Positions 1-64,000 of a stretch of 64,000 nt of DNA are shown piece by piece; the first letter of the stretch is position 1, and each line of letters starts with the position of its first letter. The translations under genes were made by a program, and so were the position numbers. The notes under the pieces were generated by a model. It searched no databases and was not told the origin of the DNA. It was given only the letters and a program-made list of their open reading frames with translations. The stretch comes from Nostoc foliaceum FACHB-393 (GTDB taxonomy: Bacteria > Cyanobacteriota > Cyanobacteriia > Cyanobacteriales > Nostocaceae): the NCBI RefSeq assembly GCF_014698505.1, contig NZ_JACJTD010000004.1, forward strand, positions 62,001 to 126,000, read 5' to 3'.

Positions 1-60
1 GGTGTAAAGTTATCATTGGTCAGTTGTCGTTTGTCCTGTGTTTGTTACAAATGACCAACG

Positions 61-104
61 ACTAATGACCAATGACCAATGACTAATGACTAATGACTAA
101 TGAC
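61..104. repeat. Heptameric tandem repeat (STRR) abutting trpA
   Basis: About six copies of a 7-base unit, AATGACC or AATGACT, run directly into the trpA start codon. Such short tandemly repeated repetitive sequences are common between genes in heterocyst-forming cyanobacteria. The array occupies the place where a ribosome-binding site would normally be, and no Shine-Dalgarno sequence is visible. Confidence 0.85.
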
Positions 105-927
105 TGCGATTTCTGATTGCTTTGAAACCCTTGGGCACAATCGTGAGTGCGCTCTGATTCCGTTTATCACTGCTGGCGATCCAGATTTAGAAACAACAGC
201 AAAAGCCTTACAGGTTCTAGATCGTAGTGGAGCCGACATTATAGAACTGGGCATACCTTATTCTGATCCTCTGGCTGATGGGCCAGTAATTCAAGCTGCT
301 GCTACCCGCGCCTTGCAAAGAGGTACGAAATTAGAGCAGGTGCTGGAAATGTTGCAAGGGATTACTCCCAAATTGCGATCGCCAATTATTCTATTTGCTT
401 ATTACAACCCAATTTTGCATCGGGGAATTGACAAATTTCTCCAGGAAATAGCTGCGGCGGGGGTGGCGGGATTGGTAGTACCAGATTTGCCCTTGGAAGA
501 AGCAGCAGGCTTGCTCGAACCAGCTAAGGAGATGGGAATTGATGTAATCTTATTGGTAGCTCCCACCAGCGATGCTAAACGAATAGAAGCGATCGCTCAT
601 TCTTCTCAAGGATTTATTTATTTAGTCAGCGTCACAGGGGTTACAGGGGTGCGATCGAAACTGGAAAACCGCGTGTCCGATTTACTCAAACAAATTCGTG
701 GTGTTACTGAGAAACCCATCGGTGTAGGCTTTGGCATCTCCGAAGCGGCACAAGCGCGTCAGGTAAAGGAATGGGGCGCAGACGCTGCGATCGTGGGCAG
801 TGCTTTTGTGAAACGGTTAGCAGAAGGTACCCCAGAGCAGGGACTAAATGCGATCGCTGAATTTTGCCAAAGTCTCAAGGCTGCCATCAAGACCAACAAC
901 ACCAGCACAAATACTCCTCTTGATTAG
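100..927 (+). CDS. trpA: Tryptophan synthase alpha subunit
   Basis: The 275-residue product is the alpha subunit of tryptophan synthase, which splits indole-3-glycerol phosphate into indole and glyceraldehyde-3-phosphate in the cytoplasm; the indole is channelled to the beta subunit TrpB. Family hallmarks are present in order: PFITAGDP near residue 22, [14 protein letters not shown] near residue 49 (carrying catalytic Glu and Asp), VPDLPLEEA near residue 127 and GVGFGIS near residue 212. Length is normal for the family. The start follows a heptamer repeat with no ribosome-binding site, but the N-terminus fits the family. TrpB is not in the window, so trpA is not in a visible trp operon here, as is usual in cyanobacteria. 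Confidence 0.97.
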
Positions 928-1169
928 AGGGGTAAAGTAGATTAAAAAAGTATAACAGTGTAGTTTTTCTATCCTTGCTTGGTAGACAATTTGACCTTTA
1001 TAGTCTTGAATATTAACATCAGATATCAAGATGTAAAAAAACTAGCTGATATAGTCGCTTATAGTTTGAGTATTATGTGAAATCAAGTAGGCATAATTTA
1101 TGAGTGTGAGTGTGAGAGTGAGTCAGTCACAAATGATTATAGTTACGTCGCAATTGAGGAGCACAGGCG

Positions 1170-1835
1170 ATGAGTGAGAGTATGGCGTTTATCGGCGGGG
1201 TTGCCGTAGCTGGGCTGGCGGCTCTCGTATTGCTCAAAGGAACAAATACCCCTTTACAGCCTAACTTTGCTGTTGCTCCGCAAATGCCAGGGACTGTAGT
1301 AGCGCCGGGAATGCAGCCACAAATGTATCCCTATGGCCCTTATGGGCAACCAATGTATCCCAATCCTAATCAGCCGGCAGTTGCTCCCAATACTGACCAG
1401 CGTCTGGAAATGGAGAAGCTGAACACGCAGATGCAGTTGGAGCGTTTAAAAAACGACAATGAACAGCTGAAGTTGCAAAATCAACAACTCCAAGGCCAAG
1501 TTCAAAATTTCAATACTCAGCAGCAATGGCAACAAGCCCAGCAGTATAACCAACAAAAATCAGCAGCACTCCAGCCGCAAAATCCTTCTTGGTGGTCTTC
1601 ACCCATGCTTTGGGCTGTGGGAGGCGCAACTCTTACTATTGGTGGTGGTGTTGTAGTCGCTGGTGTATTGGCTTTATTCTCACCACGGCAGCGTCCAGCG
1701 CGTACTGTACAAGTAATTCACCCCTACCAAGGAAATACGCCGCCCTTGGTTCCAGTCCGTCGTGCTGAGTTTTTGCCTGCTTCGCGGATGGAAGCAAGAC
1801 GAGTTGAAGCCCACGAGTACGACGAAATGCACTAA
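1170..1835 (+). CDS. Hypothetical protein with two membrane segments and a coiled coil
   Basis: Not recognised as a named family. The 221-residue product opens with a hydrophobic segment (about residues 6-24), continues with a Pro/Met/Tyr-rich stretch (30-75), then a Gln-rich, heptad-like coiled coil (about 80-130), a second membrane segment (about 145-170) and a basic tail. It looks like a membrane-anchored protein with a Gln-rich stalk. An AGGAG-like sequence lies 9 bases before the ATG, and a good terminator follows at 1881-1906, so it is probably a single-gene transcript. A function cannot be assigned. Confidence 0.8.
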   Translation: MSESMAFIGGVAVAGLAALVLLKGTNTPLQPNFAVAPQMPGTVVAPGMQPQMYPYGPYGQPMYPNPNQPAVAPNTDQRLEMEKLNTQMQLERLKNDNEQLKLQNQQLQGQVQNFNTQQQWQQAQQYNQQKSAALQPQNPSWWSSPMLWAVGGATLTIGGGVVVAGVLALFSPRQRPARTVQVIHPYQGNTPPLVPVRRAEFLPASRMEARRVEAHEYDEMH

Positions 1836-1880
1836 TAGGGAAAATCAAACCACAGATAAAAACCTATTTAAAATCTTGTT

Positions 1881-1906
1881 TCCAGGTAGAACCTGGAAAT
1901 TTTTTG
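1881..1906 (+). terminator. Rho-independent terminator
   Basis: An inverted repeat TCCAGG-TAGAA-CCTGGA is followed by AAATTTTTTG. It lies 46 bases after the stop codon of the upstream plus-strand gene and points the right way for it. Confidence 0.8.
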
Positions 1907-1990
1907 TTGGGCTGCTGCTGTGAATTTAAGAGGCGGCAGCCCTCATTGTAGGCATTACCAGCCTCTGGCTGGTAACGAGGTAAACAGTGT

Positions 1991-3895
1991 TTAAAAGCCA
2001 CTTTCTGGAGTTTCTGTAGCATTAGGACTCTCTGTAGTAGCAGGTTGGTTAGTATTAGGAAGTTCTTCTTGGGTAGCCTTTTGATTACCTTGATTTTCTG
2101 GTTTAGGTAGTGCCTGTTTTGCCAGATTTTCGGCTGCTTGTTTAAATAATGGTTCTATTTTGTTTCGCCAGTATTTAGTATTAGGCAATTTTTCTGGATG
2201 GTTTCTATAATCTAAAACTTTATCCCATTTACCATCATCTATTGCTTTATTGATCTCATTAGATAACGCCTCTGCCTTAGCCCAATCTTCCTGCCACTGG
2301 GCAATCATTTTACCTGTCTCTTGAATACCAGAAGCAGCATTTGCCGGAATCGATCTTAAAAGTGCGATCGCTCCAACTATATCTCCTGATTCATACTTCT
2401 GTCTTGCTTGTTCTATAACATTGGCACTGTTATCACTAGGCTGCGATCGTTCTGTTTTCCCAGCGTCGGAAGTTGAACCATTTGGCTTTTCTGGTAATGG
2501 AGTTACTACATCCCTAGATTTTGGTTTTGCCTTGGGAGTTGGTCGAGTAGCAATCAGGGTACTATCATTTACTGTCTTAATTGCAATACCTTTTTCGCGC
2601 AGGCAAGAAGCCCATTCTCCATTATTGGTTATCACATCCGAGTGCGCCCAAGCCAAACGCCCAGAGTTAAGTTTAACTTCTATCCAACCCCGTTTTGTCC
2701 GTTTACCAGTCACCTCGAAACTGGTATTATCACCAACTGTTCGCACAATATTATCAGAATTTATCGAACTAGGTTCAGAACGAATATTAGAATTTCCGAC
2801 GACAACAGCCGAGCATTTATTTGCTAAGGTGCGATCGTTACCTGTAAGATTAAAGGCTAAATTTTTCACATTTGGATATATATTTGCTACCAAGGCAGCT
2901 GCACCACCCGCCAATAAGATGCCAATTAATATCGGCCATGGGTCGGATTTACTAGAGTCTTTACGCGCAGGTTTAGCGGGGACAGGATTTGCTGGTGCAA
3001 CTGCAACAGTTTGCAGCCCAGATACTTGAGGTCGGGATTTGGCAGATTCTTGAGGCGTGGAAAGTGCAGGTACAGGATTAATCGCGTCTTTACATGCTTG
3101 CAGTGCTTCCGTGGCATTTTGGTAGCGGTCTTTGAAGTGATAACGTACCATCTTGGACAACACTGCTGCCAGTCGATAGTTCACGGTTACTGATTGCTGC
3201 CAGATGATTTCGCCCGTGTCCGGGTCTTCTTGCAATTCTGTTGGCGATAATCCTGTTAATGCTTGAATGGCAATGATGCCGAGGGAATAGATATCACTGT
3301 TGGGGCGGGGTTTACCTTGCCCTTGTTCTGTAGGCATGTAGCCAGGAGTGCCAATAACTACTGTGGCAGAGGGTTGTGCGCCCACTGTTACCAGTTGTGT
3401 ACGTAACTGCTTTACTGCCCCAAAGTCTACTAAAACTAACTTATTATCTGAGGCGCGACGGATGATATTATCCGGTTTGATGTCGCGGTGAATCACGCCT
3501 TGGCGGTGGACAAATTCGAGAATTTCCAGAACTTGCTGTAACAGTTGAATTACTTGCCTTTCACTCCAGCGCTTACCAGGTATAAGTTCCTCAGCTAGGG
3601 TATGTCCTTCAATATATTCTTGTACTAAATAAAATTCTTGGTTTTCGTCAAAGTACGCTAGCAGCCTAGGTACTTGGTCATGGTTGCCCAATTTTTCTAA
3701 AGTTTCGGCTTCGCTGTTGAACAGGCGTTTAGCAGTATCAAAAACTCTGGGGTCAGTTCCGGGTTTAAGGTGCTTGACAACGCAAATGGGATTACCGGGC
3801 CGCCTAGTATCTTGGGCAATGTAGGTTTGACCAAATCCTCCCATTGCGAGGACTCGAATTACTTGGTAACGATGGTCTAGTAGCTTGCCTATCAT
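1991..3895 (-). CDS. Membrane-anchored serine/threonine protein kinase with SH3-like domain
   Basis: A Hanks-type kinase of about 634 residues. From an ATG at 3895 it shows a glycine-rich loop (GGFGQTY, about 19-25), the ATP-binding lysine (VVKHLKP, Lys41), the catalytic loop HRDIKPDN (about 136-143), DFG (157-159) and GTPGYMPTEQ (about 182). A linker leads to one membrane segment (WPILIGILLAGGAAALVANI), then an outer bacterial SH3-like domain (NIRSEPS, WIEVKL) and a charged, Pro/Asn-rich tail. GGGGAG lies five bases before the ATG, which favours this start over the GTG two codons upstream. Such kinases phosphorylate proteins on Ser/Thr in response to envelope signals; the substrate is unknown. 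Confidence 0.93.
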   Translation of the reverse strand: MIGKLLDHRYQVIRVLAMGGFGQTYIAQDTRRPGNPICVVKHLKPGTDPRVFDTAKRLFNSEAETLEKLGNHDQVPRLLAYFDENQEFYLVQEYIEGHTLAEELIPGKRWSERQVIQLLQQVLEILEFVHRQGVIHRDIKPDNIIRRASDNKLVLVDFGAVKQLRTQLVTVGAQPSATVVIGTPGYMPTEQGQGKPRPNSDIYSLGIIAIQALTGLSPTELQEDPDTGEIIWQQSVTVNYRLAAVLSKMVRYHFKDRYQNATEALQACKDAINPVPALSTPQESAKSRPQVSGLQTVAVAPANPVPAKPARKDSSKSDPWPILIGILLAGGAAALVANIYPNVKNLAFNLTGNDRTLANKCSAVVVGNSNIRSEPSSINSDNIVRTVGDNTSFEVTGKRTKRGWIEVKLNSGRLAWAHSDVITNNGEWASCLREKGIAIKTVNDSTLIATRPTPKAKPKSRDVVTPLPEKPNGSTSDAGKTERSQPSDNSANVIEQARQKYESGDIVGAIALLRSIPANAASGIQETGKMIAQWQEDWAKAEALSNEINKAIDDGKWDKVLDYRNHPEKLPNTKYWRNKIEPLFKQAAENLAKQALPKPENQGNQKATQEELPNTNQPATTESPNATETPESGF

Positions 3896-4058
3896 GTTCA
3901 CTCCCCAGAGTTATTACCTAATTTTCCAGCTGGTAATAAATATCTCCAAATTTTCTTCAATGAAATCCGCTATCTTGAGAAAAGATTTAGATTAAAAACG
4001 CAGCTTTTTAATAAACGCAGACTGTTTATTTTTCTTTTAGTGCCCCTGTTTACTACCA

Positions 4059-4547
4059 ATGCCACCTAAAATAACAAACTCAGTTGCATGGCAGCAGGCT
4101 GAAATCCTCATGCAACCTGCTTTCATTCGCGTTATCGACAATATCCGCAAGTCCCTTGATGAATCTTCCTGGACGGGAACTTACCACGATGTTCTGATTT
4201 GGCCGCCTAGCACCACTGATGAAATCAAAGCATTGGTGACTGAGTTGTTGCAAGGAATGGAAACTGCAACACCCCAAGAAGCAGATAAAATCAGAGAAAC
4301 TCTTGCTCGTTTGCCAATGCCCCATCCAGGATATCATCTACGTTTGCAGCGTCAACAGCAAGAAGCTAGTATCGATTTATGGGAATTGTGTTATCAAGTG
4401 TGTTTTCTTGAATACACCCCAGAGAGGGAAGTTGCTGTTATTGATACTAGTTTAATTGATGAAGTGGGTGAAGTGGATTGGCTGCATTTGGATGCTAAGG
4501 CAAAGGAGTTAGTTGAGCAGGCGTTTGCTAGTTTACCAGAGAGTTGA
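4059..4547 (+). CDS. Conserved-looking hypothetical protein
   Basis: A soluble 162-residue protein with no signal peptide or membrane segment. It is rich in Glu and Leu, mostly helical by composition, and contains no catalytic motif I can name. The N-terminal part (about 10-60) and the stretch around HPGYHLRLQRQQQEA (about 92-106) look like the best-ordered parts. It is transcribed away from the kinase gene across a 160-bp gap, so the two may share a promoter region. I do not recognise its family. Confidence 0.75.
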   Translation: MPPKITNSVAWQQAEILMQPAFIRVIDNIRKSLDESSWTGTYHDVLIWPPSTTDEIKALVTELLQGMETATPQEADKIRETLARLPMPHPGYHLRLQRQQQEASIDLWELCYQVCFLEYTPEREVAVIDTSLIDEVGEVDWLHLDAKAKELVEQAFASLPES

Positions 4548-4679
4548 AGCCCTGAGAATAGAATTATGGGGCTACACAAACTAAACCCACCTGAAGGGTA
4601 AGAAATTTAAGCTGAAGCAACTCTTTAGTTAGCTTCTACGAAAAAGTAACAGATAAATTGAGGAATAGATGTATCAATC

Positions 4680-4988
4680 ATGTTAAACCTGATATTCAGC
4701 GGTTGTATCAAAATAAAACCCTTGGTGGTTTCAACAGCTTTTTTCCTGGCTGTACAGACTGCTGTCAATGCTGAACAACCCCTTCCTAGTTTGACTCCAG
4801 CACAAGCTCAACATTTATCCCGTGACTTAATTCCATATAATTCTCAAGACTTTTTTAGGCAAGGCAAAAGTTCGATTGAGAGAGAAATTCAAATTCTTAG
4901 GCAAAGGCAAGTGCGCCCAATTAAACCTGTTCTTAAGATTGATTCAGTACCGCAGAAAAAAAGACCATATACCCAACAGAAACCCTAA
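4680..4988 (+). CDS. Short secreted protein, possible remnant of a TpsB/ShlB-type transporter N-terminus
   Basis: A 102-residue product with a signal peptide (hydrophobic core about residues 13-28, cleavage after VNA). The mature part (SLTPAQAQHLSRDLIPYNSQ, then a basic helix REIQILRQRQ and VLKIDS) resembles, by memory of the family, the region before the POTRA domain in two-partner-secretion outer-membrane transporters. No POTRA domain or barrel follows, since the frame ends after PYTQQKP. It could therefore be a truncated transporter gene or an independent small periplasmic protein. The signal peptide is seen; the family link is an inference. Confidence 0.55.
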   Translation: MLNLIFSGCIKIKPLVVSTAFFLAVQTAVNAEQPLPSLTPAQAQHLSRDLIPYNSQDFFRQGKSSIEREIQILRQRQVRPIKPVLKIDSVPQKKRPYTQQKP

Positions 4989-5155
4989 CATCTTACTCTA
5001 AGTAAGAATCACCATACTTTTATGACACCTTAGATCGCTAATTCTTGAGCTATAGCACCTAAGCTACACTCTCAGGCATCAGAACCACTATACTCTGGTT
5101 CCTATCAACAGAGTTTTTGTGCTTTCAATAAACTTTGCAACACAAATTTACAATC

Positions 5156-5365
5156 TTAATCGTCTAGCAAACTCATCAACGCTTGGATTTCAACGTCTTG
5201 CGGCTCTGATAATTGAGACTGTAACTTTAATAATTCTTTCTGTAATGCTTCCGCTACATGGAGCATGTTAGATTCTTGTGCAATTTTTAGCTGATTTTCT
5301 TTAATTTTGATTTGTTTAAGCAAGTTGTTTTCAACATGATTTGAATTGTAATGTTGAGCAATCAT
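5156..5365 (-). CDS. Small hypothetical protein, coiled-coil-like
   Basis: A 69-residue acidic, helix-prone protein with heptad-like spacing of Leu/Ile (about residues 14-52) and an acidic C-terminus (ALMSLLDD). It has an ATG start and coding-like composition, but no recognised family and no visible partner gene. Real but unknown, or spurious; I favour real. Confidence 0.5.
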   Translation of the reverse strand: MIAQHYNSNHVENNLLKQIKIKENQLKIAQESNMLHVAEALQKELLKLQSQLSEPQDVEIQALMSLLDD

Positions 5366-5554
5366 AGCTTTATATTTATTATCAATCTATGGAATGCAAT
5401 TAAATTTACTACCTATGTAGTATTTCACACTTTTAGCATTTTTTAAATATCTGATGATTTAATCTTCATTTAGGGTAATTTTTAGATAATATACATAGGG
5501 TTTAAGCATGATTACCGCAAAAACTTAGACTCAAAGCGGTAAAGTACTCAAAGG

Positions 5555-5772
5555 GAGAGGCTAGCGCCTTCGCAAAGCGTCTCGTAGATAAGGGGATTTT
5601 CCCCATGAGCGATCGCTGTTAGTGTAGCTTTAGGGAATCAGATGCTCCTGCGTCGCTCTAAGCGTTCGCGGTAGCGTCTCGTAGAGAAGCCATGCCGTTG
5701 GCGCAGCCTCTCGTAGAGAAGGCTTTACGCTGCGCTATCGAACGTCACCCGCAGGGCTTTCCGCAGGCTACC
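5555..5772. repeat. Nested palindromic intergenic repeat block
   Basis: Dense copies of short palindromic modules such as GCGTCTCGTAGA, AGAAGGCTTTACGCTGCG and AAGCGTTCGCGGTAGCG, several of them in inverted orientation. A closely related block lies at 55860-56055. Such blocks are dispersed, presumably mobile-derived repeats of heterocyst-forming cyanobacteria. The block carries no credible gene. The rest of the 5366-5892 gap is AT-rich with nothing else recognised. Confidence 0.85.
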
Positions 5773-5892
5773 ACTGAGACATAGAGAACACGGTGAAATA
5801 AAAGTTTGAGTTTTTGCGTAAGTCCTCACACATTAACTTGTCTGTTACTTCACGAGCCTTGTAGATATTTTAAACAATTTTTTGTGGATAGT

Positions 5893-6204
5893 ATGAACTT
5901 AAAGTCAATAAAAAAAGACATTTTTACCTTTGTAAAAATTATATCTACAGTGCTTATAACAAGTGCAATTGGATTGGAATCGTGGAATATTTATGCAGTA
6001 ATAAATAATACTGATTTACCAAGCAGCCTGAATCCCATTTTTTGGATTGAGCGTTTTGCTATGGCGAGCCATTTTATCGAAGGCATTATAGCAGCTTTTT
6101 ATGCACCTTCAAGAAAAAAGATGCCAATAAAATATGCTACTTATACTTTTTTTGTAGGCACAATTGGGTTATTAGAACTATTTGAGCGAGAGAATGATTA
6201 TTGA
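5893..6204 (+). CDS. Small membrane protein, unknown function
   Basis: About 103 residues from the ATG at 5893, with three hydrophobic segments (about residues 13-33, 50-68 and 78-95) separated by basic loops (APSRKKMPIK). The family is not recognised. The open frame extends upstream to 5806, but that extension includes TTTTTGCGTAAGTCCT, the end of a dispersed inverted-repeat element found in full at 38160-38250, so the downstream ATG is the sensible start. Low-GC composition differs from the neighbouring repeat block. Confidence 0.6.
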   Translation: MNLKSIKKDIFTFVKIISTVLITSAIGLESWNIYAVINNTDLPSSLNPIFWIERFAMASHFIEGIIAAFYAPSRKKMPIKYATYTFFVGTIGLLELFERENDY

Positions 6205-6340
6205 AGTTTCCAGGCCTTGAAGGTATGAGATTTTTTGATTAGGTAGCTTGGTAGGGTGCTTAACGCACCTTGCGTAACTGGCATAACACGTGCATACTGA
6301 TGACTGATAAAGGTTGACGGTTAACAGTCATCAGTCAACA

Positions 6341-6408
6341 GTTAACGGCGACGAGGCGGCTATCCCGGCCACCCCAAAAAGCAAGTGGGCTTCCCGCCGC
6401 CTTGGTGA
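6341..6408 (+). repeat. Structured repeat in the trxA leader region (copy A)
   Basis: This 68-bp stretch matches 11716-11783 closely. Both contain AGGCGGC or GGGCGGC paired with GCCGCCT across about 33 bases, an inner CCAC/GTGG pairing and the shared core CCCCAAAAAGCAAGTGGG. This copy ends 80 bp before trxA. It is flanked by repeated GTTAAC/TCATCAGT words. Whether it acts as RNA or is a dispersed repeat is not known. Confidence 0.7.
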
Positions 6409-6488
6409 ATCGGACAGCCAGAAGGGAGTATAGTTTGTATAGTTAGCTTTTTGCTGAAATTTTGGTTTGACACCAAGGGATTAAAATA

Positions 6489-6827
6489 ATGTCTACAGAG
6501 ACTCAAATAGTTGCTTACGTTCAAGAAAGTGAATTTGATACTGTTTTAACTGAAAGTGAAGAGAAAGTCGTTGTTGTCGATTTTACTGCTACTTGGTGTG
6601 GACCTTGCCGCTTGGTCAGTCCGTTAATGGATCAACTTGCCGAGGAATACAAAGGCCGCGCCAAAGTCGTTAAGGTAGATGTTGACAGCAACAAGCCAAT
6701 TTTCAAAAAATTTGGTCTTCGCAGTATTCCAGCGGTTTTAATTTTCAAAGATGGTAATTTAGAAGAAACTATCGTGGGTGTTTCTCCTTATGAAGACTTC
6801 AGCAACGCTGTTCAGAAGCTTCTTTAG
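6489..6827 (+). CDS. trxA: Thioredoxin
   Basis: A 112-residue cytoplasmic thioredoxin that reduces disulfides in target proteins using electrons from thioredoxin reductase. It has the active site WCGPC (Cys37 and Cys40), the preceding VVDFTATW strand, the KVDVDSNK segment and the cis-proline loop SIPAVLIFKDG (about residues 77-87). Ala replaces the more usual Thr after the cis-Pro. The length is standard. The gene stands alone; its 5' region carries a structured repeat at 6341-6408, and a heptamer array follows the stop codon. Confidence 0.96.
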   Translation: MSTETQIVAYVQESEFDTVLTESEEKVVVVDFTATWCGPCRLVSPLMDQLAEEYKGRAKVVKVDVDSNKPIFKKFGLRSIPAVLIFKDGNLEETIVGVSPYEDFSNAVQKLL

Positions 6828-6828
6828 C

Positions 6829-6868
6829 TAATTCGTAATTCGTAATTCGTAATTCGTAATTCGTAATT
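6829..6868. repeat. Heptameric tandem repeat (TAATTCG)
   Basis: Five to six copies of the 7-base unit TAATTCG follow directly after the trxA stop codon. The same unit reappears near 62757-62782. Confidence 0.9.
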
Positions 6869-6880
6869 AAAAAGGGTTTG

Positions 6881-6960
6881 ATATCAAGTCCGGTTAATCA
6901 TCTATCATTAAAATTTTCTGGAGTCAATCATAATGATAAGTGTTCAACTGAACATGATAT
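6881..6960. mobile_element. Miniature inverted-repeat element, 80 bp (family 1, copy 1)
   Basis: The ends ATATCAAGTCCGGTTAA and its imperfect inverse TTCAACTGAACATGATAT bracket an AT-rich centre. A related copy lies at 17877-17964 and a diverged one at 46531-46611. It has no coding capacity. Confidence 0.6.
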
Positions 6961-7020
6961 GATTCCCCTGGCTCAATGATGGCAGTCGCGTTATTATGAA
7001 TTATGAATTTTTTAACCCTT

Positions 7021-7545
7021 CTATTTTCGCCTATAGTGTGCTTGGAGTAAGCCACTGGAATATTGTTTTGAGTTAATCAGGTCTAACTTTTGTTCAGGGC
7101 TAGACGGTGGGAAAAGTTGTATACCGCTACCTAAGATAATTGGAATAGTTGAAATAATATATTCGTCAATCAAGCTGTGCTGAAGAAACGAATTGATTAA
7201 TGCTCCGCCACCAACGAGCCAGATGTTTGCAAAACCTTGAGCCTCTATATTTGCTAAGACCTGCTTCACTGTGTCAGAAACAAACACAACGTCCTCGCGG
7301 TCAGATTGGAAATGGCGTTGGGTGAAAACGAAGGATTTCTTTCCCGGATAAGGCCATTCATCAAAACCAAGCCCTACTTCATAAGTATTGCTGCCCAAGA
7401 CGATAGCATCAATCGATTCGTAGAAAGCAGTGTAACCGTAGTCTTCCCCTTCTATGTCAAAGATTGATAGCCAATCAATTCCTCCATCGCTGCGAGCAAT
7501 GTAGCCATCCAAACTAGCTGCAATGTAGAGTGTAACTTTCGTCAT
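7021..7545 (-). CDS. Dihydrofolate reductase / RibD C-terminal family protein
   Basis: About 174 residues from the ATG at 7545 (MTKVTLYIAASLDGYIARSD). The ASLDGYIA motif, GSNTYE near residue 60, the LVGGGALINSFL nucleotide-binding motif near residue 113 and the C-terminal LGSGIQLFP are typical of the RibD_C/DHFR-like fold. Members reduce pterin- or pyrimidine-like substrates with NADPH, but many of these short stand-alone ones have no proven reaction. The frame runs nine codons further upstream to a GTG, with poor support. It is not next to riboflavin genes. Confidence 0.85.
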   Translation of the reverse strand: MTKVTLYIAASLDGYIARSDGGIDWLSIFDIEGEDYGYTAFYESIDAIVLGSNTYEVGLGFDEWPYPGKKSFVFTQRHFQSDREDVVFVSDTVKQVLANIEAQGFANIWLVGGGALINSFLQHSLIDEYIISTIPIILGSGIQLFPPSSPEQKLDLINSKQYSSGLLQAHYRRK

Positions 7546-7685
7546 GATGTTGCTGAATGTGGTAGTTTTCACTCAATTGGTATAAGCGATGCCTGCGGCA
7601 ATGCAAAGCGCGATCGCAGGCTTATTCCTTCTAGAGCATTTTAGCTTCTGATGGTTCTGAACCATATTTTGATTGAACACATCAA

Positions 7686-7940
7686 TCACGTTTTTTGATT
7701 CTGCGATTTAAAGCGACCTGCAATAAATTCGCGCTTAGATAAATGCTTTGTACTGCGTTTGGTAACTCGCTCTCGCCACATCTGGAAACTAGATTCTTTC
7801 ATTTCGCGCCTCATTAAGGCAATTACCTGTTTTTCCAGCAACCCAAACTGAGCCTCAATGGCATCAAAAGATGTTCTATCTTCCCATGCCATTTCAATGA
7901 TGCGATCGACGGTTTGTGAATCGAGGTCAGGTAGCTTCAT
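7686..7940 (-). CDS. TIGR03643/DUF2805 family protein
   Basis: An 84-residue basic protein. The motif order DRIIEMAWEDRTSFDAIEAQFGLLEKQVIALMR followed by SFQMWRERV, here spread over about residues 12-58, matches a small family known from bacteria and some plants. A helix-turn-helix-like arrangement suggests nucleic-acid binding, but no function is established. It lies 39 bp after the ABC transporter genes, in the opposite order of transcription to be their leader, so the link is weak. Confidence 0.8.
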   Translation of the reverse strand: MKLPDLDSQTVDRIIEMAWEDRTSFDAIEAQFGLLEKQVIALMRREMKESSFQMWRERVTKRSTKHLSKREFIAGRFKSQNQKT

Positions 7941-7979
7941 TTCTTTGCTGGCAATTGATAAATTAGAGCTATATATATT

Positions 7980-9779
7980 CTACTTATCATTTTGAAGAAC
8001 CATTGTGTCTGGTGCACCCAGTTGCAGGGCATAGAGGTTCGCATAGACACCTTGCTGATTGATCAGTTCGGCGTGAGTACCCTGCTCGACAATTTCTCCC
8101 TGCTGAATTACTAATACCTGATCTGCCTGAGTAACTGTACTGAGACGGTGGGCAATCACGAAGCTGGTACGACCTTGCAGCAAGCGAGCGATCGCAGTTT
8201 GTACTAGCGCTTCTGTACGCGTGTCAATGCTGCTGGTGGCTTCATCGAGAATCAGAATTCGGGGGTTAATCAACACCGCACGGGCAATACTGATTAGTTG
8301 TCGCTGTCCCTGGCTCAAGGGCGCTCCTCGTTCACCCAATTGAGTTGTATAACCCTGTGGAAGTGAGGTAATGAACTCATGCACATTTGCCAACTGTGCA
8401 GCCTCTTCGATATCAGCTTGGGTAGCATGGGCAGCGCCAAAGGCTATGTTTTCGGCGACGGTGCCAGTGAACAGAATATTGTCTTGCAGGACGATGCCAA
8501 TTTGTCGCCGCAGACTTGCTTGAGTAACGCTACGCACATCAATATCATCAATTTTCACTGCACCGCCAGATACATCATAGAAGCGCAAAATCAAGTTAAT
8601 AATTGTACTTTTTCCCGAACCGGTCGGCCCTACTAATGCAACCATCTGCCCTGGATAGGCGTGCAAATTCACTCCTTTGAGAACCAATTGATCTGGGTTG
8701 TAGCCAAACTTAACATTCTCAAATGTCACCTCCCCCTGAATGGGCGGCATTTCTGTCGCATCGGGTGCGTCTTGGAGTTGTGACGGTTCATCTAGCAATA
8801 GAAAGATTCGCTCTAATCCGGCAAAGGCAGATTGAGCTTGGGTGTAAAACTGGCTGAGAATTTGAATCGGCCGGAAGAACTGCTGTACGTAAAGTAAAAA
8901 GGATGTCACCACACCCACTGTTGCAGCTCCGGTGACCGCAAGATAGCCACCATAGGCCAGCACGCCTGCTGTTGCGAGTGTGTTGAGAAAATCGATGGAG
9001 GGTAAAAAGGCAGAAGTAATTGCCACAGCCTCGACGTTGGCATCACGATTAGCAGCGTTGAGAGTGTCAAATTCTTCAATATTCATCTGTACACGATTAA
9101 ATGCCTGTGCTTCTCGGACGCTGCCAATATCTTCTTCCAACTTGGCGGAAAGCTCCCCAATGGTTTGTCGGGTGACACGAAATCTGGCTCTTGCCCAACG
9201 TGCAAACAAGCTTGTGGTAAAAATCATCAGTGGTACAACCAGATTGCTCAACAAACCGAGTTGCAGGTTGATTGAGAGCATCGCAATGATGATGCCGATC
9301 AAACTGAAAGTGTTGCCCAGCATTTGCGCGATCGTCAGACCAAATGCCTGATTTACAGTATTGACATCATTCAGCAGGCGGCTCATTAAATCGCCCGCTT
9401 CACTGCGATCAAAAAAGCTGAGGGGCAAACTTTGGATTTTAATGAAAATGTCTTGTCTCAGTTGAGCCAGCAATCGCTGCATAATCCAGCCGACTCGAAT
9501 AATTTGACCCCGGATTGCTAAAACGCCAAGTCCGTAGTTTAGTGCTAGTAGCCCTAATAACAGTAGCAGTCCTTGCAAATTTCCTTGTGCAATCAGACGA
9601 TCAATCGACCAACCGAGGAAAAACGGCCCAATTGCCTGGGTGACAGCACCAATAAATACTAATGTCAGGGCGATGGGAATTTCTTTGCGATAGAGTAGCA
9701 GATATTGCAAAAAGCGTCGCAGGGTGGAAATTTGCTGACTCGCCTGCTCAGATGCAACAATGGGAACTGTGCTTCTCAT
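7980..9779 (-). CDS. ABC exporter half-transporter, subunit with canonical ATPase site
   Basis: A 599-residue type IV ABC exporter: six membrane helices (about 35-320), then a nucleotide-binding domain with Walker A GPTGSGKST, signature LSQGQ and Walker B LILDEATSSID with the catalytic Glu. The start ATG overlaps the stop of the upstream gene by four bases, so the two are co-translated and almost certainly form a heterodimer. The signature Gly is replaced by Gln (LSQGQ rather than LSGGQ), while the partner lacks the catalytic Glu; this pairing is typical of heterodimeric exporters with one degenerate site. The likely substrates are drugs or lipids; none can be read from the sequence. Confidence 0.93.
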   Translation of the reverse strand: MRSTVPIVASEQASQQISTLRRFLQYLLLYRKEIPIALTLVFIGAVTQAIGPFFLGWSIDRLIAQGNLQGLLLLLGLLALNYGLGVLAIRGQIIRVGWIMQRLLAQLRQDIFIKIQSLPLSFFDRSEAGDLMSRLLNDVNTVNQAFGLTIAQMLGNTFSLIGIIIAMLSINLQLGLLSNLVVPLMIFTTSLFARWARARFRVTRQTIGELSAKLEEDIGSVREAQAFNRVQMNIEEFDTLNAANRDANVEAVAITSAFLPSIDFLNTLATAGVLAYGGYLAVTGAATVGVVTSFLLYVQQFFRPIQILSQFYTQAQSAFAGLERIFLLLDEPSQLQDAPDATEMPPIQGEVTFENVKFGYNPDQLVLKGVNLHAYPGQMVALVGPTGSGKSTIINLILRFYDVSGGAVKIDDIDVRSVTQASLRRQIGIVLQDNILFTGTVAENIAFGAAHATQADIEEAAQLANVHEFITSLPQGYTTQLGERGAPLSQGQRQLISIARAVLINPRILILDEATSSIDTRTEALVQTAIARLLQGRTSFVIAHRLSTVTQADQVLVIQQGEIVEQGTHAELINQQGVYANLYALQLGAPDTMVLQNDK

Positions 9780-11554
9780 TTTTTCTCCTTCGGCTTTACT
9801 TGAGATTCCAAAATCACACCGTAGAGCGGGCTGGTTTGCATCAATTCCTCGTGGGTGCCTTGTGCCACCAATCGTCCTTTATCCATGAGAAAAATGCGAT
9901 CGGCATTCTTTACAGTGCTAATGCGTTGAGCTACTACAAAAGTTGTACAAGCTTTTTGGCGCATTAAGCCATCTAGTTCGGCTTGAATCTGGGCAGCTGT
10001 TTGGGCATCTACAGCCGAGGTACTATCGTCCAAAATTAGAATACTGTAATCGGTCAGTAAGGTACGAGCGATCGCAATTCTTTGTTTTTGCCCACCAGAT
10101 AAGCCCACGCCCCGTTCACCTACAATCGTCTCGTAGCCATTGGGTAAACCGATAATAAAATCGTGCATTTGGGCAGTTTTTGCAACCTGAATCACCTCAT
10201 CTAGAGTTGCATCGGGTTTGGCGTAGGCAATATTTTCGCGGATTGTGCCAGAGAAGAGGGTGGTTTCCTGAAATACAATACCAATCCGCGATCTGAGGCT
10301 TTTGAGGGTGAAACCTTTGACATCTCGTCCGTCAATGCGAACTGCTCCCCCTGTGACATCGTAAAAGCGGGCAAGCAAGTTCATAATTGTGCTTTTCCCG
10401 GAACCAGTCATCCCTAAAACGGCGATTAGCTCTTTGGGCTTTGTTTCAAAGGAAACTTCTTTGAGAGTTTCGGTGCTGGCTCCTGGATAGCGAAAGGAAA
10501 CATTTTCAAAGGTGATTCTACCAACACAGGTTTCAAATAGGACAGCACCAGGGCAATCACGAATTTCTACCTCCGCATCTACAACTTCGTAGACACGTTC
10601 GGCGGAAGCAGCTGATTGAGCGATCGCAGGTGCAGCAAATCCAATCAACAAAATTGGTTGGAGAATCAAGGCTAGGTAGGAGTTAAACGCCACCAGTTCG
10701 CCAATGGAGAACCGATTTCCAATCACTTGCGCTCCCCCGTAGCCGAAAACTGCCAGTGTTACCAAGTTACTCACCAAAAAGATAAACGGGAAGGTATTAT
10801 GGATGGCGCTAATGGTCTTCATGTTTGCCCTGACTAGACCATCATTTAGGGTCGTGTAACGCGACCTTTCGGTTGATTCCCGTACAAACGCTTTCACCAC
10901 CCGTATTCCTAGTAAGTTCTCTTGCAATACAGCATTGAGGTCGCTTAGTTGCTCTTGTACTTGCCGAAAAAGTTTGTTATTCCGAGTGACAAATTGTGCC
11001 ATCAACCATGCAGCGATAGGCACTGATGTTAGCGTAATCAGTGCTAGTTCCCAGTTCATCACCAGCAAAATTACCGAAATACTCACCAATGTTACAAGTG
11101 AACCAATAACCTGAATTAAGCTAGTGCCCACAAAGGTACGGATCTGCTCAATATCGCTAGTGACACGGGTTAACAGTTGGGAAGTCTGCGCTTGGTCATG
11201 ATAACTGAAACTGAGATTTTGAATTTTGCTGAAAATTTTGTTTCGCAAGTCATAGGCTACACCTTGAGACACTGCTTCTGCTAAATAGCTTTGTCCAAAG
11301 TTAAATACACCACGAGCGATCGCGGCGAGTACCATCCAGGCGGCGCTATATAGCACAATTTGTAAGTTTTGTTTGATGATGCCCTGATCAATTCCCCACC
11401 GAAATAGTTGTGGGGTAACTGCGTTTGCGATCGTCAACAACAACAGGCTGACTAATGCTCCCAGCGAAGTCCATCGGTAAGTGCTTAAACTCTTAAGCAC
11501 GCGCTGGATTGACTGTATCGACGAAGTTTCCTGGAGTTCTGGTTGCTGAACCAC
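9776..11554 (-). CDS. ABC exporter half-transporter, subunit with degenerate Walker B
   Basis: A 592-residue partner of the next gene. It has six membrane helices (about 30-310) and a nucleotide-binding domain with Walker A GMTGSGKST, an intact signature LSGGQ and Walker B LILDDSTSAVD, in which Asp stands where the catalytic Glu should be. Together with the partner's altered signature motif this predicts one catalytic and one degenerate ATP site. Translation starts at a GTG (11554), about ten bases after AGGGG; no ATG is close. The first gene of a two-gene operon reading toward lower coordinates. Confidence 0.93.
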   Translation of the reverse strand: MVQQPELQETSSIQSIQRVLKSLSTYRWTSLGALVSLLLLTIANAVTPQLFRWGIDQGIIKQNLQIVLYSAAWMVLAAIARGVFNFGQSYLAEAVSQGVAYDLRNKIFSKIQNLSFSYHDQAQTSQLLTRVTSDIEQIRTFVGTSLIQVIGSLVTLVSISVILLVMNWELALITLTSVPIAAWLMAQFVTRNNKLFRQVQEQLSDLNAVLQENLLGIRVVKAFVRESTERSRYTTLNDGLVRANMKTISAIHNTFPFIFLVSNLVTLAVFGYGGAQVIGNRFSIGELVAFNSYLALILQPILLIGFAAPAIAQSAASAERVYEVVDAEVEIRDCPGAVLFETCVGRITFENVSFRYPGASTETLKEVSFETKPKELIAVLGMTGSGKSTIMNLLARFYDVTGGAVRIDGRDVKGFTLKSLRSRIGIVFQETTLFSGTIRENIAYAKPDATLDEVIQVAKTAQMHDFIIGLPNGYETIVGERGVGLSGGQKQRIAIARTLLTDYSILILDDSTSAVDAQTAAQIQAELDGLMRQKACTTFVVAQRISTVKNADRIFLMDKGRLVAQGTHEELMQTSPLYGVILESQVKPKEKK

Positions 11555-11715
11555 TGGAATTTACCCCTGTATCTTTGGAAAATTATCTCGCACTTTGATT
11601 GTAAAAAACCAATTGGCCAGTTGAGAGTGCTCTATATCTCTGTTAAGCTCATCCCACACCTAAAAGGGGATGGAATTTCACGTTAACTGTGACTGTTAAC
11701 CGTCAACCGTCATCA

Positions 11716-11783
11716 GTTAACGGCGGCGGGGCGGCTATCCCGAACACCCCAAAAAGCAAGTGGGCTTCCCGCCGCCTTGGTGA
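11716..11783 (+). repeat. Structured repeat upstream of the EgtD-like gene (copy B)
   Basis: Near-identical to 6341-6408, with the same GGCGGC/GCCGCC pairing and the same CCCCAAAAAGCAAGTGGG core. It ends 99 bp before the likely start codon at 11883 and lies on the same strand as that gene, as copy A does for trxA. Confidence 0.7.
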
Positions 11784-11882
11784 AAACTCCGAATTCTGGG
11801 ACAACAGTATGGGAAAATACCTCTTTGGCAAGCATTGCGGCTAATCCATTTAAATATTGAAGAAAACCAAAGAACAAGAATA

Positions 11883-12944
11883 ATGGCTCAAAATTTTCAT
11901 AGCAATTCCCAACTTCCCTCGGATATGTCAACTGCTATCAATTGCACAGCAAAGCCAAGTTCTGAGTTCTACTCTATTTTTTCTGAAGAAGAAGTTTTAG
12001 GGATAATTCATGCATTAGAAGTCAGGCGAGAAATCCCTCTAAAGTATTCTTATAAAGGTAGAGGTGCAAAAATCTGGGACGATTTTTATCTAAGATACAT
12101 TATTCCTACATGGTATCGAAGATCGAATGTAGAAATTGATCTTTTAAAGGACAACTTTAAATACTTGAATGACAATATTCAAAGTGGTAAAAAAATAAAT
12201 ATTGTAGACGTTGGTGCAGGAAATTCATATCCAGTTAAAAATTTTATTCAAAAACTTAATAAATTGGGAAAGGTTAATAAATATCTTGCTTTAGATATTA
12301 GCGAAGAATTGCTTCATTTATCTAGAAATAATTTTACAAAGTGGTTTCCTCTTATCGAGTTCATCAGTTCCACAATTGATATAGAAAATAGTTGTGTACC
12401 CAAAGAATTATTCCAAAATGAAACTGGTATTGAAATTGACGACGCAGCAAAAATCTTTTTCCACTTAGGTGTTACCATCGGTAATCATCAAAATAGAGAT
12501 GAGGTACTAAAAAACTTTAGAGATAGCATGGGAAAAAATGACTTTTTGGTATTCACCAATGAAACTGGTTCTAACTCTAAATGGGATGGAAACGTCAGAG
12601 GTGGCTGCAAGTATCACGTAGAAGAAATATATGGATGGGTTAAAAGCAAGATTGGGATTAAGTCTGAAGATTGTGAATTGGTAAGAAAGTATGATTTAAA
12701 AACAGATAGTATAGTTGCTAATATGAAACTTCTTCATAATTACACTATAAACTTCAGTCGGATGGGGATAGATAAAAAGATTGAAATCTTTGAAGGTGAA
12801 GAAATTACTATTTGGCGACATCATAAGTATGAAATCCCTAAACTTTTGCAAGAACTAGAACGTTCTGGACTGCAACTTGTCCACTATAGTATTGACAAAT
12901 ACAAATCACATATTATGGTGATTTGTAAGGTTGCCAGTAACTAA
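11883..12944 (+). CDS. EgtD-like SAM-dependent methyltransferase
   Basis: About 353 residues from the ATG at 11883. The SAM-binding motif VDVGAGNSYPVKNFI (about 110-124), the YLALDISEELL acidic motif and FFHLGVTIGNHQNRDE (about 195-210) match the histidine-specific methyltransferase domain family that includes EgtD, the first enzyme of ergothioneine synthesis. No EgtB-like sulfoxide synthase is next to it, so the substrate may differ. The gene is AT-rich compared with its neighbours and lies alone between repeats, which is compatible with transfer. The frame extends 16 codons upstream; the ATG at 11883 is preferred because it matches the usual protein start better. Confidence 0.82.
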   Translation: MAQNFHSNSQLPSDMSTAINCTAKPSSEFYSIFSEEEVLGIIHALEVRREIPLKYSYKGRGAKIWDDFYLRYIIPTWYRRSNVEIDLLKDNFKYLNDNIQSGKKINIVDVGAGNSYPVKNFIQKLNKLGKVNKYLALDISEELLHLSRNNFTKWFPLIEFISSTIDIENSCVPKELFQNETGIEIDDAAKIFFHLGVTIGNHQNRDEVLKNFRDSMGKNDFLVFTNETGSNSKWDGNVRGGCKYHVEEIYGWVKSKIGIKSEDCELVRKYDLKTDSIVANMKLLHNYTINFSRMGIDKKIEIFEGEEITIWRHHKYEIPKLLQELERSGLQLVHYSIDKYKSHIMVICKVASN

Positions 12945-13000
12945 CCTTTTTAATTAGACTTTCTCTGTCATCTGCAAATCAGTAAACCTAAAGCACATTG

Positions 13001-13120
13001 GTTATAACTCAATACGGTTCAGTTAAGCGCTACTGGTATAGAATTTTGGGTTTTCGAGACCCGATAAATCGCCGTCTCTACAATTTTTTTGGTCTTATCT
13101 GAACTGTATTGGGTTATAAC
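13001..13120. mobile_element. Miniature inverted-repeat element, 120 bp
   Basis: The terminal inverted repeats are 27 bases long with three mismatches: the left end begins GTTATAACTCAATACGG, and the right end, read inversely, begins GTTATAACCCAATACAG. The interior has no open frame. It looks like a non-autonomous transposable element. Confidence 0.7.
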
Positions 13121-13160
13121 TTATACCGTTTCTTGGTGAAGCTGGATATATTTACCCCCC

Positions 13161-13330
13161 GGCTATGGTGTACACACAAGTCTTTTAACATTGCCCCACA
13201 AGCTTTTGATCCTCCCAACCCCCCGATAAATTGGGGGGCAAAAGCCCTTCAAAGTCCCCCTTAAAAAGGGAGATTTAGGGGGATCTTCAACGATTTTGAT
13301 TTTATACAAAGATGTGTGTACACCGTAGCC
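13161..13330. mobile_element. Miniature inverted-repeat element, 170 bp
   Basis: The ends GGCTATGGTGTACACACA and, inversely, GGCTACGGTGTACACACA differ at one of 18 positions. Inside are smaller palindromes (CCCCCC...GGGGGG and CCCCCTTAAAAAGGG). One end of the same family appears near 62314-62331, beside similar inner palindromes. Confidence 0.7.
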
Positions 13331-13519
13331 GATGCCTTGGGGGGACTACAGGGGGTCTTTTTATGTGCGTCTTCATACAGAATTGGTATTACATACAATG
13401 ATGGCAGCCAATAGAATTTTCTAGGTCTTTTAGCGAAAACTTTTCTCGTCCGAATCTCAAATGGTGTCAAATATTTCTGATGATGCTTAAAAATCAGTTT
13501 GACTGAGCTTGTGTATCAA

Positions 13520-13732
13520 TTAAATGTACATCAAACGCGGTCTAGGCTGAGGAATTGAACGCCCTAAATCCTTAGCAGTTTCTATCCATTCCTGCATAAC
13601 TAATTCTACATTATGCAGAGCTTCTTGATAAGTATCACCGTCAGCAGCGCAGCCGGGTAATTCTGGTACTTCAGCAATAAAGGCTTGATCTAATTCACTC
13701 CAGTAGAGAATAATTTCATAGCGAAACATCAT
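13520..13732 (-). CDS. hicB: HicB-family antitoxin
   Basis: A 70-residue protein with the partial RNase-H-like fold of HicB: YEIILYWSELDQAFIAEVPELPGCAADGDT (about 4-33), then EALHNVELVMQEWIETA. HicB neutralises HicA and often represses the operon; this short form lacks a separate DNA-binding domain. Its start overlaps the end of the upstream hicA by 17 bases, so the pair is translationally coupled. Confidence 0.88.
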   Translation of the reverse strand: MMFRYEIILYWSELDQAFIAEVPELPGCAADGDTYQEALHNVELVMQEWIETAKDLGRSIPQPRPRLMYI

Positions 13733-13982
13733 TTTTACTTCCTAGCTTATACTTGAGAATTACTGCACGAATTTGTTTAATTTGATAGCTTTTGGCTTTT
13801 CCCTTCTTATGTTGCAGATTCAATATTTCCTCAACATCGGCTTTGATAAAAATACGATGATCGCCACGAATCCGTTCATCAAAGCCTAGTGTATATAAGA
13901 GTTGCCACAGTTGGGCGAAAGGGATGTCTGTATCAGAAGTCCCAGAGAGGATCTTTTCTAAGAGTTTGTCTTGCTGACTCAC
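13716..13982 (-). CDS. hicA: HicA-family toxin
   Basis: An 88-residue protein. The segment GFDERIRGDHRIFIKADVEE (about 33-52) corresponds to the HicA core with its conserved histidine (GDH here instead of GSH), followed by the Tyr/Gln-rich KSYQIKQIRAVI end. HicA enzymes cleave mRNA on or off the ribosome. The toxin gene precedes its antitoxin, the usual order for this family. The N-terminal 30 residues are longer than in minimal HicA proteins. Confidence 0.82.
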   Translation of the reverse strand: MSQQDKLLEKILSGTSDTDIPFAQLWQLLYTLGFDERIRGDHRIFIKADVEEILNLQHKKGKAKSYQIKQIRAVILKYKLGSKNDVSL

Positions 13983-14246
13983 GTTTTTATGGCTGTCTTA
14001 ATGCTTCTATAGTCTCATATTTATTTAAAATCAGGGTATACAGGAGCAAAAAGAGAGATGTGTTCCTGAGTCAAAGCATCAAACGTAGACGCATAGCGGC
14101 TTGTCGTTAGACATCGCTTCTTTGTAAAATCAAAAAATGCATCTGTGTATATTTGACTTAAAGCACAGCTGTGCACCCCTAGGAGAATATATGTTCATCT
14201 GTGGTTAATGATTTTTTTTGTACTTGATCTGTGCGGTAACTGCTAT

Positions 14247-14318
14247 ATGTCTAATTATCAAAAAGTACTACAGCAAGGCTAAAGCATGACTCCTGAGGAA
14301 CAAAAAATTAGAAGATAG
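14247..14318 (+). pseudogene. Ghost copy of the VapB-type antitoxin at 18761
   Basis: Read from the ATG at 14247, the sequence gives MSNYQKVLQQG, a stop, then SMTPEEQK, against MSNYQEVLLQAQSLTPEEQV in the intact gene. After about 24 codons the similarity ends. A 22-base block (TGTGTATATTTGACTTAAAG and two bases before it) precedes both copies: at 14142-14163 here and at 18713-18734 for the intact gene. No toxin partner remains here. The rest of the 13983-14469 gap shows nothing else. Confidence 0.75.
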
Positions 14319-14469
14319 TAAACTTGCACAACCAATGAGTGTTTACTCAAATTTACAAGTGATATAGGCAACTACAGAGGGCAAACTGTTTAGATTGCTC
14401 ATATCATAGGCTGAGGTATAAATCCATCTCAGTTAACGTTGAATATTGAGTAATAAATATTACACGAAT

Positions 14470-15240
14470 ATGAAGAACCAAATTTTAGCCATAGCTGCCT
14501 TTTTAACCACGATTAGTTTGACAACAAGCGTACAAGCAGCAAATTCTGAACACGTTAGACAGTTATTGGCTACCAAACAATGTCAAAACTGTGATTTGAC
14601 TAGTGCAGGTTTAGTGATGGCTGACTTATCTGGAGCCAATTTGAGCGGTGCTAATCTCACAGGTGCTAACCTCAGCCGGGCAAACTTGAGCGGCGCAGAT
14701 TTGCGGGGTGCAAACTTGAGTGGTGCTAGTTTATTTGGTGTTAACCTGAGCCAAGCTAAATTTAGTGGGGCAAATTTGGCGGGTGCTGATTTGAGAAATG
14801 CCTATTTAGCAAATGCAGAACTGACTGGTGCTTACTTGAATGGGACTAACTTCCAAGGTGCAGTTGGTATACCATCACAAATTGCTTCACCAGAAGAATT
14901 TTATACTTTGGGTGTAGCAGAAGCACAAAAAGGCAACCAACAGCAAGCAATTAATTATTTTAATCAAGCGATCGCTATTAAACCAGAATATGCGGGTGCT
15001 TATTTAGCTCGTGGTGTTGCTCGTTACCAAGTATTAGATAGACAAGGTGCATTCCAAGATGCCCAAGTTGCTGAAAAATTGTTTACATCCCAAAACAACA
15101 GCCTTGGAACACAAACAGCCCAAGCTTTTATTAAAGAACTGCAAACGCCCGTAAATGAGAAGGTAAGCGCTGGCAGCCCCAGTTTTGTTGACTTTTTAGG
15201 AAGTCTAGGCTCAGTATTGCTCCAGTTCTTCCCTTTTTAA
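14470..15240 (+). CDS. Secreted pentapeptide-repeat protein with TPR
   Basis: About 256 residues from the ATG at 14470. A signal peptide (hydrophobic core 5-20, cleavage after VQA) is followed by a Cys pair (CQNC) and about 18 pentapeptide repeats of the A(D/N)LSG type (about 45-135), which fold as a right-handed quadrilateral helix. Then come one or two TPR-like motifs (EEFYTLGVAEAQKGNQQQAI, and GAYLARGVARYQV) and a hydrophobic C-terminus. The protein is probably periplasmic or thylakoid-lumenal. Pentapeptide-repeat proteins are abundant in cyanobacteria; the function of most is unknown. Confidence 0.88.
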   Translation: MKNQILAIAAFLTTISLTTSVQAANSEHVRQLLATKQCQNCDLTSAGLVMADLSGANLSGANLTGANLSRANLSGADLRGANLSGASLFGVNLSQAKFSGANLAGADLRNAYLANAELTGAYLNGTNFQGAVGIPSQIASPEEFYTLGVAEAQKGNQQQAINYFNQAIAIKPEYAGAYLARGVARYQVLDRQGAFQDAQVAEKLFTSQNNSLGTQTAQAFIKELQTPVNEKVSAGSPSFVDFLGSLGSVLLQFFPF

Positions 15241-15269
15241 GAGTGATTGAAACAACAGAGGGATAATAA

Positions 15270-15296
15270 CAAATGACAAATGACAAATAACAAATG
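15270..15296. repeat. Heptameric tandem repeat (AATGACA/AATAACA)
   Basis: Four imperfect copies run up to the tenA start codon, as the similar array does at trpA. Confidence 0.75.
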
Positions 15297-15917
15297 ACTT
15301 TATCTCAAGAATTATGGGCTGCAAATCAAGACTTAGCCCAAGCTTGCCTAGAGCATCCTTTCGTTCAAGGCATTGGCGATGGTACTCTTGAGCAAGCTAA
15401 ATTTGCTTACTACGTAGGGCAAGATGCTTTTTTTTTAGAAGCTTTTGCCCGTGCGTACAGTATTGCCGCAGCTAAAGCACCAGACTGGTTAGGTTTCACC
15501 ACATTTCATAACCTAGTTAGTGGAGTTTTAGAAGAACTACGGTTACATAGTGGCTATGCTTCCCAGTGGGGAGTCAATTTGCATTCCGTGGAACCCGCAT
15601 CTGCCACCCGCCGCTATACTGACTTTTTGTTAGCAACTGCTTGGGGTGGAGATGTGGGTTTAACTGCTGCGGCGATGTCTCCCTGTATGCGTTTGTATGC
15701 CTTTTTGGGAGAAAAGTTAGCTGCTAACGGCATTCCTAATCATCTATATGCAGACTGGATTCGTACTTATAGCAGCGCAGATTTTCAACCACTAACGCAA
15801 CAATTAGAAAATTTGGTTGATAATTATGCCGCTACCAATTCTGTTGTGCATTCAACCTATCGTTATGCGATGTTTTGCGAACGCGACTTTTTTCAGGCTG
15901 CGTGGATTTTGGAGTAA
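15294..15917 (+). CDS. tenA: TenA/THI-4 family aminopyrimidine aminohydrolase
   Basis: A 207-residue all-helical protein of the TenA family, which hydrolyses aminopyrimidine to the thiamine precursor HMP, or thiamine itself, in the cytoplasm. The family positions are visible: YYVGQDAFFLEAFARAY (about 39-55), LEELRLHSGYA (about 83), the catalytic-Cys segment AAAMSPCMRLYAFLGEKLA (about 126-144) and YADWIRTYSS (about 150). The presence of the Cys puts it in the Cys-type (TenA_C) group, associated with thiamine salvage. No other thiamine gene or THI-box riboswitch was seen next to it. Confidence 0.92.
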   Translation: MTLSQELWAANQDLAQACLEHPFVQGIGDGTLEQAKFAYYVGQDAFFLEAFARAYSIAAAKAPDWLGFTTFHNLVSGVLEELRLHSGYASQWGVNLHSVEPASATRRYTDFLLATAWGGDVGLTAAAMSPCMRLYAFLGEKLAANGIPNHLYADWIRTYSSADFQPLTQQLENLVDNYAATNSVVHSTYRYAMFCERDFFQAAWILE

Positions 15918-15986
15918 GGTAGCACAACTAGCTGTGCTACCACATTAACTTAACGAATAATAGTTGCCCTATTAAGTAAAATAAAC

Positions 15987-16412
15987 TTAGACATTGCTTA
16001 AGCGGCCTTTGCCGTTAGTTGCAGTTTGGGTGGGTTGAGTTGTGGGAACCGCAACAACTGAAGGAACTTGTGAAATAGATTTTTGACTAGTACTCCGCTT
16101 TCGGGTAGAGCCGCCTGCCTTTGAATACTCCATGCTGTTTCTACCGTAGACAGTCGCAACTCCAGTAAGCATCCTTTCAGACAGTTCCGAGAGTGTTTGC
16201 TCCATCTGAGTTATCGTCTTACGGGATTCCTCAAGATTAGACAAAAGCGTATTATGAGCTTCTAGCGTGGCACGGGTATTATCGATAAGGTGGGTGTAAG
16301 CCTCAATGCTTAGTCCATGACCTAAATCTAGATTTCCATTGATGGATTTAAGCAGGGCGAGACGGCGTTGAGCTTTGTCTACAGCAGCAGAACCGCGAGT
16401 TTTTAAAGACAT
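15987..16412 (-). CDS. Hypothetical coiled-coil protein
   Basis: A 141-residue soluble protein with a helical N-terminal two thirds (heptad-like Leu/Met spacing, about 15-80) and a Ser/Thr/Pro-rich basic tail. The segment DLGHGLSIEAYTHLIDNTRA is distinctive, but I cannot name a family. An ATG start with AGGA upstream. Probably a cyanobacterial lineage protein. Confidence 0.7.
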   Translation of the reverse strand: MSLKTRGSAAVDKAQRRLALLKSINGNLDLGHGLSIEAYTHLIDNTRATLEAHNTLLSNLEESRKTITQMEQTLSELSERMLTGVATVYGRNSMEYSKAGGSTRKRSTSQKSISQVPSVVAVPTTQPTQTATNGKGRLSNV

Positions 16413-16573
16413 GGGAGATATTCCTGGAATACTTCTATTTCAAGATACTGGCGTTTTCTTCTGCGTGATAAGAGTAATTTTATGGATTTAATTTAGACCT
16501 AGGATTCAAAATTTACTATGTGTTTTTACTTATTAATTTGTATCTGTCTCTTGTTTGGGGATAAACGCAATTA

Positions 16574-16823
16574 GCAAATGCGATCGCTCAACAAGCAAAT
16601 GCGATCGCCGAACAAGCAAATGTTGTCGCCAAACAAGCAAATGCGATCGCTCAACAAGCAAATGCTGTCGCCCAACAAGCAAATGCGATCGCTCAACAAG
16701 CAAATGCGATCGCTCAACAAGCAAATGCGATCGCTCAACAAGCAAATGCGATCGCCAAACAAGCAAATGCTGTCGCCAAACAAGCAAATGCGATCGCCAA
16801 ACAAGCAAATGCGATCGCTCAAA
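16574..16823. repeat. 21-bp tandem array built on the HIP1 octamer
   Basis: Twelve units of 21 bases, consensus GCAAATGCGATCGCTCAACA plus A, eight or nine of them with an intact HIP1 site GCGATCGC and the rest with GCTGTCGC or GTTGTCGC. All three forward frames stay open. The frame starting at 16574 encodes the heptad ANAIAQQ, with unit changes that are silent or conservative (Ile/Val, Gln/Glu/Lys); it stays open to a TAG at 16911-16913 but has a stop just upstream and no start codon. The rest of 16413-17058 is AT-rich and empty. Confidence 0.93.
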
Positions 16824-17058
16824 TTGAACGTTGCATATACTTTGTTAATGTTGGATCAACTGATAGTTTGAGTCTTTTTGCCGTTGCGATCGCTGATTGT
16901 ATGATGCCATTTTAGGCGATCGCATTATTAGCTGCTTGAATTGTCTCATCTGTAAGTTGCAGACGTGATTATTCTAGTTGTAGCTTGGGGTAAACGCAGT
17001 TAAACCCAACGAATAAACTATGATCAAGAAGCAGACTTGATTTACTAGAGTGCTTTGC

Positions 17059-17274
17059 ATGGTTTCAGCAGAATTAATCTCCACTTTGCGAGAACTTAGT
17101 CGAGCAGATAAGTTTTATATTATGCAGGTTTTAATCTCAGAGTTAGCCCAACAGGAAACCGAGCTGATTAAGCCCGATCAGTCCTATCCTGTGTGGTCGC
17201 CTTATGATGCAGTTGAAGCAGCAGATACTATGTTAAAAGTGCTACAAGCTGCTAAAACTCAAGACCATGCGTAA
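17059..17274 (+). CDS. Small hypothetical protein paired with a retropepsin-like gene
   Basis: A 71-residue helical, acidic protein (ELISTLRELSRADKFYIMQV, then LAQQE, and YDAVEAADTMLKVLQAAK). The beginning resembles the short antitoxin-like proteins that precede toxins in cyanobacteria, but it overlaps a protease-like gene by eight bases instead. The ATG at 17059 is preferred to a TTG three codons earlier. Function unknown; coupling to the next gene is clear. Confidence 0.75.
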   Translation: MVSAELISTLRELSRADKFYIMQVLISELAQQETELIKPDQSYPVWSPYDAVEAADTMLKVLQAAKTQDHA

Positions 17275-17695
17275 CGCACAACGGTATTCCTTTATCCCGA
17301 TTGATGTTGCATTGGGCGAAGCCAGTTTCCGCCCCTATCTACCCCTTACTTTGATCTACCAGCAAAGTTCTGCGATCGCATCCGGTCTGTTGGATACTGG
17401 AGCAAGCGTGAATGTGCTTCCTTACTCAGTAGGAGTTGAGCTTGGGTATGTGTGGGAACAGCAGACAACTGTATTGAGTTTGACAGGTAATTTAGCTCAA
17501 TACGAGGCGCGTGTCGTGGTTCTTGAAGCAGTAGTTGGGCAATTTGAAGCTGTACAACTTGTATTTGCATGGACACAGGCTACAAACGTACCTCTGATTT
17601 TGGGGCAAGTTAACTTCTTTATGGAGTTTGATGTTTGTTTCTACCGTTCCCATTTACAGTTTGAGATCAGCCCTAAATCATTAGCCTCAGAGTAA
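17267..17695 (+). CDS. Retropepsin-like aspartic protease family protein
   Basis: A 142-residue protein with the aspartyl-protease signature SGLLDTGASVNVLPYSVG (about 39-56), the D-T-G-A triad of retroviral-type proteases, followed by a second beta-rich half and LILGQVNFFMEFDVCF (about 110-125), which matches the usual G-x-x-F-L end of single-domain retropepsins. Such enzymes act as homodimers. It overlaps the upstream small gene by eight bases. Physiological targets are unknown. Confidence 0.82.
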   Translation: MRNAQRYSFIPIDVALGEASFRPYLPLTLIYQQSSAIASGLLDTGASVNVLPYSVGVELGYVWEQQTTVLSLTGNLAQYEARVVVLEAVVGQFEAVQLVFAWTQATNVPLILGQVNFFMEFDVCFYRSHLQFEISPKSLASE

Positions 17696-17876
17696 ATTTA
17701 TTGTAGTTGCCAGCTACCTAATGCATCAATGTAGAGGACGGAAGCCATTGGTGAAGATAATTGATAATTATAAAGAGCGATGTCTACGACGGGCTACGCC
17801 TACGCCTTTCAGAAAACCTCAAAATCAAGTGATCGCCTATTGTGGAAGAATATGCGATCGCCTTGTTTAGGCATTC

Positions 17877-17964
17877 ATATCAAGTTCGGGTAATTACTTA
17901 TTATTAAAATCTCTTTACGTCCCCGCATCAGTCCTAATGATAAGTCTTCAACCGAACATGATAT
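17877..17964. mobile_element. Miniature inverted-repeat element, 88 bp (family 1, copy 2)
   Basis: The ends ATATCAAGTTCGG and, inversely, ATATCATGTTCGG, with an interior very like that of 6881-6960 (ATTATTAAAAT and CTAATGATAAGT words). The remainder of the 17696-18009 gap has HIP1 sites and no gene. Confidence 0.65.
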
Positions 17965-18009
17965 CAATTATCAATTTTGTGAAGTTGCCAATACTATTGC
18001 TGACTCCTA

Positions 18010-18339
18010 TCACAACCCCAACCAATACCGCAAAGATTGCTCTAAAAGTTCTGCATCAGCATCAGCTAACTTACCAATCACTTTGACAACTAAGCTTTTA
18101 TGAACTGTGTATAAACCTCTCTTGACTGCTGTAGCCACGTTTAGCCCTGCTGCTGCCCATTCAGACAAGACAAACTCACCTTCTAGCAATGCTCCAGTTT
18201 TGCTCGTCAAGGGCGTGATTAAAATGTCTTGAGAAACGTGTGGCGCACTTACAACAACAGCAGGTCTAACCTTTGAACTGGACAAATCTGAAAAGGGATA
18301 CTGAACCAAAATGATGTCATTTTTAGAGTAGTTGGGCAT
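18010..18339 (-). CDS. MazF/PemK-type toxin
   Basis: A 109-residue protein from the ATG at 18339, with the MazF start KNDIILVQYPFSDLSSSKVR and the core RPAVVVSAPHVSQDILITPLTS (about 25-46). The family are mRNA interferases or gyrase poisons with an SH3-like fold. GAGG lies nine bases upstream of the chosen ATG; longer starts would run deep into the antitoxin gene. The start overlaps the antitoxin end by 17 bases, the classical arrangement of a mazEF-like operon. Confidence 0.88.
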   Translation of the reverse strand: MPNYSKNDIILVQYPFSDLSSSKVRPAVVVSAPHVSQDILITPLTSKTGALLEGEFVLSEWAAAGLNVATAVKRGLYTVHKSLVVKVIGKLADADAELLEQSLRYWLGL

Positions 18340-18541
18340 AAACATCATCCTCAGCGTTATCCCAAACTGACGAGAGTGATGTTTGACTGGTTTGAAGCCA
18401 AAATTCAGTTTCATCATCAGGAAGCAGCGTCACTAACACTCTTGTCCCTTCTGGTAATTCCTCTGATTCCAGCAATTCGATTTTTCCTTCCCGAACAGTA
18501 GCCCAAAGCGTTTTTAGCATATGTGTTTTATGAATAGTCAT
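18323..18541 (-). CDS. Antitoxin of the MazEF-like pair
   Basis: A 72-residue protein. MLKTLWATVREGKIELLESEELPEGTRVLVTLLPDD is an AbrB/MazE-like swapped-hairpin start (here about residues 8-43), and an acidic tail (DNAEDDVY) probably wraps the toxin. A second ATG at 18520 gives a start closer to that of similar antitoxins. It likely autoregulates the operon. Confidence 0.82.
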   Translation of the reverse strand: MTIHKTHMLKTLWATVREGKIELLESEELPEGTRVLVTLLPDDETEFWLQTSQTSLSSVWDNAEDDVYAQLL

Positions 18542-18760
18542 GCTTTAATTTTATGCTTCGATAGTTTATGAGGAGCGATCGCCTTGCAGAAAACCTCAAA
18601 AATAAGGCGATCGCTGTTGTGGAAGAGTGAGTGCGATCGCAATGGTTATTCTGATAAACAAGCAGATATCGAGCCTGTCTAGGTTTATTTATAAAATAAA
18701 GAAACGCAGTCTTCTGTGTATATTTGACTTAAAGTCCAGAGAAGTGGCAGTGAATATTTT

Positions 18761-18982
18761 ATGTCTAATTATCAAGAAGTACTATTGCAAGCTCAAAGCC
18801 TAACTCCTGAAGAGCAAGTACGCTTAATTGAAGAATTGTCAAGCTTAATTCGTCAACAGGTGACGATGATACCTAAGCAAAAGCATAGCATCCTCGAATT
18901 ACGTGGATTAGGTAAAGAAATCTGGAATGGCATTGATGCTCAAGAATACATTAATCAGGAACGTGATTCATGGAATGGCTAG
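18761..18982 (+). CDS. VapB-type antitoxin
   Basis: A 73-residue acidic helical protein: NYQEVLLQAQSLTPEEQVRL is the usual start of a large cyanobacterial antitoxin group, and the tail (ELRGLGKEIWNGIDAQEYIN, RDSWNG) is the toxin-binding part. It overlaps the PIN toxin by 13 bases. A truncated, mutated copy of its 5' end and its upstream block lies at 14142-14318. Confidence 0.85.
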   Translation: MSNYQEVLLQAQSLTPEEQVRLIEELSSLIRQQVTMIPKQKHSILELRGLGKEIWNGIDAQEYINQERDSWNG

Positions 18983-19413
18983 TCCAACTACAGGGGCAAA
19001 TTGTAGGTTTGGATACTGCTCCACTAATTTACTTTATTGAAGAAAATCCTAATTATTTAGATGTTATAGATGCTTTTTTTGAAGCGATGTTTCGTGGTGA
19101 TTTTAGGGTTGTAACATCAGTTTTGACTATCACGGAAGTGTTAGTCTATCCCTTGCGACAAGGAAACACAGCATTAGCTCAACAATATCGTGAAATTCTA
19201 TTTAATTCCCAAGGTTTGACTACTATAGAAGTTTTCCCTGAAATTGCTGAAAATGCAGCACAATTAAGGGCAAATTATAACTTAAGAACCCCAGATGCTA
19301 TTCAAATGGCTACTGCTATTCGTGGAGGTGCATCATTTTTCTTGACAAATGATGCGCGGTTGCCGTCTTTACCAGCGTTAACAGTGTTAGTGTTGGATAC
19401 ACTCATAGTTTGA
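18970..19413 (+). CDS. VapC-type PIN-domain ribonuclease toxin
   Basis: A 147-residue PIN-domain protein. The metal-binding acids are in place: Asp in VGLDTAPLIYF (about residue 15), Glu in LTITEVLVYP (about 55), Asp in LRTPDAIQMATAI (about 115) and Asp in FFLTNDARLPSLP (about 134). VapC toxins cut tRNA or rRNA and are held inactive by VapB. The overlap with the antitoxin gene suggests coupling. Confidence 0.9.
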   Translation: MEWLVQLQGQIVGLDTAPLIYFIEENPNYLDVIDAFFEAMFRGDFRVVTSVLTITEVLVYPLRQGNTALAQQYREILFNSQGLTTIEVFPEIAENAAQLRANYNLRTPDAIQMATAIRGGASFFLTNDARLPSLPALTVLVLDTLIV

Positions 19414-19587
19414 GTCTTTTTTGTATGTTGCGATCGCTTGTTGTGGAAGAGTTAGCGATAGCTTTATGTAGGCATTCAATTTTTAATGAAGCTATAACTT
19501 TCCACATTTTCAAACAGCTTTAAGAATACACAGATTAAGCTTGAATAAACTGTCCATTGCACTCAAAGCTTAGACTACAGCAGTATA

Positions 19588-20364
19588 CTACTCATATGAA
19601 GAATAATTATTCCAAGTAACATCTGTAAGTAGTTCTTTTAACTCTGTTGTTATTCTCTTAGCTTCCACAATAAACTCAGGCACATAATCCAGAGTAACAA
19701 CGTAAATAGTTGTTCCCGTCACTTCTTTAGTTTGCCGAGGAAAATGTAGAAAGCCTTTCTTAATTGCATCAACAACTAATTTACCATCAACATCCAAGTA
19801 ACTCTCGAACAGAGAGCCATCCACTACGATTACTGGAAAAATAAATGTTAGACGTTTATTTTCATCTGCCAAAATCTTTAAAGCAACTGCGGCTTTTAAA
19901 GCACTCATAGCAGCTTTGTATGTATTGTCAATGCTGGATGTGAATGCTTCAGTCATAGAATAACCATTACGGCCTTTCTTATTAAACCAAGTAAGCACAT
20001 CTCCTCGCGCTAGAATTTCTAGAGTTTTATTAATAAATAGTTTCTTTCCAACTTCAGAGTATAGGCAGTATGCAAAGTATTTATTGTAATTTGCGAAGGT
20101 ATTTTCAGATGTGAATAAAACCCAAGGTCTTGATACCGATTTGCACTCAATCACAAAGTACACATCAAAGACATCTATAACATAAGTAGAGTTGCAAACA
20201 ACAATATCAATTTCCCTAACTTCATTGCTTTCAGGATCGATGTAGAAAGAGGATTGCCTAACTTCAAAATCTGATTCAGCAAAAGCTTTAGCTACTTTCA
20301 TTTCAAGAGGATAACCTTGCTCTTCTAACCAGGCCTGGACTTTCTTTTTAAGTTCGTCTTTCAT
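19588..20364 (-). CDS. PD-(D/E)XK nuclease-fold protein, possible orphan restriction-type enzyme
   Basis: About 258 residues from the ATG at 20364. The core pattern is visible as EVREIDIVVCN (catalytic Asp, about residue 53) followed by VYFVIECKSVSRPWVLF (Glu-X-Lys, about 71-73), the usual layout of PD-(D/E)XK nucleases. The rest (TFANYNKYFAY; FIFPVIVVDGSLFESYLD) is not a family I can name. No methyltransferase is next to it. It sits between a toxin-antitoxin cluster and chlH and could be a defence or repair enzyme. The fold call is by motif only. Confidence 0.65.
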   Translation of the reverse strand: MKDELKKKVQAWLEEQGYPLEMKVAKAFAESDFEVRQSSFYIDPESNEVREIDIVVCNSTYVIDVFDVYFVIECKSVSRPWVLFTSENTFANYNKYFAYCLYSEVGKKLFINKTLEILARGDVLTWFNKKGRNGYSMTEAFTSSIDNTYKAAMSALKAAVALKILADENKRLTFIFPVIVVDGSLFESYLDVDGKLVVDAIKKGFLHFPRQTKEVTGTTIYVVTLDYVPEFIVEAKRITTELKELLTDVTWNNYSSYE

Positions 20365-20458
20365 AATAAGCGGTATCTTCAAAACCAAGTCAACAGTTTG
20401 CGAATAGCTTTCGCTAATCTATTTTTTTTCAGCATCTCGTGAAAAATTATATAGATGT

Positions 20459-20482
20459 GAAAGGCACGGTATTACCGTGCCT
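20459..20482 (-). terminator. Hairpin after chlH, probable terminator
   Basis: The inverted repeat AAAGGCACGGTA/TACCGTGCCTT lies about 26 bases after the chlH stop codon. No strong T-run follows on the minus strand, so it may act as a 3'-end stabiliser instead. Similar GGCACGG/CCGTGCC palindromes recur at 29925-29953 and 43573-43604. Confidence 0.55.
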
Positions 20483-20507
20483 TCTGTCTTATTGGTTATG
20501 TATAAAC

Positions 20508-23500
20508 CTAGTCTATCCCTTCAATTCGGTCTTCAACTTCTTGGTACAACTCGCGTAGACGATCTAAATTATCCTCGCTAGTCTCCCAATAACCGCGTCC
20601 ATTCACTTCCAACAAAGTTGATACAATCTTGCGGAAAGAATGGGGATTAAGGTTTAACAACCGTTTCTGCATTTCTTCATCTTTGATGAAGGTTTCGTTA
20701 GTATCCTCATAAATCCAGTTATCCACAGCGCCGGCTGTCGCACTCCAACCTGTTGTATTTACCAACCGCTTGGAGAGTTCGCGCACACCTTCGTAACCGT
20801 GAGACAGCATCCCCTCGTACCATTTGGGATTTAATAATTTGGTACGCGCATCCAAGCGCACGGTTTCTGATAATGTCCGCACTTGGGCGTTAGCTGTGGT
20901 TGTATCTGCAATGTAAGATGCTGGTTTTTTACCATCACCCCGCAGACTTGCCACTAGCTTAGTGGGATCTGAATCGAAGTAATGAGAAACGTCCGTTAAG
21001 CTAATCTCGGAAGAATCTAAATTTTGGAAAGTTGCATCAGCAGTTTTCAATGTACTTTCAAAAATCTGCCGGGATTCGTCCATGATTCCGGGGTTATCGG
21101 AATTGAAGGAGAAAGATTTCCGGTTGAGATACATTTCCTGCAACTCGGCTTCGCTATCCCAAGTGCTGTTTTCTACCGCCAAGTTGATATTTGACGAGTA
21201 GGAACCAGAAGCGTTGGAGAAAACGCGCGTCGCTGCTTGACGCAGATTAATCCCCATATCTTCGGCTTGTTGCAAAGCGTGTTTGCGAACAAAGTTCATT
21301 TCTAAGGGTTCATCCGCCTCAGCGGCCATCTTCACCCCTTGGTCTAGCAGGTTCATTTGGTTGATGAACAAGTCGCGGAATACTCCAGAACAGTTGATTA
21401 CTACATCTATTCTGGGGCGTCCCAACTCTTCTAGAGATATCAATTCCAACTTGTTCACCCGTCCCAAGGCATCTGGAACTGGGCGCACGCCTACCATCCA
21501 CATAATTTGCGCTAGGGATTCACCGTAAGTTTTGATGTTATCGGTTCCCCAAAGGACGCAGGCGATAGTTTCTGGCCATTTTCCTTCGTTTTCTGCCTTA
21601 TTACGTGCTAAAAGCCTGTCTACAACGATTTTGGCTGATTGTACTGCTGCTGTTGTTGGGATAGATTGCGGATCGAGTGCATGGATATTCTTACCCGTGG
21701 GCAATACATCCGGGTTGCGGATGGGATCGCCACCTGGGCCAGGTAGAACGTACTCACCTTCTAAGCCTTTGAGTAATGCTCCCAGTTCGTTGTCGGCACA
21801 AACTTGTTGCAGGCAGAATTCCAAATACTCAAATAATGGTTTTAGGGCTGCGCCATCCACTTTGGGATAGCCGAGTTTATGCAATGCTTCTACCCAAGGT
21901 TCTTTTTTACCCATGTTGAAGAAATTCAACCGGGAAACCAAAGAAACTCGTCCTTCGGCGTCGATTTGCTCTTGGACAAGGGCGGTAACTGCTGCACGGG
22001 TTGCCAAAGTGATATCTTGCAATAACTGGACATCTTCTAAAATGCCTCTGTCATTATTTTGGTAAATATCATCAATGTTACGCCCAATGCTGTTGGCGAT
22101 AATTCCCGGTAAGCCTTGAAGTCCTTCTTCTTGACGTTCTAGACTAGCAATGTTGACGAGAGTTGCGATCGCTTCTTCTGCACTTGGCGGTTTACCAATG
22201 ACGTGCAACCCACAAGGCAACAACCGCGACTCGATTTCCATCAACTTGCGGTAGACGTTGCCAACAATATTATCGCGATCGTCGGTACTCATGTCTCTGG
22301 CATCGGTTTCTGGCAGGTGAATATCCTTATCCAGATTCACGATCCGGCATTTATCCATGATGCTGTTAACAATGGAAACACCGCGTCCACTATCTTTTAA
22401 GGTTTGGTAGGAAGCAATTAATTCGCTGAGTTCCTTCAAACCTTTATACAAACCAGCATTTTCTGCCGGCGGTGTCAAGTAAGAAATTGTTTCGGCGTAA
22501 CTCCGGCGTTTGGCTATTGTCGCCTCACTCGGATTATTGGCTGCGTAGTAATACAAGTTAGGAATTGAGCCAATCAAGTTATCTGGATAACAATCACCAG
22601 ACATTCCCATCTGTTTACCTGGCATGAATTCCAAGGAACCGTGTGTACCAAAGTGCAGTACAGCATCAGCTTTCCAAACTTGCTCTAAATAAGTGTAGTA
22701 GGCAGCAAAACCGTGGTGAGGACTAGCTGAACGGGAGAATAACAACCGCATCGGGTCGCCTTCGTAACCAAATGTAGGTTGTACACCGATGAAGACGTTA
22801 CCAAATTGCTTACCATAAATCAACAGGTTTTGCCCGTCGCTGTTAAGATGTCCGGGAGGTGGGCCCCAGTTTTCCTCAAGGCGTTGAGAGTAGGGTGTCA
22901 GCGCCTCATACTCAGGAACAGACATTTTGTAAGCAATGTTCAGTTCTGGGCTGTTGTACTGCGCTTGGGCATCATGGATGACTTCCTGCATCAACGCTTC
23001 GGCGGATTCTGGCAATTCCGGCAAGTCGTAGCCGTTATTTTTCAGAGCTTTCATCACCTCGTAGATGGAGCCGAATACATCCAAGTAAGCGGCGGTTCCG
23101 ACGTTGCCTTTATCTGGCGGGAAGCTGAAAACGGTGATGGCGACTTTTTTATCCAGCTTCGGCTTGCGGCGCAGATTTGCCCATTTTAAGGCGCGTTCGG
23201 CTACCGCTTCAACCCGATCGCGCAGTGCGATCGCTTTTCCTGTAGTTCCATCTCTACCCGATAAGATAATCGGCTCAATTGCCCCATCCAATTCAGGAAT
23301 CGCAATTTGCAAAGCGACTTGAATTGGATGTAACCCTAAATCGCTATCCATCCACTCTTCTGTGGTTTGGAATACTAAGGGTAACGCCACCATATAAGGA
23401 CGGTTTAAGCGTTTGAGTGATTCAATTGCCTTGGGATGATCTTGTCTAGCTGGGCCACCTACTAAAGCAAAACCAGTCAGCGATATCACTGCATCTACCA

Positions 23501-24494
23501 ATTGTGTATTGGTAGTTGGTTCATAGAAGTAAGCATCCACAGGCTTGGAGAAATCCAAACCACCAGCAAACACAGGTAGTACCCGTGCGCCTAGTGCTTC
23601 TAACTCCTGCACCATTGCTACATAATGGGCATCATCGCCTGTAACAAGGTGAGTGCGTTGCAATACTAACCCGACACAAGGAGCTAGGGGATCTTTAAGA
23701 TCACTAGAAATATCCTTACGAGCTGTGTACCAATTAAGGTACTCTCTGACATCTTCAAACATACTGGGAGCCAAAGGATGCCAAATCCCTAAATCGGGAT
23801 AAACCACCGGCTGTTCGTATGTAGAAGGTGCAAAATTTTGTTTTTCTAAACCTTTAAATACATATTTATCAGCTAGCATCAGCAAGAAGTTTTCCAGGTT
23901 TTCTGGTGAACCACCTAGCCAATACTGAAAACTGAGCATGAAATTTCGCGCGTCTTGTGCTTTATCCATTGGTAGGAACTTCAGCACTTGCGGCAGCGTT
24001 CGCAAAAGCTTCAGCATCCCATCTTGGAATCCCGCACCGGATTTTTCTTTGCGTTTCCGCATGAATTGGGCGATTACACTCTTTGACTGACCCAACTGTG
24101 CCAAGGAAAAGCTGCCCATTTTATTCAGGCGCATTACTTCTGGCATGGAGGGAAATACAACAGAAACGTCCAGATGATCGCGGTGTGGTTCTACTGCTGC
24201 TACTACTTTCTGTGCTAAGTCTTCGATGAAAATAAGGGAAGCGATGAAGATATTCGCATTCTCAATTTCTCGTTTGAACTCTTCGTAGTTCTCTGGGTCG
24301 CGGAGTTCCTCAATCAAGTACCCGCTGATTTCAATCGCCAAGTTGGGATTGTTCGCGTTAATCGTGCGAACCGCTTGCGACAATGCACTCTGGTACTGGG
24401 ACTCAAGCACGACATAGACCACCTTGATTAAACTACGTCCGCGTAAGTTATCAGGCGCAATGTGTCTAATGGTGGACTTGACGTGTGTGAACAT
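20508..24494 (-). CDS. chlH: Magnesium chelatase subunit H
   Basis: The product, 1,328 residues from the ATG at 24494, is the porphyrin-binding subunit of Mg-chelatase, which with ChlI and ChlD inserts Mg2+ into protoporphyrin IX at the first step of chlorophyll synthesis. Recognisable segments include [20 protein letters not shown], the [20 protein letters not shown] region around the middle, and [18 protein letters not shown] near the C-terminal third. AAAGGAG lies ten bases before this ATG; an upstream in-frame start would add 18 unlikely residues. ChlI and ChlD are not in the window. It faces a 302-bp AT-rich gap shared with the divergent LpxB-like gene. Confidence 0.98.
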
Positions 24495-24796
24495 GCTTCT
24501 TCGGCTCCTTTGATGCGTGTTCTCTCTGGAAGTTCCTAGCGGCATCATCAGCCACAGGTAACTTGTGATCTTTTAGGCAATATCTGTTTTTTATCAGAAA
24601 ACGCTTGCCCAGTAGGCATTTTATCGCCTATATGACACAAATCGATATAAAAAACGAAATATTTCTTTGTAATTGTTGACTTTGCATAAAAGTAATGGCT
24701 CACTATTATGTAAAGTTTTTGTAATATTTATTTTTAGTAGTTAAATAGCTAAATGGCTATTTAATTATTTCAAATTGCCGAATGTACGATTAACTA
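24495..24796. other. Divergent intergenic region between chlH and the LpxB-like gene
   Basis: An AT-rich 302-bp gap that must hold the chlH promoter (reading left) and that of the gene at 24797 (reading right). The 24640-24760 part is very AT-rich, with several TATAAT-like words. I see no operator that I can name and no open frame. Confidence 0.5.
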
Positions 24797-26080
24797 ATGA
24801 CTCAAGTAGATATTCTCATCCTTTCAAATGGCCCAGGTGAAGTAACAACTTGGGTGCGTCCAGTAGTGAAAGCGTTGCGGCAAGAACTAGGGACTGACCC
24901 TTCTGTAGTAAGGATTTCTGTGGTATTATCACCTTGCTCAAATGCTAGTGGTAAAGAAGGTGCGATCGCTCTTTCTTACCCAGAAGTAGATAGAGTTCAG
25001 GGAGCAGAGCATTTTTGGCAATTTTTGCTCTGGGGTAAAACCTTTGAGAATTGGGATTGGAGAAGTCGGGGCGTAGTTGTTTTCCTCGGTGGCGATCAAA
25101 TTTTCCCTGTAGTTATAGGTAAAAAGCTCGGATATCGCACAGTAGTTTACGCCGAATGGTCAGCTAGGTGGTATAACTGGATTGATCGCTTTGGCGTTAT
25201 GAAACCCGAAGTTGCTGCTGGTGTCCCCCAGAAATATGCTCACAAATTCACTGTTGTTGGTGATTTGATGGTAGAAGCAGCAGGGGAAGCAGGGGAGAGC
25301 CTAGATTCAAATTCCCCTTTGCCTATCACTCCATCACTCAAAACTGAATTGATTGGTTTACTGCCTGGATCAAAAGCGGCAAAATTAGCCCAAGGAGTAC
25401 CATTAAGTCTAGGCATTGCCGAATATGTGCATGCAAAAAGGCCCCAAACCAAATTTGTGATTCCTGTAGCCCCAACTTTGGATTTACAAACTTTAGCTAG
25501 TTTTGCCGATCCCCAAAAGAACCCTATTGCTGAAACCTTTGGCTTTGGCGGTGCTTCCTTAATTTTCCCAAAGGACGCTACAAGCAAGGCATTGCTCAAA
25601 ACAACAACAGGCTTAACTGTGGAACTGTGGCAAGAAAACCCTGCATATCACTTATTATCCCAATGCTGTATCTGCTTGACTACAGTAGGGGCAAACACTG
25701 CCGAACTCGGTGCTTTAGGGATGCCAATGATTGTTTTACTGCCAACACAGCAACTTGATGCCATGCGTGCTTGGGATGGTTTACCTGGGTTGTTGGCAAA
25801 TCTGCCAGGGGTAGGTACATCCTTTGCCAACGTGATTAATTGGTTATTCCTGAGATTTGTGAGACACAAAGGTTTATTAGCATGGCCAAATATCTGGGCA
25901 CAGGAAGAGATAGTGCCAGAACTTATGGGAAAACTTCAACCGCAAGAAATTGGGGAAATGGTTGTAGACTTTTTAACCCATCCAGAAAAATTGGCTGATA
26001 TCCGCGCTAAACTCCGCAAGATTCGTGGCGAAAGCGGTGCAGCCCAGAAAATAGCACAGATTGTTGGTGAGGAAATTTAG
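24797..26080 (+). CDS. LpxB-like (lipid-A-disaccharide synthase-related) protein
   Basis: A 427-residue protein of the cyanobacterial/plastid group related to lipid-A-disaccharide synthase: VDILILSNGPGEVTTWVRPV (about 3-22), VVVFLGGDQIFPVVIGKKLG, VYAEWSARWYN and the C-terminal half GLLPGSKAAKLAQGVPLSL and LTTVGANTAELGALGMPMIV with a GT-B glycosyltransferase layout. Cyanobacteria make little or no classical lipid A, so the acceptor is uncertain. The gene diverges from chlH and its stop is 6 bp from the end of the convergent next gene. Confidence 0.85.
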   Translation: MTQVDILILSNGPGEVTTWVRPVVKALRQELGTDPSVVRISVVLSPCSNASGKEGAIALSYPEVDRVQGAEHFWQFLLWGKTFENWDWRSRGVVVFLGGDQIFPVVIGKKLGYRTVVYAEWSARWYNWIDRFGVMKPEVAAGVPQKYAHKFTVVGDLMVEAAGEAGESLDSNSPLPITPSLKTELIGLLPGSKAAKLAQGVPLSLGIAEYVHAKRPQTKFVIPVAPTLDLQTLASFADPQKNPIAETFGFGGASLIFPKDATSKALLKTTTGLTVELWQENPAYHLLSQCCICLTTVGANTAELGALGMPMIVLLPTQQLDAMRAWDGLPGLLANLPGVGTSFANVINWLFLRFVRHKGLLAWPNIWAQEEIVPELMGKLQPQEIGEMVVDFLTHPEKLADIRAKLRKIRGESGAAQKIAQIVGEEI

Positions 26081-26086
26081 TAACAA

Positions 26087-26665
26087 TTAAAGATCAACAG
26101 ATTCTAAATCATCTGGCAAAGTTGAGTCATTAAGGGCATTACGGAAGTATTTTCCTGCCAATCCAGTCGCTGAAAAAATTGGTGTACCAGCCTGTAGGTC
26201 AAAAATATAAGCCGTGTACTTTGTTGAACGACGAGGATTTGAACTTTGAAAGCCGCTAATGTCAAAGTTTCCTTTGACTACTACTAACATCAATGGTGGT
26301 TCTTTACCCATAAACTCAAACTCACCAAAACCAGTAGAAGGAATTTCAGCAGCTTTGATTGAACGGGCAAAGATTGCTTCCGGTGTGCCACTGAGTATCT
26401 TAAATTGGCAAGAGTTCGCAAGGGTATAGTTTACAGCCGCTTGCCTAATCTCCTTTTCCGAAGCTGATGTCAGCGGACGTTTTTGAAATATAGTTAACCG
26501 ATTAGTTTCTTCAGGAAAGATTTTTTGGAATATTTCGGGCGGAAGGGTGCTAAGTTGATTCTGAATTGAGCAACGATCTGACAAAGCATTTGACAAAGCA
26601 GATACAGATAGTACTGTACAAATACTTGCTGACACTAATGCCAAGCTCACTAAAAGTTTTTTCAT
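26087..26665 (-). CDS. Secreted hypothetical protein
   Basis: A 192-residue product with a signal peptide (MKKLLVSLALVSASICTVLS, cleavage after SALS or nearby). The mature part contains a single Cys pair (DRCSIQ and NSCQFK) that could form a disulfide, and a beta-rich middle (FEFMGKEPPLMLVVVKGNFD). No family is recognised. It ends 6 bp after the convergent LpxB-like gene. Confidence 0.75.
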   Translation of the reverse strand: MKKLLVSLALVSASICTVLSVSALSNALSDRCSIQNQLSTLPPEIFQKIFPEETNRLTIFQKRPLTSASEKEIRQAAVNYTLANSCQFKILSGTPEAIFARSIKAAEIPSTGFGEFEFMGKEPPLMLVVVKGNFDISGFQSSNPRRSTKYTAYIFDLQAGTPIFSATGLAGKYFRNALNDSTLPDDLESVDL

Positions 26666-26817
26666 AATTTTATTTTTAATAAATTTCTATGCTCCATAAT
26701 TCTAATAAAAAAATCTAATCTTTCGGATTAGGGACGTATTATTGCGCCTACATAGTGTTGCTTAATAGAGAGAGGATAAAGAAGTCATAAATTTCTCCCT
26801 CATCCCCCTGATCTTCA

Positions 26818-27204
26818 TTAATCCGAAGATTCTCCATCCCTGCGCCCAAGTTCATAAATGCCAGCACCCATACAAGCTAATATACCTGTACTAATTCCCC
26901 AGCTCTCACCTAAACTAATTTCCAGACCCCAGTTACATAAAGCACCAACTACCAAAAAAGGCAAGATGCTGAATAATGATGCATAGAAAGCGTTTTGGGA
27001 TTCTCTGGCTTTACGAGTCTTTTCAAATTCTGTCTGGCTGGTGTAAAGCGATCGCTCCGCAAAGTTAAACCAGCGGTTGAGTTGCTCGATTACCCATTCA
27101 TTGACTGGGGAAAAACCTAGATATAGCGCCAATGACCACAAACTCGCTCCTGCGATCGCGATCGTGTTTAACTCAAAGCGGAAAGGCAAAATTTCAGTGA
27201 GCAT
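26818..27204 (-). CDS. Hypothetical membrane protein
   Basis: 128 residues with hydrophobic segments at about 12-30, 74-92 and 99-117, and a long charged amphipathic helix between them (about 40-70, with SLYTSQTEFEKTRKARESQN). Family unknown. ATG start. It is the last gene before a 716-bp gap. Confidence 0.75.
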   Translation of the reverse strand: MLTEILPFRFELNTIAIAGASLWSLALYLGFSPVNEWVIEQLNRWFNFAERSLYTSQTEFEKTRKARESQNAFYASLFSILPFLVVGALCNWGLEISLGESWGISTGILACMGAGIYELGRRDGESSD

Positions 27205-27354
27205 TGCTTATCAGAGTCCTGCAAAGGGTTGACTTTAGCTTTTAGTAGATGCTAAATAAACCTCTTGTGCAATTTTAAGCATAAAGGTCAACAAGATTTC
27301 AACTACTTGGCAACTCTCCTGCTCCTTAAAAGTCCAATACGAATTCAGTAAAAA

Positions 27355-27450
27355 ACTAACCCCCCAGCCCCCTTCCCTGCTAGGGAAGGGAGAGCCAAAC
27401 TCCCCTCTTTGCGTCGGAGAGGGTTTGGGGGAGAGGTTCTTCCAGGATTA
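27355..27450. repeat. Palindromic G/C-tract intergenic repeat
   Basis: CCCCCCAGCCCCCTTCCCTG, TAGGGAAGGGAGAG and GAGAGGGTTTGGGGGAGAGG form a nested stem. Related elements occur at 60840-60898. The rest of the 27205-27920 gap holds no gene or site I can support. Confidence 0.75.
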
Positions 27451-27920
27451 CTGAATTGGTGTTCTAGTAAATAGAACTCATTAAGCTCGTTAGTTACAGC
27501 ACTTACGGCAGCTATGAGGTACATCCCCAAATCTGAAAGCTTTGATAGGAGAGGGCAAGGAGAAAAACTGTATTGCATAATAGCCGGAAGCGCTGTATCC
27601 GTAGTAAGTAGAGACCATTGATAGTCATCATAATATGTTTGAATACAAATCAGTATGGACTGACTGGATGTATGAATAACAAATTAAAATATTTCTCTAA
27701 TTAATGCTAAATATCTGCTTTGATCTGTAAAGCTATTACTAATGCTTATCTACTTTGTAGCTGCTATTAGTTAAAAATAATCTCAACAAGTTGCTATAAA
27801 AATAGAGGCTATAGAGAGATTTCATTATTACTGTGTAAGACTTTGATACAGTTTATTTGTGTTTATTTGTATTTTGAGTTCTACATTAGAAGTCATAGAA
27901 CTTGATGTGATAAATTATCC

Positions 27921-28826
27921 ATGACTTACGATAACCGCGCCGAAGTGCGAAAGGTTTTAATTATTACCCTACTGCTCAATCTGTTTGTAATGGGATTGAA
28001 AGCACTTGTGGGCTACTGGACAGGTTCTTTAAGTTTGCTAGCTGATGCATTGCATAGTGTGACAGATAGTGCTAACAACGTTTTAGGATTAATTGCAAGT
28101 AAATTTTCTTCTCCACAACCCGATCGCGAGCATCCCTATGGACACAGCAAGTTTGAAGCTGTGGGAGCGTTAGGAATAGCCTCGTTTTTAGGAATAGCCT
28201 GTTTTGAAATTCTTCAAGGAGCAATTGAGCGGATTCTCAAAGGTGGTGGTGAACCTGTGAGAATATCGCCACCAGAGTTGTGGTTATTACTAATTGTGCT
28301 GGGTGTGAATATTTTTGTGGCGTTTTACGAACGTAGTGTGGGTAGGCGCGTAGGTAGCTCAATTCTCATAGCTGACGCGACACATACCATGAGCGATATT
28401 TGGGTGACAATCTCTGTAATTGGCGGATTGATAGGAGTTTGGCTAGGTTATCAATGGATGGATTTAGTGTTAGCTTTTCCTGTAGCTTTGTTGGTATTTT
28501 GGAGTGGCTGGTCAGTTTTAAAAGAGAATTTGCCTTGGCTTGTGGATCAAATGGCGATCGCACCAGAAGCAATTCATGCGATCGCTACTTCTGTTCCAGG
28601 TGTAATTAACTGTCATGATATTGCTTCTCGCGGTGTTCTTGGTCGTCAAGTGTTTATTGAAATGCATTTAATAGTAGATGCACCAGACGTAGAAACCGCC
28701 CATCACATCACCGAAGAAGTAGAAAGTCGATTAGAAGAACGGTTCCGTCCAATGAGGATTTTAATTCACGTGGAGCCTCCAGCATATAAGTCTGAGCAAA
28801 TTAGCTTTGATACTGGAGCAAAGTAG
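27921..28826 (+). CDS. Cation diffusion facilitator (CDF) family transporter
   Basis: A 301-residue inner-membrane exporter of divalent metals (Zn, Co, Fe or Mn) in exchange for protons. Helix 2 and helix 5 metal sites are visible as LLADALHSVTDSANN (about 37-51) and IADATHTMSDIWV (about 149-161); the His at the fourth position of each helix favours Zn-type specificity. A basic HPYGHSK loop follows helix 2. The C-terminal cytoplasmic domain (VPGVINCHDIASRGVLGRQVFIEMHLIV) is present. It has its own long upstream region and may be metal-regulated, but no operator was recognised. Confidence 0.93.
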   Translation: MTYDNRAEVRKVLIITLLLNLFVMGLKALVGYWTGSLSLLADALHSVTDSANNVLGLIASKFSSPQPDREHPYGHSKFEAVGALGIASFLGIACFEILQGAIERILKGGGEPVRISPPELWLLLIVLGVNIFVAFYERSVGRRVGSSILIADATHTMSDIWVTISVIGGLIGVWLGYQWMDLVLAFPVALLVFWSGWSVLKENLPWLVDQMAIAPEAIHAIATSVPGVINCHDIASRGVLGRQVFIEMHLIVDAPDVETAHHITEEVESRLEERFRPMRILIHVEPPAYKSEQISFDTGAK

Positions 28827-28905
28827 TCTCAGTAATTTAAAATCACACCCAGTTTAAATGTAAATAAGCGCATTTTAATGACCGACAAATGACTGCATCT
28901 TTGTG

Positions 28906-29310
28906 TTAACTCTTATAAGAAGCAATCAAATTTGCCACAATTGCAACTAGTTCCCCTGGATCAACTGGTTTAGGCACATGAGTCTGAAAACCCGCTTCCA
29001 GGGCACGGCTACGATACTCGCTATCACCATAGGCAGTTAAGGCGATCGCAGGAAGTTTTTCCCAAATATCAGGCTTCAGCGCCCTGATCTTGCGGATGAG
29101 GGTGTAGCCATCTTCACCAGGCATAGCAATATCACAAATCAAGACATCTGGTTGCAACTCAGGTAGTACTTTCAATGCTACCGCTGCCGATGCAACTGCC
29201 ATGACGGTGGCTCCATCAGCTTCCAATACGGTAGTAATGTAAAAGCGGCTATCGTCATCATCATCAACTACGAGGATGTTTAAGCCAGCAAGGGGGAGAG
29301 GAGGTTCCAT
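28906..29310 (-). CDS. Single-domain response regulator
   Basis: A 134-residue receiver-only protein from the ATG at 29310, with GGAGAT eight bases upstream. It has the acidic pocket VVDDDDDSR, phospho-acceptor Asp in LICDIAMPGEDGY (about residue 63), the conserved Thr in ALTAYGDSEYR and Lys in HVPKPVDPGELV. No output domain. Cyanobacteria often place such receivers after hybrid kinases; no kinase lies beside this one. Upstream in-frame sequence is probably not translated. Confidence 0.92.
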   Translation of the reverse strand: MEPPLPLAGLNILVVDDDDDSRFYITTVLEADGATVMAVASAAVALKVLPELQPDVLICDIAMPGEDGYTLIRKIRALKPDIWEKLPAIALTAYGDSEYRSRALEAGFQTHVPKPVDPGELVAIVANLIASYKS

Positions 29311-29924
29311 AACATCTCCATTAATGTTTATCAAATCAAAGTTGTTTCTAATGAGCTGCTGGTTTTTTATCAATGACCACACCATTGGTAATTTTACTGC
29401 GATCACGCCTACTTTTCTAGACAATAATTCAATTTTTCCACCCACCATCCAATTTATTGTTAACTGTTAGCTGGTATTTATAATTATTGACTGGATAAAA
29501 TTACGTTATATTTAAATTACTTTACATTTGGAAAATTCACTTTAAAAAATAGTCAGAATTGCAAAATTATTTTGCTAGTTGCTGCCTGCTTTTTTATTAA
29601 ATAAATCGCAGTTTGATGAATTTTTAGTTTCCATTTTGTTCAAAATCGAAAGTATTAAAATTACTGAAAGTTTTGCAAATATGAGATTTTGCTCCTCAGC
29701 TAAAAAACATCTAAATTGCATAATCAAATTAAATCAAACTCTTATAAAGGTGAGCAGCGTTCGACTGAGCATCTTTGCATTGAGCTTGCCTAAGTGTCAG
29801 ACCGAAGTCTTATCCGCCCTAGCTATTTACAGTAGATTTCAAGGAAGTTGAAGTACACAAACTAAGTGTCAAAGCCAGCTATATAGCGGTTCCCACTCAG
29901 ATGCGGTACAACATTATATTAGGT

Positions 29925-29953
29925 GTAGGGGCACGGCACTGCCGTGCCCCTAC
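29925..29953. repeat. GTAGGGGCACGGCA palindrome
   Basis: GTAGGGGCACGGCA followed by TGCCGTGCCCCTAC, a near-perfect long hairpin. The same family is at 43573-43604. The rest of the 29311-30105 gap is AT-rich, without a credible gene. Confidence 0.8.
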
Positions 29954-29965
29954 TAAACCGAGAGT

Positions 29966-30016
29966 CAAAAAAATAGACAATGCCAAAGCTCAAAGTGAGT
30001 CAGGTCGGCATTGCCC
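29966..30016 (-). terminator. Rho-independent terminator of guaA
   Basis: On the minus strand GGGCAATGCC pairs with GGCATTGTC across a 22-base loop and is followed by TATTTTTTT. It lies about 90 bases after the guaA stop codon. Confidence 0.85.
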
Positions 30017-30105
30017 TTTTGAAATATGTGAATCTAAATTACTACAAATAATCTAAATTATTGGAAAGAGTGATGAGCTTTGAATTAAGTCAACTCAAAA
30101 CTTAA

Positions 30106-31725
30106 TTACTCCCATTCAATGGTTCCAGGCGGCTTAGAGGTAATGTCATAAACCACCCGATTCACACCTTTCACCTCATTCACAATCCGAGTGGAAATCA
30201 CTTCCAGGACATCGTAAGGCACTCTCGCCCAATCAGCAGTCATGCCATCTTCACTGGTAACAATCCGCAAAACAATGGGGTAAGCGTAGGTACGTTGATC
30301 ACCCATAACGCCAACACTACGAATTGGCAGCAATACAGCAAATGCTTGCCAGAAATCATGATACATGCCGCGTTGGTTAATTTCTTGTCGCACAATCAAA
30401 TCGGCATCGCGCAAAATGTTTAACCGCTCAGATGTGACTTCCCCCAAAATACGAATTGCCAAACCAGGCCCAGGAAAAGGTTGCCGTTGGACAATTTCTT
30501 CTGGTAAACCAATGGAACGACCAACTTTGCGGACTTCATCTTTAAATAGTTTCCGCAGTGGTTCTACCAATTTAAATCTGAGGTCTTTGGGCAAACCGCC
30601 AACATTATGATGACTCTTAATTTTCACCGCTACCCGCTCACCAGTTTGGGGATCAACGTTGGTATCAGCAGATTCGATGACATCTGGATAAAGAGTCCCT
30701 TGAGCTAGATAATCAAAGTGACCGAGGCGTTTGGATGTTTCTTCAAATACAGCAATAAATTCGTGTCCGATGCGGCGGCGTTTTTCTTCAGGATCTGTGA
30801 TATCAGCAACTTTAGCTAAAAAGCGATCGCGGGCATTCACATACTCTACAGGAATATGAAACTGCTCTTGGAAAAGCTTTACTAATCTCTCTGGCTCATA
30901 CTTTCGCATAAAGCCTTGATCGATAAACACGCAAGTCAGTTGCTCACCAATGGCTTTATACAGCAAGAAGGCCAGGGTAGAAGAATCCACCCCACCAGAC
31001 AGCGCTAACAGCACTCGCTTCTCACCAACTCTGGCACGAATTTCCCGAATTGCCTCTTCGACAAAAGCCGCTGTTGTCCAAGTAGGTTCGCAATCGCAAA
31101 TGTGGTAGACAAAATTACGGATTAATGCTATTCCACCAATAGAATGCACCACCTCTGGATGGAATTGAACGCCGTAAAGTTTCTTTTCGTGGTCGGCAAT
31201 GGCAGCACAGGGAGTATTTTCTGTATGTGCCAGCAATTCAAACCCTGATGGCATTTGGATAACTGAGTCTCCGTGACTCATCCACATCGTAGTACCATCT
31301 TCGACGTTAGTGAGCAAATCTGTGGGATCATCAATATATAATGATGCTTTGCCATACTCACCTCGGTCAGCCTTTGCTACTTCCCCACCGAGTTGGTTCA
31401 CCATCAGCTGCATCCCATAGCAAACACCCAAGACGGGTATTCCCAAATTCCAGATTTCTGGGTCACAATGGGGAGCGTTATCACCATAAACCGAACTCGG
31501 CCCACCAGAGAGAATGATTCCCTTAGGATTGAGTTGGCGCAAATGTTCAGAAGTAGTACGATAAGACAAAACTTCAGAGTATACTTGAGTCTCGCGGATG
31601 CGACGGGCAATCAACTCAGAATATTGAGAGCCGAAGTCCAGAATTACAATCAATTGGCGATCAAGCCGCCCAAAATTTTCCAATGTTTGGGGCGCTTGTT
31701 CTGTTGGTATCACCGCTGTGTTCAT
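30106..31725 (-). CDS. guaA: GMP synthase (glutamine-hydrolysing)
   Basis: 539 residues. GuaA converts XMP to GMP in the cytoplasm. The N-terminal class I glutamine amidotransferase carries the Cys nucleophile in [10 protein letters not shown] (about residue 100) and the His/Glu of GVQFHPEV; the ATP-pyrophosphatase domain has the P-loop [11 protein letters not shown] (about 240); the C-terminal dimerisation domain ends in the conserved KPPGTIEWE. Full length, with its own terminator. An independent transcript, since cbiD ends 224 bp upstream. Confidence 0.98.
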
Positions 31726-31949
31726 GACGGGAGTGTTATGTCTGTTAAGGGTAGATGCTTTGTGGTCTATGGTGATGCTATTATTCAGCCTGGGTAGGCT
31801 GATAATGGTATAGAGAGCCTTTACAAACGCGAGGTTATGTGCATTTGCTTAGTCCCGGAGTCGGAGATGGTATTAAAACGATAAACTTACCCTAGAGTGG
31901 TTACTTAAAAAATTATTTAGTTGAATTGTTTACGATTATTCATAATAAA

Positions 31950-33101
31950 TTAACATAATTTTCCCATCAACAGACCAGCAGTTTTACTCTTCACGATAAT
32001 TTTGCGATCGCGATCAAAGAGGATAGAGCCACAGACTGTACTTCCTGTGCCCCTTTCGCTATGGCTTTGGATGTATTCTTGGGAACGAACATCGATAGTT
32101 GCGGCGATCGCACTGTAAACTTGATTTACCCAATCAGTACTACTTGAAGCATCTAGCGCTCGTAAGTATGTTAGTGCTGCTTCGGCGGTTGCACTGTTAA
32201 ACACAGCTTGGATATCTGGTGATTTTAAACCTGCGATCGCACAATGCGCTGACAAAATTTCTCGCCGTCCATCAGCCAAGTAGTGATGGGTGTGAAAAAT
32301 CCCTCCGGCTAGTTTCATCAGCTTACCGTGATAGCCAAATAATAAGATTTCTTTCACGCCCAGCACATCAGCTTCTACTAACATTGGGCCAAGCCAGTTA
32401 GCAGTTTTGACCAATTGTTCGGGATTAATCCCTAGTTTACGCGCCAAATCTAGGCCATTCTCACCAATACAGAATACTAAACTCTCAAAACGACTGGCTT
32501 TATCTTGTAATTCCGCTCGAAAAACTGCAAGCTGATCGGGTGTACTTAAGGGTTGAGAAATACCGGTTGTGCCTAAAAGGGAAAGTCCTTCAACCACACC
32601 AAAAGCAGAATTTGAAGTTCTAACAGCAAGCGATCGCCCTTCGGGTAGAATAATCGTCACTGTGATTTTTTCCCCAGGCGCTAGCATTCGTTGCAAGTTT
32701 TCTTTTAAGAGCCTTTGAGCATAAGCATAAATAGCCGGCTTGTCATCAGCATTCATCTGTCTGCCAATTCCTTCCCCACCTTTAATAGTTATTACCTCCC
32801 CCTCTCCCCCTGCTCCCCCTGCTCCCTCATCTCCCCCTGCTCCTCCTCCCCACTCCACCAGCGCCCAAATCGGTGTATCTTTAGTCAGGTCAAGATTATC
32901 ACCAGGATCGCTGCGAGTGATTGCCAAAGCCGTGTTTTCAGATAATCCTGCTACCTGTTCAATGGGGATTTCGGCGATTTGAGCCGGTTCAATCAAATCT
33001 ACAGATGCTAAAGTTAGGGTTTGGCGATCGCGTAACCAGTGTAAAGCTGCAACAGCAGCAGCACAGGCAAAGACGGGGAGTGTGTATCCAGAACGGGACA
33101 T
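31950..33101 (-). CDS. cbiD: Cobalt-precorrin-5B (C1)-methyltransferase
   Basis: 383 residues. CbiD methylates C1 of the corrin ring in the anaerobic cobalamin route. Family features: RSGYTLPVFACAAA at the start, SDPGDNLDLTKDTPIWALVEW (about 65-85 here), VITIKGGEGIGRQ, LSLLGTTGISQPLS and GYHGKLMKLAGGIFHTHH. A Gly/Glu-rich run of about 20 residues between VEW and VITIKGG is encoded by a CTCCCC-type tract (32795-32855) that resembles dispersed intergenic sequence, so the gene seems to have gained an in-frame insert. No other cobalamin gene is adjacent. Confidence 0.95.
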   Translation of the reverse strand: MSRSGYTLPVFACAAAVAALHWLRDRQTLTLASVDLIEPAQIAEIPIEQVAGLSENTALAITRSDPGDNLDLTKDTPIWALVEWGGGAGGDEGAGGAGGEGEVITIKGGEGIGRQMNADDKPAIYAYAQRLLKENLQRMLAPGEKITVTIILPEGRSLAVRTSNSAFGVVEGLSLLGTTGISQPLSTPDQLAVFRAELQDKASRFESLVFCIGENGLDLARKLGINPEQLVKTANWLGPMLVEADVLGVKEILLFGYHGKLMKLAGGIFHTHHYLADGRREILSAHCAIAGLKSPDIQAVFNSATAEAALTYLRALDASSSTDWVNQVYSAIAATIDVRSQEYIQSHSERGTGSTVCGSILFDRDRKIIVKSKTAGLLMGKLC

Positions 33102-33128
33102 TTTGTAAATTTAAAAGTCAAAATAATG

Positions 33129-33374
33129 TTAGGCTGTGTCGCCGTCTGTGACTTGTGGCATTGACTCAATTAGTGCCCTTAGCACCTTATTGACCGATTC
33201 TGGTGTTTTAAAAACTTGAGCTACATCTTCATCTAGAACCACAACTTTTAGCAGTTGCTTTCTTCTACTTTGAGCAGCAAAGCGGTTGGGCTTCGCCTTT
33301 TTATAATCAAAGTGGTACTCAGCTAGAAGCTCGTCATCAGAATTGTGTGACTCCTCAAAAGGCGTTTTGTTCAT
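33129..33374 (-). CDS. Small CopG/BrnA-like protein
   Basis: 81 residues from the ATG at 33374, ten bases after AGGGAG. ELLAEYHFDYKKAKPNRFA followed by KVVVLDEDVAQVFKTPESVN and KVLRALI looks like a ribbon-helix-helix antitoxin of a common cyanobacterial type. No toxin gene flanks it. It occupies the place just beyond the template repeat where a DGR would normally have its reverse transcriptase or Avd gene, but it resembles neither. Confidence 0.7.
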   Translation of the reverse strand: MNKTPFEESHNSDDELLAEYHFDYKKAKPNRFAAQSRRKQLLKVVVLDEDVAQVFKTPESVNKVLRALIESMPQVTDGDTA

Positions 33375-33501
33375 AATCTTCACGCTCCCTTCGAGTGGCT
33401 AAACGGGCACTCATAATGCGATCTTAGTCCGCGGAGGCGGACTTTGTTTGTATAGCCGCGAATTCTATTCGCCAGGATTTAAATCTCATCTGTAACGAGA
33501 T

Positions 33502-33546
33502 AGGTCGGACAACTGTTCGACTTGCGCCTACCAAGCTATCCGACCT
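33502..33546. other. Inverted repeat beyond the template repeat
   Basis: AGGTCGGA and TCCGACCT, perfect 8-bp arms separated by 29 bases. It lies about 115 bp beyond the TR core, in the part that would be inside a DGR template transcript. No function is established. Confidence 0.5.
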
Positions 33547-33660
33547 GGTTTTATTTTCGGACAAAGTTATCTCTGTCGCCGGAACAGGTCTGGACTCTTC
33601 TGGGTACGCCCGAACAATTCCCATTGTCCAGTTCTGACAGTAGAAGAGTGCTGGAAAAAC

Positions 33661-33768
33661 CGAACACACAACCCGAAAACCGATATTGTTGTTGCGGTAG
33701 GCGGGAGAGTTATAGTTGCGGTTGGCAGCGCGACAGTTCGCCGGATTATTGTTCCAGGAACCGCCCCG
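33661..33768 (-). repeat. Template repeat (TR) of a diversity-generating retroelement
   Basis: A 108-bp non-coding copy of the 3' end of the TIR-FGE gene, offset by exactly 301 bp and without gaps. On the coding strand it reads with AAC or AAT at almost every variable codon (SWNNNPANC, NRNYN, YRNNN). It differs from the VR at 15 positions; 12 of these are adenines in the TR (12 of 23 adenines changed, against 3 of 85 other bases). The TR has TCG where the VR has the stop TAG. Weaker similarity continues for about 25 bases beyond the stop. Confidence 0.92.
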
Positions 33769-33874
33769 TTTACCGATGCCTGTCCCAAAAAACTATTGTA
33801 GGAGTTAGTTACCTTTGGGAGGAATCGCGCAATATTTATTGATGGCGAATGAAAATATAGAAAAAATTTTTGAA

Positions 33875-33887
33875 CGCGCTTCGCGCG
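33875..33887. other. Small perfect hairpin between TR and VR
   Basis: CGCGC-TTC-GCGCG (loop GAA on the minus strand), 75 bases past the stop codon of the VR gene and followed on the minus strand by TTCAAAAATTTTTT. It could be the terminator of the target gene, or the counterpart of the hairpin that aids target recognition next to the VR in some DGRs. Confidence 0.5.
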
Positions 33888-33961
33888 AAAGAAGGGTAAA
33901 AAATAAAGAGTAGAGGGCAAAAGAGCAAGAGAGTAAAGGGCTACAAGAGTCCTGGGAAAAC

Positions 33962-34069
33962 CTAACACACAACCCGAAAACCGACATTGTCGTCGCGGAC
34001 GGCGGGAGAGACATAGAAGCGGGTGGCAGCGCCACAGTACGCCGGATTATCGATCCAGGAACCGCCCCG
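33962..34069 (-). repeat. Variable repeat (VR) of the DGR, inside the TIR-FGE gene
   Basis: The last 36 codons of the gene, including the stop. Compared with the TR it changes residues 713, 714, 718, 720, 723, 725, 727, 731, 733, 734 and 736, mostly Asn in the template to Ile, Asp, Tyr, Thr, Phe, Val or Asp. The final GFRVVC codons are unchanged, as expected for the invariant end of a VR. The changed residues lie in the C-terminal strands and loops that form the ligand-binding face in known DGR lectin folds. Confidence 0.92.
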
Positions 34070-36190
34070 AACTATCCGTTTTTCACTATTTCCATTCACT
34101 GTCCAAGCTGTGCCATCAGTGGGCGCACTTACATAATTGTCATGCCAGTGATCGGCACACCACTCCCAAACATTGCCGTGCATATCGTACAAACCGAAAG
34201 CATTAGGCAAGTAGCTGCCCACAGAAGCCGTTTCTCCACCAAACATAGTGAGTAAAGCCATACCTAAATTAGCTTTACACGGAGCCAGTTTTGGTGTCAA
34301 AGTCTCTCCAAAATAGAATTCAGTCGTTGTTCCGGCTCGACAGGCATATTCCCATTCGGCTTCGCTGGGCAAGCGGTATGAATGCCCCGTCACAACAGAC
34401 AAGCGCTGACAAAATTCCACAGCTTCATCCCAAGAGACTTTTTCCACGGGGCGGCTATCTCCCTTGAAACGTGAAGGTTGGGCATTGAGCGCGATCTTAA
34501 CTTGGGGTAGAGCCGCAACCGCCCGCCATTGTGCTTGAGTAACAGGATATTTCCCAATCAAGAAAGCTAGCACTCTAACAGTATGTTGAGGCTTCTCATT
34601 ATTGTCTCCTTTACCCTCCGGTGAACCCATCTGAAAGGCTCCCGATGGAATTTTAACCATCTCTAGCAACACCCCTTTACCCAAGTTTTCAGAGAAAAAC
34701 TCTGCTGCCTTCCTAGTGCGGCTGTTTTCGTTACCTTGTTTGTCAAAAGTAATGACATCAAACTGAAAACGCTGCAATTTAGTATCTGCGCTGTTTTGAG
34801 GGCTGGAGGCTTGACTACTTGATGCTTTTTCTTGAGCTTTATGCTTTGCTTCTGCTTGCTTACGTTGCTCCAATTCTATTTGTCGTTGCCGCTCTGCTTC
34901 TGCTTGCTGCTTCAGTTTTTCCTGATACCTTGCCTCTGCTGGTTCACGAATCGACCGCTCAATTTGGGCAAAATCTTCATTCTTAAGTCCCAATTGCTGC
35001 TGAAAGTTTCTCAACCCCTCTACAACAGGCTGACTGAGTGGATATTCTACTTCAACGACTCTAGAAAATTCCTGCCTATAACGCTGTAATTTGGCTTCGT
35101 ACTCCTTCAGTTTTTCCTGATACCTTGCCTCTGCTGGTTCACGAATCGACCGCTCAATTTGGGCAAAATCTCCATTCTTAAGTCCCAATTGCTGCCGAAA
35201 GTTTTTCAACCCTTCTACAACAGGCTGACTGAGTGGATATTCTACTTGAACGGCTCTGGAAAATTCTTCTCTATAACGCTGTAACTTAGCTTCATACTCC
35301 TCTTGCTGCCGACGCTGCTCTAGCGACTTTAGTTGCTCGACTTCAAGCTGGTTTCTTTTACCTTGATAATCTAACTCAGCTTGGTCAAGAATTGGCTTTG
35401 AAATTCGAGCGACATCTTCAGGCTTTAGCCCCAAATCTCTTTGACGATTTTCCAGATCCTTCTCAATCTCTTCGCTGAAAGGATAATAACCCTTCTCAAT
35501 TAACTTGTTGAGTGTTTGCTTATATTTATTCAGGTTTTCTACAACTCTGCTGTAAGGCTCATACGCACGAGTTTCGATTTCCTTTGCCTCTTCTGGCGTT
35601 AAACCCAGCGATTCTCGAAGTTCGTCTAACGTGTCTCGTTCCACAATGGAAATTACGCCGTCAGAAAGAACCTCTTCAACCTTTTGCAGATACTGTGCTT
35701 GAATTACCTGTTTCTGCTCTGCTAGCTGCTTACGGTAGTCCAGCATTTGCTTGGCTGCTGTTCTGATGCCTTGTGTCACAGTCACAAAGGCTTCATCCCG
35801 GTTTTCCCAGCTTGTTACGGCTTTGGCATCTTTAGGAAAGGCTTGTAGCTTGGCAAAAGGTGCATCAAACCAGTCAAATGGGCGCAGAATGACTGGAACG
35901 ACATACGCCTGTTTTGACTCATGCCGTTGTAACGCCATCGGAATTTCAATGTCACGGCAGTATTTGGAGGCAATAAAGTCTGGGCTAATCAGTAATAGGA
36001 TAATATCAGCAGACTCAAGCTCAGTCTTAATCTTGTCATCCCATTCTGTTCCGGCTGTAAGTTGGCGATCGTACCAGCTAGAGATAATGCCTTGCCATTG
36101 CAGGTTACTCAAATGAGTTGCAAGACTATCTCGCAAGTGTTCGTCTTTGTGGGAGTAGGAAATAAAAACTCTAACTGCGTCCTCTGCCAT
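33962..36190 (-). CDS. TIR-domain protein with C-terminal FGE/C-type-lectin domain, DGR target
   Basis: 742 residues. An N-terminal TIR domain (about 5-140: VRVFISYSHKDEHLRDSL, LLLISPDFIASKYCRDIE with Cys78 and Glu82, the latter at the place of the catalytic Glu of NAD-cleaving TIRs) is followed by helical coiled-coil repeats (about 145-465), of which two units of 66 residues are near-identical in tandem. The last part (about 511-742) is a formylglycine-generating-enzyme/sulfatase-modifying domain (IPSGAFQMGS, YRLPSEAEWEYACRAG, GLYDMHGNVWEWCAD, GFRVVC). Residues 708-742 are the variable region. The protein is probably a cytoplasmic sensor whose ligand-binding face is diversified; what it binds is unknown. 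Confidence 0.93.
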   Translation of the reverse strand: MAEDAVRVFISYSHKDEHLRDSLATHLSNLQWQGIISSWYDRQLTAGTEWDDKIKTELESADIILLLISPDFIASKYCRDIEIPMALQRHESKQAYVVPVILRPFDWFDAPFAKLQAFPKDAKAVTSWENRDEAFVTVTQGIRTAAKQMLDYRKQLAEQKQVIQAQYLQKVEEVLSDGVISIVERDTLDELRESLGLTPEEAKEIETRAYEPYSRVVENLNKYKQTLNKLIEKGYYPFSEEIEKDLENRQRDLGLKPEDVARISKPILDQAELDYQGKRNQLEVEQLKSLEQRRQQEEYEAKLQRYREEFSRAVQVEYPLSQPVVEGLKNFRQQLGLKNGDFAQIERSIREPAEARYQEKLKEYEAKLQRYRQEFSRVVEVEYPLSQPVVEGLRNFQQQLGLKNEDFAQIERSIREPAEARYQEKLKQQAEAERQRQIELEQRKQAEAKHKAQEKASSSQASSPQNSADTKLQRFQFDVITFDKQGNENSRTRKAAEFFSENLGKGVLLEMVKIPSGAFQMGSPEGKGDNNEKPQHTVRVLAFLIGKYPVTQAQWRAVAALPQVKIALNAQPSRFKGDSRPVEKVSWDEAVEFCQRLSVVTGHSYRLPSEAEWEYACRAGTTTEFYFGETLTPKLAPCKANLGMALLTMFGGETASVGSYLPNAFGLYDMHGNVWEWCADHWHDNYVSAPTDGTAWTVNGNSEKRIVRGGSWIDNPAYCGAATRFYVSPAVRDDNVGFRVVC

Positions 36191-36514
36191 GTGACCCCAA
36201 GAAGTTGTTGAGAAGAATAAAGTACCTATATTTATTCTCCAACGGCGTAACTGCCTAATTCGGCATGATATTTAGAATAATAATGCTCTCAGTGCGTGCG
36301 ATCGCATTGTTATGCCGTATTTTCAGCCTACGCTAACAATCAGAATCTTTAGAAGCAATTACAAAATCGTTTATTTTAGGTATTCCCAGATAAGCAGATC
36401 GTCTGTGTTGATTAACCTTCTGCATTCAGATAGCCTAAAAAATAGGAATGGGCGGGAGTGAAGAATGGTTAACTTGTTGCGTTGCGATCGCAAAAGCAGA
36501 GTTTGATGTTTTTA
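36191..36514. other. Intergenic region upstream of the TIR-FGE gene
   Basis: A 324-bp gap between two minus-strand genes. It holds HIP1 sites and must carry the TIR-FGE promoter; I see no gene, repeat or operator to report. Confidence 0.4.
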
Positions 36515-37369
36515 TCACTTTTTACCTTTCTTTCCATGCTGCCAACTTTGGCTGTTGCCTTGTCTGCTAAATTCCCCTTTGGGAAAAAGTCGCTGTTCTA
36601 ATTCTTCATAGCTGCCTTCAAAATCACAATGACCGTAAAGCGGACATTTTTGGCAATAAATGCCTTTGGTGTAGCGTTCTAAGTTCTCACGATTGAAAAA
36701 ATACGGTTTCTGACTAAAGGTGCTGGCAACCCACTGCCACGACATATTATTGCTAGCAGGATCTCCATCTAAAAGGTGTTCGAGAAACCACTTGGCTCCT
36801 GCTTGCCAACGAATACGCCGCCAATGGACAATATAAGCCGCTAGCCACATTCGTGCGTGATTATGTAGATAGCCAGTTTCTCTCAAATCACGGCTAAAAC
36901 TGTCGATACAAACTCTACTTGTGGTTCCTTGTCTGATATCTTGTGGCAATTCGGGTGCATATTCAGCCACGGTGTAACCAGTTTTGTACTCTTCCTGGTC
37001 TTTCCAGATTCCTTCCCCTAACTTGATATACAAGCGTTGCCAGTAGTCGCGCCAGCCTAGCTCGTTAATTAGTTTAGTAGCATCGTCTTGCTGCTGTACC
37101 CGTTCAAGGACATAATCTCGAATTTCTCGCAAACTCAAAACGCCATAGCGGATGTAAGGCGAAAGTCGCGTGACTGCACCTGCGAAAAAATTACGTGTTT
37201 GCGCGTAGCGTACTGGATCGATTTTTTGCAGCGCTTTTTGTGCCGCTTTGCGTCCTCCCAGAGTTTCGCTGATGTGGTCATCGCGTTGCGCCGCATCTGG
37301 GAATTGTTCGCGGAGGTAGGCTACCAACTCATCGCGGTTGGTAAATTCGCGTTGCATATCTTTAGGCAT
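36515..37369 (-). CDS. Short photolyase/cryptochrome-like FAD-binding protein
   Basis: 284 residues from the ATG at 37369. Only the C-terminal FAD-binding half of the photolyase/cryptochrome family is present: LSPYIRYGVLSLREIRDYVL, INELGWRDYWQRLYIKLG, RETGYLHNHARMWLAAYIVH, HLLDGDPASNNMSWQWVAST and PYFFNRENLERY. The N-terminal antenna-binding Rossmann domain is missing. A Cys cluster (YCQKCPLYGHC) near residue 243 could bind a metal. Activity as a photolyase is not certain. The frame extends 52 codons upstream but would then overlap the PrxQ gene, so the shorter start is used. Confidence 0.85.
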   Translation of the reverse strand: MPKDMQREFTNRDELVAYLREQFPDAAQRDDHISETLGGRKAAQKALQKIDPVRYAQTRNFFAGAVTRLSPYIRYGVLSLREIRDYVLERVQQQDDATKLINELGWRDYWQRLYIKLGEGIWKDQEEYKTGYTVAEYAPELPQDIRQGTTSRVCIDSFSRDLRETGYLHNHARMWLAAYIVHWRRIRWQAGAKWFLEHLLDGDPASNNMSWQWVASTFSQKPYFFNRENLERYTKGIYCQKCPLYGHCDFEGSYEELEQRLFPKGEFSRQGNSQSWQHGKKGKK

Positions 37370-37468
37370 CGTAAGCAAATATGAATGGGTGCGTAGGCGT
37401 AGCCCGCCACAGGCATCGCTCAATATATGTACAATTCTAAAACGATTGCAATCTTTCACACCCCTATC

Positions 37469-37948
37469 ATGAGCAACATTCCCCAAGTCGGACAACCAGC
37501 GCCAGATTTCTCCACTCCTGACCAAAATGGCAATTCAGTTACTCTCGACGACCTCAGCAGTCAGTGGATTGTCCTCTACTTCTACCCCAAAGATGACACA
37601 CCCGGTTGTACCACCGAAGCGAAAGATTTCACCGAGTTGTATCAAGACTTCAGCGAACTGGGAGCAAAAATCTTAGGCGTGAGTCCAGATTTGGGTAAGT
37701 CACATTGCAAATTTATCAGCAAACATAACTTATCAATCACCCTCTTGAGTGACCCAGAACATATTTTGACTGAAGCCTACGGCGCTTGGCGCTTAAAGAA
37801 GTTTATGGGCAAAGAATATATGGGTGTTGCTCGCTCAACCTTTCTAATTTCACCTGATAAAATTATTTCATATACTTGGCCGAATGTAAAAACCAAAGGT
37901 CATGCTCTGGCAGTTTTAAGTAAATTACGGGAATTAGCAACCACATAA
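37469..37948 (+). CDS. Peroxiredoxin Q (BCP type)
   Basis: 159 residues from the ATG at 37469. A thiol peroxidase that reduces H2O2 and organic peroxides using thioredoxin. Peroxidatic Cys47 lies in DTPGCTTEA; where most PrxQ proteins have the resolving Cys five residues later, this one has Lys52. Cys80 in GKSHCKFISK lies where the resolving Cys is found in the alternative helix-3 subtype, so a Cys47-Cys80 disulfide is likely. The ORF may extend 14 codons upstream; MSNIPQVGQPAPDF is the normal start. Confidence 0.93.
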   Translation: MSNIPQVGQPAPDFSTPDQNGNSVTLDDLSSQWIVLYFYPKDDTPGCTTEAKDFTELYQDFSELGAKILGVSPDLGKSHCKFISKHNLSITLLSDPEHILTEAYGAWRLKKFMGKEYMGVARSTFLISPDKIISYTWPNVKTKGHALAVLSKLRELATT

Positions 37949-37953
37949 CGCGA

Positions 37954-38567
37954 CTGAATGCAAGTATAAACAACTATCTCAATGTGCTTAAAAATGCTCT
38001 TCTTTTAGAAGAAGCAGTAAAATCGGTAGTATTATCTCCGTTGCTAGATTTAGCTGGTTTTTATCGTCCTCCTTTTTATATTTCTACTGAAGAAAGTGGA
38101 GAAATTAGTGAATAATTTATCATTAAAAATGAAGTAGTTGCCGAAGATACTAAAGAAATAGGACTTACGCAAAATCATAAAAAAACGAACCGCCAAGTAC
38201 GCCAAGTGCGCCAAGTAATAAGAGTTGTAGAGGGTTTTTGCGTAAGTCCTGAGAAATTATAAAAAGTAAAATTGATGTCTTCGTTATCCAAGATCAGCTA
38301 TGGTTACTGATAATTGAATCTAAAAGGTTTAGCTTTTCTTTAGCAAAGGCGATTCCTCAAGCACTGACTTATATGTTGGCAAATATTCAACCCGATCATC
38401 CTGCATATTCCTTGGTAATAAATGGAGAAGATTTTCAATTTATGAAATTGATAAAACAAGATAAACTAATGTATGCTTTATCTGATAGATTCACTTTATA
38501 TAGACGCGAAAATAAATTATATAAAGTTTTGAATATATTAAAAAAATTAGGCCAAGTTTTGAGTTAA
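37954..38567 (+). pseudogene. Nuclease-like (type I restriction R-like) protein, broken by nonsense and a miniature element
   Basis: The reading frame from 37954 gives VLSPLLDLAGFYRPPFYIST, a TAA stop at 38113-38115, then FIIKNEVVAEDTKE before the element at 38160. After the element the frame continues as KSKIDVFVIQDQLWLLIIES, with the PD-(D/E)XK acids (ID and ESKR), then AIPQALTYMLANIQPDHPAY and the end KVLNILKKLGQVLS. Removal of 98 bp restores the frame. The N-terminus is also missing. The intact family is a frequent cyanobacterial restriction-endonuclease-like group. It is non-functional here. Confidence 0.85.
38160..38250. mobile_element. Miniature inverted-repeat element, 91 bp (AGGACTTACGC family)
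   Basis: The ends AGGACTTACGCAAAA and TTTTTGCGTAAGTCCT are inverse copies. AGAAAT stands before the left end (38154-38159) and again one base after the right end (38252-38257), a likely 6-bp target duplication. The interior has CCAAGTACGCCAAGTGCGCC repeats. A 16-base fragment of one end occurs at 5811-5826. Confidence 0.85.
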
Positions 38568-38572
38568 TAATT

Positions 38573-39781
38573 ATGTCTATTCGTCCTATATACCTTGATT
38601 GCCACGCTACCACACCCGTAGATGAACGGGTATTAGCAGCAATGATCCCTTACTTCACAGAAAAGTTTGGTAATCCATCTAGTATCGGTCATGTTTATGG
38701 TTGGGAAGCAGAAGCTGCTGTTAAGCAAACGCGAGAGATTTTAGCAGCAGCAATTAACGCTACTCCTGAAGAAATTGTTTTTACCAGTGGTGCAACAGAA
38801 GCTAATAATTTGGCGATTAAAGGTGTTGCTGAAGCTTATTTTAAAAAAGGTCAGCATATTATCACTGTTGTCACTGAACATAATGCAGTTCTTGATCCTT
38901 GTAATTATTTAAAAACTCTGGGTTTTGAAATTACTATTCTCCCCGTTAAACAAGATGGACTGATTGATTTAACTGAGTTACACAAAGCTTTCCGTCCTGA
39001 GACGATTTTGGTTTCGGTGATGGCTGCAAATAACGAAATTGGTGTTTTACAGCCTTTAGCAGAAATTGGGGAACTATGCCATGCTTACAACATCATTTTC
39101 CACACCGATGCAGCCCAAGCTATTGGTAAAATTCCCTTAGATGTGCAAGCGATGAAAATTGACCTGATGTCGCTAACTGCACACAAAGTATATGGCCCAA
39201 AGGGAATTGGGGCGCTGTACGTCCGCAGGCGCGATCGCAGAGTGCAACTAGCTCCCCAGCAGCACGGTGGAGGACATGAACGGGGAATGCGTTCTGGGAC
39301 ATTGTATACACCGCAAATTGTCGGCTTTGGGAAAGCTGTAGAAATCGCTTTGGCAGAACAAGCGACAGAAAACCAACGCCTCACCCAGTTAAGGCAAAGC
39401 TTGTGGTCACAGCTTTCCCAAATTGAAGGAATTCATCTCAACGGACACCCTCAAGAGCGATTGGCGGGAAACTTGAATATCAGTGTTGAGGGAGTGGATG
39501 GAGCCGCACTTTTGCTAGGATTGCAGCCAGTAATGGCGGTTTCTTCTGGTTCTGCTTGCTCATCGGCAAGTACAGCACCCTCCCATGTTCTGACAGCACT
39601 GGGATACCCCCAACAGCTAGCTTATGCCTCAGTGCGGTTTGGGATTGGGCGGTTTAATACCCAAGAGGAAATTGATATTGTGGCGAAACATGCGATCGCT
39701 ACAATTGAAAGTTTACGTAAGACCTCTTTTATGGATTCTCACGCAGGAAAGCTCCAATCTGATCTAGTTCCTGCTGATTGA
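38573..39781 (+). CDS. Cysteine desulfurase (IscS/NifS-like)
   Basis: 402 residues, PLP-dependent. It releases sulfur from Cys as an enzyme persulfide for Fe-S clusters and thio-modification. Seen: YLDCHATTPVDERV at the start (about 6-19), TSGATEANNLAIKG, HTDAAQAIGKIPLDV, the PLP-binding Lys in SLTAHKVYGPKGIGALYV (about 205) and the active Cys in VSSGSACSSAS (about 327). The short extended Cys loop places it with the IscS/NifS type. Its end overlaps the convergent aldo/keto reductase gene by 53 bp. No isc or suf partner lies next to it. Confidence 0.95.
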   Translation: MSIRPIYLDCHATTPVDERVLAAMIPYFTEKFGNPSSIGHVYGWEAEAAVKQTREILAAAINATPEEIVFTSGATEANNLAIKGVAEAYFKKGQHIITVVTEHNAVLDPCNYLKTLGFEITILPVKQDGLIDLTELHKAFRPETILVSVMAANNEIGVLQPLAEIGELCHAYNIIFHTDAAQAIGKIPLDVQAMKIDLMSLTAHKVYGPKGIGALYVRRRDRRVQLAPQQHGGGHERGMRSGTLYTPQIVGFGKAVEIALAEQATENQRLTQLRQSLWSQLSQIEGIHLNGHPQERLAGNLNISVEGVDGAALLLGLQPVMAVSSGSACSSASTAPSHVLTALGYPQQLAYASVRFGIGRFNTQEEIDIVAKHAIATIESLRKTSFMDSHAGKLQSDLVPAD

Positions 39782-40685
39782 GGCGAAATTCTCCAGCAGC
39801 GATGATTCCTTCCACCTGCTTGGGATTGCGTGCGCCAACGATCGCAGCCGTCACCGCCGGATTGTTTAAAGTCCAAGCGATCGCTACCTCACCGGGAGAG
39901 CGATCATGTTGCTTACCAATGTGCTGCAACACCTCGACTAACTTCAAGTTACGAGATAAACGTGGCTCCTGAAATTCACTGCTATTCTTACGCCAATCAT
40001 CATCTGGTAAATTGGCAACCCGCTCAGATGTCATCTTTCCTGTAAGCAAGCCAGATTGCATCGGTGAATACACAATCACACCTATGTTATTTTCCTGACA
40101 AAAAGGCAGAATTTCGTTTTCGACATCACGCTTAACCAGTGAATAAGGCGGTTGCAATGAGGTAACTGGCGCAATTTCCTGGATACGTTTCAACTGTTCG
40201 ACATTGAAGTTTGAAACCCCGATATAGCGAACCTTACCCTCATCCTTGAGTTTGACGAGAGTCGTCCAGCCTTCTTCAATTTCTGATTCTGGGTTAGGCC
40301 AGTGGATTTGGTAGAGATCAATGGTTTCAATATTGAGTCGGCGCAAACTAGCTTCAACCTCACGCCGCACTGAATCTGCCTTCAGGCTGCGACCGATTTC
40401 GCCCTTTTCATCCCAAATCATTGAACATTTAGTGAAAATGTGGGGACGACTAGATCGACCTTTGAGCGCCTTAGCAACAACCTCCTCAGAATGCCCCAGA
40501 CCATAGATAGCTGCGGTGTCAATCCAATTAACGCCGAGATCGAGAGCGCGAGCGATCGCTTCAATCGATTCCTGGTCATCCTGCGCTCCCCAACCAAAAG
40601 CCCATCCACCTCCACCGATCGCCCAGGCTCCAAAGCCGATTGGGGTAATGTGAAGCTCCGAATTGCCAAGCTGTTTGGTTTGCAT
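39729..40685 (-). CDS. Aldo/keto reductase
   Basis: 318 residues from the ATG at 40685, nine bases after GGAG. An NADPH-dependent reductase with the (beta/alpha)8 fold: IGFGAWAIGGGGWAFGWG, catalytic Asp and Tyr in NWIDTAAIYGLGHSEEVV (about 46-63), Lys in IFTKCS, His in LYQIHWPNPESE, and the cofactor loop AIVGARNPKQVEG. The substrate is unknown. The 3' end overlaps the convergent cysteine desulfurase gene by 53 bp. Confidence 0.93.
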   Translation of the reverse strand: MQTKQLGNSELHITPIGFGAWAIGGGGWAFGWGAQDDQESIEAIARALDLGVNWIDTAAIYGLGHSEEVVAKALKGRSSRPHIFTKCSMIWDEKGEIGRSLKADSVRREVEASLRRLNIETIDLYQIHWPNPESEIEEGWTTLVKLKDEGKVRYIGVSNFNVEQLKRIQEIAPVTSLQPPYSLVKRDVENEILPFCQENNIGVIVYSPMQSGLLTGKMTSERVANLPDDDWRKNSSEFQEPRLSRNLKLVEVLQHIGKQHDRSPGEVAIAWTLNNPAVTAAIVGARNPKQVEGIIAAGEFRLNQQELDQIGAFLRENP

Positions 40686-40982
40686 ATCTATTTTCTCCAA
40701 GAATTTTTGAGTCAATTGCTAGTTTAGATTGCAAATATTTTCTCAACCGCTATCTGAGGTGTGAATGACTACTGGTGGAAACACAACAACGAATCAGTAC
40801 TTATGTAGGATTACTAAATTCTGTATATTGTATTGATACATACTACTTATACATTAGTACAGCACGGTGCAAATCCAGCTACTATCTCAATTAACAAGAC
40901 TTAGCGCTTAAATCCCAAGTCTTACGTAGAATTGCTCGAAGATACTAACAGTTGTCAGTGTTTATCAAAATAGACAAGTAAT

Positions 40983-41741
40983 ATGTCAGAAGATTTAAAA
41001 GGCAAAGTTGCGCTGATTACAGGTGCAAACAAAGGTATTGGGTATGAGATTGCACGCCAACTAGGTTCTAGAGGTGCTACTGTTCTTGTTGGTGCCAGAG
41101 ATATAAAACGTGGTGAAGAAGCGGCGAATAAACTTCGTTTAAATGAAATAGATGCCCGAACAATTCAACTTGATGTCACCGACCAAAAAACAATCGATTC
41201 TGCGGCTAAAAAAATCGAGACAGAGTTTGGAAAACTTGACATCCTTGTGAACAATGCTGGGATAATAAGTGATGGCGATGGCTACGGCGGTAAACTACGC
41301 CTGCCACCTAGTCAAGTTGATATTGAAACACTGCGACACACTTATGAAACCAATGTATTTGGAGTGTTTGCAGTTACAAAAGCGATGTTGCCACTCTTGA
41401 AGAAATCCAAAGCAGGGCGAATAGTTAATTTATCAAGTGGTTTAGGTTCTCTGACTCTAAACTCTGACCCAAATTATGAGTTCGCTGATTTTAAGCTTCT
41501 TGCATATAACTCATCAAAGACAGCAGTAAATGCGATCACAGTTCTGTTGGCTGCTGAACTTAAAGATACCCCAATTAAAATCAATGCTGCTGACCCTGGT
41601 TTCACAGCAACAGACATTAATCAATACCAAGGATATCGCACTGTTGAGCAAGGAGCGATCGCACCAGTGAGACTTGCCACTCTACCTGATGATGGTTCTA
41701 GCGGAGGATTTTTTGATGAAAATGGCGTGGTTCCCTGGTAG
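40983..41741 (+). CDS. Short-chain dehydrogenase/reductase
   Basis: 252 residues, classical SDR of the carbonyl-reductase-like group. NAD(P)-binding ALITGANKGIGYEIARQLG (about 11-29), Asp before the second strand, NNAGI (about 90), Ser in IVNLSSGLGSL and Tyr-X-X-X-Lys in AYNSSKTAVNAI (about 177-188). The ARD and KRGEE residues after the second strand suggest NADPH. It stands alone; the substrate is unknown. Confidence 0.92.
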   Translation: MSEDLKGKVALITGANKGIGYEIARQLGSRGATVLVGARDIKRGEEAANKLRLNEIDARTIQLDVTDQKTIDSAAKKIETEFGKLDILVNNAGIISDGDGYGGKLRLPPSQVDIETLRHTYETNVFGVFAVTKAMLPLLKKSKAGRIVNLSSGLGSLTLNSDPNYEFADFKLLAYNSSKTAVNAITVLLAAELKDTPIKINAADPGFTATDINQYQGYRTVEQGAIAPVRLATLPDDGSSGGFFDENGVVPW

Positions 41742-41881
41742 AAAGTAAGGGGCAATTGGGCAATGGGTAGGAGTTAGAAAACTCGGTTTATCCACCTTTT
41801 ATCTTCGTTAACGAGTCTTTGCACTGGATAAATCCACCTTAGAGGTTGTTTAAAAGTGGTTGGTTGTGATTTTAGGCACTG

Positions 41882-41959
41882 ATCCCCCCTAACCCCCCTT
41901 AAAAAGGGGGAAACCGGAATCAAAGTCCCCCTTTTTAAGGGGGATTTAGGGGGATCTAG
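41882..41959. repeat. CCCCCTTAAAAAGGGGG-type palindromic element
   Basis: GATCCCCCCTAACCCCCCTT and, inversely, TTTAGGGGGATC enclose a double palindrome with CTTAAAAAGGGGG and CCCCCTTTTTAAGGGGG. The same family is at 13228-13284 and 62205-62285. The rest of the 41742-42048 gap has nothing else. Confidence 0.85.
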
Positions 41960-42048
41960 AACGTTTTGTTACCGAGAAGAAAACTTTTCAAACATCCTCT
42001 CAGAACTCCGTTCATCCACCTTGTCCTCTTCCACTCCCCACTCCCCAT

Positions 42049-43092
42049 TCAATAGGGATTTGAATCAATCCGTCCCCTTTTGACACTCCTGAGATAGTAA
42101 CCAGAGGTTGGTCTGTTTCTCAAGTTAAAGGTGTCGCCACTGCGAACTTTCCAAATTTTGTAATTAGAAAAGGTCAAAGGCGTTCGGGGTTCACATACTT
42201 CCGGCATATGATTGCCAAGTACAAAGTACGCCGCACCCCTACCCATAACTTTCACCAAACCGTTTTTATCCACAAGAACTGATGTACTCTCACTAACGGC
42301 TATGCCCAAAACACTGCTAGATACACCGTCCTTAATTTGACGAGCAATGAAAGCCATAATTCGACCCATTCTTTCTCGCCTGTCGAAGTGTGTATCTACG
42401 ATGGTTCCCTTCAAATTACTCCAATTGAAAAAGTTGTAAGTAAAAGTAATGTCCCGGTAGGGATCTTCGAGTGCATCCCTAGTTTCAATGCCTTTTTCGG
42501 AAGAAGCACAAGCATCATAGACACAATCACTTTGGATCATCGCACCCGCACTAGTGCCACCAACACCACCTCCCTTAAGGTAAACTGACTTAACGGCAGC
42601 CTCAAGCTTGGTATCTTTCCAGTTGCGGATGTATTGACATTGGTCGCCGCCAGCAAAGAAAATCACATCAGCGTTTCTGACTTTTTCATAAATCTCAGCT
42701 TTGTTTGCTTCTTGTCTATTGCGAATCAGAAGAGTTTCCACAGAGTTTACGCCCTTCATGGCATAAATTAGCCGATTGTAATCGTGATTACCATTCGTGC
42801 GGAGAACTACAACATTAACTTTAGTGCCAGAGTTAGTACTTCCTCTAACTTGGTTAATCATCCACTGGATTGCATCATCGACATCGGGGCCACCCCCACC
42901 TAAGCTAAGGACTGGACCCGCTAAGGAGGGACGAACCTCGAAAGAGGGGGAGGGGCGGACATCAACAGTGTCGCCCAGGAAGTAGCGTTTCCAGTTTGCA
43001 ATAAAACGGGTTATTAGGAAGGTTCCCATCTTCAACAACTTGATTCCTGTACTTTTCAAGCGCCTTGCTATGCTTGGGAATGCCTTTGTCAT
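42049..43092 (-). CDS. Cyanophycinase-like peptidase S51 family protein
   Basis: 347 residues from the ATG at 43092. The S51 layout is clear: SLGGGGPDVDDAIQWMIN, VIFFAGGDQCQYIRNW, the nucleophile Ser in GVGGTSAGAMIQSD (about residue 186) and the DTHFDRRERMGRIMAFIARQ segment. Cyanophycinases cut the nitrogen store cyanophycin to beta-Asp-Arg dipeptides. This one has an N-terminal basic/hydrophobic extension of about 60 residues before the core and a C-terminal extension after HMPEVCEP, so it may be a relative with another location or substrate. Canonical cphA/cphB neighbours are absent. Confidence 0.85.
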   Translation of the reverse strand: MTKAFPSIARRLKSTGIKLLKMGTFLITRFIANWKRYFLGDTVDVRPSPSFEVRPSLAGPVLSLGGGGPDVDDAIQWMINQVRGSTNSGTKVNVVVLRTNGNHDYNRLIYAMKGVNSVETLLIRNRQEANKAEIYEKVRNADVIFFAGGDQCQYIRNWKDTKLEAAVKSVYLKGGGVGGTSAGAMIQSDCVYDACASSEKGIETRDALEDPYRDITFTYNFFNWSNLKGTIVDTHFDRRERMGRIMAFIARQIKDGVSSSVLGIAVSESTSVLVDKNGLVKVMGRGAAYFVLGNHMPEVCEPRTPLTFSNYKIWKVRSGDTFNLRNRPTSGYYLRSVKRGRIDSNPY

Positions 43093-43750
43093 ACTAAGCT
43101 TCTGGAGCAAACTGCAATTATTGCTAGGCTGTTACGCTCTTTAATTGCTTATTTATTCGTGAAATTCGTCCCTTGTCATTAGTCATTTATCAGTTGTCCT
43201 TTGTGAATAATCAATGACAAATGACAGTTTTAACGAAAAAATGTGCAATTTAGACGCGCACTAGCTTAACTTTGGCACTAGAGAGGGTAGAATTTCCAGC
43301 GTACAGGGCTTGTACTGTTTTTTTACGCCATAACCCAGAGTAATCATTAATTCTCTGGCTTACTCTGCGAAAATCTCCACATTGCTTGTGCTATTTGTAG
43401 CGCTTCTCCTTTGGATATACCACAATACCCGGTAGGGCTACAGCAATGCTAATTAGGTAAACTTAACCTAAAAACAAGTCTAGACAGAGCTTTGAGAGAT
43501 TGCCTAAGAGCCTCACGGGGGACTGCCGCCTTCCTTATACCAATTCACAAAAATCCTGATACATATAGATTTATCGTAGGGGCATGGCATTGCCATGCCC
43601 TTACCAGCGTATTTGTATCATTATTAAAGTGAAATAGTATTACTCGTGGTAGCAGCCCAATGAGGCGCATTTCTAGGTAAAAAACCGCTATAAATTTAGC
43701 AACACCCATTCACTCTAAGGTGAAATAGCATTGAAAGGGGAGATAAATAA
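43093..43750. other. Intergenic region upstream of hemD
   Basis: 658 bp with degenerate AATGACA-type heptamers near 43195-43224, a GTAGGGGCATGGCA hairpin at 43573-43604 and no credible gene. Confidence 0.5.
43573..43604. repeat. GTAGGGGCATGGCA palindrome
   Basis: GTAGGGGCATGGCA followed by TGCCATGCCCTTAC. It is the second copy in the window of the hairpin at 29925-29953. Confidence 0.8.
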
Positions 43751-44590
43751 ATGCACACCCAATCAACAGAAATAAACCTGCTCACTTCATCTAGAGAATT
43801 ACCTCTATATGGCAAAAGAATTTTAGTAACAGCACCGAGAAACTATGCTTATAGGTTATCTGAACAAATCATCAAACAAGGTGGTTCACCGATTTTCATG
43901 CCTACTATCGAAACCTGCTATTTATCAAACTACACTAAGTTAGATATTGCTCTAAACTATATAGGCGAATTTGATTGGATTCTCTTCACAAGTAGAAATG
44001 GGATTACCGCATTTTTTCACCGTATGAATGATTTAGATATTCCCATATCTGCGATCCAAAAATGCCACTTATGTGCTTTAGGCAAAGACGCAGAAAGCTT
44101 ATTGTCTTTTTGTGGAAAGGTAGATTTAATCCCAACAGAATCTAGCCCAGCCGGAATTGTAGCTGAATTGGCAAAACTTCCGCAAATTCACGATCAAAAA
44201 GTGCTGATACCTGCTCCAGAAGTTATTGGTTTGCCTGAGCCTGATATTGTACCCAATTTGATTACGGATTTGCGGGAATTGGGTATAAAAGTAACTTGCG
44301 TACCTACGTATACTACACAGGGTTTAGACAAAAGTATCTACGGTATGGAATTAAATCTGATACGTCAAGGAATGATCGATGTAATTGCCTTTAGTAGCAC
44401 GGCGGAAGTAGAAAGCTTTTTGACAATGGTCAACTCGCAAAGCGATTATGAACGTTGTATTGTTGCATGTTTTGGCCCTTATACAACTGCTAATGCGCGA
44501 AAGTTAGGTGTGAATGTCTCTATCGTGTCCAGAGATTATAGTTCATTTCAGGGATTTGCTGAAGCGATCGCAACATTTTTTTCTCTGTGA
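43751..44590 (+). CDS. hemD: Uroporphyrinogen-III synthase
   Basis: 279 residues. HemD closes hydroxymethylbilane with inversion of ring D to give uroporphyrinogen III, the common precursor of heme, chlorophyll, bilins and cobalamin. The weakly conserved family is recognised by YGKRILVTAPRNYAYRLSEQ (about 20-39), FDWILFTSRNGITAFFHRM, LIPTESSPAGIVAEL, IDVIAFSSTAEVESFL and the end VACFGPYTTANARKLGV. AAAGGGGAGA precedes the ATG at a good distance. The N-terminal 18 residues are an addition to the core. It stands alone. Confidence 0.9.
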   Translation: MHTQSTEINLLTSSRELPLYGKRILVTAPRNYAYRLSEQIIKQGGSPIFMPTIETCYLSNYTKLDIALNYIGEFDWILFTSRNGITAFFHRMNDLDIPISAIQKCHLCALGKDAESLLSFCGKVDLIPTESSPAGIVAELAKLPQIHDQKVLIPAPEVIGLPEPDIVPNLITDLRELGIKVTCVPTYTTQGLDKSIYGMELNLIRQGMIDVIAFSSTAEVESFLTMVNSQSDYERCIVACFGPYTTANARKLGVNVSIVSRDYSSFQGFAEAIATFFSL

Positions 44591-44735
44591 TTTTGGTCTA
44601 GAGCTTTTGGTACATGTAAACTAGCCCCACTAACCACTTGCGAATCTAAAACAGTTAACCACAATCAACTCTAGACTAGCAGCACATAAACCCGTAGTAT
44701 CGAATATGGAGTTTATATGAGTTAGGGATTGTTAC

Positions 44736-45035
44736 ATGGCAACTTATAAGGTCACATTAAAGACCCCAGACGGTGAACAAATAATTGACGTTCCTGAGGA
44801 TGAGTACATTCTAGAGATCGCTAACGAGGAATATGATCTAGACTTGCCCTATTCCTGTAACGCTGGCTCTTGCTCGACCTGCACCGGAAAGCTGATTTCA
44901 GGTACAATTGACCAATCAGATCAGAATTTCTTAGACAACGATCAAATGGACGAAGGATGGGTTCTTACATGCGTTGCCAAGCCCACTTCTGATTGTGTCA
45001 TCGAAACCCATCAAGAAGAAGCGCTTAATGCTTAA
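44736..45035 (+). CDS. Plant-type [2Fe-2S] ferredoxin
   Basis: 99 residues with the cluster ligands in [13 protein letters not shown] (Cys40, 45 and 48) and Cys78 in VLTCVA, the typical C-X4-C-X2-C-X29-C spacing. [20 protein letters not shown] and the HQEEALNA end match PetF-type ferredoxins that carry electrons from photosystem I to FNR, nitrite reductase and other enzymes. Compared with the main PetF it has Asn rather than Arg in SCNAG, so it may be a secondary isoform. A bidirectional terminator follows. Confidence 0.95.
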
Positions 45036-45204
45036 CTAAGAAATGTGGATTTAATAAAGAGCAAGTTTTGTAGGGTGCGTTAAAATATTTGTCCTAGCGC
45101 ACCAAAAATCTGAGGTGGTGCCGTACTCACGGCGATAACACACTCTAAAAGATTTAAAATTTTGCACTTTCGTAATAAGTCTGTATAGGCTGAGTAATTC
45201 ACGC

Positions 45205-45236
45205 TAAAAAGCGTTCTCCAAAAGGAGAGCGCTTTT
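45205..45236. terminator. Bidirectional terminator between ferredoxin and Hsp20 genes
   Basis: AAAAAGCGTTCTCC, loop AAAA, then GGAGAGCGCTTTTT. A-run on one side and T-run on the other let it serve both convergent genes. Confidence 0.88.
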
Positions 45237-45276
45237 TACTTAGTTTAATAGATAGCTGCCAGATATAAAGCAGAAA

Positions 45277-45726
45277 TTAGCCAGATGTTGCTAGATTAAC
45301 TTTGACAACTTTATTCTTTTCTTCTTCAGCTTTGGGTAGCGTCAGGTTCAAGATGCCATCTTTATAATCTGCCGTGACGTTAGTATTTTGAATGCGAGCA
45401 GGTAAAGGAATTACACGTTGGAATTTACCGTAGTGGAATTCGCTCTTGATTACACCTTTCTCTTCAGATTTAGCTTCAGACTTCCGCTCAACACTGAGGT
45501 ATACAGCATTTTCTGTAACTTGCAAATCCAGGTCTTTAGCTGCAATTCCCGGAAGTTCTAGTTTTAGAAGAATTGCATCTTCAGTTTCTTTTAACTCAGC
45601 AGCAGGAACTCTAGAGAAGCATTTCTCCAAAAATGCAGATGGCAAAGTATCTTCATCAAATAAGCGATTGATTTGACGTTGTATCGCGTTAAATTCTTGC
45701 CAGGGGTTCATACGTACTAATGCCAT
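45277..45726 (-). CDS. Small heat-shock protein, Hsp20 family
   Basis: 149 residues from the ATG at 45726, after AGAGGTAGAG. An alpha-crystallin domain (about 42-140: VPAAELKETEDAILLKLELP, YLSVERKSEAKSEEKGVIKS, FQRVIPLPARI, and NVTADYKDGILNLTLPKA) with the N-terminal MALVRMNPWQEFNAIQRQIN typical of cyanobacterial HspA. It holds unfolded proteins and protects membranes during heat and light stress. Upstream frame extension by 38 residues looks untranslated and may form the 5' leader. Confidence 0.94.
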   Translation of the reverse strand: MALVRMNPWQEFNAIQRQINRLFDEDTLPSAFLEKCFSRVPAAELKETEDAILLKLELPGIAAKDLDLQVTENAVYLSVERKSEAKSEEKGVIKSEFHYGKFQRVIPLPARIQNTNVTADYKDGILNLTLPKAEEEKNKVVKVNLATSG

Positions 45727-46132
45727 ATCTCTACCTCTAATAACCAGTATTTTTTCTGTCCAAGGATTGGAGGATTTGATTCCTTTCTTTGTTCTCATAG
45801 TATTGAAAAATAAAAGTGAGGTAAATTCGGTTTTTATCACCTGACTGATGATGATTGCCGATCCAGAAATCTCTTTACTAGAAATTTACGGTAAACTGAA
45901 CTATTGGTGTTCGGTAAGTTCGATAAAAACAGACTTGAAATATAGCAGTTCTATTTAAAATTTCGGTACAAGTATCACTCGCATCACTGCTCTTAAAGCT
46001 TGTAACCAGTAGCGTATCCTACAAATGTTTAGTAGATTCACGCCAATAATGATAATAGTTCGACCTATTGTATTTTTTAATTTCACAGAGATAAGATAAT
46101 AAGAGATTCCTCACAAACCGCTGATAACAGAT
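45727..46132. other. Upstream region of the hsp20 and SMR genes
   Basis: 406 bp shared by two divergent genes. No CIRCE element (TTAGCACTC-N9-GAGTGCTAA) was seen. AT-rich, without a gene. Confidence 0.45.
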
Positions 46133-46453
46133 ATGTCAACAAGTTGGATTTACCTTATTGCAGCAATCCTCTTTGAAGTTTCAGGCACAACTTGCATGAA
46201 GTTATCGCAAGGATTTACTAAAATAGTCCCTTCCATATTAATAGTTGTATTTTATGGACTTTGTTTTACTTTTTTAACCCTTGCTCTCAAAAAACTTGAA
46301 GTAAGTGTAGCTTATTCTGTTTGGGCTGGATTAGGAACTGTCCTAATTGCGATAATTGGTATTATTTGGTTTCGTGAATCTGCTACGTTTATCAAACTTT
46401 TGTCAATTTCCCTCATAATCATAGGGGTAATTGGCATAAATGCAAGTCAATAA
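46133..46453 (+). CDS. Small multidrug resistance (SMR) family efflux protein
   Basis: 106 residues with four membrane helices. The essential Glu lies in IAAILFEVSGTTCMKLSQGF (Glu15) and Trp/Tyr residues in VAYSVWAGLGTVLIAIIGI (about 61-79) match EmrE/QacE-type exporters, which exchange quaternary cations or guanidinium for protons as dual-topology dimers. The G-X-G motif is present. There is no second SMR gene here, so it would be a homodimer. The exact subtype (Qac or Gdx) is not decided. Confidence 0.92.
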   Translation: MSTSWIYLIAAILFEVSGTTCMKLSQGFTKIVPSILIVVFYGLCFTFLTLALKKLEVSVAYSVWAGLGTVLIAIIGIIWFRESATFIKLLSISLIIIGVIGINASQ

Positions 46454-46530
46454 ATAAAAAAGTATGAGTCAAAAAAAGTATCTTTGGATTCAAGAATCAA
46501 AGCTTAGACACGCAATATAGCACTCCTCTT

Positions 46531-46611
46531 CAATCATATCCGGCTAATCACTTGTTAATAGCATCTCTCCGTATTAGCCCAAAACTTTAAGTATTTAAGC
46601 GGATATGATAT
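46531..46611. mobile_element. Diverged miniature inverted-repeat element (family 1, copy 3)
   Basis: AATCATATCCGGCTAATCAC on the left and, inversely, AATATCATATCCGCTTAA on the right, with an interior unlike copies 1 and 2 but the same architecture and length. Less certain than the other two. Confidence 0.45.
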
Positions 46612-46616
46612 TAGAG

Positions 46617-46760
46617 ATGGCTTCAAATAAAAAATACCTCGTCCATATGAAAATAGACAAGGTAAATAAACCAAAACTGATCATTCTGCTTGTTGCTGTT
46701 GTAGTGAATACACCAGCAATTTTTATTGTTCCGCTAGCAAAGCAAAATGAGCAGACTTAG
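46617..46760 (+). CDS. Possible 47-residue single-pass membrane peptide
   Basis: A short frame from an ATG at 46617, with a basic N-terminus (NKKYLVHMKIDKVNKPK) and one membrane segment (LIILLVAVVVNTPAIFIVPL), then a polar tail. A start at 46647 would give 37 residues. GAG precedes the first ATG. The composition is like that of real small membrane proteins, but no family is recognised. Confidence 0.35.
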   Translation: MASNKKYLVHMKIDKVNKPKLIILLVAVVVNTPAIFIVPLAKQNEQT

Positions 46761-47018
46761 CTAAATTTTCTTAAAAGTATAGTAAACCTCGGTAAATATA
46801 GCCCACAACTATTTAACTTTTAATACTTTAGCAAAGACAACCAAACTCATACAGCCAAATTGGCAGGTTTTTTATACACTTAGGTGTATAAAGTCTTATT
46901 TAATGGTGGTATATCATCCATATATGACTTTAATATCATTCCTGCTCTTTGGTTGAATATCTGAGCAGCAATCATGCTGGCTACACATTGCCCCAATCCA
47001 TTGCACCTTAACGCGAAA

Positions 47019-47888
47019 TTAAAAATAGCTAGAGAAAAACCAGATAATTACTCCAGTTCCCAGTACACAAATAATTCCCGCCAAACCAGCTAGGGGTTTT
47101 TTGTTCTTACCTGTGAACCAGTCAGAGACCTTACCTGTGTAAATAATTAGTTCTGCTGTGTCTATCGTTGCGATCGCCCATACCCATCCCGCGTGTAACC
47201 CCCAAGCTAAACCCAAATTGTTGCTTGCAGCAAAGCGTGCTAACACCAGCACCATTCCCATCAGCCACAATCCAGGAAGTTGAGGTGCGGTTTCGCGTTG
47301 CTCCCAAACTAAATGTAGCAAAGCAAATATCAAGCTAGAAATTGCTGCTGCTACCCAAACTGGATAATCCTGCGCTAATTCAGTGAACAGGAAACCGCGA
47401 AAAATTAACTCTTCTATCCCACCGACTAATAACGCTATTAAGAAAATCGGTAGCAAGATGGGTAGTATTAACTTGAAATTCGTCTTTTCAAAAGAACACC
47501 AACCTAACCCAAATTGCCCACTAAATACAATAGCTAGGCTCACCACTCCCAAGCCAAAACCTAGTGCTAAATAACCAAGAGTTGAAAGATTCCCAACAAA
47601 GCCGTAATCCGAAAAAGATTTATTGGTCAACCAACTAACTCCCCACATAATCAGGGGAGCTAATAGGTAAAGTGACACCAATAATGGCATCTTTTGCTCT
47701 GGCTGCAAAGGTTTAGAGGGTTGCCAATTGAGCAATATTGCTGATACTGTTGCGACTGGCAACCAGCAAACTATCCAGAAAATAAAAAACGCCATCACTA
47801 CAACTAGTGCTGGTGCATTTTCCATAAACGCCAGTAAGGCGTTGACAGGAGACTCAAAGAAAGTTATCAAAACAAACAAAAAAAACAC
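47019..47888 (-). CDS. CPBP family intramembrane metalloprotease
   Basis: 289 residues, about seven membrane helices. The ABI/CPBP motifs are present: GIEELIFRGFLFTEL (Glu-Glu...Arg, about 163-177), SLIFALLHLVWE with its His, and GLAWGLHAGWVWAI with another His. Relatives include Rce1 CAAX proteases and bacteriocin-immunity proteins; the substrate is unknown. The listed start is a GTG in a very hydrophobic stretch; an ATG at 47825 is a possible shorter start. Confidence 0.88.
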   Translation of the reverse strand: MFFLFVLITFFESPVNALLAFMENAPALVVVMAFFIFWIVCWLPVATVSAILLNWQPSKPLQPEQKMPLLVSLYLLAPLIMWGVSWLTNKSFSDYGFVGNLSTLGYLALGFGLGVVSLAIVFSGQFGLGWCSFEKTNFKLILPILLPIFLIALLVGGIEELIFRGFLFTELAQDYPVWVAAAISSLIFALLHLVWEQRETAPQLPGLWLMGMVLVLARFAASNNLGLAWGLHAGWVWAIATIDTAELIIYTGKVSDWFTGKNKKPLAGLAGIICVLGTGVIIWFFSSYF

Positions 47889-48073
47889 GATAGATTTCTT
47901 GCACTATAGATTTCTTGCTGATTAATCAAGACTCTACTAAATTTGGTGACTTTTGCAAGGGGTCTAATCGTATTTTTTGCCTGAGACAAAATTTTCTGAA
48001 TAGAGATGCCAGTTTGCTGCCGCGGTAAGGACAAGTTATCATCACCTGAAACTTATCCCTACCATCAGCAAAT

Positions 48074-48511
48074 TTACTCTTCCTCTTCCAAATCTTCGTC
48101 TGATTCGTCGGAGTCTATATCTTGTGAAGTTAGTTTTTTATCACTTTCACCGAGTTGAATCAAGTGAATATGCTTGTATCCCAACCTAATTTCAAACTCA
48201 TCTCCAGGCTTTAAGCCCATTGCCTTGGTATATGTGGCACCAATCACAATCTGACCATTTTGATGGACACTAACCCGATATGTCGGTTCACGACCACGAC
48301 CATCTTTAGGTGCTTCTGGACTTAGAGGAATTCCTCTAGCCGATAGCAAAGCGTCATAAAAATCGGTGAGATTGACACGAACCTGGTTATTCTTAGTAAC
48401 AGTGTAATAGCCGCACTGTTTAGCTCTTTCTCGGCGTGGTAAGGTGGAAAGTTCTTTTACTTTAGCAAGTAGTGCTTTTCCGGTTAATGGTGCTGTTGCA
48501 GTTTCAGTCAT
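48074..48511 (-). CDS. AbrB family transcriptional regulator (cyAbrB type)
   Basis: 145 residues from the ATG at 48511. The cyAbrB group carries its AbrB-like DNA-binding half toward the C-terminus (YRVSVHQNGQIVIGATYTKA, then GLKPGDEFEIRLGYKHIHL), after an N-terminal domain (LAKVKELSTLPRRERAKQCG, TVTKNNQVRVNLTDFYDALL). The tail is very acidic. In cyanobacteria these proteins control carbon/nitrogen balance, hydrogenase and heterocyst genes. The gene is monocistronic. Confidence 0.92.
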   Translation of the reverse strand: MTETATAPLTGKALLAKVKELSTLPRRERAKQCGYYTVTKNNQVRVNLTDFYDALLSARGIPLSPEAPKDGRGREPTYRVSVHQNGQIVIGATYTKAMGLKPGDEFEIRLGYKHIHLIQLGESDKKLTSQDIDSDESDEDLEEEE

Positions 48512-48751
48512 TATGCTCAAATTTTCCTTACTCTCTCCAAACTGATAAATGATGTAGTCTTATGCCAGCATTTGGCTTTTTAGCATTTGCATAGAGCTAC
48601 TTAGGACTCTAGTGTAACGGGTGAATTCCTACCGATAGGAGCCAAAAGCACTTCTATTATGGTTGTCTACAACCAATTAGAGGTTATAGTTGCCATAGAA
48701 ATTAATTTTGCTGATTTCACGGCACTTTTAACCATTATTCGCCATCAGAAA

Positions 48752-48892
48752 TTAAATTATTTTCTCTTTTGGCGCTACTGTAGCGGTGTAACTTTCAGCC
48801 ACCTTTACAAATTGGGTTGGTTCTACTCCAAATAAGTCGTAGACCCAATAAATTGGAGGTTTTCCACTTTCAGTGCTTGCCCTTCTAGCCAA
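48752..48892 (-). CDS. Possible 46-residue protein or protein tail
   Basis: The frame on the minus strand encodes a coding-like end: ESGKPPIYWVYDLFGVEPTQ, then FVKVAESYTATVAPKEKII. A TTG at 48892 is the only plausible start; the frame is open about 60 bases further to a stop. It is either a small gene or the remnant of a longer one. No family is recognised. Confidence 0.35.
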   Translation of the reverse strand: MARRASTESGKPPIYWVYDLFGVEPTQFVKVAESYTATVAPKEKII

Positions 48893-49334
48893 TAAGCAGG
48901 TAGAGTTTTCTCTACTCGTCCTCTCAAGCTTAGGACAACATAGTATTTCAATAGAGTCCTACGGGCATATGCCCTTTTGTCCTGCCAGTAGAGACACGAA
49001 TTTTCTTGTCTCTACATTACGAATCAACAAAGCAGTAGTAGCCGCGCTGATACGGCTATTGATTCTGTTTTGTGACTTCGTAATTTTATATTAAATACTA
49101 GCATGGACTAATAATAGCAAAATAGTTGTTTAATTTTGAATTAAAATTGCTGGTAAATTTTTATTTAAATTCCTGGACTTAAAGGTTGGAAAAAGCAGTG
49201 ACGATTTTCCTCACCCTTTATTGCCAGTGTGAGTATTGCCATATGGCTTTTATAAAAATTTATCTAATTTAGACGAGCAGTTTTGACCAATGAGTTAAAT
49301 CCAAGATTTTCTTGATTGAGAGAAGGCGAAAATC

Positions 49335-49380
49335 TAAAAGTCTCGCGCATCGGGGATTCCTGATGCACGAGACTTTTATT
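49335..49380 (+). terminator. Strong hairpin with T-run in the sdhB upstream gap
   Basis: AAAAGTCTCGCGCATC, loop GGGGATTCCT, GATGCACGAGACTTTTATTT. It is not preceded by an obvious plus-strand gene, so it could end an unannotated transcript from the 48900-49330 gap. Other than this and the small frame at 48752, nothing was recognised in 48512-49981. Confidence 0.75.
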
Positions 49381-49981
49381 TAAAAGTGGTGAGAATTTTT
49401 CCTCGGTTTATTACCGTAAGCTTAAAAGCGGTTAAAGGATTTTGTACGTCTGTCTATGGGAAGAATAAATCTCTTAACATATGTCTAGCGCTTGATTGCC
49501 ACTACTATAATATTCAACATGCGCTTTTACACTTCTATATAATCAAAAAATTCAACCTTCGCTACCGCTTGACAGAATTTTCCAGCCAGGAGTGCTAAAT
49601 TCAAGTTGACATCAAGATGTGTTGCTAACCTGACATGCATTTAATTTCGATATGATCGCTAGGTCAAAGATGAACCTAAGTCTCTTTCTAAGCAAACTCC
49701 CTTTCCTTTACATTCCCAAACAGCTAAATTCAACGCAAAGCTGTCATTACATTTTTGGCGTTTTATCTCAGAATTTGACACAAATCTTGGCTACACCGCT
49801 GCTACAAGTAAAGTTTTAATGGTTATCCTTAAACTAGAATCAGTCGCTCTTTCATCGTCAGTCTATTAACACCAGGGTTTGAATTAAGTCCAAAAAAGTA
49901 TAGCTCACTTTTCATAACTACCTGCCTTGACTGATGATTGTTGAGGCTGGTGAAGTAATTTTAAAATTTTGGTTAGTGGTC

Positions 49982-50989
49982 ATGGAAGTTATTTTTAAGG
50001 TCATTCGACAGCAACAAAATTCCTCCCCCGTGGTGCAAACCTACCTTGTAGAGGCAGAACCAGGTAATACAATCTTGGATTGCCTTAATCACATTAAGTG
50101 GGAGCAAGATGGAACCTTGGCATTTCGCAAGAATTGCCGCAATACCATTTGTGGTAGCTGTGCTATGCGAATTAATGGACGTTCGGCTTTAGCTTGTAAG
50201 GAAAATGTGGGCAGTGAGCTTGCCAGATTACAACAAATACCATCATCCCAAAGTAAAGTAAATGCCATTCCCGAAATCACGATCGCCCCTCTCGGCAATA
50301 TGCCCGTGATTAAAGATTTGGTTGTAGATATGAGCAGTTTCTGGAATAATTTAGAGGCAGTTGCTCCTTATGTGAGTACAGCAGCACGACAAGTACCAGA
50401 AAGAGAGTTTTTGCAAACACCACAAGAGCGATCGCGCCTCGATCAAACTGGTAATTGTATTATGTGTGGTGCTTGTTACTCTGAATGCAACGCCCGTGAA
50501 GTTGATCCAAACTTTGTTGGCCCTCATGCCCTTGCCAAAGCTTACCGGATGGTAGCAGACTCCCGCGATAGCGACACCCAAAATCGTTTAGAAAGCTACA
50601 ACGAAGGTACTAAAGGCGTATGGGGTTGCACCCGTTGTTTGTACTGCGATTCAGTTTGTCCAATGGAGGTTGCACCATTAGAACAAATTACCAAAATTAA
50701 ACAAGAAATTCTCACCCACAAACAAGCCAGCGATAGTCGCTCAATTCGTCACCGAAAAGTATTGGTGGATTTAGTTAAAGAAGGTGGTTGGATTGATGAA
50801 CGTCAATTTGGTTTACAAGTTGTCGGTAACTACTTTAAAGATTTAAAAGGATTACTCAGTCTTGCACCCCTCGGTTTGCGGATGATCCTCCGGGGTAAGT
50901 TTCCCCTATCATTTGAACCTTCAGAAGGGACGCAACAAGTGCGCTCGCTCATTGAATCTGTGCAACAAGTAGAAGCGGATAAAAGTTAG
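49982..50989 (+). CDS. sdhB: Succinate dehydrogenase iron-sulfur subunit
   Basis: 335 residues from the ATG at 49982. It passes electrons from the flavoprotein to quinone. Ligands: [2Fe-2S] in CRNTICGSCAMRINGRSALA (about 53-72) and Cys following; [4Fe-4S] in GNCIMCGACYSECNA (about 159-173); third cluster in CTRCLYCDSVCPMEV (about 220-234). In cyanobacteria sdhB is separate from sdhA, as here, and the enzyme feeds the thylakoid plastoquinone pool. The extra 16 codons upstream are unlikely to be translated. Confidence 0.95.
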   Translation: MEVIFKVIRQQQNSSPVVQTYLVEAEPGNTILDCLNHIKWEQDGTLAFRKNCRNTICGSCAMRINGRSALACKENVGSELARLQQIPSSQSKVNAIPEITIAPLGNMPVIKDLVVDMSSFWNNLEAVAPYVSTAARQVPEREFLQTPQERSRLDQTGNCIMCGACYSECNAREVDPNFVGPHALAKAYRMVADSRDSDTQNRLESYNEGTKGVWGCTRCLYCDSVCPMEVAPLEQITKIKQEILTHKQASDSRSIRHRKVLVDLVKEGGWIDERQFGLQVVGNYFKDLKGLLSLAPLGLRMILRGKFPLSFEPSEGTQQVRSLIESVQQVEADKS

Positions 50990-51054
50990 GTGTGATGAGT
51001 TATGAGTTGGGAATTTCAACTCCTAACTCCTAATTCATAACTGATAACTCTAGT

Positions 51055-51579
51055 TCAACGGGGTTCTTGAGGTATATTCAACGGTCGCCCATAACCGTCA
51101 TATACTAAAACATCCCACTGCCCGTTGTTACTCGACTCAAAAGCAATCCTACTACCATCAGCGCTAATTGTAGGGTTGCGGACTTCAGCTTGTAGGTTAT
51201 TAGTTAAATTTCGTGATTGGCGTGTTTCCCGGTCGTAGAGAAAAATAGCCGATCGCCCCTGACGGCTAGAACCATACACAACATAACGACCATCTTGTGA
51301 AACGCTAGGATGAGTTGCGATCGCATCAAGGGAATTTAGACCTGGCAAATCAACCAAATTACGAGTCACCGTATCAAACATATAAACATCTTGGCTACCC
51401 CGTCGGTCAGTAATAAAAACAATGTATCTCCCAGAAATTTCCGGGTCTAATTCCGACGCTAAACTATTGAGACTCCGACCCCCCGGATCAAAGGGATAAC
51501 TCAAAAGGCGAGGGTAGCCAAAACATCCAGTCAATAAACTTAAGCATAAAAATGCAGGTATAAAAAAAACACGTTTCAT
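51055..51579 (-). CDS. TolB-like lipoprotein with PD40 repeats
   Basis: 174 residues from the ATG at 51579. The signal MKRVFFIPAFLCLSLLTGC has a lipobox (LTGC). The mature protein has about three PD40/WD40-like beta repeats (GRYIVFITDRRGSQDVYMFD; GRYVVYGSSRQGRSAIFLYD; GSRIAFESSNNGQWDVLVYD). In Gram-negative bacteria TolB uses such repeats in a six-bladed propeller; here only half a propeller is present. The upstream gene at 51696 encodes a paralogue, so the two may form one. The frame extension upstream (MPNAQCPMPNAQ) is a translated heptamer repeat and is left out. Confidence 0.85.
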   Translation of the reverse strand: MKRVFFIPAFLCLSLLTGCFGYPRLLSYPFDPGGRSLNSLASELDPEISGRYIVFITDRRGSQDVYMFDTVTRNLVDLPGLNSLDAIATHPSVSQDGRYVVYGSSRQGRSAIFLYDRETRQSRNLTNNLQAEVRNPTISADGSRIAFESSNNGQWDVLVYDGYGRPLNIPQEPR

Positions 51580-51695
51580 ATATTGAGCGTTGGGCATGGG
51601 GCATTGGGCATTGGGCATTGGACATTAGGCATGGGGCGCGGGCATTAATTATTCTCCCTCATCTCCCTGCTCCCTGCTCCCCTGCTCCCTCTCTT

Positions 51696-52256
51696 CTACG
51701 GAGGTGAACTTACAGTTGCACCGTTGGGAATATCTAACTCAATATTTGGCCCCCGATCTAGGACTTCAATATCCCACTGACCACGGCTGGCGGTTTCAAA
51801 AACAACATAACGTCCATCTGGGCTAATATTTGGTTTTCTGACCCAGCCGCGATAGGTTGGTGTGACGATTTGCGACTGTTGTGTAGCGCGATCGTAAAGC
51901 GCCACCACAGGTCTACCTTGGTCGCTAGTAATATAAGCAATATAACGCCCGGTATAGCTCAAGCTAGGACTTTCAGCAATTGTCTCCGCTCGGTTTATGC
52001 CCGGTGTGCCAATAAACAGTTGCCTTTCCAAATCGAAAACCAATAGCTGCTGATTACCATTCCGATTAGATACAAACGCTAAAAAGCGCCCATTTCCACT
52101 CAAAGCAGGTTGCTCCTCGGTGTAGCGACTGTTGAGGGAAGTAGGCCCTATGGGAATATTGTTAGAACCACAAGATGCAAGCAAGCTTGTTAAACCAAAA
52201 ACTAGGCTCCAATGAATTGGTCTTTGGAGCCAAAATGTAGGCGTAAATTTTTCCAC
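51696..52256 (-). CDS. TolB-like lipoprotein with PD40 repeats, paralogue
   Basis: 186 residues. Signal with lipobox LASC (after SLVFGLTSLLASCGSN), then three PD40-like repeats (GRFLAFVSNRNGNQQLLVFD; GRYIAYITSDQGRPVVALYD; GRYVVFETASRGQWDIEVLD). A tandem duplicate of the next gene with the same layout. It starts at a GTG. The gene follows ycf66 at 47 bp and could be co-transcribed with it. The space between the two paralogues contains CTCCCTGCTCC-type repeats. Confidence 0.85.
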   Translation of the reverse strand: MEKFTPTFWLQRPIHWSLVFGLTSLLASCGSNNIPIGPTSLNSRYTEEQPALSGNGRFLAFVSNRNGNQQLLVFDLERQLFIGTPGINRAETIAESPSLSYTGRYIAYITSDQGRPVVALYDRATQQSQIVTPTYRGWVRKPNISPDGRYVVFETASRGQWDIEVLDRGPNIELDIPNGATVSSPP

Positions 52257-52303
52257 CTCAACTTTTTTCCGTCGCCTTTAAACCTACTTCTGTGCAAACT
52301 GTT

Positions 52304-53218
52304 TCAAACATCATCAAAATCGGTCGAATTATCTGGCCCCTGATTTGGCTTTTCAATCGGATTGTATGGCACATAATCAGTTGGGATCGCCTCATCATCT
52401 TCGCGCGGTCTTCGAGAAGCCGAGTCAGCGGGTGGACGACGCCTTCTTGGTCTGGGAGCAACATCATCTTCACGACTTTCTGGACGCCCAGACCCGTTAC
52501 TATTACGCCGAGAAGGTTTTCTGACTTCCCCTCCCGAACTTTCCCAATCATCAACTTGCCTAGATGAAGAACCCCAATTTTCTTCTTCAGAGGTTTCAGA
52601 AGGGCGATTCACAGGACGCCCAGAAGTCCGCCGCCGTGTTCTATCAGCTGGAGCCTGTCTTTCGCCACTGCTGCTGTTACGCCGTTCTGAACGACGGGGT
52701 GGTTGCTCCTCGTAGTAGTCATCACGAGTTGAAATCTCATCCCTGCTACCCCGAATCCGGGCACGTACAGGGCGTTCCTCCTCGTCTTCATAAGGCAATG
52801 GATCTAAGTCTGCATCCATTTCAGCCTGATACTTTCTGCGATCGTTGTAGGAATAGTTTCTGCTTACCTCTCGCTCATCATCCACAATCGGAGTGTTGCG
52901 CTTTGCTTGCTGGGTAGCTATACTCCGCAAACGAATACTTTCAACTGCAAAAAATACAGTTGTGCCAACTAAAAGCAGTTGACCAAATTGCAAAATCGGA
53001 TCTAGTCGCCATCCTTGAAACACGAGAATGAAGCCGCAGAGCAAGCCGACTGCCGCAAAAAAGATATCTTGATCTCGTGACAATTCTGGACGCACAGTGC
53101 GGAGAAAATACAGTGCTGCCCCAGCCACAGCCAGGAAAATTCCTAGAATACTGGCTGAGTTTGCCCCAAAATTTACCTGAGCCAGAAAACTGGCTGAGTT
53201 CAGCCCAAAATTTATCAT
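52304..53218 (-). CDS. ycf66: Ycf66 family protein
   Basis: 304 residues. Three membrane segments (about 22-40, 50-70 and 78-96: NFGANSASILGIFLAVAGAA, FFAAVGLLCGFILVFQGWRL, QFGQLLLVGTTVFFAVESIR) are followed by a long, highly charged, Arg/Glu/Ser-rich disordered tail (about 110-304). Ycf66 is found in cyanobacteria and some plastids, usually beside psbX, as here. Its role is unknown. Confidence 0.92.
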   Translation of the reverse strand: MINFGLNSASFLAQVNFGANSASILGIFLAVAGAALYFLRTVRPELSRDQDIFFAAVGLLCGFILVFQGWRLDPILQFGQLLLVGTTVFFAVESIRLRSIATQQAKRNTPIVDDEREVSRNYSYNDRRKYQAEMDADLDPLPYEDEEERPVRARIRGSRDEISTRDDYYEEQPPRRSERRNSSSGERQAPADRTRRRTSGRPVNRPSETSEEENWGSSSRQVDDWESSGGEVRKPSRRNSNGSGRPESREDDVAPRPRRRRPPADSASRRPREDDEAIPTDYVPYNPIEKPNQGPDNSTDFDDV

Positions 53219-53466
53219 TGCTGTTTTCCCAATATCAAATCTATGTTAGCGAGTCACAATTAAAATCACTACTCTAATTAGGCAAGATATATTGAAGCTT
53301 CAAAGCCTCTGGCAAAGAAGCTCTGAAGCCGTTCACCGAAAAGTAAAAACACCTATGTCTGTCATCTACAACTGCCATTAGCCTCAAAAACTGCTGCTTT
53401 TGGTGCAATAAATGTAGATAGCTGACAGACAATCGATTATGAGAGTTGAATTAACTCTCATAAGCA

Positions 53467-53586
53467 TTACGAACGCTGAATTTTATCTTTTTGGCTAATG
53501 AAAATTAGACCAACTGTAACGGGTATCACAACAATTGCAGTACCCCATAACAGACTCCAAAGAAAATTTGCTAAAGAAGGCGTCAT
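53467..53586 (-). CDS. psbX: Photosystem II protein PsbX
   Basis: 39 residues: MTPSLANFLWSLLWGTAIVV followed by a continuing hydrophobic helix and LIFISQKDKIQRS. This is the known one-helix PsbX, a peripheral PSII subunit near cytochrome b559 that helps the quinone site. It is too short for a general ORF cut-off. It lies 248 bp before ycf66 in the usual cyanobacterial order. AGG and GAG occur in the ten bases before the ATG. Confidence 0.96.
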   Translation of the reverse strand: MTPSLANFLWSLLWGTAIVVIPVTVGLIFISQKDKIQRS

Positions 53587-53846
53587 ACTTCTCAACCTTT
53601 TTTTACACACTTCATCCTAATTTTAATAGTGTATTACTTTCTTGAGAAGCCTCTAACTCTGAACTGCCAAACTTGGTAACTGCTGTGAGCGAGTTTACTT
53701 TTTTATTCCCGAAGAAAGTCACAGCATTTAGTTAAAATGATGATAAGAGTGCTTTACAAAGCTTAAAATTTTGTGGCGTTCGCGAAGCGCGGCTTGCCGT
53801 TCGCCTGAGTTTTTCTTTCTTTACAGATAGATAGTACCTTAAACCG

Positions 53847-54140
53847 ATGACTGGTGTTGACCTGACTGCTTGGATTCTGGGCCCTGTCTTAGGGCTAATG
53901 ACATTTTTATTTATATTTCGCATCATTCTCACTTGGTATCCGCAAGTGAATCTGAATCGTCTGCCCTTTAATTTAATAGCTTGGCCTACTGAACCGTTTT
54001 TAGTGCCATTGCGAAAACTGGTGCAACCTATAGGCGGAGTGGATATTACACCTATTATTTTGGTTGGTATCTTCAGTCTGCTGCGAGAAATATTACTAGG
54101 TCAACAAGGATTGCTGACTATGTTCTCTCGTGTGAATTAG
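53847..54140 (+). CDS. YggT family protein (Ycf19-like)
   Basis: 97 residues with two membrane helices (about 8-28 and 66-85). The family motif is clear: RIILTWYPQVNLNRLPFNLI (about 25-44), then TEPFLVPLRKLVQPIGGVDI and TPIILV. Plastid and cyanobacterial relatives (Ycf19/CCB3) help cytochrome b6 maturation and nucleoid organisation; the exact paralogue role is not decided. Confidence 0.92.
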   Translation: MTGVDLTAWILGPVLGLMTFLFIFRIILTWYPQVNLNRLPFNLIAWPTEPFLVPLRKLVQPIGGVDITPIILVGIFSLLREILLGQQGLLTMFSRVN

Positions 54141-54304
54141 GGTACAGGTTACAGGGTATAGGGAACAGGTTAAAGGTTATAACCCTGCCCCTGTAACTTA
54201 AGATCAGAGAGATCCGCACGGATGGTGGAAGGTGGTACAGGTTACAGATTATAACCCTGTCCCCTGTAACCTATAACCTCTTTCCTTCCCTACTCCCCAG
54301 TCCC

Positions 54305-55648
54305 CTAGCCGTTCATTTCCTGCACAAAATTTGTATAGACGTTACCCTGCAAAAACTGTGGAGTCTCCATAATTCTTTGATGAAACCCGATCGTCGTGGG
54401 TAGTCCAGTGATGGCACATTCCCGGAGTGCGCGTTTCATACGGTTAATAGCAGTAGACCGGTCTGGTGCCCAAACAATTAACTTGCCAATCAAGGAATCG
54501 TAGTAGGGCGGGATTTGATAATCTGTGTAAACGTGAGAATCAATCCGAACACCAGGGCCTCCAGGGGGCAGATAGCCACTGATTCGCCCAGGAGAAGGGC
54601 GAAAGTCATGATCGGGGTCTTCAGCGTTGATTCGGCATTCGATCGCATGACCCCGCAAGACTACTTGCTCTTGAGTAAGCTTGAGTCTTTCCCCTTGAGC
54701 AATCCGAATTTGTTCGGCAACCAAGTCTATTCCAGTAATCATCTCTGTTACAGGATGTTCTACTTGAATCCGGGTGTTCATTTCCATAAAGTAGAATTTA
54801 CCGGATCTATCCAAGAGAAACTCGATAGTACCTGCCCCACTGTAATTAATGAATTGAGCAGCTTTGACAGCAGCTTGTCCCATTTTCTCACGCAGGTTTT
54901 CGTCGAGAGCCGGACTTGGAGCTTCTTCTAGTAGCTTTTGATTCCGCCGCTGAATAGAGCAATCCCGTTCACCCAAGTGGATAACATTACCGTAGTTATC
55001 CGCCAAAATTTGAAATTCAATGTGGCGGGGACGTTCAATAAATTTTTCTATATAAACGCCAGAATTACCAAAAGCTGCTCCTGCTTCCCCTTGAGCCGCA
55101 AGGAAAAGTTTGACAAATTCATCTTCAGAACGCACCAGGCGCATACCCCGTCCACCACCACCAGCTGTGGCTTTGATCATTACTGGATAGCCGATATCCT
55201 TGGCGAATTTTAATCCTTCTTCCTCAGATTCTACCAACCCCTCACTACCTGGTACTGTCGGGACTCCAGCTTTTTGCATGGTTTCTTTGGCAGTGGATTT
55301 ATCCCCCATCAGCTTTATGGCTTCTGGAGTTGGGCCGATAAAAGCAATGTGATGGTCAGCACAGATTTCTGCAAACCGGGCATTTTCTGCCAAAAAGCCA
55401 TAACCTGGATGAATCGCTGTCGCATTGCGCGTCAATGCGGCAGCAATAATATTGGGAATATTCAAATAACTTTTACCGCTAGCAGGTTCGCCAATGCAAA
55501 CCGCTTCATCAGCAAGTTGGACGTGGAGAGCATTCCGGTCAACGGTGGAGTGAACCGCGACTGTCGCAATCCCCATTTCTTCACAGGCGCGGAGAATGCG
55601 AAGGGCGATTTCTCCCCGATTGGCAATTAATATTTTGTCAAACTTCAT
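54305..55648 (-). CDS. accC: Acetyl-CoA carboxylase, biotin carboxylase subunit
   Basis: 447 residues, full length. It carboxylates biotin on AccB with ATP and bicarbonate, the first step of fatty-acid synthesis. Seen: [20 protein letters not shown] (about 5-24), [15 protein letters not shown], the ATP-grasp loop [20 protein letters not shown] (about 158-177), [20 protein letters not shown] and the active site [20 protein letters not shown] (about 290-309). accB is not adjacent, as is usual in cyanobacteria. Confidence 0.97.
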
Positions 55649-55859
55649 TTTTTAGTTTCGATATCATTACCAGTAGATTGACATTTTCTCTGATCCAACT
55701 TGAAACGACGCTTTCGCATTATTTCAAATTATCACAGGAGATTCGCCACCCTGATTCTAAGCAAACTTAAGATTGCAGGCTTGCTGCCTCTACAGGTCTT
55801 ACTACACTAACAACATTGTTGCTGTAAGTCGTGGCTAGCTTACCAAACTGGGCTTTTGC

Positions 55860-56055
55860 GACGCCGATAGCGAGTCAGACGCTCCTACGTCGCTCTAAGC
55901 GTTCGCGGTAGCGTCTCGTAGAGAAGCTATGCCGTTGGCGTTCGCGCAGCGTGTCGTAGACAAGCCTCTCGTAGAGAAGGCTTTACGCTGCGCTATCGAG
56001 CGTCATAGCCCGTCGTAGACATTGCCTACCGCGGGTGGGTACGCGATCGCACCCT
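55860..56055. repeat. Nested palindromic intergenic repeat block, second copy
   Basis: Shares long stretches with 5555-5772 (CGTCGCTCTAAGCGTTCGCG, GTAGCGTCTCGTAGAGAAGC, GAAGGCTTTACGCTGCGCTA). No gene in it. Together with flanking AT-rich sequence it fills the gap between accC and the tRNA. Confidence 0.85.
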
Positions 56056-56220
56056 GCCGAACACTGTCGCTCTACCCTTTTTAATATCACTTGTGCAGAT
56101 GCTAGATTTCTGTCAGCCTGATACCGCCTTGAGGAAATTTATATTTTTAAGAAATATAACTTAGATATCACCTTACTATAATTATTTTCTTATGCTATAG
56201 TCTATGTTTAGACAACCCGT

Positions 56221-56301
56221 GCGGATGTGGCGGAATTGGTATACGCGCACGCTTGAGGTGCGTGTGGCTTTGCCTTGCGAGTTCGAGTCTCGCCATCCGC
56301 A
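56221..56301 (+). tRNA. tRNA-Leu (GAG anticodon)
   Basis: The acceptor arms GCGGATG and CATCCGC pair fully, with discriminator A. The anticodon arm GCACGC-TTGAGGT-GCGTG gives anticodon GAG. A long variable arm (TGGCTTTGCCTTGC), D-arm with GGCGGAATTGGTATAC and T-arm GAGTTCGAGTCTC complete a type II tRNA. The CCA end is not encoded. It reads CUC and CUU codons. Confidence 0.97.
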
Positions 56302-56426
56302 TTTTTGCTTGTTTAGTCAAGGGTCAATAGTCAAGGGTCAAAAACCTTAGACTATTGACCCTTAATATTGGTATAGGTCTAGTTTTTTATGCTTTTATAG
56401 AGATAAGTGAAGTTTTGTAAAAAGCA

Positions 56427-57056
56427 TTGACTATTACTTTTACGCCAACAAACAACTTAACACTGCCAGCAGCTTGGCATCGCCTCACTCCGATTTGGCA
56501 AGGAGGGGAGGAAATAATTCAACAAAGTTTACCTCACACTCAGCTAGCACCTGCTTGGCAGCTAATGCTTTTGGGTGACGGATCTCCAACACGTCACTTA
56601 GAATTGCTTACAGGTGAGCCTGTAGAAGTAGATGTCATTGATATGTCATTGATTGGCATGGATTTGGATGGTGCTCCTGACTTAATCGAAGCTGTCCCAG
56701 GGCCGCGACTACGGCGACAAGTGTGGCTGCGTACTGCTTCTGGTCAGCGATTAGCCTATGCAACCTCATGGTGGGAAGCCAGTCATGTAGATGAGTATTT
56801 GCAAAATCGTTCATTACCAATTTGGGCGAGTTTAGCTCGTCTTCGTACAGAGTTGTATCGGGATGTTCGAGGAATTTATTACGGTGACTCATCGGCGTTA
56901 GAGTCTGGTTTTGATGTAACTGGGCCTTTTTGGGGTCGCCATTACTTGTTTTGGCATCATGGACAGCCACTGACCTTAATTTATGAAGTTTTTTCGCCTT
57001 ATCTAACCAAATATTTGGGGTCTATGCAGCTAAGTGCTGTTAATGCTGAGGCATAA
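56427..57056 (+). CDS. Chorismate lyase (DUF98 type)
   Basis: 209 residues. This cyanobacterial chorismate-pyruvate lyase makes 4-hydroxybenzoate for plastoquinone. The core GDGSPTRHLELLTGEPVEVD, then RRQVWLRTASGQRLAYATSW and WEASHVDEYL, with LRTELYRDVRGIYYG further on, matches the group; the VWLR...YATSWW layout is shared with UbiC. It starts at a TTG, since no ATG occurs before the conserved core. It follows the tRNA at 125 bp. Confidence 0.88.
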   Translation: MTITFTPTNNLTLPAAWHRLTPIWQGGEEIIQQSLPHTQLAPAWQLMLLGDGSPTRHLELLTGEPVEVDVIDMSLIGMDLDGAPDLIEAVPGPRLRRQVWLRTASGQRLAYATSWWEASHVDEYLQNRSLPIWASLARLRTELYRDVRGIYYGDSSALESGFDVTGPFWGRHYLFWHHGQPLTLIYEVFSPYLTKYLGSMQLSAVNAEA

Positions 57057-57696
57057 GCATAATACCATTCAAAAATTCCAACGTGTTCTTAGCAGCCTAG
57101 TACCGCTTCTCTACTAGACGCTGCACGTAGTGTACTTTTTCAAAGAAGCACACTCTAATTCAAAGCTCAATTAGTTTTTAATTTTTTTTAATCAAAAATT
57201 AGCAGTTGCTCCTCAGCAAAAATAACAACTGTTTTGCATTGAAATGATACAAACTCAGAAAAATTATAATTCACCAATATTATCTGATTTGTAAGATTGG
57301 TAAACCATACGAAATCCCGAATACTGAATTTATCTAGGTTAGATAAAGTCAAGACAACATATGGGAGTTCTGTAAATAGAAGGTAGTGTCTGTTGCTGAT
57401 GACTTGCAGCAATGCCCAAGTTAGTTATATCCTCAAAGTGCCTGAAATGACGGATTTAACTCTCTAAGAATTTCCGCAGAAGCATTCTGCGAAATTCAAC
57501 AAAGCATGTTAAAAAAAGGTAACTAACCACTAAAACAGCGCTTTTGAAACAGTAGGGAAGGTTTATTACGGAAATATCATCAAAGTCTAGGATGGCGAAA
57601 TTTATGCAGTTAACTGCCCTAGATAACGAGAAACTTTTTGGTTAACTTAACCAATCAAACAACTAATGAGTTTGCAAGTATAAGGTATAGGTTTCA
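57057..57696. other. Long intergenic gap without recognised content
   Basis: 640 bp, AT-rich. Frames present here have no coding-like composition. No palindromic element or RNA was recognised. Confidence 0.5.
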
Positions 57697-59463
57697 ATGG
57701 CACCGCCTCTTGTGTCTGTTCCAATGAATAAAAATAAGAAACCGTCTCTGGTGCTGACGCTCTCGGCTGCTGGGCTATTGATTGGTGCAGGGAGTGCAGC
57801 ATACTGGTTGTTAAGCCAGAGACAACTATCTTCCAGCGATTTGCTAGTAGGTGCAAATATTATTCCTGGTGATGCCCTGTTTGCGGTTTCTCTGACAACA
57901 GATCCCCAGCAATGGCAGAAATTGCGGGAGTTTGGCACAAAAGAAACCCAAGCAGAACTAGACAAAAATTTAGTTGAATTGCGCGATCGCTTTCTAACTA
58001 GTAATGGTTATGATTTCCAGAAAGATATCGCTCCTTGGGTAGGTAATGACATTACGATCGCAATTCTTGCTCCAGCAACAGCCAGTAAACCTGCACCCAA
58101 ACCAGTTACCACCAATGAAGATGCTGCTAGCGATCAGCAGTCGATGGTAATGGTATTGCCAGTGAAAAACCCAGAAATCGCCAAAAGTATTTTGGCACAA
58201 CCCAAAACCCTTAAACAAGGCAAATGGATTGACCGTACTTATCAAGGGATCGCCATTAAACAAAGTGAGGGACAAGCAGGAGAAAACTTCTCAGCGGCTT
58301 TACTAGATGGGCGTTTTTTAGTCATAACTGATAATCCCAAAGCCACAGAACGAGCAATTGATGCCTACAAAAATAAAACATCCCTAGCCACAACAGGAGG
58401 CTTTGCTGAGAATTTTCCAAAAATTGCCAATTACCAACCCTTTGGCCAGTTTTACATAAATGTGCCAACAGCAGCCAAAATAGCCGCAACTTCTCCAAAC
58501 CGCCCTTTACCTGCTCAAGTTTTAGCTCAACTGCAAAATAACCAAGGTTTAGCGGGGACAATGACCTTAGAGGCAGAAGGAATTCGCTTCAAGGGCGTTT
58601 CTTGGCTAAATCCTAATAGTCAACGTGTGCTGGCGGTAGAAAACAAAGCTGGGAAAATGCAAAGCCGCGTACCAGCGGAAACCTTAATGATGCTTTCGGG
58701 GGGAAACTTACAGCGGTTGTGGGGAGATTATGTTTTAACATCTCAGGGAAATCCGCGATCGCCGATCGCACCAGAACAGATCAGAGGTGGTATAAAATCG
58801 CTTACCGATCTCGATTTAGATAAGGATTTGCTCAGTTGGATGAAAGGCGAGTTTTCCCTATCATTGATTCCTACTACTGCAAAACAAGGTTCACCAGATG
58901 ATTTTCGTGTGGGTTTACTGTTCATGGTACAGACAAGCAATCGCCAATCAGCTGAAACATCCATAAAACAGCTCGATGAAGTGATGAGAAATCAATACCA
59001 GTTCCAAGTCCAACCGGCGAAAGTCACAGGTCAACCCGTTGTTAACTGGGTATCACCCTATGGCACGTTAACCGCCACCCACGGTTGGTTAGATGGAGAT
59101 GTCGCCTTTCTAGTAGTGGGCGCTCCCATCACTGATAAAATTGTTCCCAAACCCAACAACACACTAGCTAGCACTCTTCCCTTCCAACAAACAGTTCCTA
59201 CAGAACCAAATCCGGCAAATGGTCAATTTTTCCTGGATGTTGAACGAACTGTGAAAAATTTCCCTTTACCAACTTTAATTCCCAATCAACAATCTTTGCT
59301 AGCTGCAACGCGCTCAATTGGGATGACATCTGCCGTCAGCGATAGTCGCAGCAACCGTTACGACATTTTTATCTCACTCAAAAAAGTTAGGAACTCGACT
59401 GCTTTGCCTAGTCCAGAAAGTAATAAGAGCAGTTCTGCTACACCATCTACTACTTCTCCATAA
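57697..59463 (+). CDS. DUF3352 domain protein
   Basis: 588 residues. A membrane or signal-anchor segment (about 20-42: LVLTLSAAGLLIGAGSAAYW), then an extracytoplasmic part: IIPGDALFAVSLTTDPQQW, GYDFQKDIAPWVGNDITIAI, LLDGRFLVITDNPKATERAI. It ends in a Ser/Thr/Pro tail. DUF3352 proteins are widespread in cyanobacteria and of unknown function. Start at 57697 or at the ATG of residue 10 (57724); the second places the anchor more typically. Confidence 0.85.
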   Translation: MAPPLVSVPMNKNKKPSLVLTLSAAGLLIGAGSAAYWLLSQRQLSSSDLLVGANIIPGDALFAVSLTTDPQQWQKLREFGTKETQAELDKNLVELRDRFLTSNGYDFQKDIAPWVGNDITIAILAPATASKPAPKPVTTNEDAASDQQSMVMVLPVKNPEIAKSILAQPKTLKQGKWIDRTYQGIAIKQSEGQAGENFSAALLDGRFLVITDNPKATERAIDAYKNKTSLATTGGFAENFPKIANYQPFGQFYINVPTAAKIAATSPNRPLPAQVLAQLQNNQGLAGTMTLEAEGIRFKGVSWLNPNSQRVLAVENKAGKMQSRVPAETLMMLSGGNLQRLWGDYVLTSQGNPRSPIAPEQIRGGIKSLTDLDLDKDLLSWMKGEFSLSLIPTTAKQGSPDDFRVGLLFMVQTSNRQSAETSIKQLDEVMRNQYQFQVQPAKVTGQPVVNWVSPYGTLTATHGWLDGDVAFLVVGAPITDKIVPKPNNTLASTLPFQQTVPTEPNPANGQFFLDVERTVKNFPLPTLIPNQQSLLAATRSIGMTSAVSDSRSNRYDIFISLKKVRNSTALPSPESNKSSSATPSTTSP

Positions 59464-59476
59464 CAGCAATTTGAAA

Positions 59477-59540
59477 AGTTAGGAATTTGGAGTTAGGAAT
59501 TTGGAGTTAGGAATTTGGAGTTAGGAGTTAGGAGTTGTAC
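59477..59540. repeat. Tandem repeat GGAGTTAGGAATTT
   Basis: About four imperfect copies of a 14- to 15-base unit built from the heptamer GGAGTTA, after the DUF3352 gene. The gap to 59757 has AT-rich sequence with TAACTC words and no gene. Confidence 0.85.
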
Positions 59541-59757
59541 CAATTCTCAAAAATCTTGCTATACATCAATCTTCGAGGCTGGTGTTTCTTTACCTCAGAG
59601 CGGTATCATCTTTAGCAAGCTTAAAAAGAAATGGTATTAAAAATTATTAATTCATAACTCATAACTCCTAGCTTTAACCTGTTTCATGACCCTCTAAGCA
59701 TATAGGATCAGAACAGTCAGAATCCATATTTTAAATCATCCACGGAGAGAACACTTT

Positions 59758-60819
59758 ATGAATCTGGTTGTACTCCAGAACTGGCTGGACAATGCGTCCT
59801 TTGCCATATTATTCCTGACAATGCTGGTGTATTGGGGAGGAGCGGCTTTTCCAAATCTGCCTTATCTAGCCGCTTTGGGGACAGCTGGGATGGCGATCGC
59901 AAATTTGTGCATAGCGACTTTACTAGGGGCACGATGGATCGAAGCTGGTTACTTTCCCTTAAGTAATCTCTATGAATCTCTGTTTTTCTTAACTTGGGGA
60001 ATTACCGCAGTCCATCTGATTGCTGAAAGTAGTAGCCGTAGCCGCTTAGTAGGAGTTGCTACAGCTCCGGTGGCAATGGCGATCGCTGCTTTTGCTACTA
60101 TGACACTACCATCCCAGATGCAAGCGTCAGAACCCTTAGTACCTGCATTGAAGTCAAATTGGCTGATGATGCATGTCAGCGTCATGATGTTGAGTTATTC
60201 TGCTTTGATGGTGGGTTCATTATTAGCGATCGCTTTCTTAATTGTCACTCGTGGTCAAAACATCCAACTACAAGGTAGTTCTGTAGGTACTGGTGGCTAT
60301 CGCAGCAACGGCTACCGCTTGCACAAAGCATCTGAACTAATTTCTCAACCATCAGCCCCTTCTGCCGAAAATAATGGCTTTGCCCGTTTTGAAAGTAGTA
60401 GCAACGGCAACGGTAACGGTAACACTGCTGTTTTGAATTTAGTAACTAGCCCTGAATCTCCAGCCGTTGCATCTGCTGAACCTCTTTCACCCCAGCGCCT
60501 TAGCCTTGCTGAAACCCTCGACAATATCAGCTATCGCATCATCGGGCTAGGATTTCCCCTGCTGACAATTGGCATTATTGCCGGTGGCGTTTGGGCTAAC
60601 GAAGCCTGGGGTTCTTACTGGAGTTGGGACCCGAAAGAAACTTGGGCATTAATCACCTGGTTAGTGTTCGCCGCCTACCTCCACGCCAGAATTACTCGCG
60701 GTTGGCAAGGGCGTCGTCCCGCCATTTTAGCCGCCACGGGCTTGCTTGTGGTTTGGGTTTGCTATCTCGGTGTAAATCTTTTGGGTAAAGGTTTGCATTC
60801 TTACGGTTGGTTTTTTTAA
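59758..60819 (+). CDS. ccsB: Cytochrome c biogenesis protein (CcsB/ResC type, plastid CcsA homologue)
   Basis: 353 residues, about eight membrane helices. The heme-handling WWD domain is [20 protein letters not shown] (about 280-299), with the flanking His of LHARITRGW and GLHSYGWFF at the end, and an upstream His in [11 protein letters not shown]. It works with Ccs1 in system II: heme is moved to the p side and ligated to apocytochromes such as c6 and f. An Asn/Ser-rich loop (about 170-245) is longer than in plastid proteins. GGAGAG lies ten bases before the ATG. Confidence 0.95.
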
Positions 60820-60839
60820 GAACCGTTTAAATAAAACTA

Positions 60840-60898
60840 CCCCACCCGCGCTGCCGCGAACCCTCCCCTTACTAAGGGGAGGGTTGGGGAGGGGTAAC
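60840..60898. repeat. CCCTCCCC palindromic element
   Basis: AACCCTCCCCTTAC, then GGGGAGGGTTGGGGAGGGG, following the ccsB stop. Same type as 27355-27450. It may also end the ccsB transcript. Confidence 0.75.
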
Positions 60899-61041
60899 GC
60901 GAGAATTATAGGCTAATTTACCGGACATCAAATTATTACTGAATTTTTATTTGAGCAACACTAAATCTATAAAAACATCATTTTATTTCGGATGAACTGT
61001 TATATCTCTAGAAAATATAGATTTATTGACAGGAGATTTTT

Positions 61042-61350
61042 ATGGAAGATGGATTCGAGAGACTAAACCATGATGAAGTTGTGTCTATAGAACCAGACAC
61101 TTTTAATAAGTTAAATATTGCTAAAACATTTAAAGTCCGTGATTTGATTACAGCAATTAAGGAATTTATTGGAGCAGAAGAAACAGATGAAGTAAATTTG
61201 TATACCCAAGGATTAAATTGTGAAGTTTTACAATTTAGTACTTTAGGATGGAAAAAAGGAAAAGTTAGACTTGCTTTAGAATTTTGTCCTGATGAATCTG
61301 AGTCACCACTTGATGAAATTTTTCAAAAACTAAAACAAGTGGAAAATTAA
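61042..61350 (+). CDS. KGK domain protein
   Basis: 102 residues. LNHDEVVSI near the N-terminus, TFKVRDLITAIKEF, and the diagnostic GWKKGKVRLALEFCPDESE (about 73-91) with SPLDEIFQKLK identify a KGK-family protein, a small group mostly confined to cyanobacteria with no known activity. AGGAG lies eight bases before the ATG; a good terminator follows. Confidence 0.88.
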   Translation: MEDGFERLNHDEVVSIEPDTFNKLNIAKTFKVRDLITAIKEFIGAEETDEVNLYTQGLNCEVLQFSTLGWKKGKVRLALEFCPDESESPLDEIFQKLKQVEN

Positions 61351-61365
61351 TATCCAACGAGCAAA

Positions 61366-61402
61366 AGAACCCCGCTTCTTTATGAAGTCGGGGTTTTGAG
61401 TT
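61366..61402 (+). terminator. Rho-independent terminator
   Basis: AACCCCGCTTC, loop TTTAT, GAAGTCGGGGTTTTGAG. It lies 20 bases after the KGK gene. Confidence 0.9.
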
Positions 61403-61501
61403 TCTCGATATTTGTAAATAAAATTAGGATGTGCTGAATTGCTATCAAAATTCATTAATAAAATAAAGATGTACTAATAACTGAGGAAGAGTAAACCTAT
61501 C

Positions 61502-62158
61502 ATGCTAAAGTACGATCCATTAGCTTGTTTGCCGTCATCTGAGGAACTGCCAGACTCTGACGATACGCCAGTGGATAACGAATTACAAGACTTGATTCCC
61601 GGTTTACTTAAAGCGCTTCTGGCAATGGCTTGGCCAGAACGCATGGATTGGTTTTTTGGCGTAGATATGGGTATTTATTATGACCCAGACTTACCGCCAA
61701 TAGTACCAGATGGATTTTTGAGTCTGGGCGTTGAGCGATTTTATGATGAAAATCTCCGTCCCAGTTATGTGCTTTGGGAAGAAAAGAAACTACCGATATT
61801 AGCGCTGGAAGTGGTATCTAAGACATATCGTGGTGAGTACTCGACTAAGAAAGCAGAGTATGCAAGATTGGGAATTTTGTATTATGTAGTTTACAACCCA
61901 TTTCGTCGCCGTAAGCCACGTTTAGAAGTTTACAAATTAGTTAATAATGTTTATGAATTACATGATGGTAATCCAGTTTGGTTGCCAGAAATAAGTTTAG
62001 GAATTGGCATCGAACGAGGAACGTATTTAGGGATTACGCGCGAGTGGTTGTATTGGTATAAGGCGGAAGGAAAACGCTTTTTAACATCAGAAGAACGTGC
62101 TAATCTCCTAGCAGAAAGATTGCGATCGCTCGGCATAGATCCTGATTCTCTGTCCTGA
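61502..62158 (+). CDS. Uma2 family (putative restriction endonuclease fold) protein
   Basis: 218 residues with the typical Uma2 order: GVDMGIYYDPDLPPIVPDGF (about 53-72, catalytic Asp), LALEVVSKTYRGEYSTKKAE (Glu101 region) and YARLGILYYVVYNP, then LEVYKLVNNVYEL and ITREWLYWY. Uma2 proteins are a large cyanobacterial expansion with the PD-(D/E)XK fold; here the third position of the E-X-K motif is Val-Ser. Their role is not known; defence or transposon links have been suggested. The gene stands alone. Confidence 0.9.
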   Translation: MLKYDPLACLPSSEELPDSDDTPVDNELQDLIPGLLKALLAMAWPERMDWFFGVDMGIYYDPDLPPIVPDGFLSLGVERFYDENLRPSYVLWEEKKLPILALEVVSKTYRGEYSTKKAEYARLGILYYVVYNPFRRRKPRLEVYKLVNNVYELHDGNPVWLPEISLGIGIERGTYLGITREWLYWYKAEGKRFLTSEERANLLAERLRSLGIDPDSLS

Positions 62159-62204
62159 ATTGCTAGTAAAGACTAATCTAGGACTGACGCACTGAAGCCT
62201 GAAA

Positions 62205-62285
62205 CCCTGATCCCCCTAAATCCCCCTTACAAAGGGGGACTTTGTTTCTTGTTCCCCCCTTTTTAAGGGGGGCTAGGGGGGATCG
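62205..62285. repeat. CCCCCTTA-type palindromic element, third copy
   Basis: GATCCCCCTAAATCCCCCTT and inversely GGGGGGCTAGGGGGGATC around CCCCCCTTTTTAAGGGGGG. It is followed at 62314 by an end of the 13161-13330 element family (TGTGTATACACCGTAGC). Confidence 0.85.
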
Positions 62286-62398
62286 AAACGCTACTAGGCA
62301 ACTTGATAAGACTTGTGTATACACCGTAGCTTAAAAAGGCGGGAACGTTCAAAGCCCCTTTTTTAAGGGGATCTGAGTATGTAAGTTCTGTAATCAAC

Positions 62399-62630
62399 GA
62401 AGCTCAAAGGTTCACGCGCAAAGCTCAAAAGTTCACTCACGAAGCTCAGAGGTTCTCGCGCAAAGCTCAGAGGTTCACTCACGAAGCTCAAAGGTTCACT
62501 CACGAAGCTCAGAGGTTCACTCACGAAGCTCAAAGGTTCACTCACGAAGCTCAGAGGTTCTCGCGCAAAGCTCAGAGGTTCACTCACGAAGCTCAAAGGT
62601 TCACTCACGAAGCTAAGAGATTCACACGCA
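62399..62630. repeat. 21-bp tandem array (GAAGCTCAAAGGTTCACTCA type)
   Basis: Eleven units of 21 bases with GAAGCTCAAAGG or AAAGCTCAGAGG followed by TTCACTCAC or TTCTCGCGC. The plus frame encodes the heptad (H/R)(E/K)AQRF(T/S) with mainly conservative changes, but has no start codon. A minus-strand frame (SEPLSFV heptads) is also open, so the frame alone does not prove coding. The rest of 62159-62772 has no gene. Confidence 0.93.
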
Positions 62631-62772
62631 AGTATCAAAGACTCATTACAGCAGTTTTCATTTACTTAACTCACACTCTTGCCTTCTTCTTCGCACCTCT
62701 GCGCCTACCCTGCGGGAACGCCTAAAGGCAAATGCGTGAAACAAAAATCTTTCAGTAATTACGAATTACGAA

Positions 62773-63000
62773 TTACGAATTACCCATCACCCTCTCAAGA
62801 CTCGCCCTCAACCTTTCAGCATACGGTGACTTCAATCGCTGCAAAATCTCTAAAGCTTGTTGCAAATAGGATATCGCTTTAGTGTATTCACCCTGTTGTT
62901 CTGCCAAATCTCCTAACCACCACAGAGTCATTGCTTTGCCTTGGACATAACCAATGCGTTCTTTTATTTCCAAAGACTGATGGAAAAGTGCGATCGCTTA
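62773..63000 (-). pseudogene. C-terminal TPR part cut off by a nonsense codon
   Basis: In frame with the upstream TPR gene, the sequence continues after TAA (62998-63000) as AIALFHQSLEIKERIGYVQG, then MTLWWLGDLAEQQGEYTKAI and LERVMGNS. Equivalent codons in the other repeats are GAA, CAA or CTA. The final helix-rich end (GEYTKAISYLQQALEILQRL) is typical of intact proteins of this type. Confidence 0.8.
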
Positions 63001-64000
63001 ATCCACTTCCCCTTTATTGGCGTAGATAATTGCCAGTTGGTGCAACGTCGCCGCTTTAGTTTTTACATCTCCAATGCGTTCACTTATTTCCAAAGACTGA
63101 TTGAAAAGTGCGATCGCTTGCTCCACTTCCCCTTTTCTGGCATAGATACCTGCCAGTTGGTGCAACGTCTTCGCTTTGCCTTGGACATTACCAATGCGTT
63201 CATCAATTTCAAGGACTTGATTGAAAAGTGCGATCGCTAGCTCCACTTGCCCTTTGTTGGCGTAGATACGTCCTAGTTGGTGTAACGTCGCCGCTTTGCC
63301 TTGGACATCACCAATGCGTTCTTTTATTTCCAAAGAGTGGTTATAGAGTGCGATCGCTTGCTCTACCTGCCCTTTGTTGGCGTAGATACGTCCCAGTTCG
63401 TGCAACGTCGCCGCTTTGCCTTGGACATCACCAATGCGTTCTTTTATTTCCAAAGACTGATTAAAAAGTGTGATCGCTTGCTCCACTCCACCTTTGTTGG
63501 CGTACATACGTCCCAGTTCGTGCAACGTTGCCGCTTTCGTTTGGACATTTCCAATACGTTCAGTTATTTCCAAAGACTGATTGAAAAGTGCGATCGCTTG
63601 CTCCACTTCCCCTTTGTCAGCGTAGATACTTGCTAGATTGTGCAACGTCGCCGCTTTGCCTTGGACATCACCAATGCGTTCTTTTATTTCCAAAGACTGG
63701 TTGTAGAGTACGATCGCTTGTTCCACTTCCCCTCTGTTGGCGTAGATCATTGCCAGATTGTTCAACGTCGCCGCTTTGCCTTGGACATCACCGATGCGTT
63801 CTTTTATTTCCAAAGAGTGGTTATAGAGTGCGATCGCTTCATCCACTTCCCCTTTGTTGGCTTTTAGCATCCCTAAACAATGATAAATTGATGCTAGTTC
63901 TTGTTCGTCTTCTGCGGGACAAAGATTTAAAGCTTGTTCGTAATAGTTTAATGCTTGATCAACCTCACCCATTTGGTGTTCACAATAAGCAATCTCTTTG
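62998..64000 (-). CDS. TPR repeat protein, 5' end outside the window
   Basis: At least 333 residues in frame; the sequence continues upstream past the window end (KEIAYCEHQMGEVDQ), so the ATG at 63972 is probably internal. Eight near-identical 40-residue TPR-like units (AATLHQLAIIYANKGEVEQA, IALFNQSLEIKERIGDVQGK) of 120 bp each, nearly all with a HIP1 site, make a superhelical protein-binding scaffold of the kinesin-light-chain type. Such proteins often carry a CHAT, NB-ARC or other effector domain outside the TPR part; that is not visible here. A premature TAA ends it at 62998. Confidence 0.85.
   Translation of the reverse strand, partial: KEIAYCEHQMGEVDQALNYYEQALNLCPAEDEQELASIYHCLGMLKANKGEVDEAIALYNHSLEIKERIGDVQGKAATLNNLAMIYANRGEVEQAIVLYNQSLEIKERIGDVQGKAATLHNLASIYADKGEVEQAIALFNQSLEITERIGNVQTKAATLHELGRMYANKGGVEQAITLFNQSLEIKERIGDVQGKAATLHELGRIYANKGQVEQAIALYNHSLEIKERIGDVQGKAATLHQLGRIYANKGQVELAIALFNQVLEIDERIGNVQGKAKTLHQLAGIYARKGEVEQAIALFNQSLEISERIGDVKTKAATLHQLAIIYANKGEVD

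Follow-up and report, generated by a model that had tools for sequence, protein, structure and literature searches.

How a variable gene tail and its apparent template came to bear the adenine-specific differences of a diversity-generating retroelement (DGR), with no reverse transcriptase (RT) encoded beside them, is the question raised by a locus of Nostoc foliaceum FACHB-393, analyzed here within a stretch of 64,000 nucleotides (the window; positions 62001-126000 of contig C112). On the minus strand, a variable repeat (VR; 33962..34069), which makes up the last 35 codons and the stop codon of a TIR-FGE gene, is followed by a template repeat (TR; 33661..33768), recognized by TR-VR comparison and lying outside the gene. 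An earlier note, made from the sequence alone, had described the two copies as aligning without gaps over 108 bases at a 301-bp offset and as differing at 15 positions, with 12 of the 23 TR adenines but only 3 of the 85 other TR bases altered; the coordinates and all of these counts were reproduced exactly. The adenines of the distal copy are enriched among the differences (hypergeometric p = 1.6e-7); the remaining bases of that copy and all bases of the VR copy show no such excess (p of 0.14 or more). Because only the adenines of the distal copy are over-represented, the direction of change is from TR to VR. The repeat extends 20 bases beyond the end of the gene, to 128 nt with 86% identity. 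The window locus bears the adenine mark of a DGR.

At the codon level, 11 codons and the stop codon (TCG in the TR, TAG in the VR) are altered. The AAC and AAT triplets that had been described at the variable codons were confirmed, with a TR adenine—mostly within AAC or AAT—involved in 10 of the 11, and with R720G, a C-to-G change, as the single exception. As to the constant framework that had been claimed, GFRVVC and GGSW are identical in both copies, but the reported "CP" could not be located; NP, SP, and one C are unaltered. Furthermore, of the three non-adenine differences, one probably hides a former adenine: TR position 69 is T in the window but A in 15 of the 16 other aligned TRs, and the corresponding base is A in the orthologous VRs of two related genomes (G004 and G015), so that this position was probably once an adenine and an A-to-T change in the window TR since its last rewriting is probable. 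Non-adenine mismatches in the pair amount to 5 of 100, namely one systematic IMH difference, one probable later change in the TR, and three cases of plain VR drift; against the yardstick of G004, this drift is only weakly low (P(<=5|9.4) = 0.09; P(<=4|9.4) = 0.04).

The TIR-FGE gene (33962..36190, minus strand) encodes a protein of 742 aa, as defined by its ORF, Pfam domains, and fold. An N-terminal TIR domain (residues 8-116; 35843..36169, minus strand; PF13676, E = 7.4e-17) is followed by a coiled-coil-looking middle region and a C-terminal FGE-sulfatase domain of the C-type lectin fold (residues 510-741; 33968..34663, minus strand; assigned by PF03781, E = 2e-56, and by fold), and the VR forms the C-terminus of the latter. 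The C-terminal 263 residues were modeled with AlphaFold from 48 aligned sequences (alignment A2, the window protein and 47 of 106 listed relatives), with a pLDDT of 86.7. The model matches TvpA (2y3c), the variable protein 1 of Treponema denticola and a DGR product of solved structure, with a Z of 30.5 and an rmsd of 1.9 over 224 aligned residues, with PvdO ranking above TvpA (Z 31.7); the corresponding values are Z 13.7 and rmsd 3.9 over 197 residues for Thermus TaqVP, and Z 12.8 and rmsd 4.5 over 160 residues for phage Mtd. When aligned with the Treponema protein, the window end RGGSW..GFRVVC falls on RGGSW..GFRLAC. In the middle of the TIR-FGE protein, a 195-bp tandem duplication (34900-35289) was observed, in frame and 92% identical. 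The neighbors of the locus are guaA-like, cbiD-like, and photolyase-like genes, together with a small ORF.

The enzyme expected of such an element is not encoded here. No match to the RVT_1 model occurs in positions 62001-126000 of C112, the nearest matches on this contig lying 128 kb further on and having the group II intron motif, and a tblastn search with a DGR RT across 24-44 kb of the window gave only a 10-residue hit (E = 8.9). A search of the contig with the bAvd of locus L070 likewise yielded no Avd. The adenine bias alone would point to a complete cis DGR with an overlooked RT, but the RVT_1 and tblastn searches rule out this reading, to which we attach practically no probability. The window locus is not a complete DGR, because RT and Avd are both absent in cis; the DGR interpretation of the earlier note thus holds for the TR, the VR, the adenine-specific change, and the lectin-fold target, but not for a complete element.

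To judge from the sequence, the window locus nevertheless retains the cis elements required by an RT, since an RT-14 spacer, IMH-like ends, and a stem-loop were all found. The 3′ spacer of the TR-RNA (33502..33650, minus strand) is assigned by covariance model and covariation to the structured Rfam RT-14 RNA (RF02921), passing narrowly (48.2 bits against a gathering threshold of 48.1) over positions 1-144 of the 144 in the model. The name of this RNA family refers to nearness to RTs; here, the full-length match just above threshold is found without an adjoining RT. In an alignment of 28 of 32 trimmed spacers (A1), the consensus fold has 33 pairs, 14 of them with compensatory change, and 98.6% of the cells pair, compared with 30-51% when the partners are slid. 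The covariation score was reached by 0 of 500 shuffles; two of the five covariation measures do not stand out from the shuffles, which were as high in 7/500 for pairs with both sides altered and in 125/500 for further pair types.

On the minus strand, the VR runs into an IMH-like end (..CCAGGACTCTTGTAGCCC; 33938..33961), identified by sequence and by comparison with a related locus on contig C100, and the TR into an IMH*-like end (..CCAGCACTCTTCTA; 33641..33660), identified by sequence. The VR end reads CAGGACT and the TR end CAGCACT, a contrast like that at the C100 locus (CAGGACT in the VR, CAGTACT in the TR). Downstream of the VR lies a G+C stem-loop (CGCGCGAAGCGCG; 33875..33887, minus strand), comparable to that 3′ of the IMH in BPP-1; the IMH and stem-loop of the window VR are both sequence-level assignments. 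A stem with at least five G-C pairs is found in 18 of 32 VR flanks (3/11 cis and 15/21 RT-less), compared with 2.6% of 2000 random stretches. A promoter scan gave two candidate sites where 0.8 would be expected, neither of which lies upstream of the TR on the minus strand. The BPP-1 DGR is one autonomous phage locus with the order avd-TR-brt, whereas the window cassette is without RT and Avd. BPP-1 is alike in having IMH and IMH*, a stem-loop after the IMH, and, 3′ of the TR, a structured spacer that recruits RT-Avd (PMC12875486).

Other DGR parts were found elsewhere in the same genome (8.87 Mb searched, 177 contigs). Of nine RVT_1 matches, one alone (L007) has the DGR motif IGNLTSQ, seven have the QGxxxSP motif of group II introns, and the last (L009) has neither that motif nor a DGR RT match. 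The single DGR-type RT found lies on contig C100 in an open frame of 359 residues, with a TIR-FGE target upstream and its own TR downstream, and the C100 VR has 15 of the 25 adenines of this TR altered and none of its 100 other bases. The window spacer is 80% identical to the C100 spacer (149 nt), and the flank following the window VR 87% identical to its C100 counterpart (66 nt). Between VR and RT on C100, avd (L023 6764-7121) is split into two frames, which could reflect a genuine break or an assembly error; at this position, L070 has a single 118-residue bAvd (PF22296), and PF22296 bAvd sits between VR and RT in L070 and L073. The L070 bAvd matches this genome only at C100 (the split copy) and C102 (a fragment), and no intact avd was found in the genome. 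On C102, a third TIR-FGE gene (L025 2899-4494) has a VR with a 22-base gap relative to the C100 TR, and over a 73-base part, 10 of the 15 adenines are altered, as is a single other base; after the gap, this gene reads on out of frame, with the avd fragment behind it. A 3′ part of an RT-14 spacer stands as an orphan on contig C176 (L123, about position 5078), with no FGE or DGR RT match within the fetched stretch.

The best explanation of the window locus, and one that we hold to be rather probable, is a non-autonomous (RT-less) DGR cassette with its own TR and RNA scaffold, upon which an RT acts in trans. In such a cassette, the TR would be transcribed, and the RT-14 spacer would be bound by a DGR RT, or RT-Avd, from another locus—in this genome, one of the C100 type. 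Adenines would then be miscopied, and the cDNA would replace the VR as far as the IMH. We infer this action in trans on the window TR from the adenine bias, the RT-14 spacer, the C100-like flanks, the VRs of orthologous loci, the VR-TR spacing, and concerted change of VRs and TRs, the last three of which are considered below. Counting against it are the drift of the window pair, an even outcome of the concerted-change test at one set of loci, the split avd, and three genomes (G027, G143, and G162) without a match to the DGR RT; nothing observed points directly to trans activity on the window TR.

RT-less pairs recur across the Nostocaceae. A sequence pattern derived from alignment A1, for which the control gave 0 in every genome, gave 100 occurrences in the 217 Nostocaceae genomes, distributed over 71 of them, and 60 of the 217 have a DGR RT match (E<=1e-30); as the pattern derives from one spacer family, the spacer count is not a census of all DGRs. 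A whole-genome RF02921 search, with filters that proved too strict, matched only 4 of the 217 genomes, 3 of them above the cut-off, and failed to recover the Nostoc foliaceum genome itself; this count was not used. Within 4 kb of the 100 spacers, an RT match of at least 300 residues was found for 25, a shorter one for 5, and none for 70. A few of the latter sit close to the end of a contig, which may have truncated an RT; for 20 of these 70, the genome has an RT match of at least 300 residues at another place, and for 50 it has none. An RT-first search would therefore miss such cassettes.

Among 82 loci examined, 77 hold the spacer pattern, and these comprise 9 TR/VR pairs with a cis RT, 23 RT-less pairs, and 45 loci without a pair. 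Two RT-less pairs were dropped before the statistics, namely L127 (996-bp offset and 21/149 non-adenine mismatches, resembling tandem paralogs) and L147 (only 42 nt). The offset between VR and TR is 301-327 bp in 17 of the remaining 21, and 383, 387, 445, and 541 bp in the others, compared with 1.7-2.1 kb in the cis pairs, in which second VRs lie at 2.7 kb. Seven of the 21 (L081, L134, L139, L144, L148, L150, and L157) have no non-adenine mismatch, three of them in genomes with an RT match of at least 300 residues elsewhere; at the other extreme, L079, L080, and L153 have 10 to 14. Outside this spacer family, one locus among 79 FGE relatives in named genomes (L188) is also an RT-less pair, at 372 bp, with 16 of its 29 adenines altered and none of the 96 other bases.

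Fifteen of the 45 pairless loci are VR-spacer fusions, in which the end of the FGE gene leads directly into the spacer and the TR is lost (L085, L091, L094, L096, L097, L099, L102, L126, L130, L137, L138, L143, L154, L158, and L159); these look as if VR/TR recombination had frozen one variant. The 13 loci situated at ndhJ-ndhK comprise seven intact pairs, five fusions, and L098, which is without a TR, and no RT was found at any of them in the fetched stretch.

The main competitor is that the window once held a normal cis DGR, from which RT and Avd were deleted and whose last cis rewriting is preserved, with no trans activity at all; we regard such a fossil as rather unlikely, but as deserving serious weight. 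Precedent comes from L164 (Leptolyngbyaceae), which keeps TIR-FGE, VR, TR, and spacer with its RT reduced to a 24-residue match (E = 2e-6). At this locus (2600-4300), other DNA and palindromic repeats replace most of the RT, and the remnant precedes the TR. In the same direction point the drift of the window VR and TR, the loss of the TR in the fusions (15 of the 77 loci), and the loss of parts at orthologous loci. At the cbiD-guaA place, G004 and G015 retain the VR, followed by a homologous interval as far as the start of the TR, where a deletion has cut TR and spacer; G023 retains a spacer remnant with the last 26 TR bases and G028 a spacer remnant only, so that none of these four loci keeps a whole TR. 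None has a significant RT match (best E, 0.24). Against a fossil, however, stand the VRs of the three species that share the RT-less VR-TR interval, which is 193 bp long in the window, roughly 171 bp in G004, and 194 bp in G015. These VRs are adenine-divergent: compared pairwise, they differ at 13, 14, and 12 of the 23 positions with a TR adenine and at 8, 12, and 14 of the 85 others (Fisher p = 4.8e-6, 1.7e-5, and 8.8e-4, respectively). Adenine-biased change therefore continued after the lineages parted, although a lost RT may formerly have lain outside the shared interval, much as an RT stands upstream of a VR in L180 (Elainella). Also against a fossil are the recurrence of tight VR-TR spacing across many species and the finding that VRs follow their own TRs in 15 RT-less cassettes.

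These 15 cassettes, 11 of which have a caspase domain, are homologous in their RT-less interval, with pairwise identities of 66-94% and a median of 85%. At non-adenine site-pairs at which the TRs diverge, the VR equals its own TR in 890 of 1110, the VRs match each other in 113, and neither holds in 107; the site-pairs, which fall in 36 columns, are not independent, and the concerted share was reached by 0 of 2000 random re-pairings. Limited to seven cassettes at the ndh locus, the test was even (20 versus 20, with 1 other). The window interval is not homologous to these, its TR-proximal identity to the 15 having a median of 36% against 29% for a shuffled control; the concerted-change evidence therefore applies to the window by analogy, and the window interval being of another lineage, RT-less compaction arose more than once. 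Non-adenine mismatches number 8/947 in cis pairs (nine and L071, with one VR each taken for the two-VR loci L078 and L084), and, in RT-less pairs, 10/654 with an RT elsewhere in the genome, 10/405 with an RT fragment, and 49/975 with no RT. The association of RT presence with low drift in RT-less pairs (10/654 versus 49/975) is not significant (p = 0.23).

Of the two remaining alternatives, one keeps the action in trans but has the RT encoded on a plasmid or contig that the assembly lacks instead of on C100. Perfect RT-less pairs are indeed found in three genomes (G027, G143, and G162) that have no DGR RT match at E<=1e-30—their other RVT_1 matches including, in G027, one of group II type by motif—and parts of the window stretch are matched by 24 cyanobacterial plasmid records. 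In these three genomes, the RT may have been lost very recently or may lie on an unassembled plasmid, or the pairs may be fossils. For the window, however, the genome itself encodes a DGR-type RT, in an open reading frame of 359 residues, together with a spacer like that of the window, and a missing plasmid is accordingly judged improbable. The other alternative, ordinary divergence of a duplicated gene tail without any retroelement, would account for two tandem copies of the 3′ end of a gene but not for differences concentrated on one base of one copy, the RT-14 RNA after the TR, or the pairs with an adenine bias, of differing purity, that were found at 9 cis loci and at 20 further RT-less ones; it is ruled out by the adenine bias and carries hardly any probability, in agreement with the statement of the earlier note that the pattern is unlike such divergence.

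For the non-autonomous cassette with an RT acting in trans, past activity at the window locus is likely and present activity unlikely. The window copy is probably dormant, because the two repeats have accumulated drift since the VR was last rewritten and because no avd other than the broken one was found. Of the earlier wording that the last 35 residues "are, or were" diversified, which was fair, the evidence favors "were", with the RT acting from elsewhere.

Individual RT-less sites are already in print (PMC7517822; PMC4372165; PMC10907252). The clade-5 cyanobacterial DGRs are alike in having FGE/C-type lectin targets, adenine-specific TR/VR differences, and TIR-like domains among the N-termini of targets; their survey differs in requiring an RT for a DGR call and in taking all3226 of PCC 7120 as a remnant, whereas the RT-less pairs described here form a recurrent class with tight spacing and concerted VR-TR change (Vallota-Eastman et al., 2020; PMC7517822). 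The partial DGRs of DUSEL4 Nanoarchaeota likewise combine RT-less sites with adenine-directed change, and their authors pose the choice between fossils and remote diversification and leave it undecided; two of them consist of target, VR, and cis elements only, whereas the window keeps a private TR and an RNA scaffold (Paul et al., 2015; PMC4372165). In Thiohalocapsa PB-PSB1, degenerate loci similarly lack machinery, and trans diversification was inferred where a VR matches the TR of another locus, so that its trans targets use the TR of another DGR, unlike the private TR of the window; variation at the disrupted loci 3 and 7 was ascribed to intact structural variants or earlier activity (PMC10907252). 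Studies of related organisms report low adenine variation in culture and highly expressed TR-RNA in Nostoc punctiforme (PMC12691664), and a strong start site that may yield DGR RNA in Nodularia spumigena (PMC3610870). No description of a recurrent class of RT-less cassettes with their own templates was found in the literature searched, outside which most subscription journals lay.

Whether cassettes of about 0.6 kb, rewritten in trans by one shared RT-Avd, form a class of satellites in cyanobacteria is a proposal for and against which we see the balance as about equal. Such a class, if true, would combine a VR, a private template, and an RT-14 scaffold behind a sensor gene, spreading and evolving without an RT; one enzyme would diversify many sensors, with a separate template for each, and if the shared enzyme were lost, all cassettes would be frozen together. 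Being compact, RT-less, and provided with their own templates, and in several cases pristine, these cassettes are natural cases for deciding between fossil and remote diversification. DGR targets of multicellular cyanobacteria have been interpreted as immune sensors in two reports (PMC10907252; PMC7159879), and the targets found here, with TIR or caspase domains and a lectin fold, look like such sensors, from which we infer that TIR-FGE may be a self-diversifying TIR immune sensor.

Two minor observations concern the surroundings of such loci. Similar-looking small proteins, two of which (L025 2035-2454 and L081 4109-4477) have no Pfam match, are found near three FGE loci, the third being L083 (6282-6647). 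In Elainella (L180, 1500-4600), the order is VR1 - RT - VR2 - TR, with one TR fitting both VRs at offsets of 2957 and 306 bp and with the RT upstream of the VR at 306 bp; loss of the upstream part of such a layout is a possible source of the compact arrangement.
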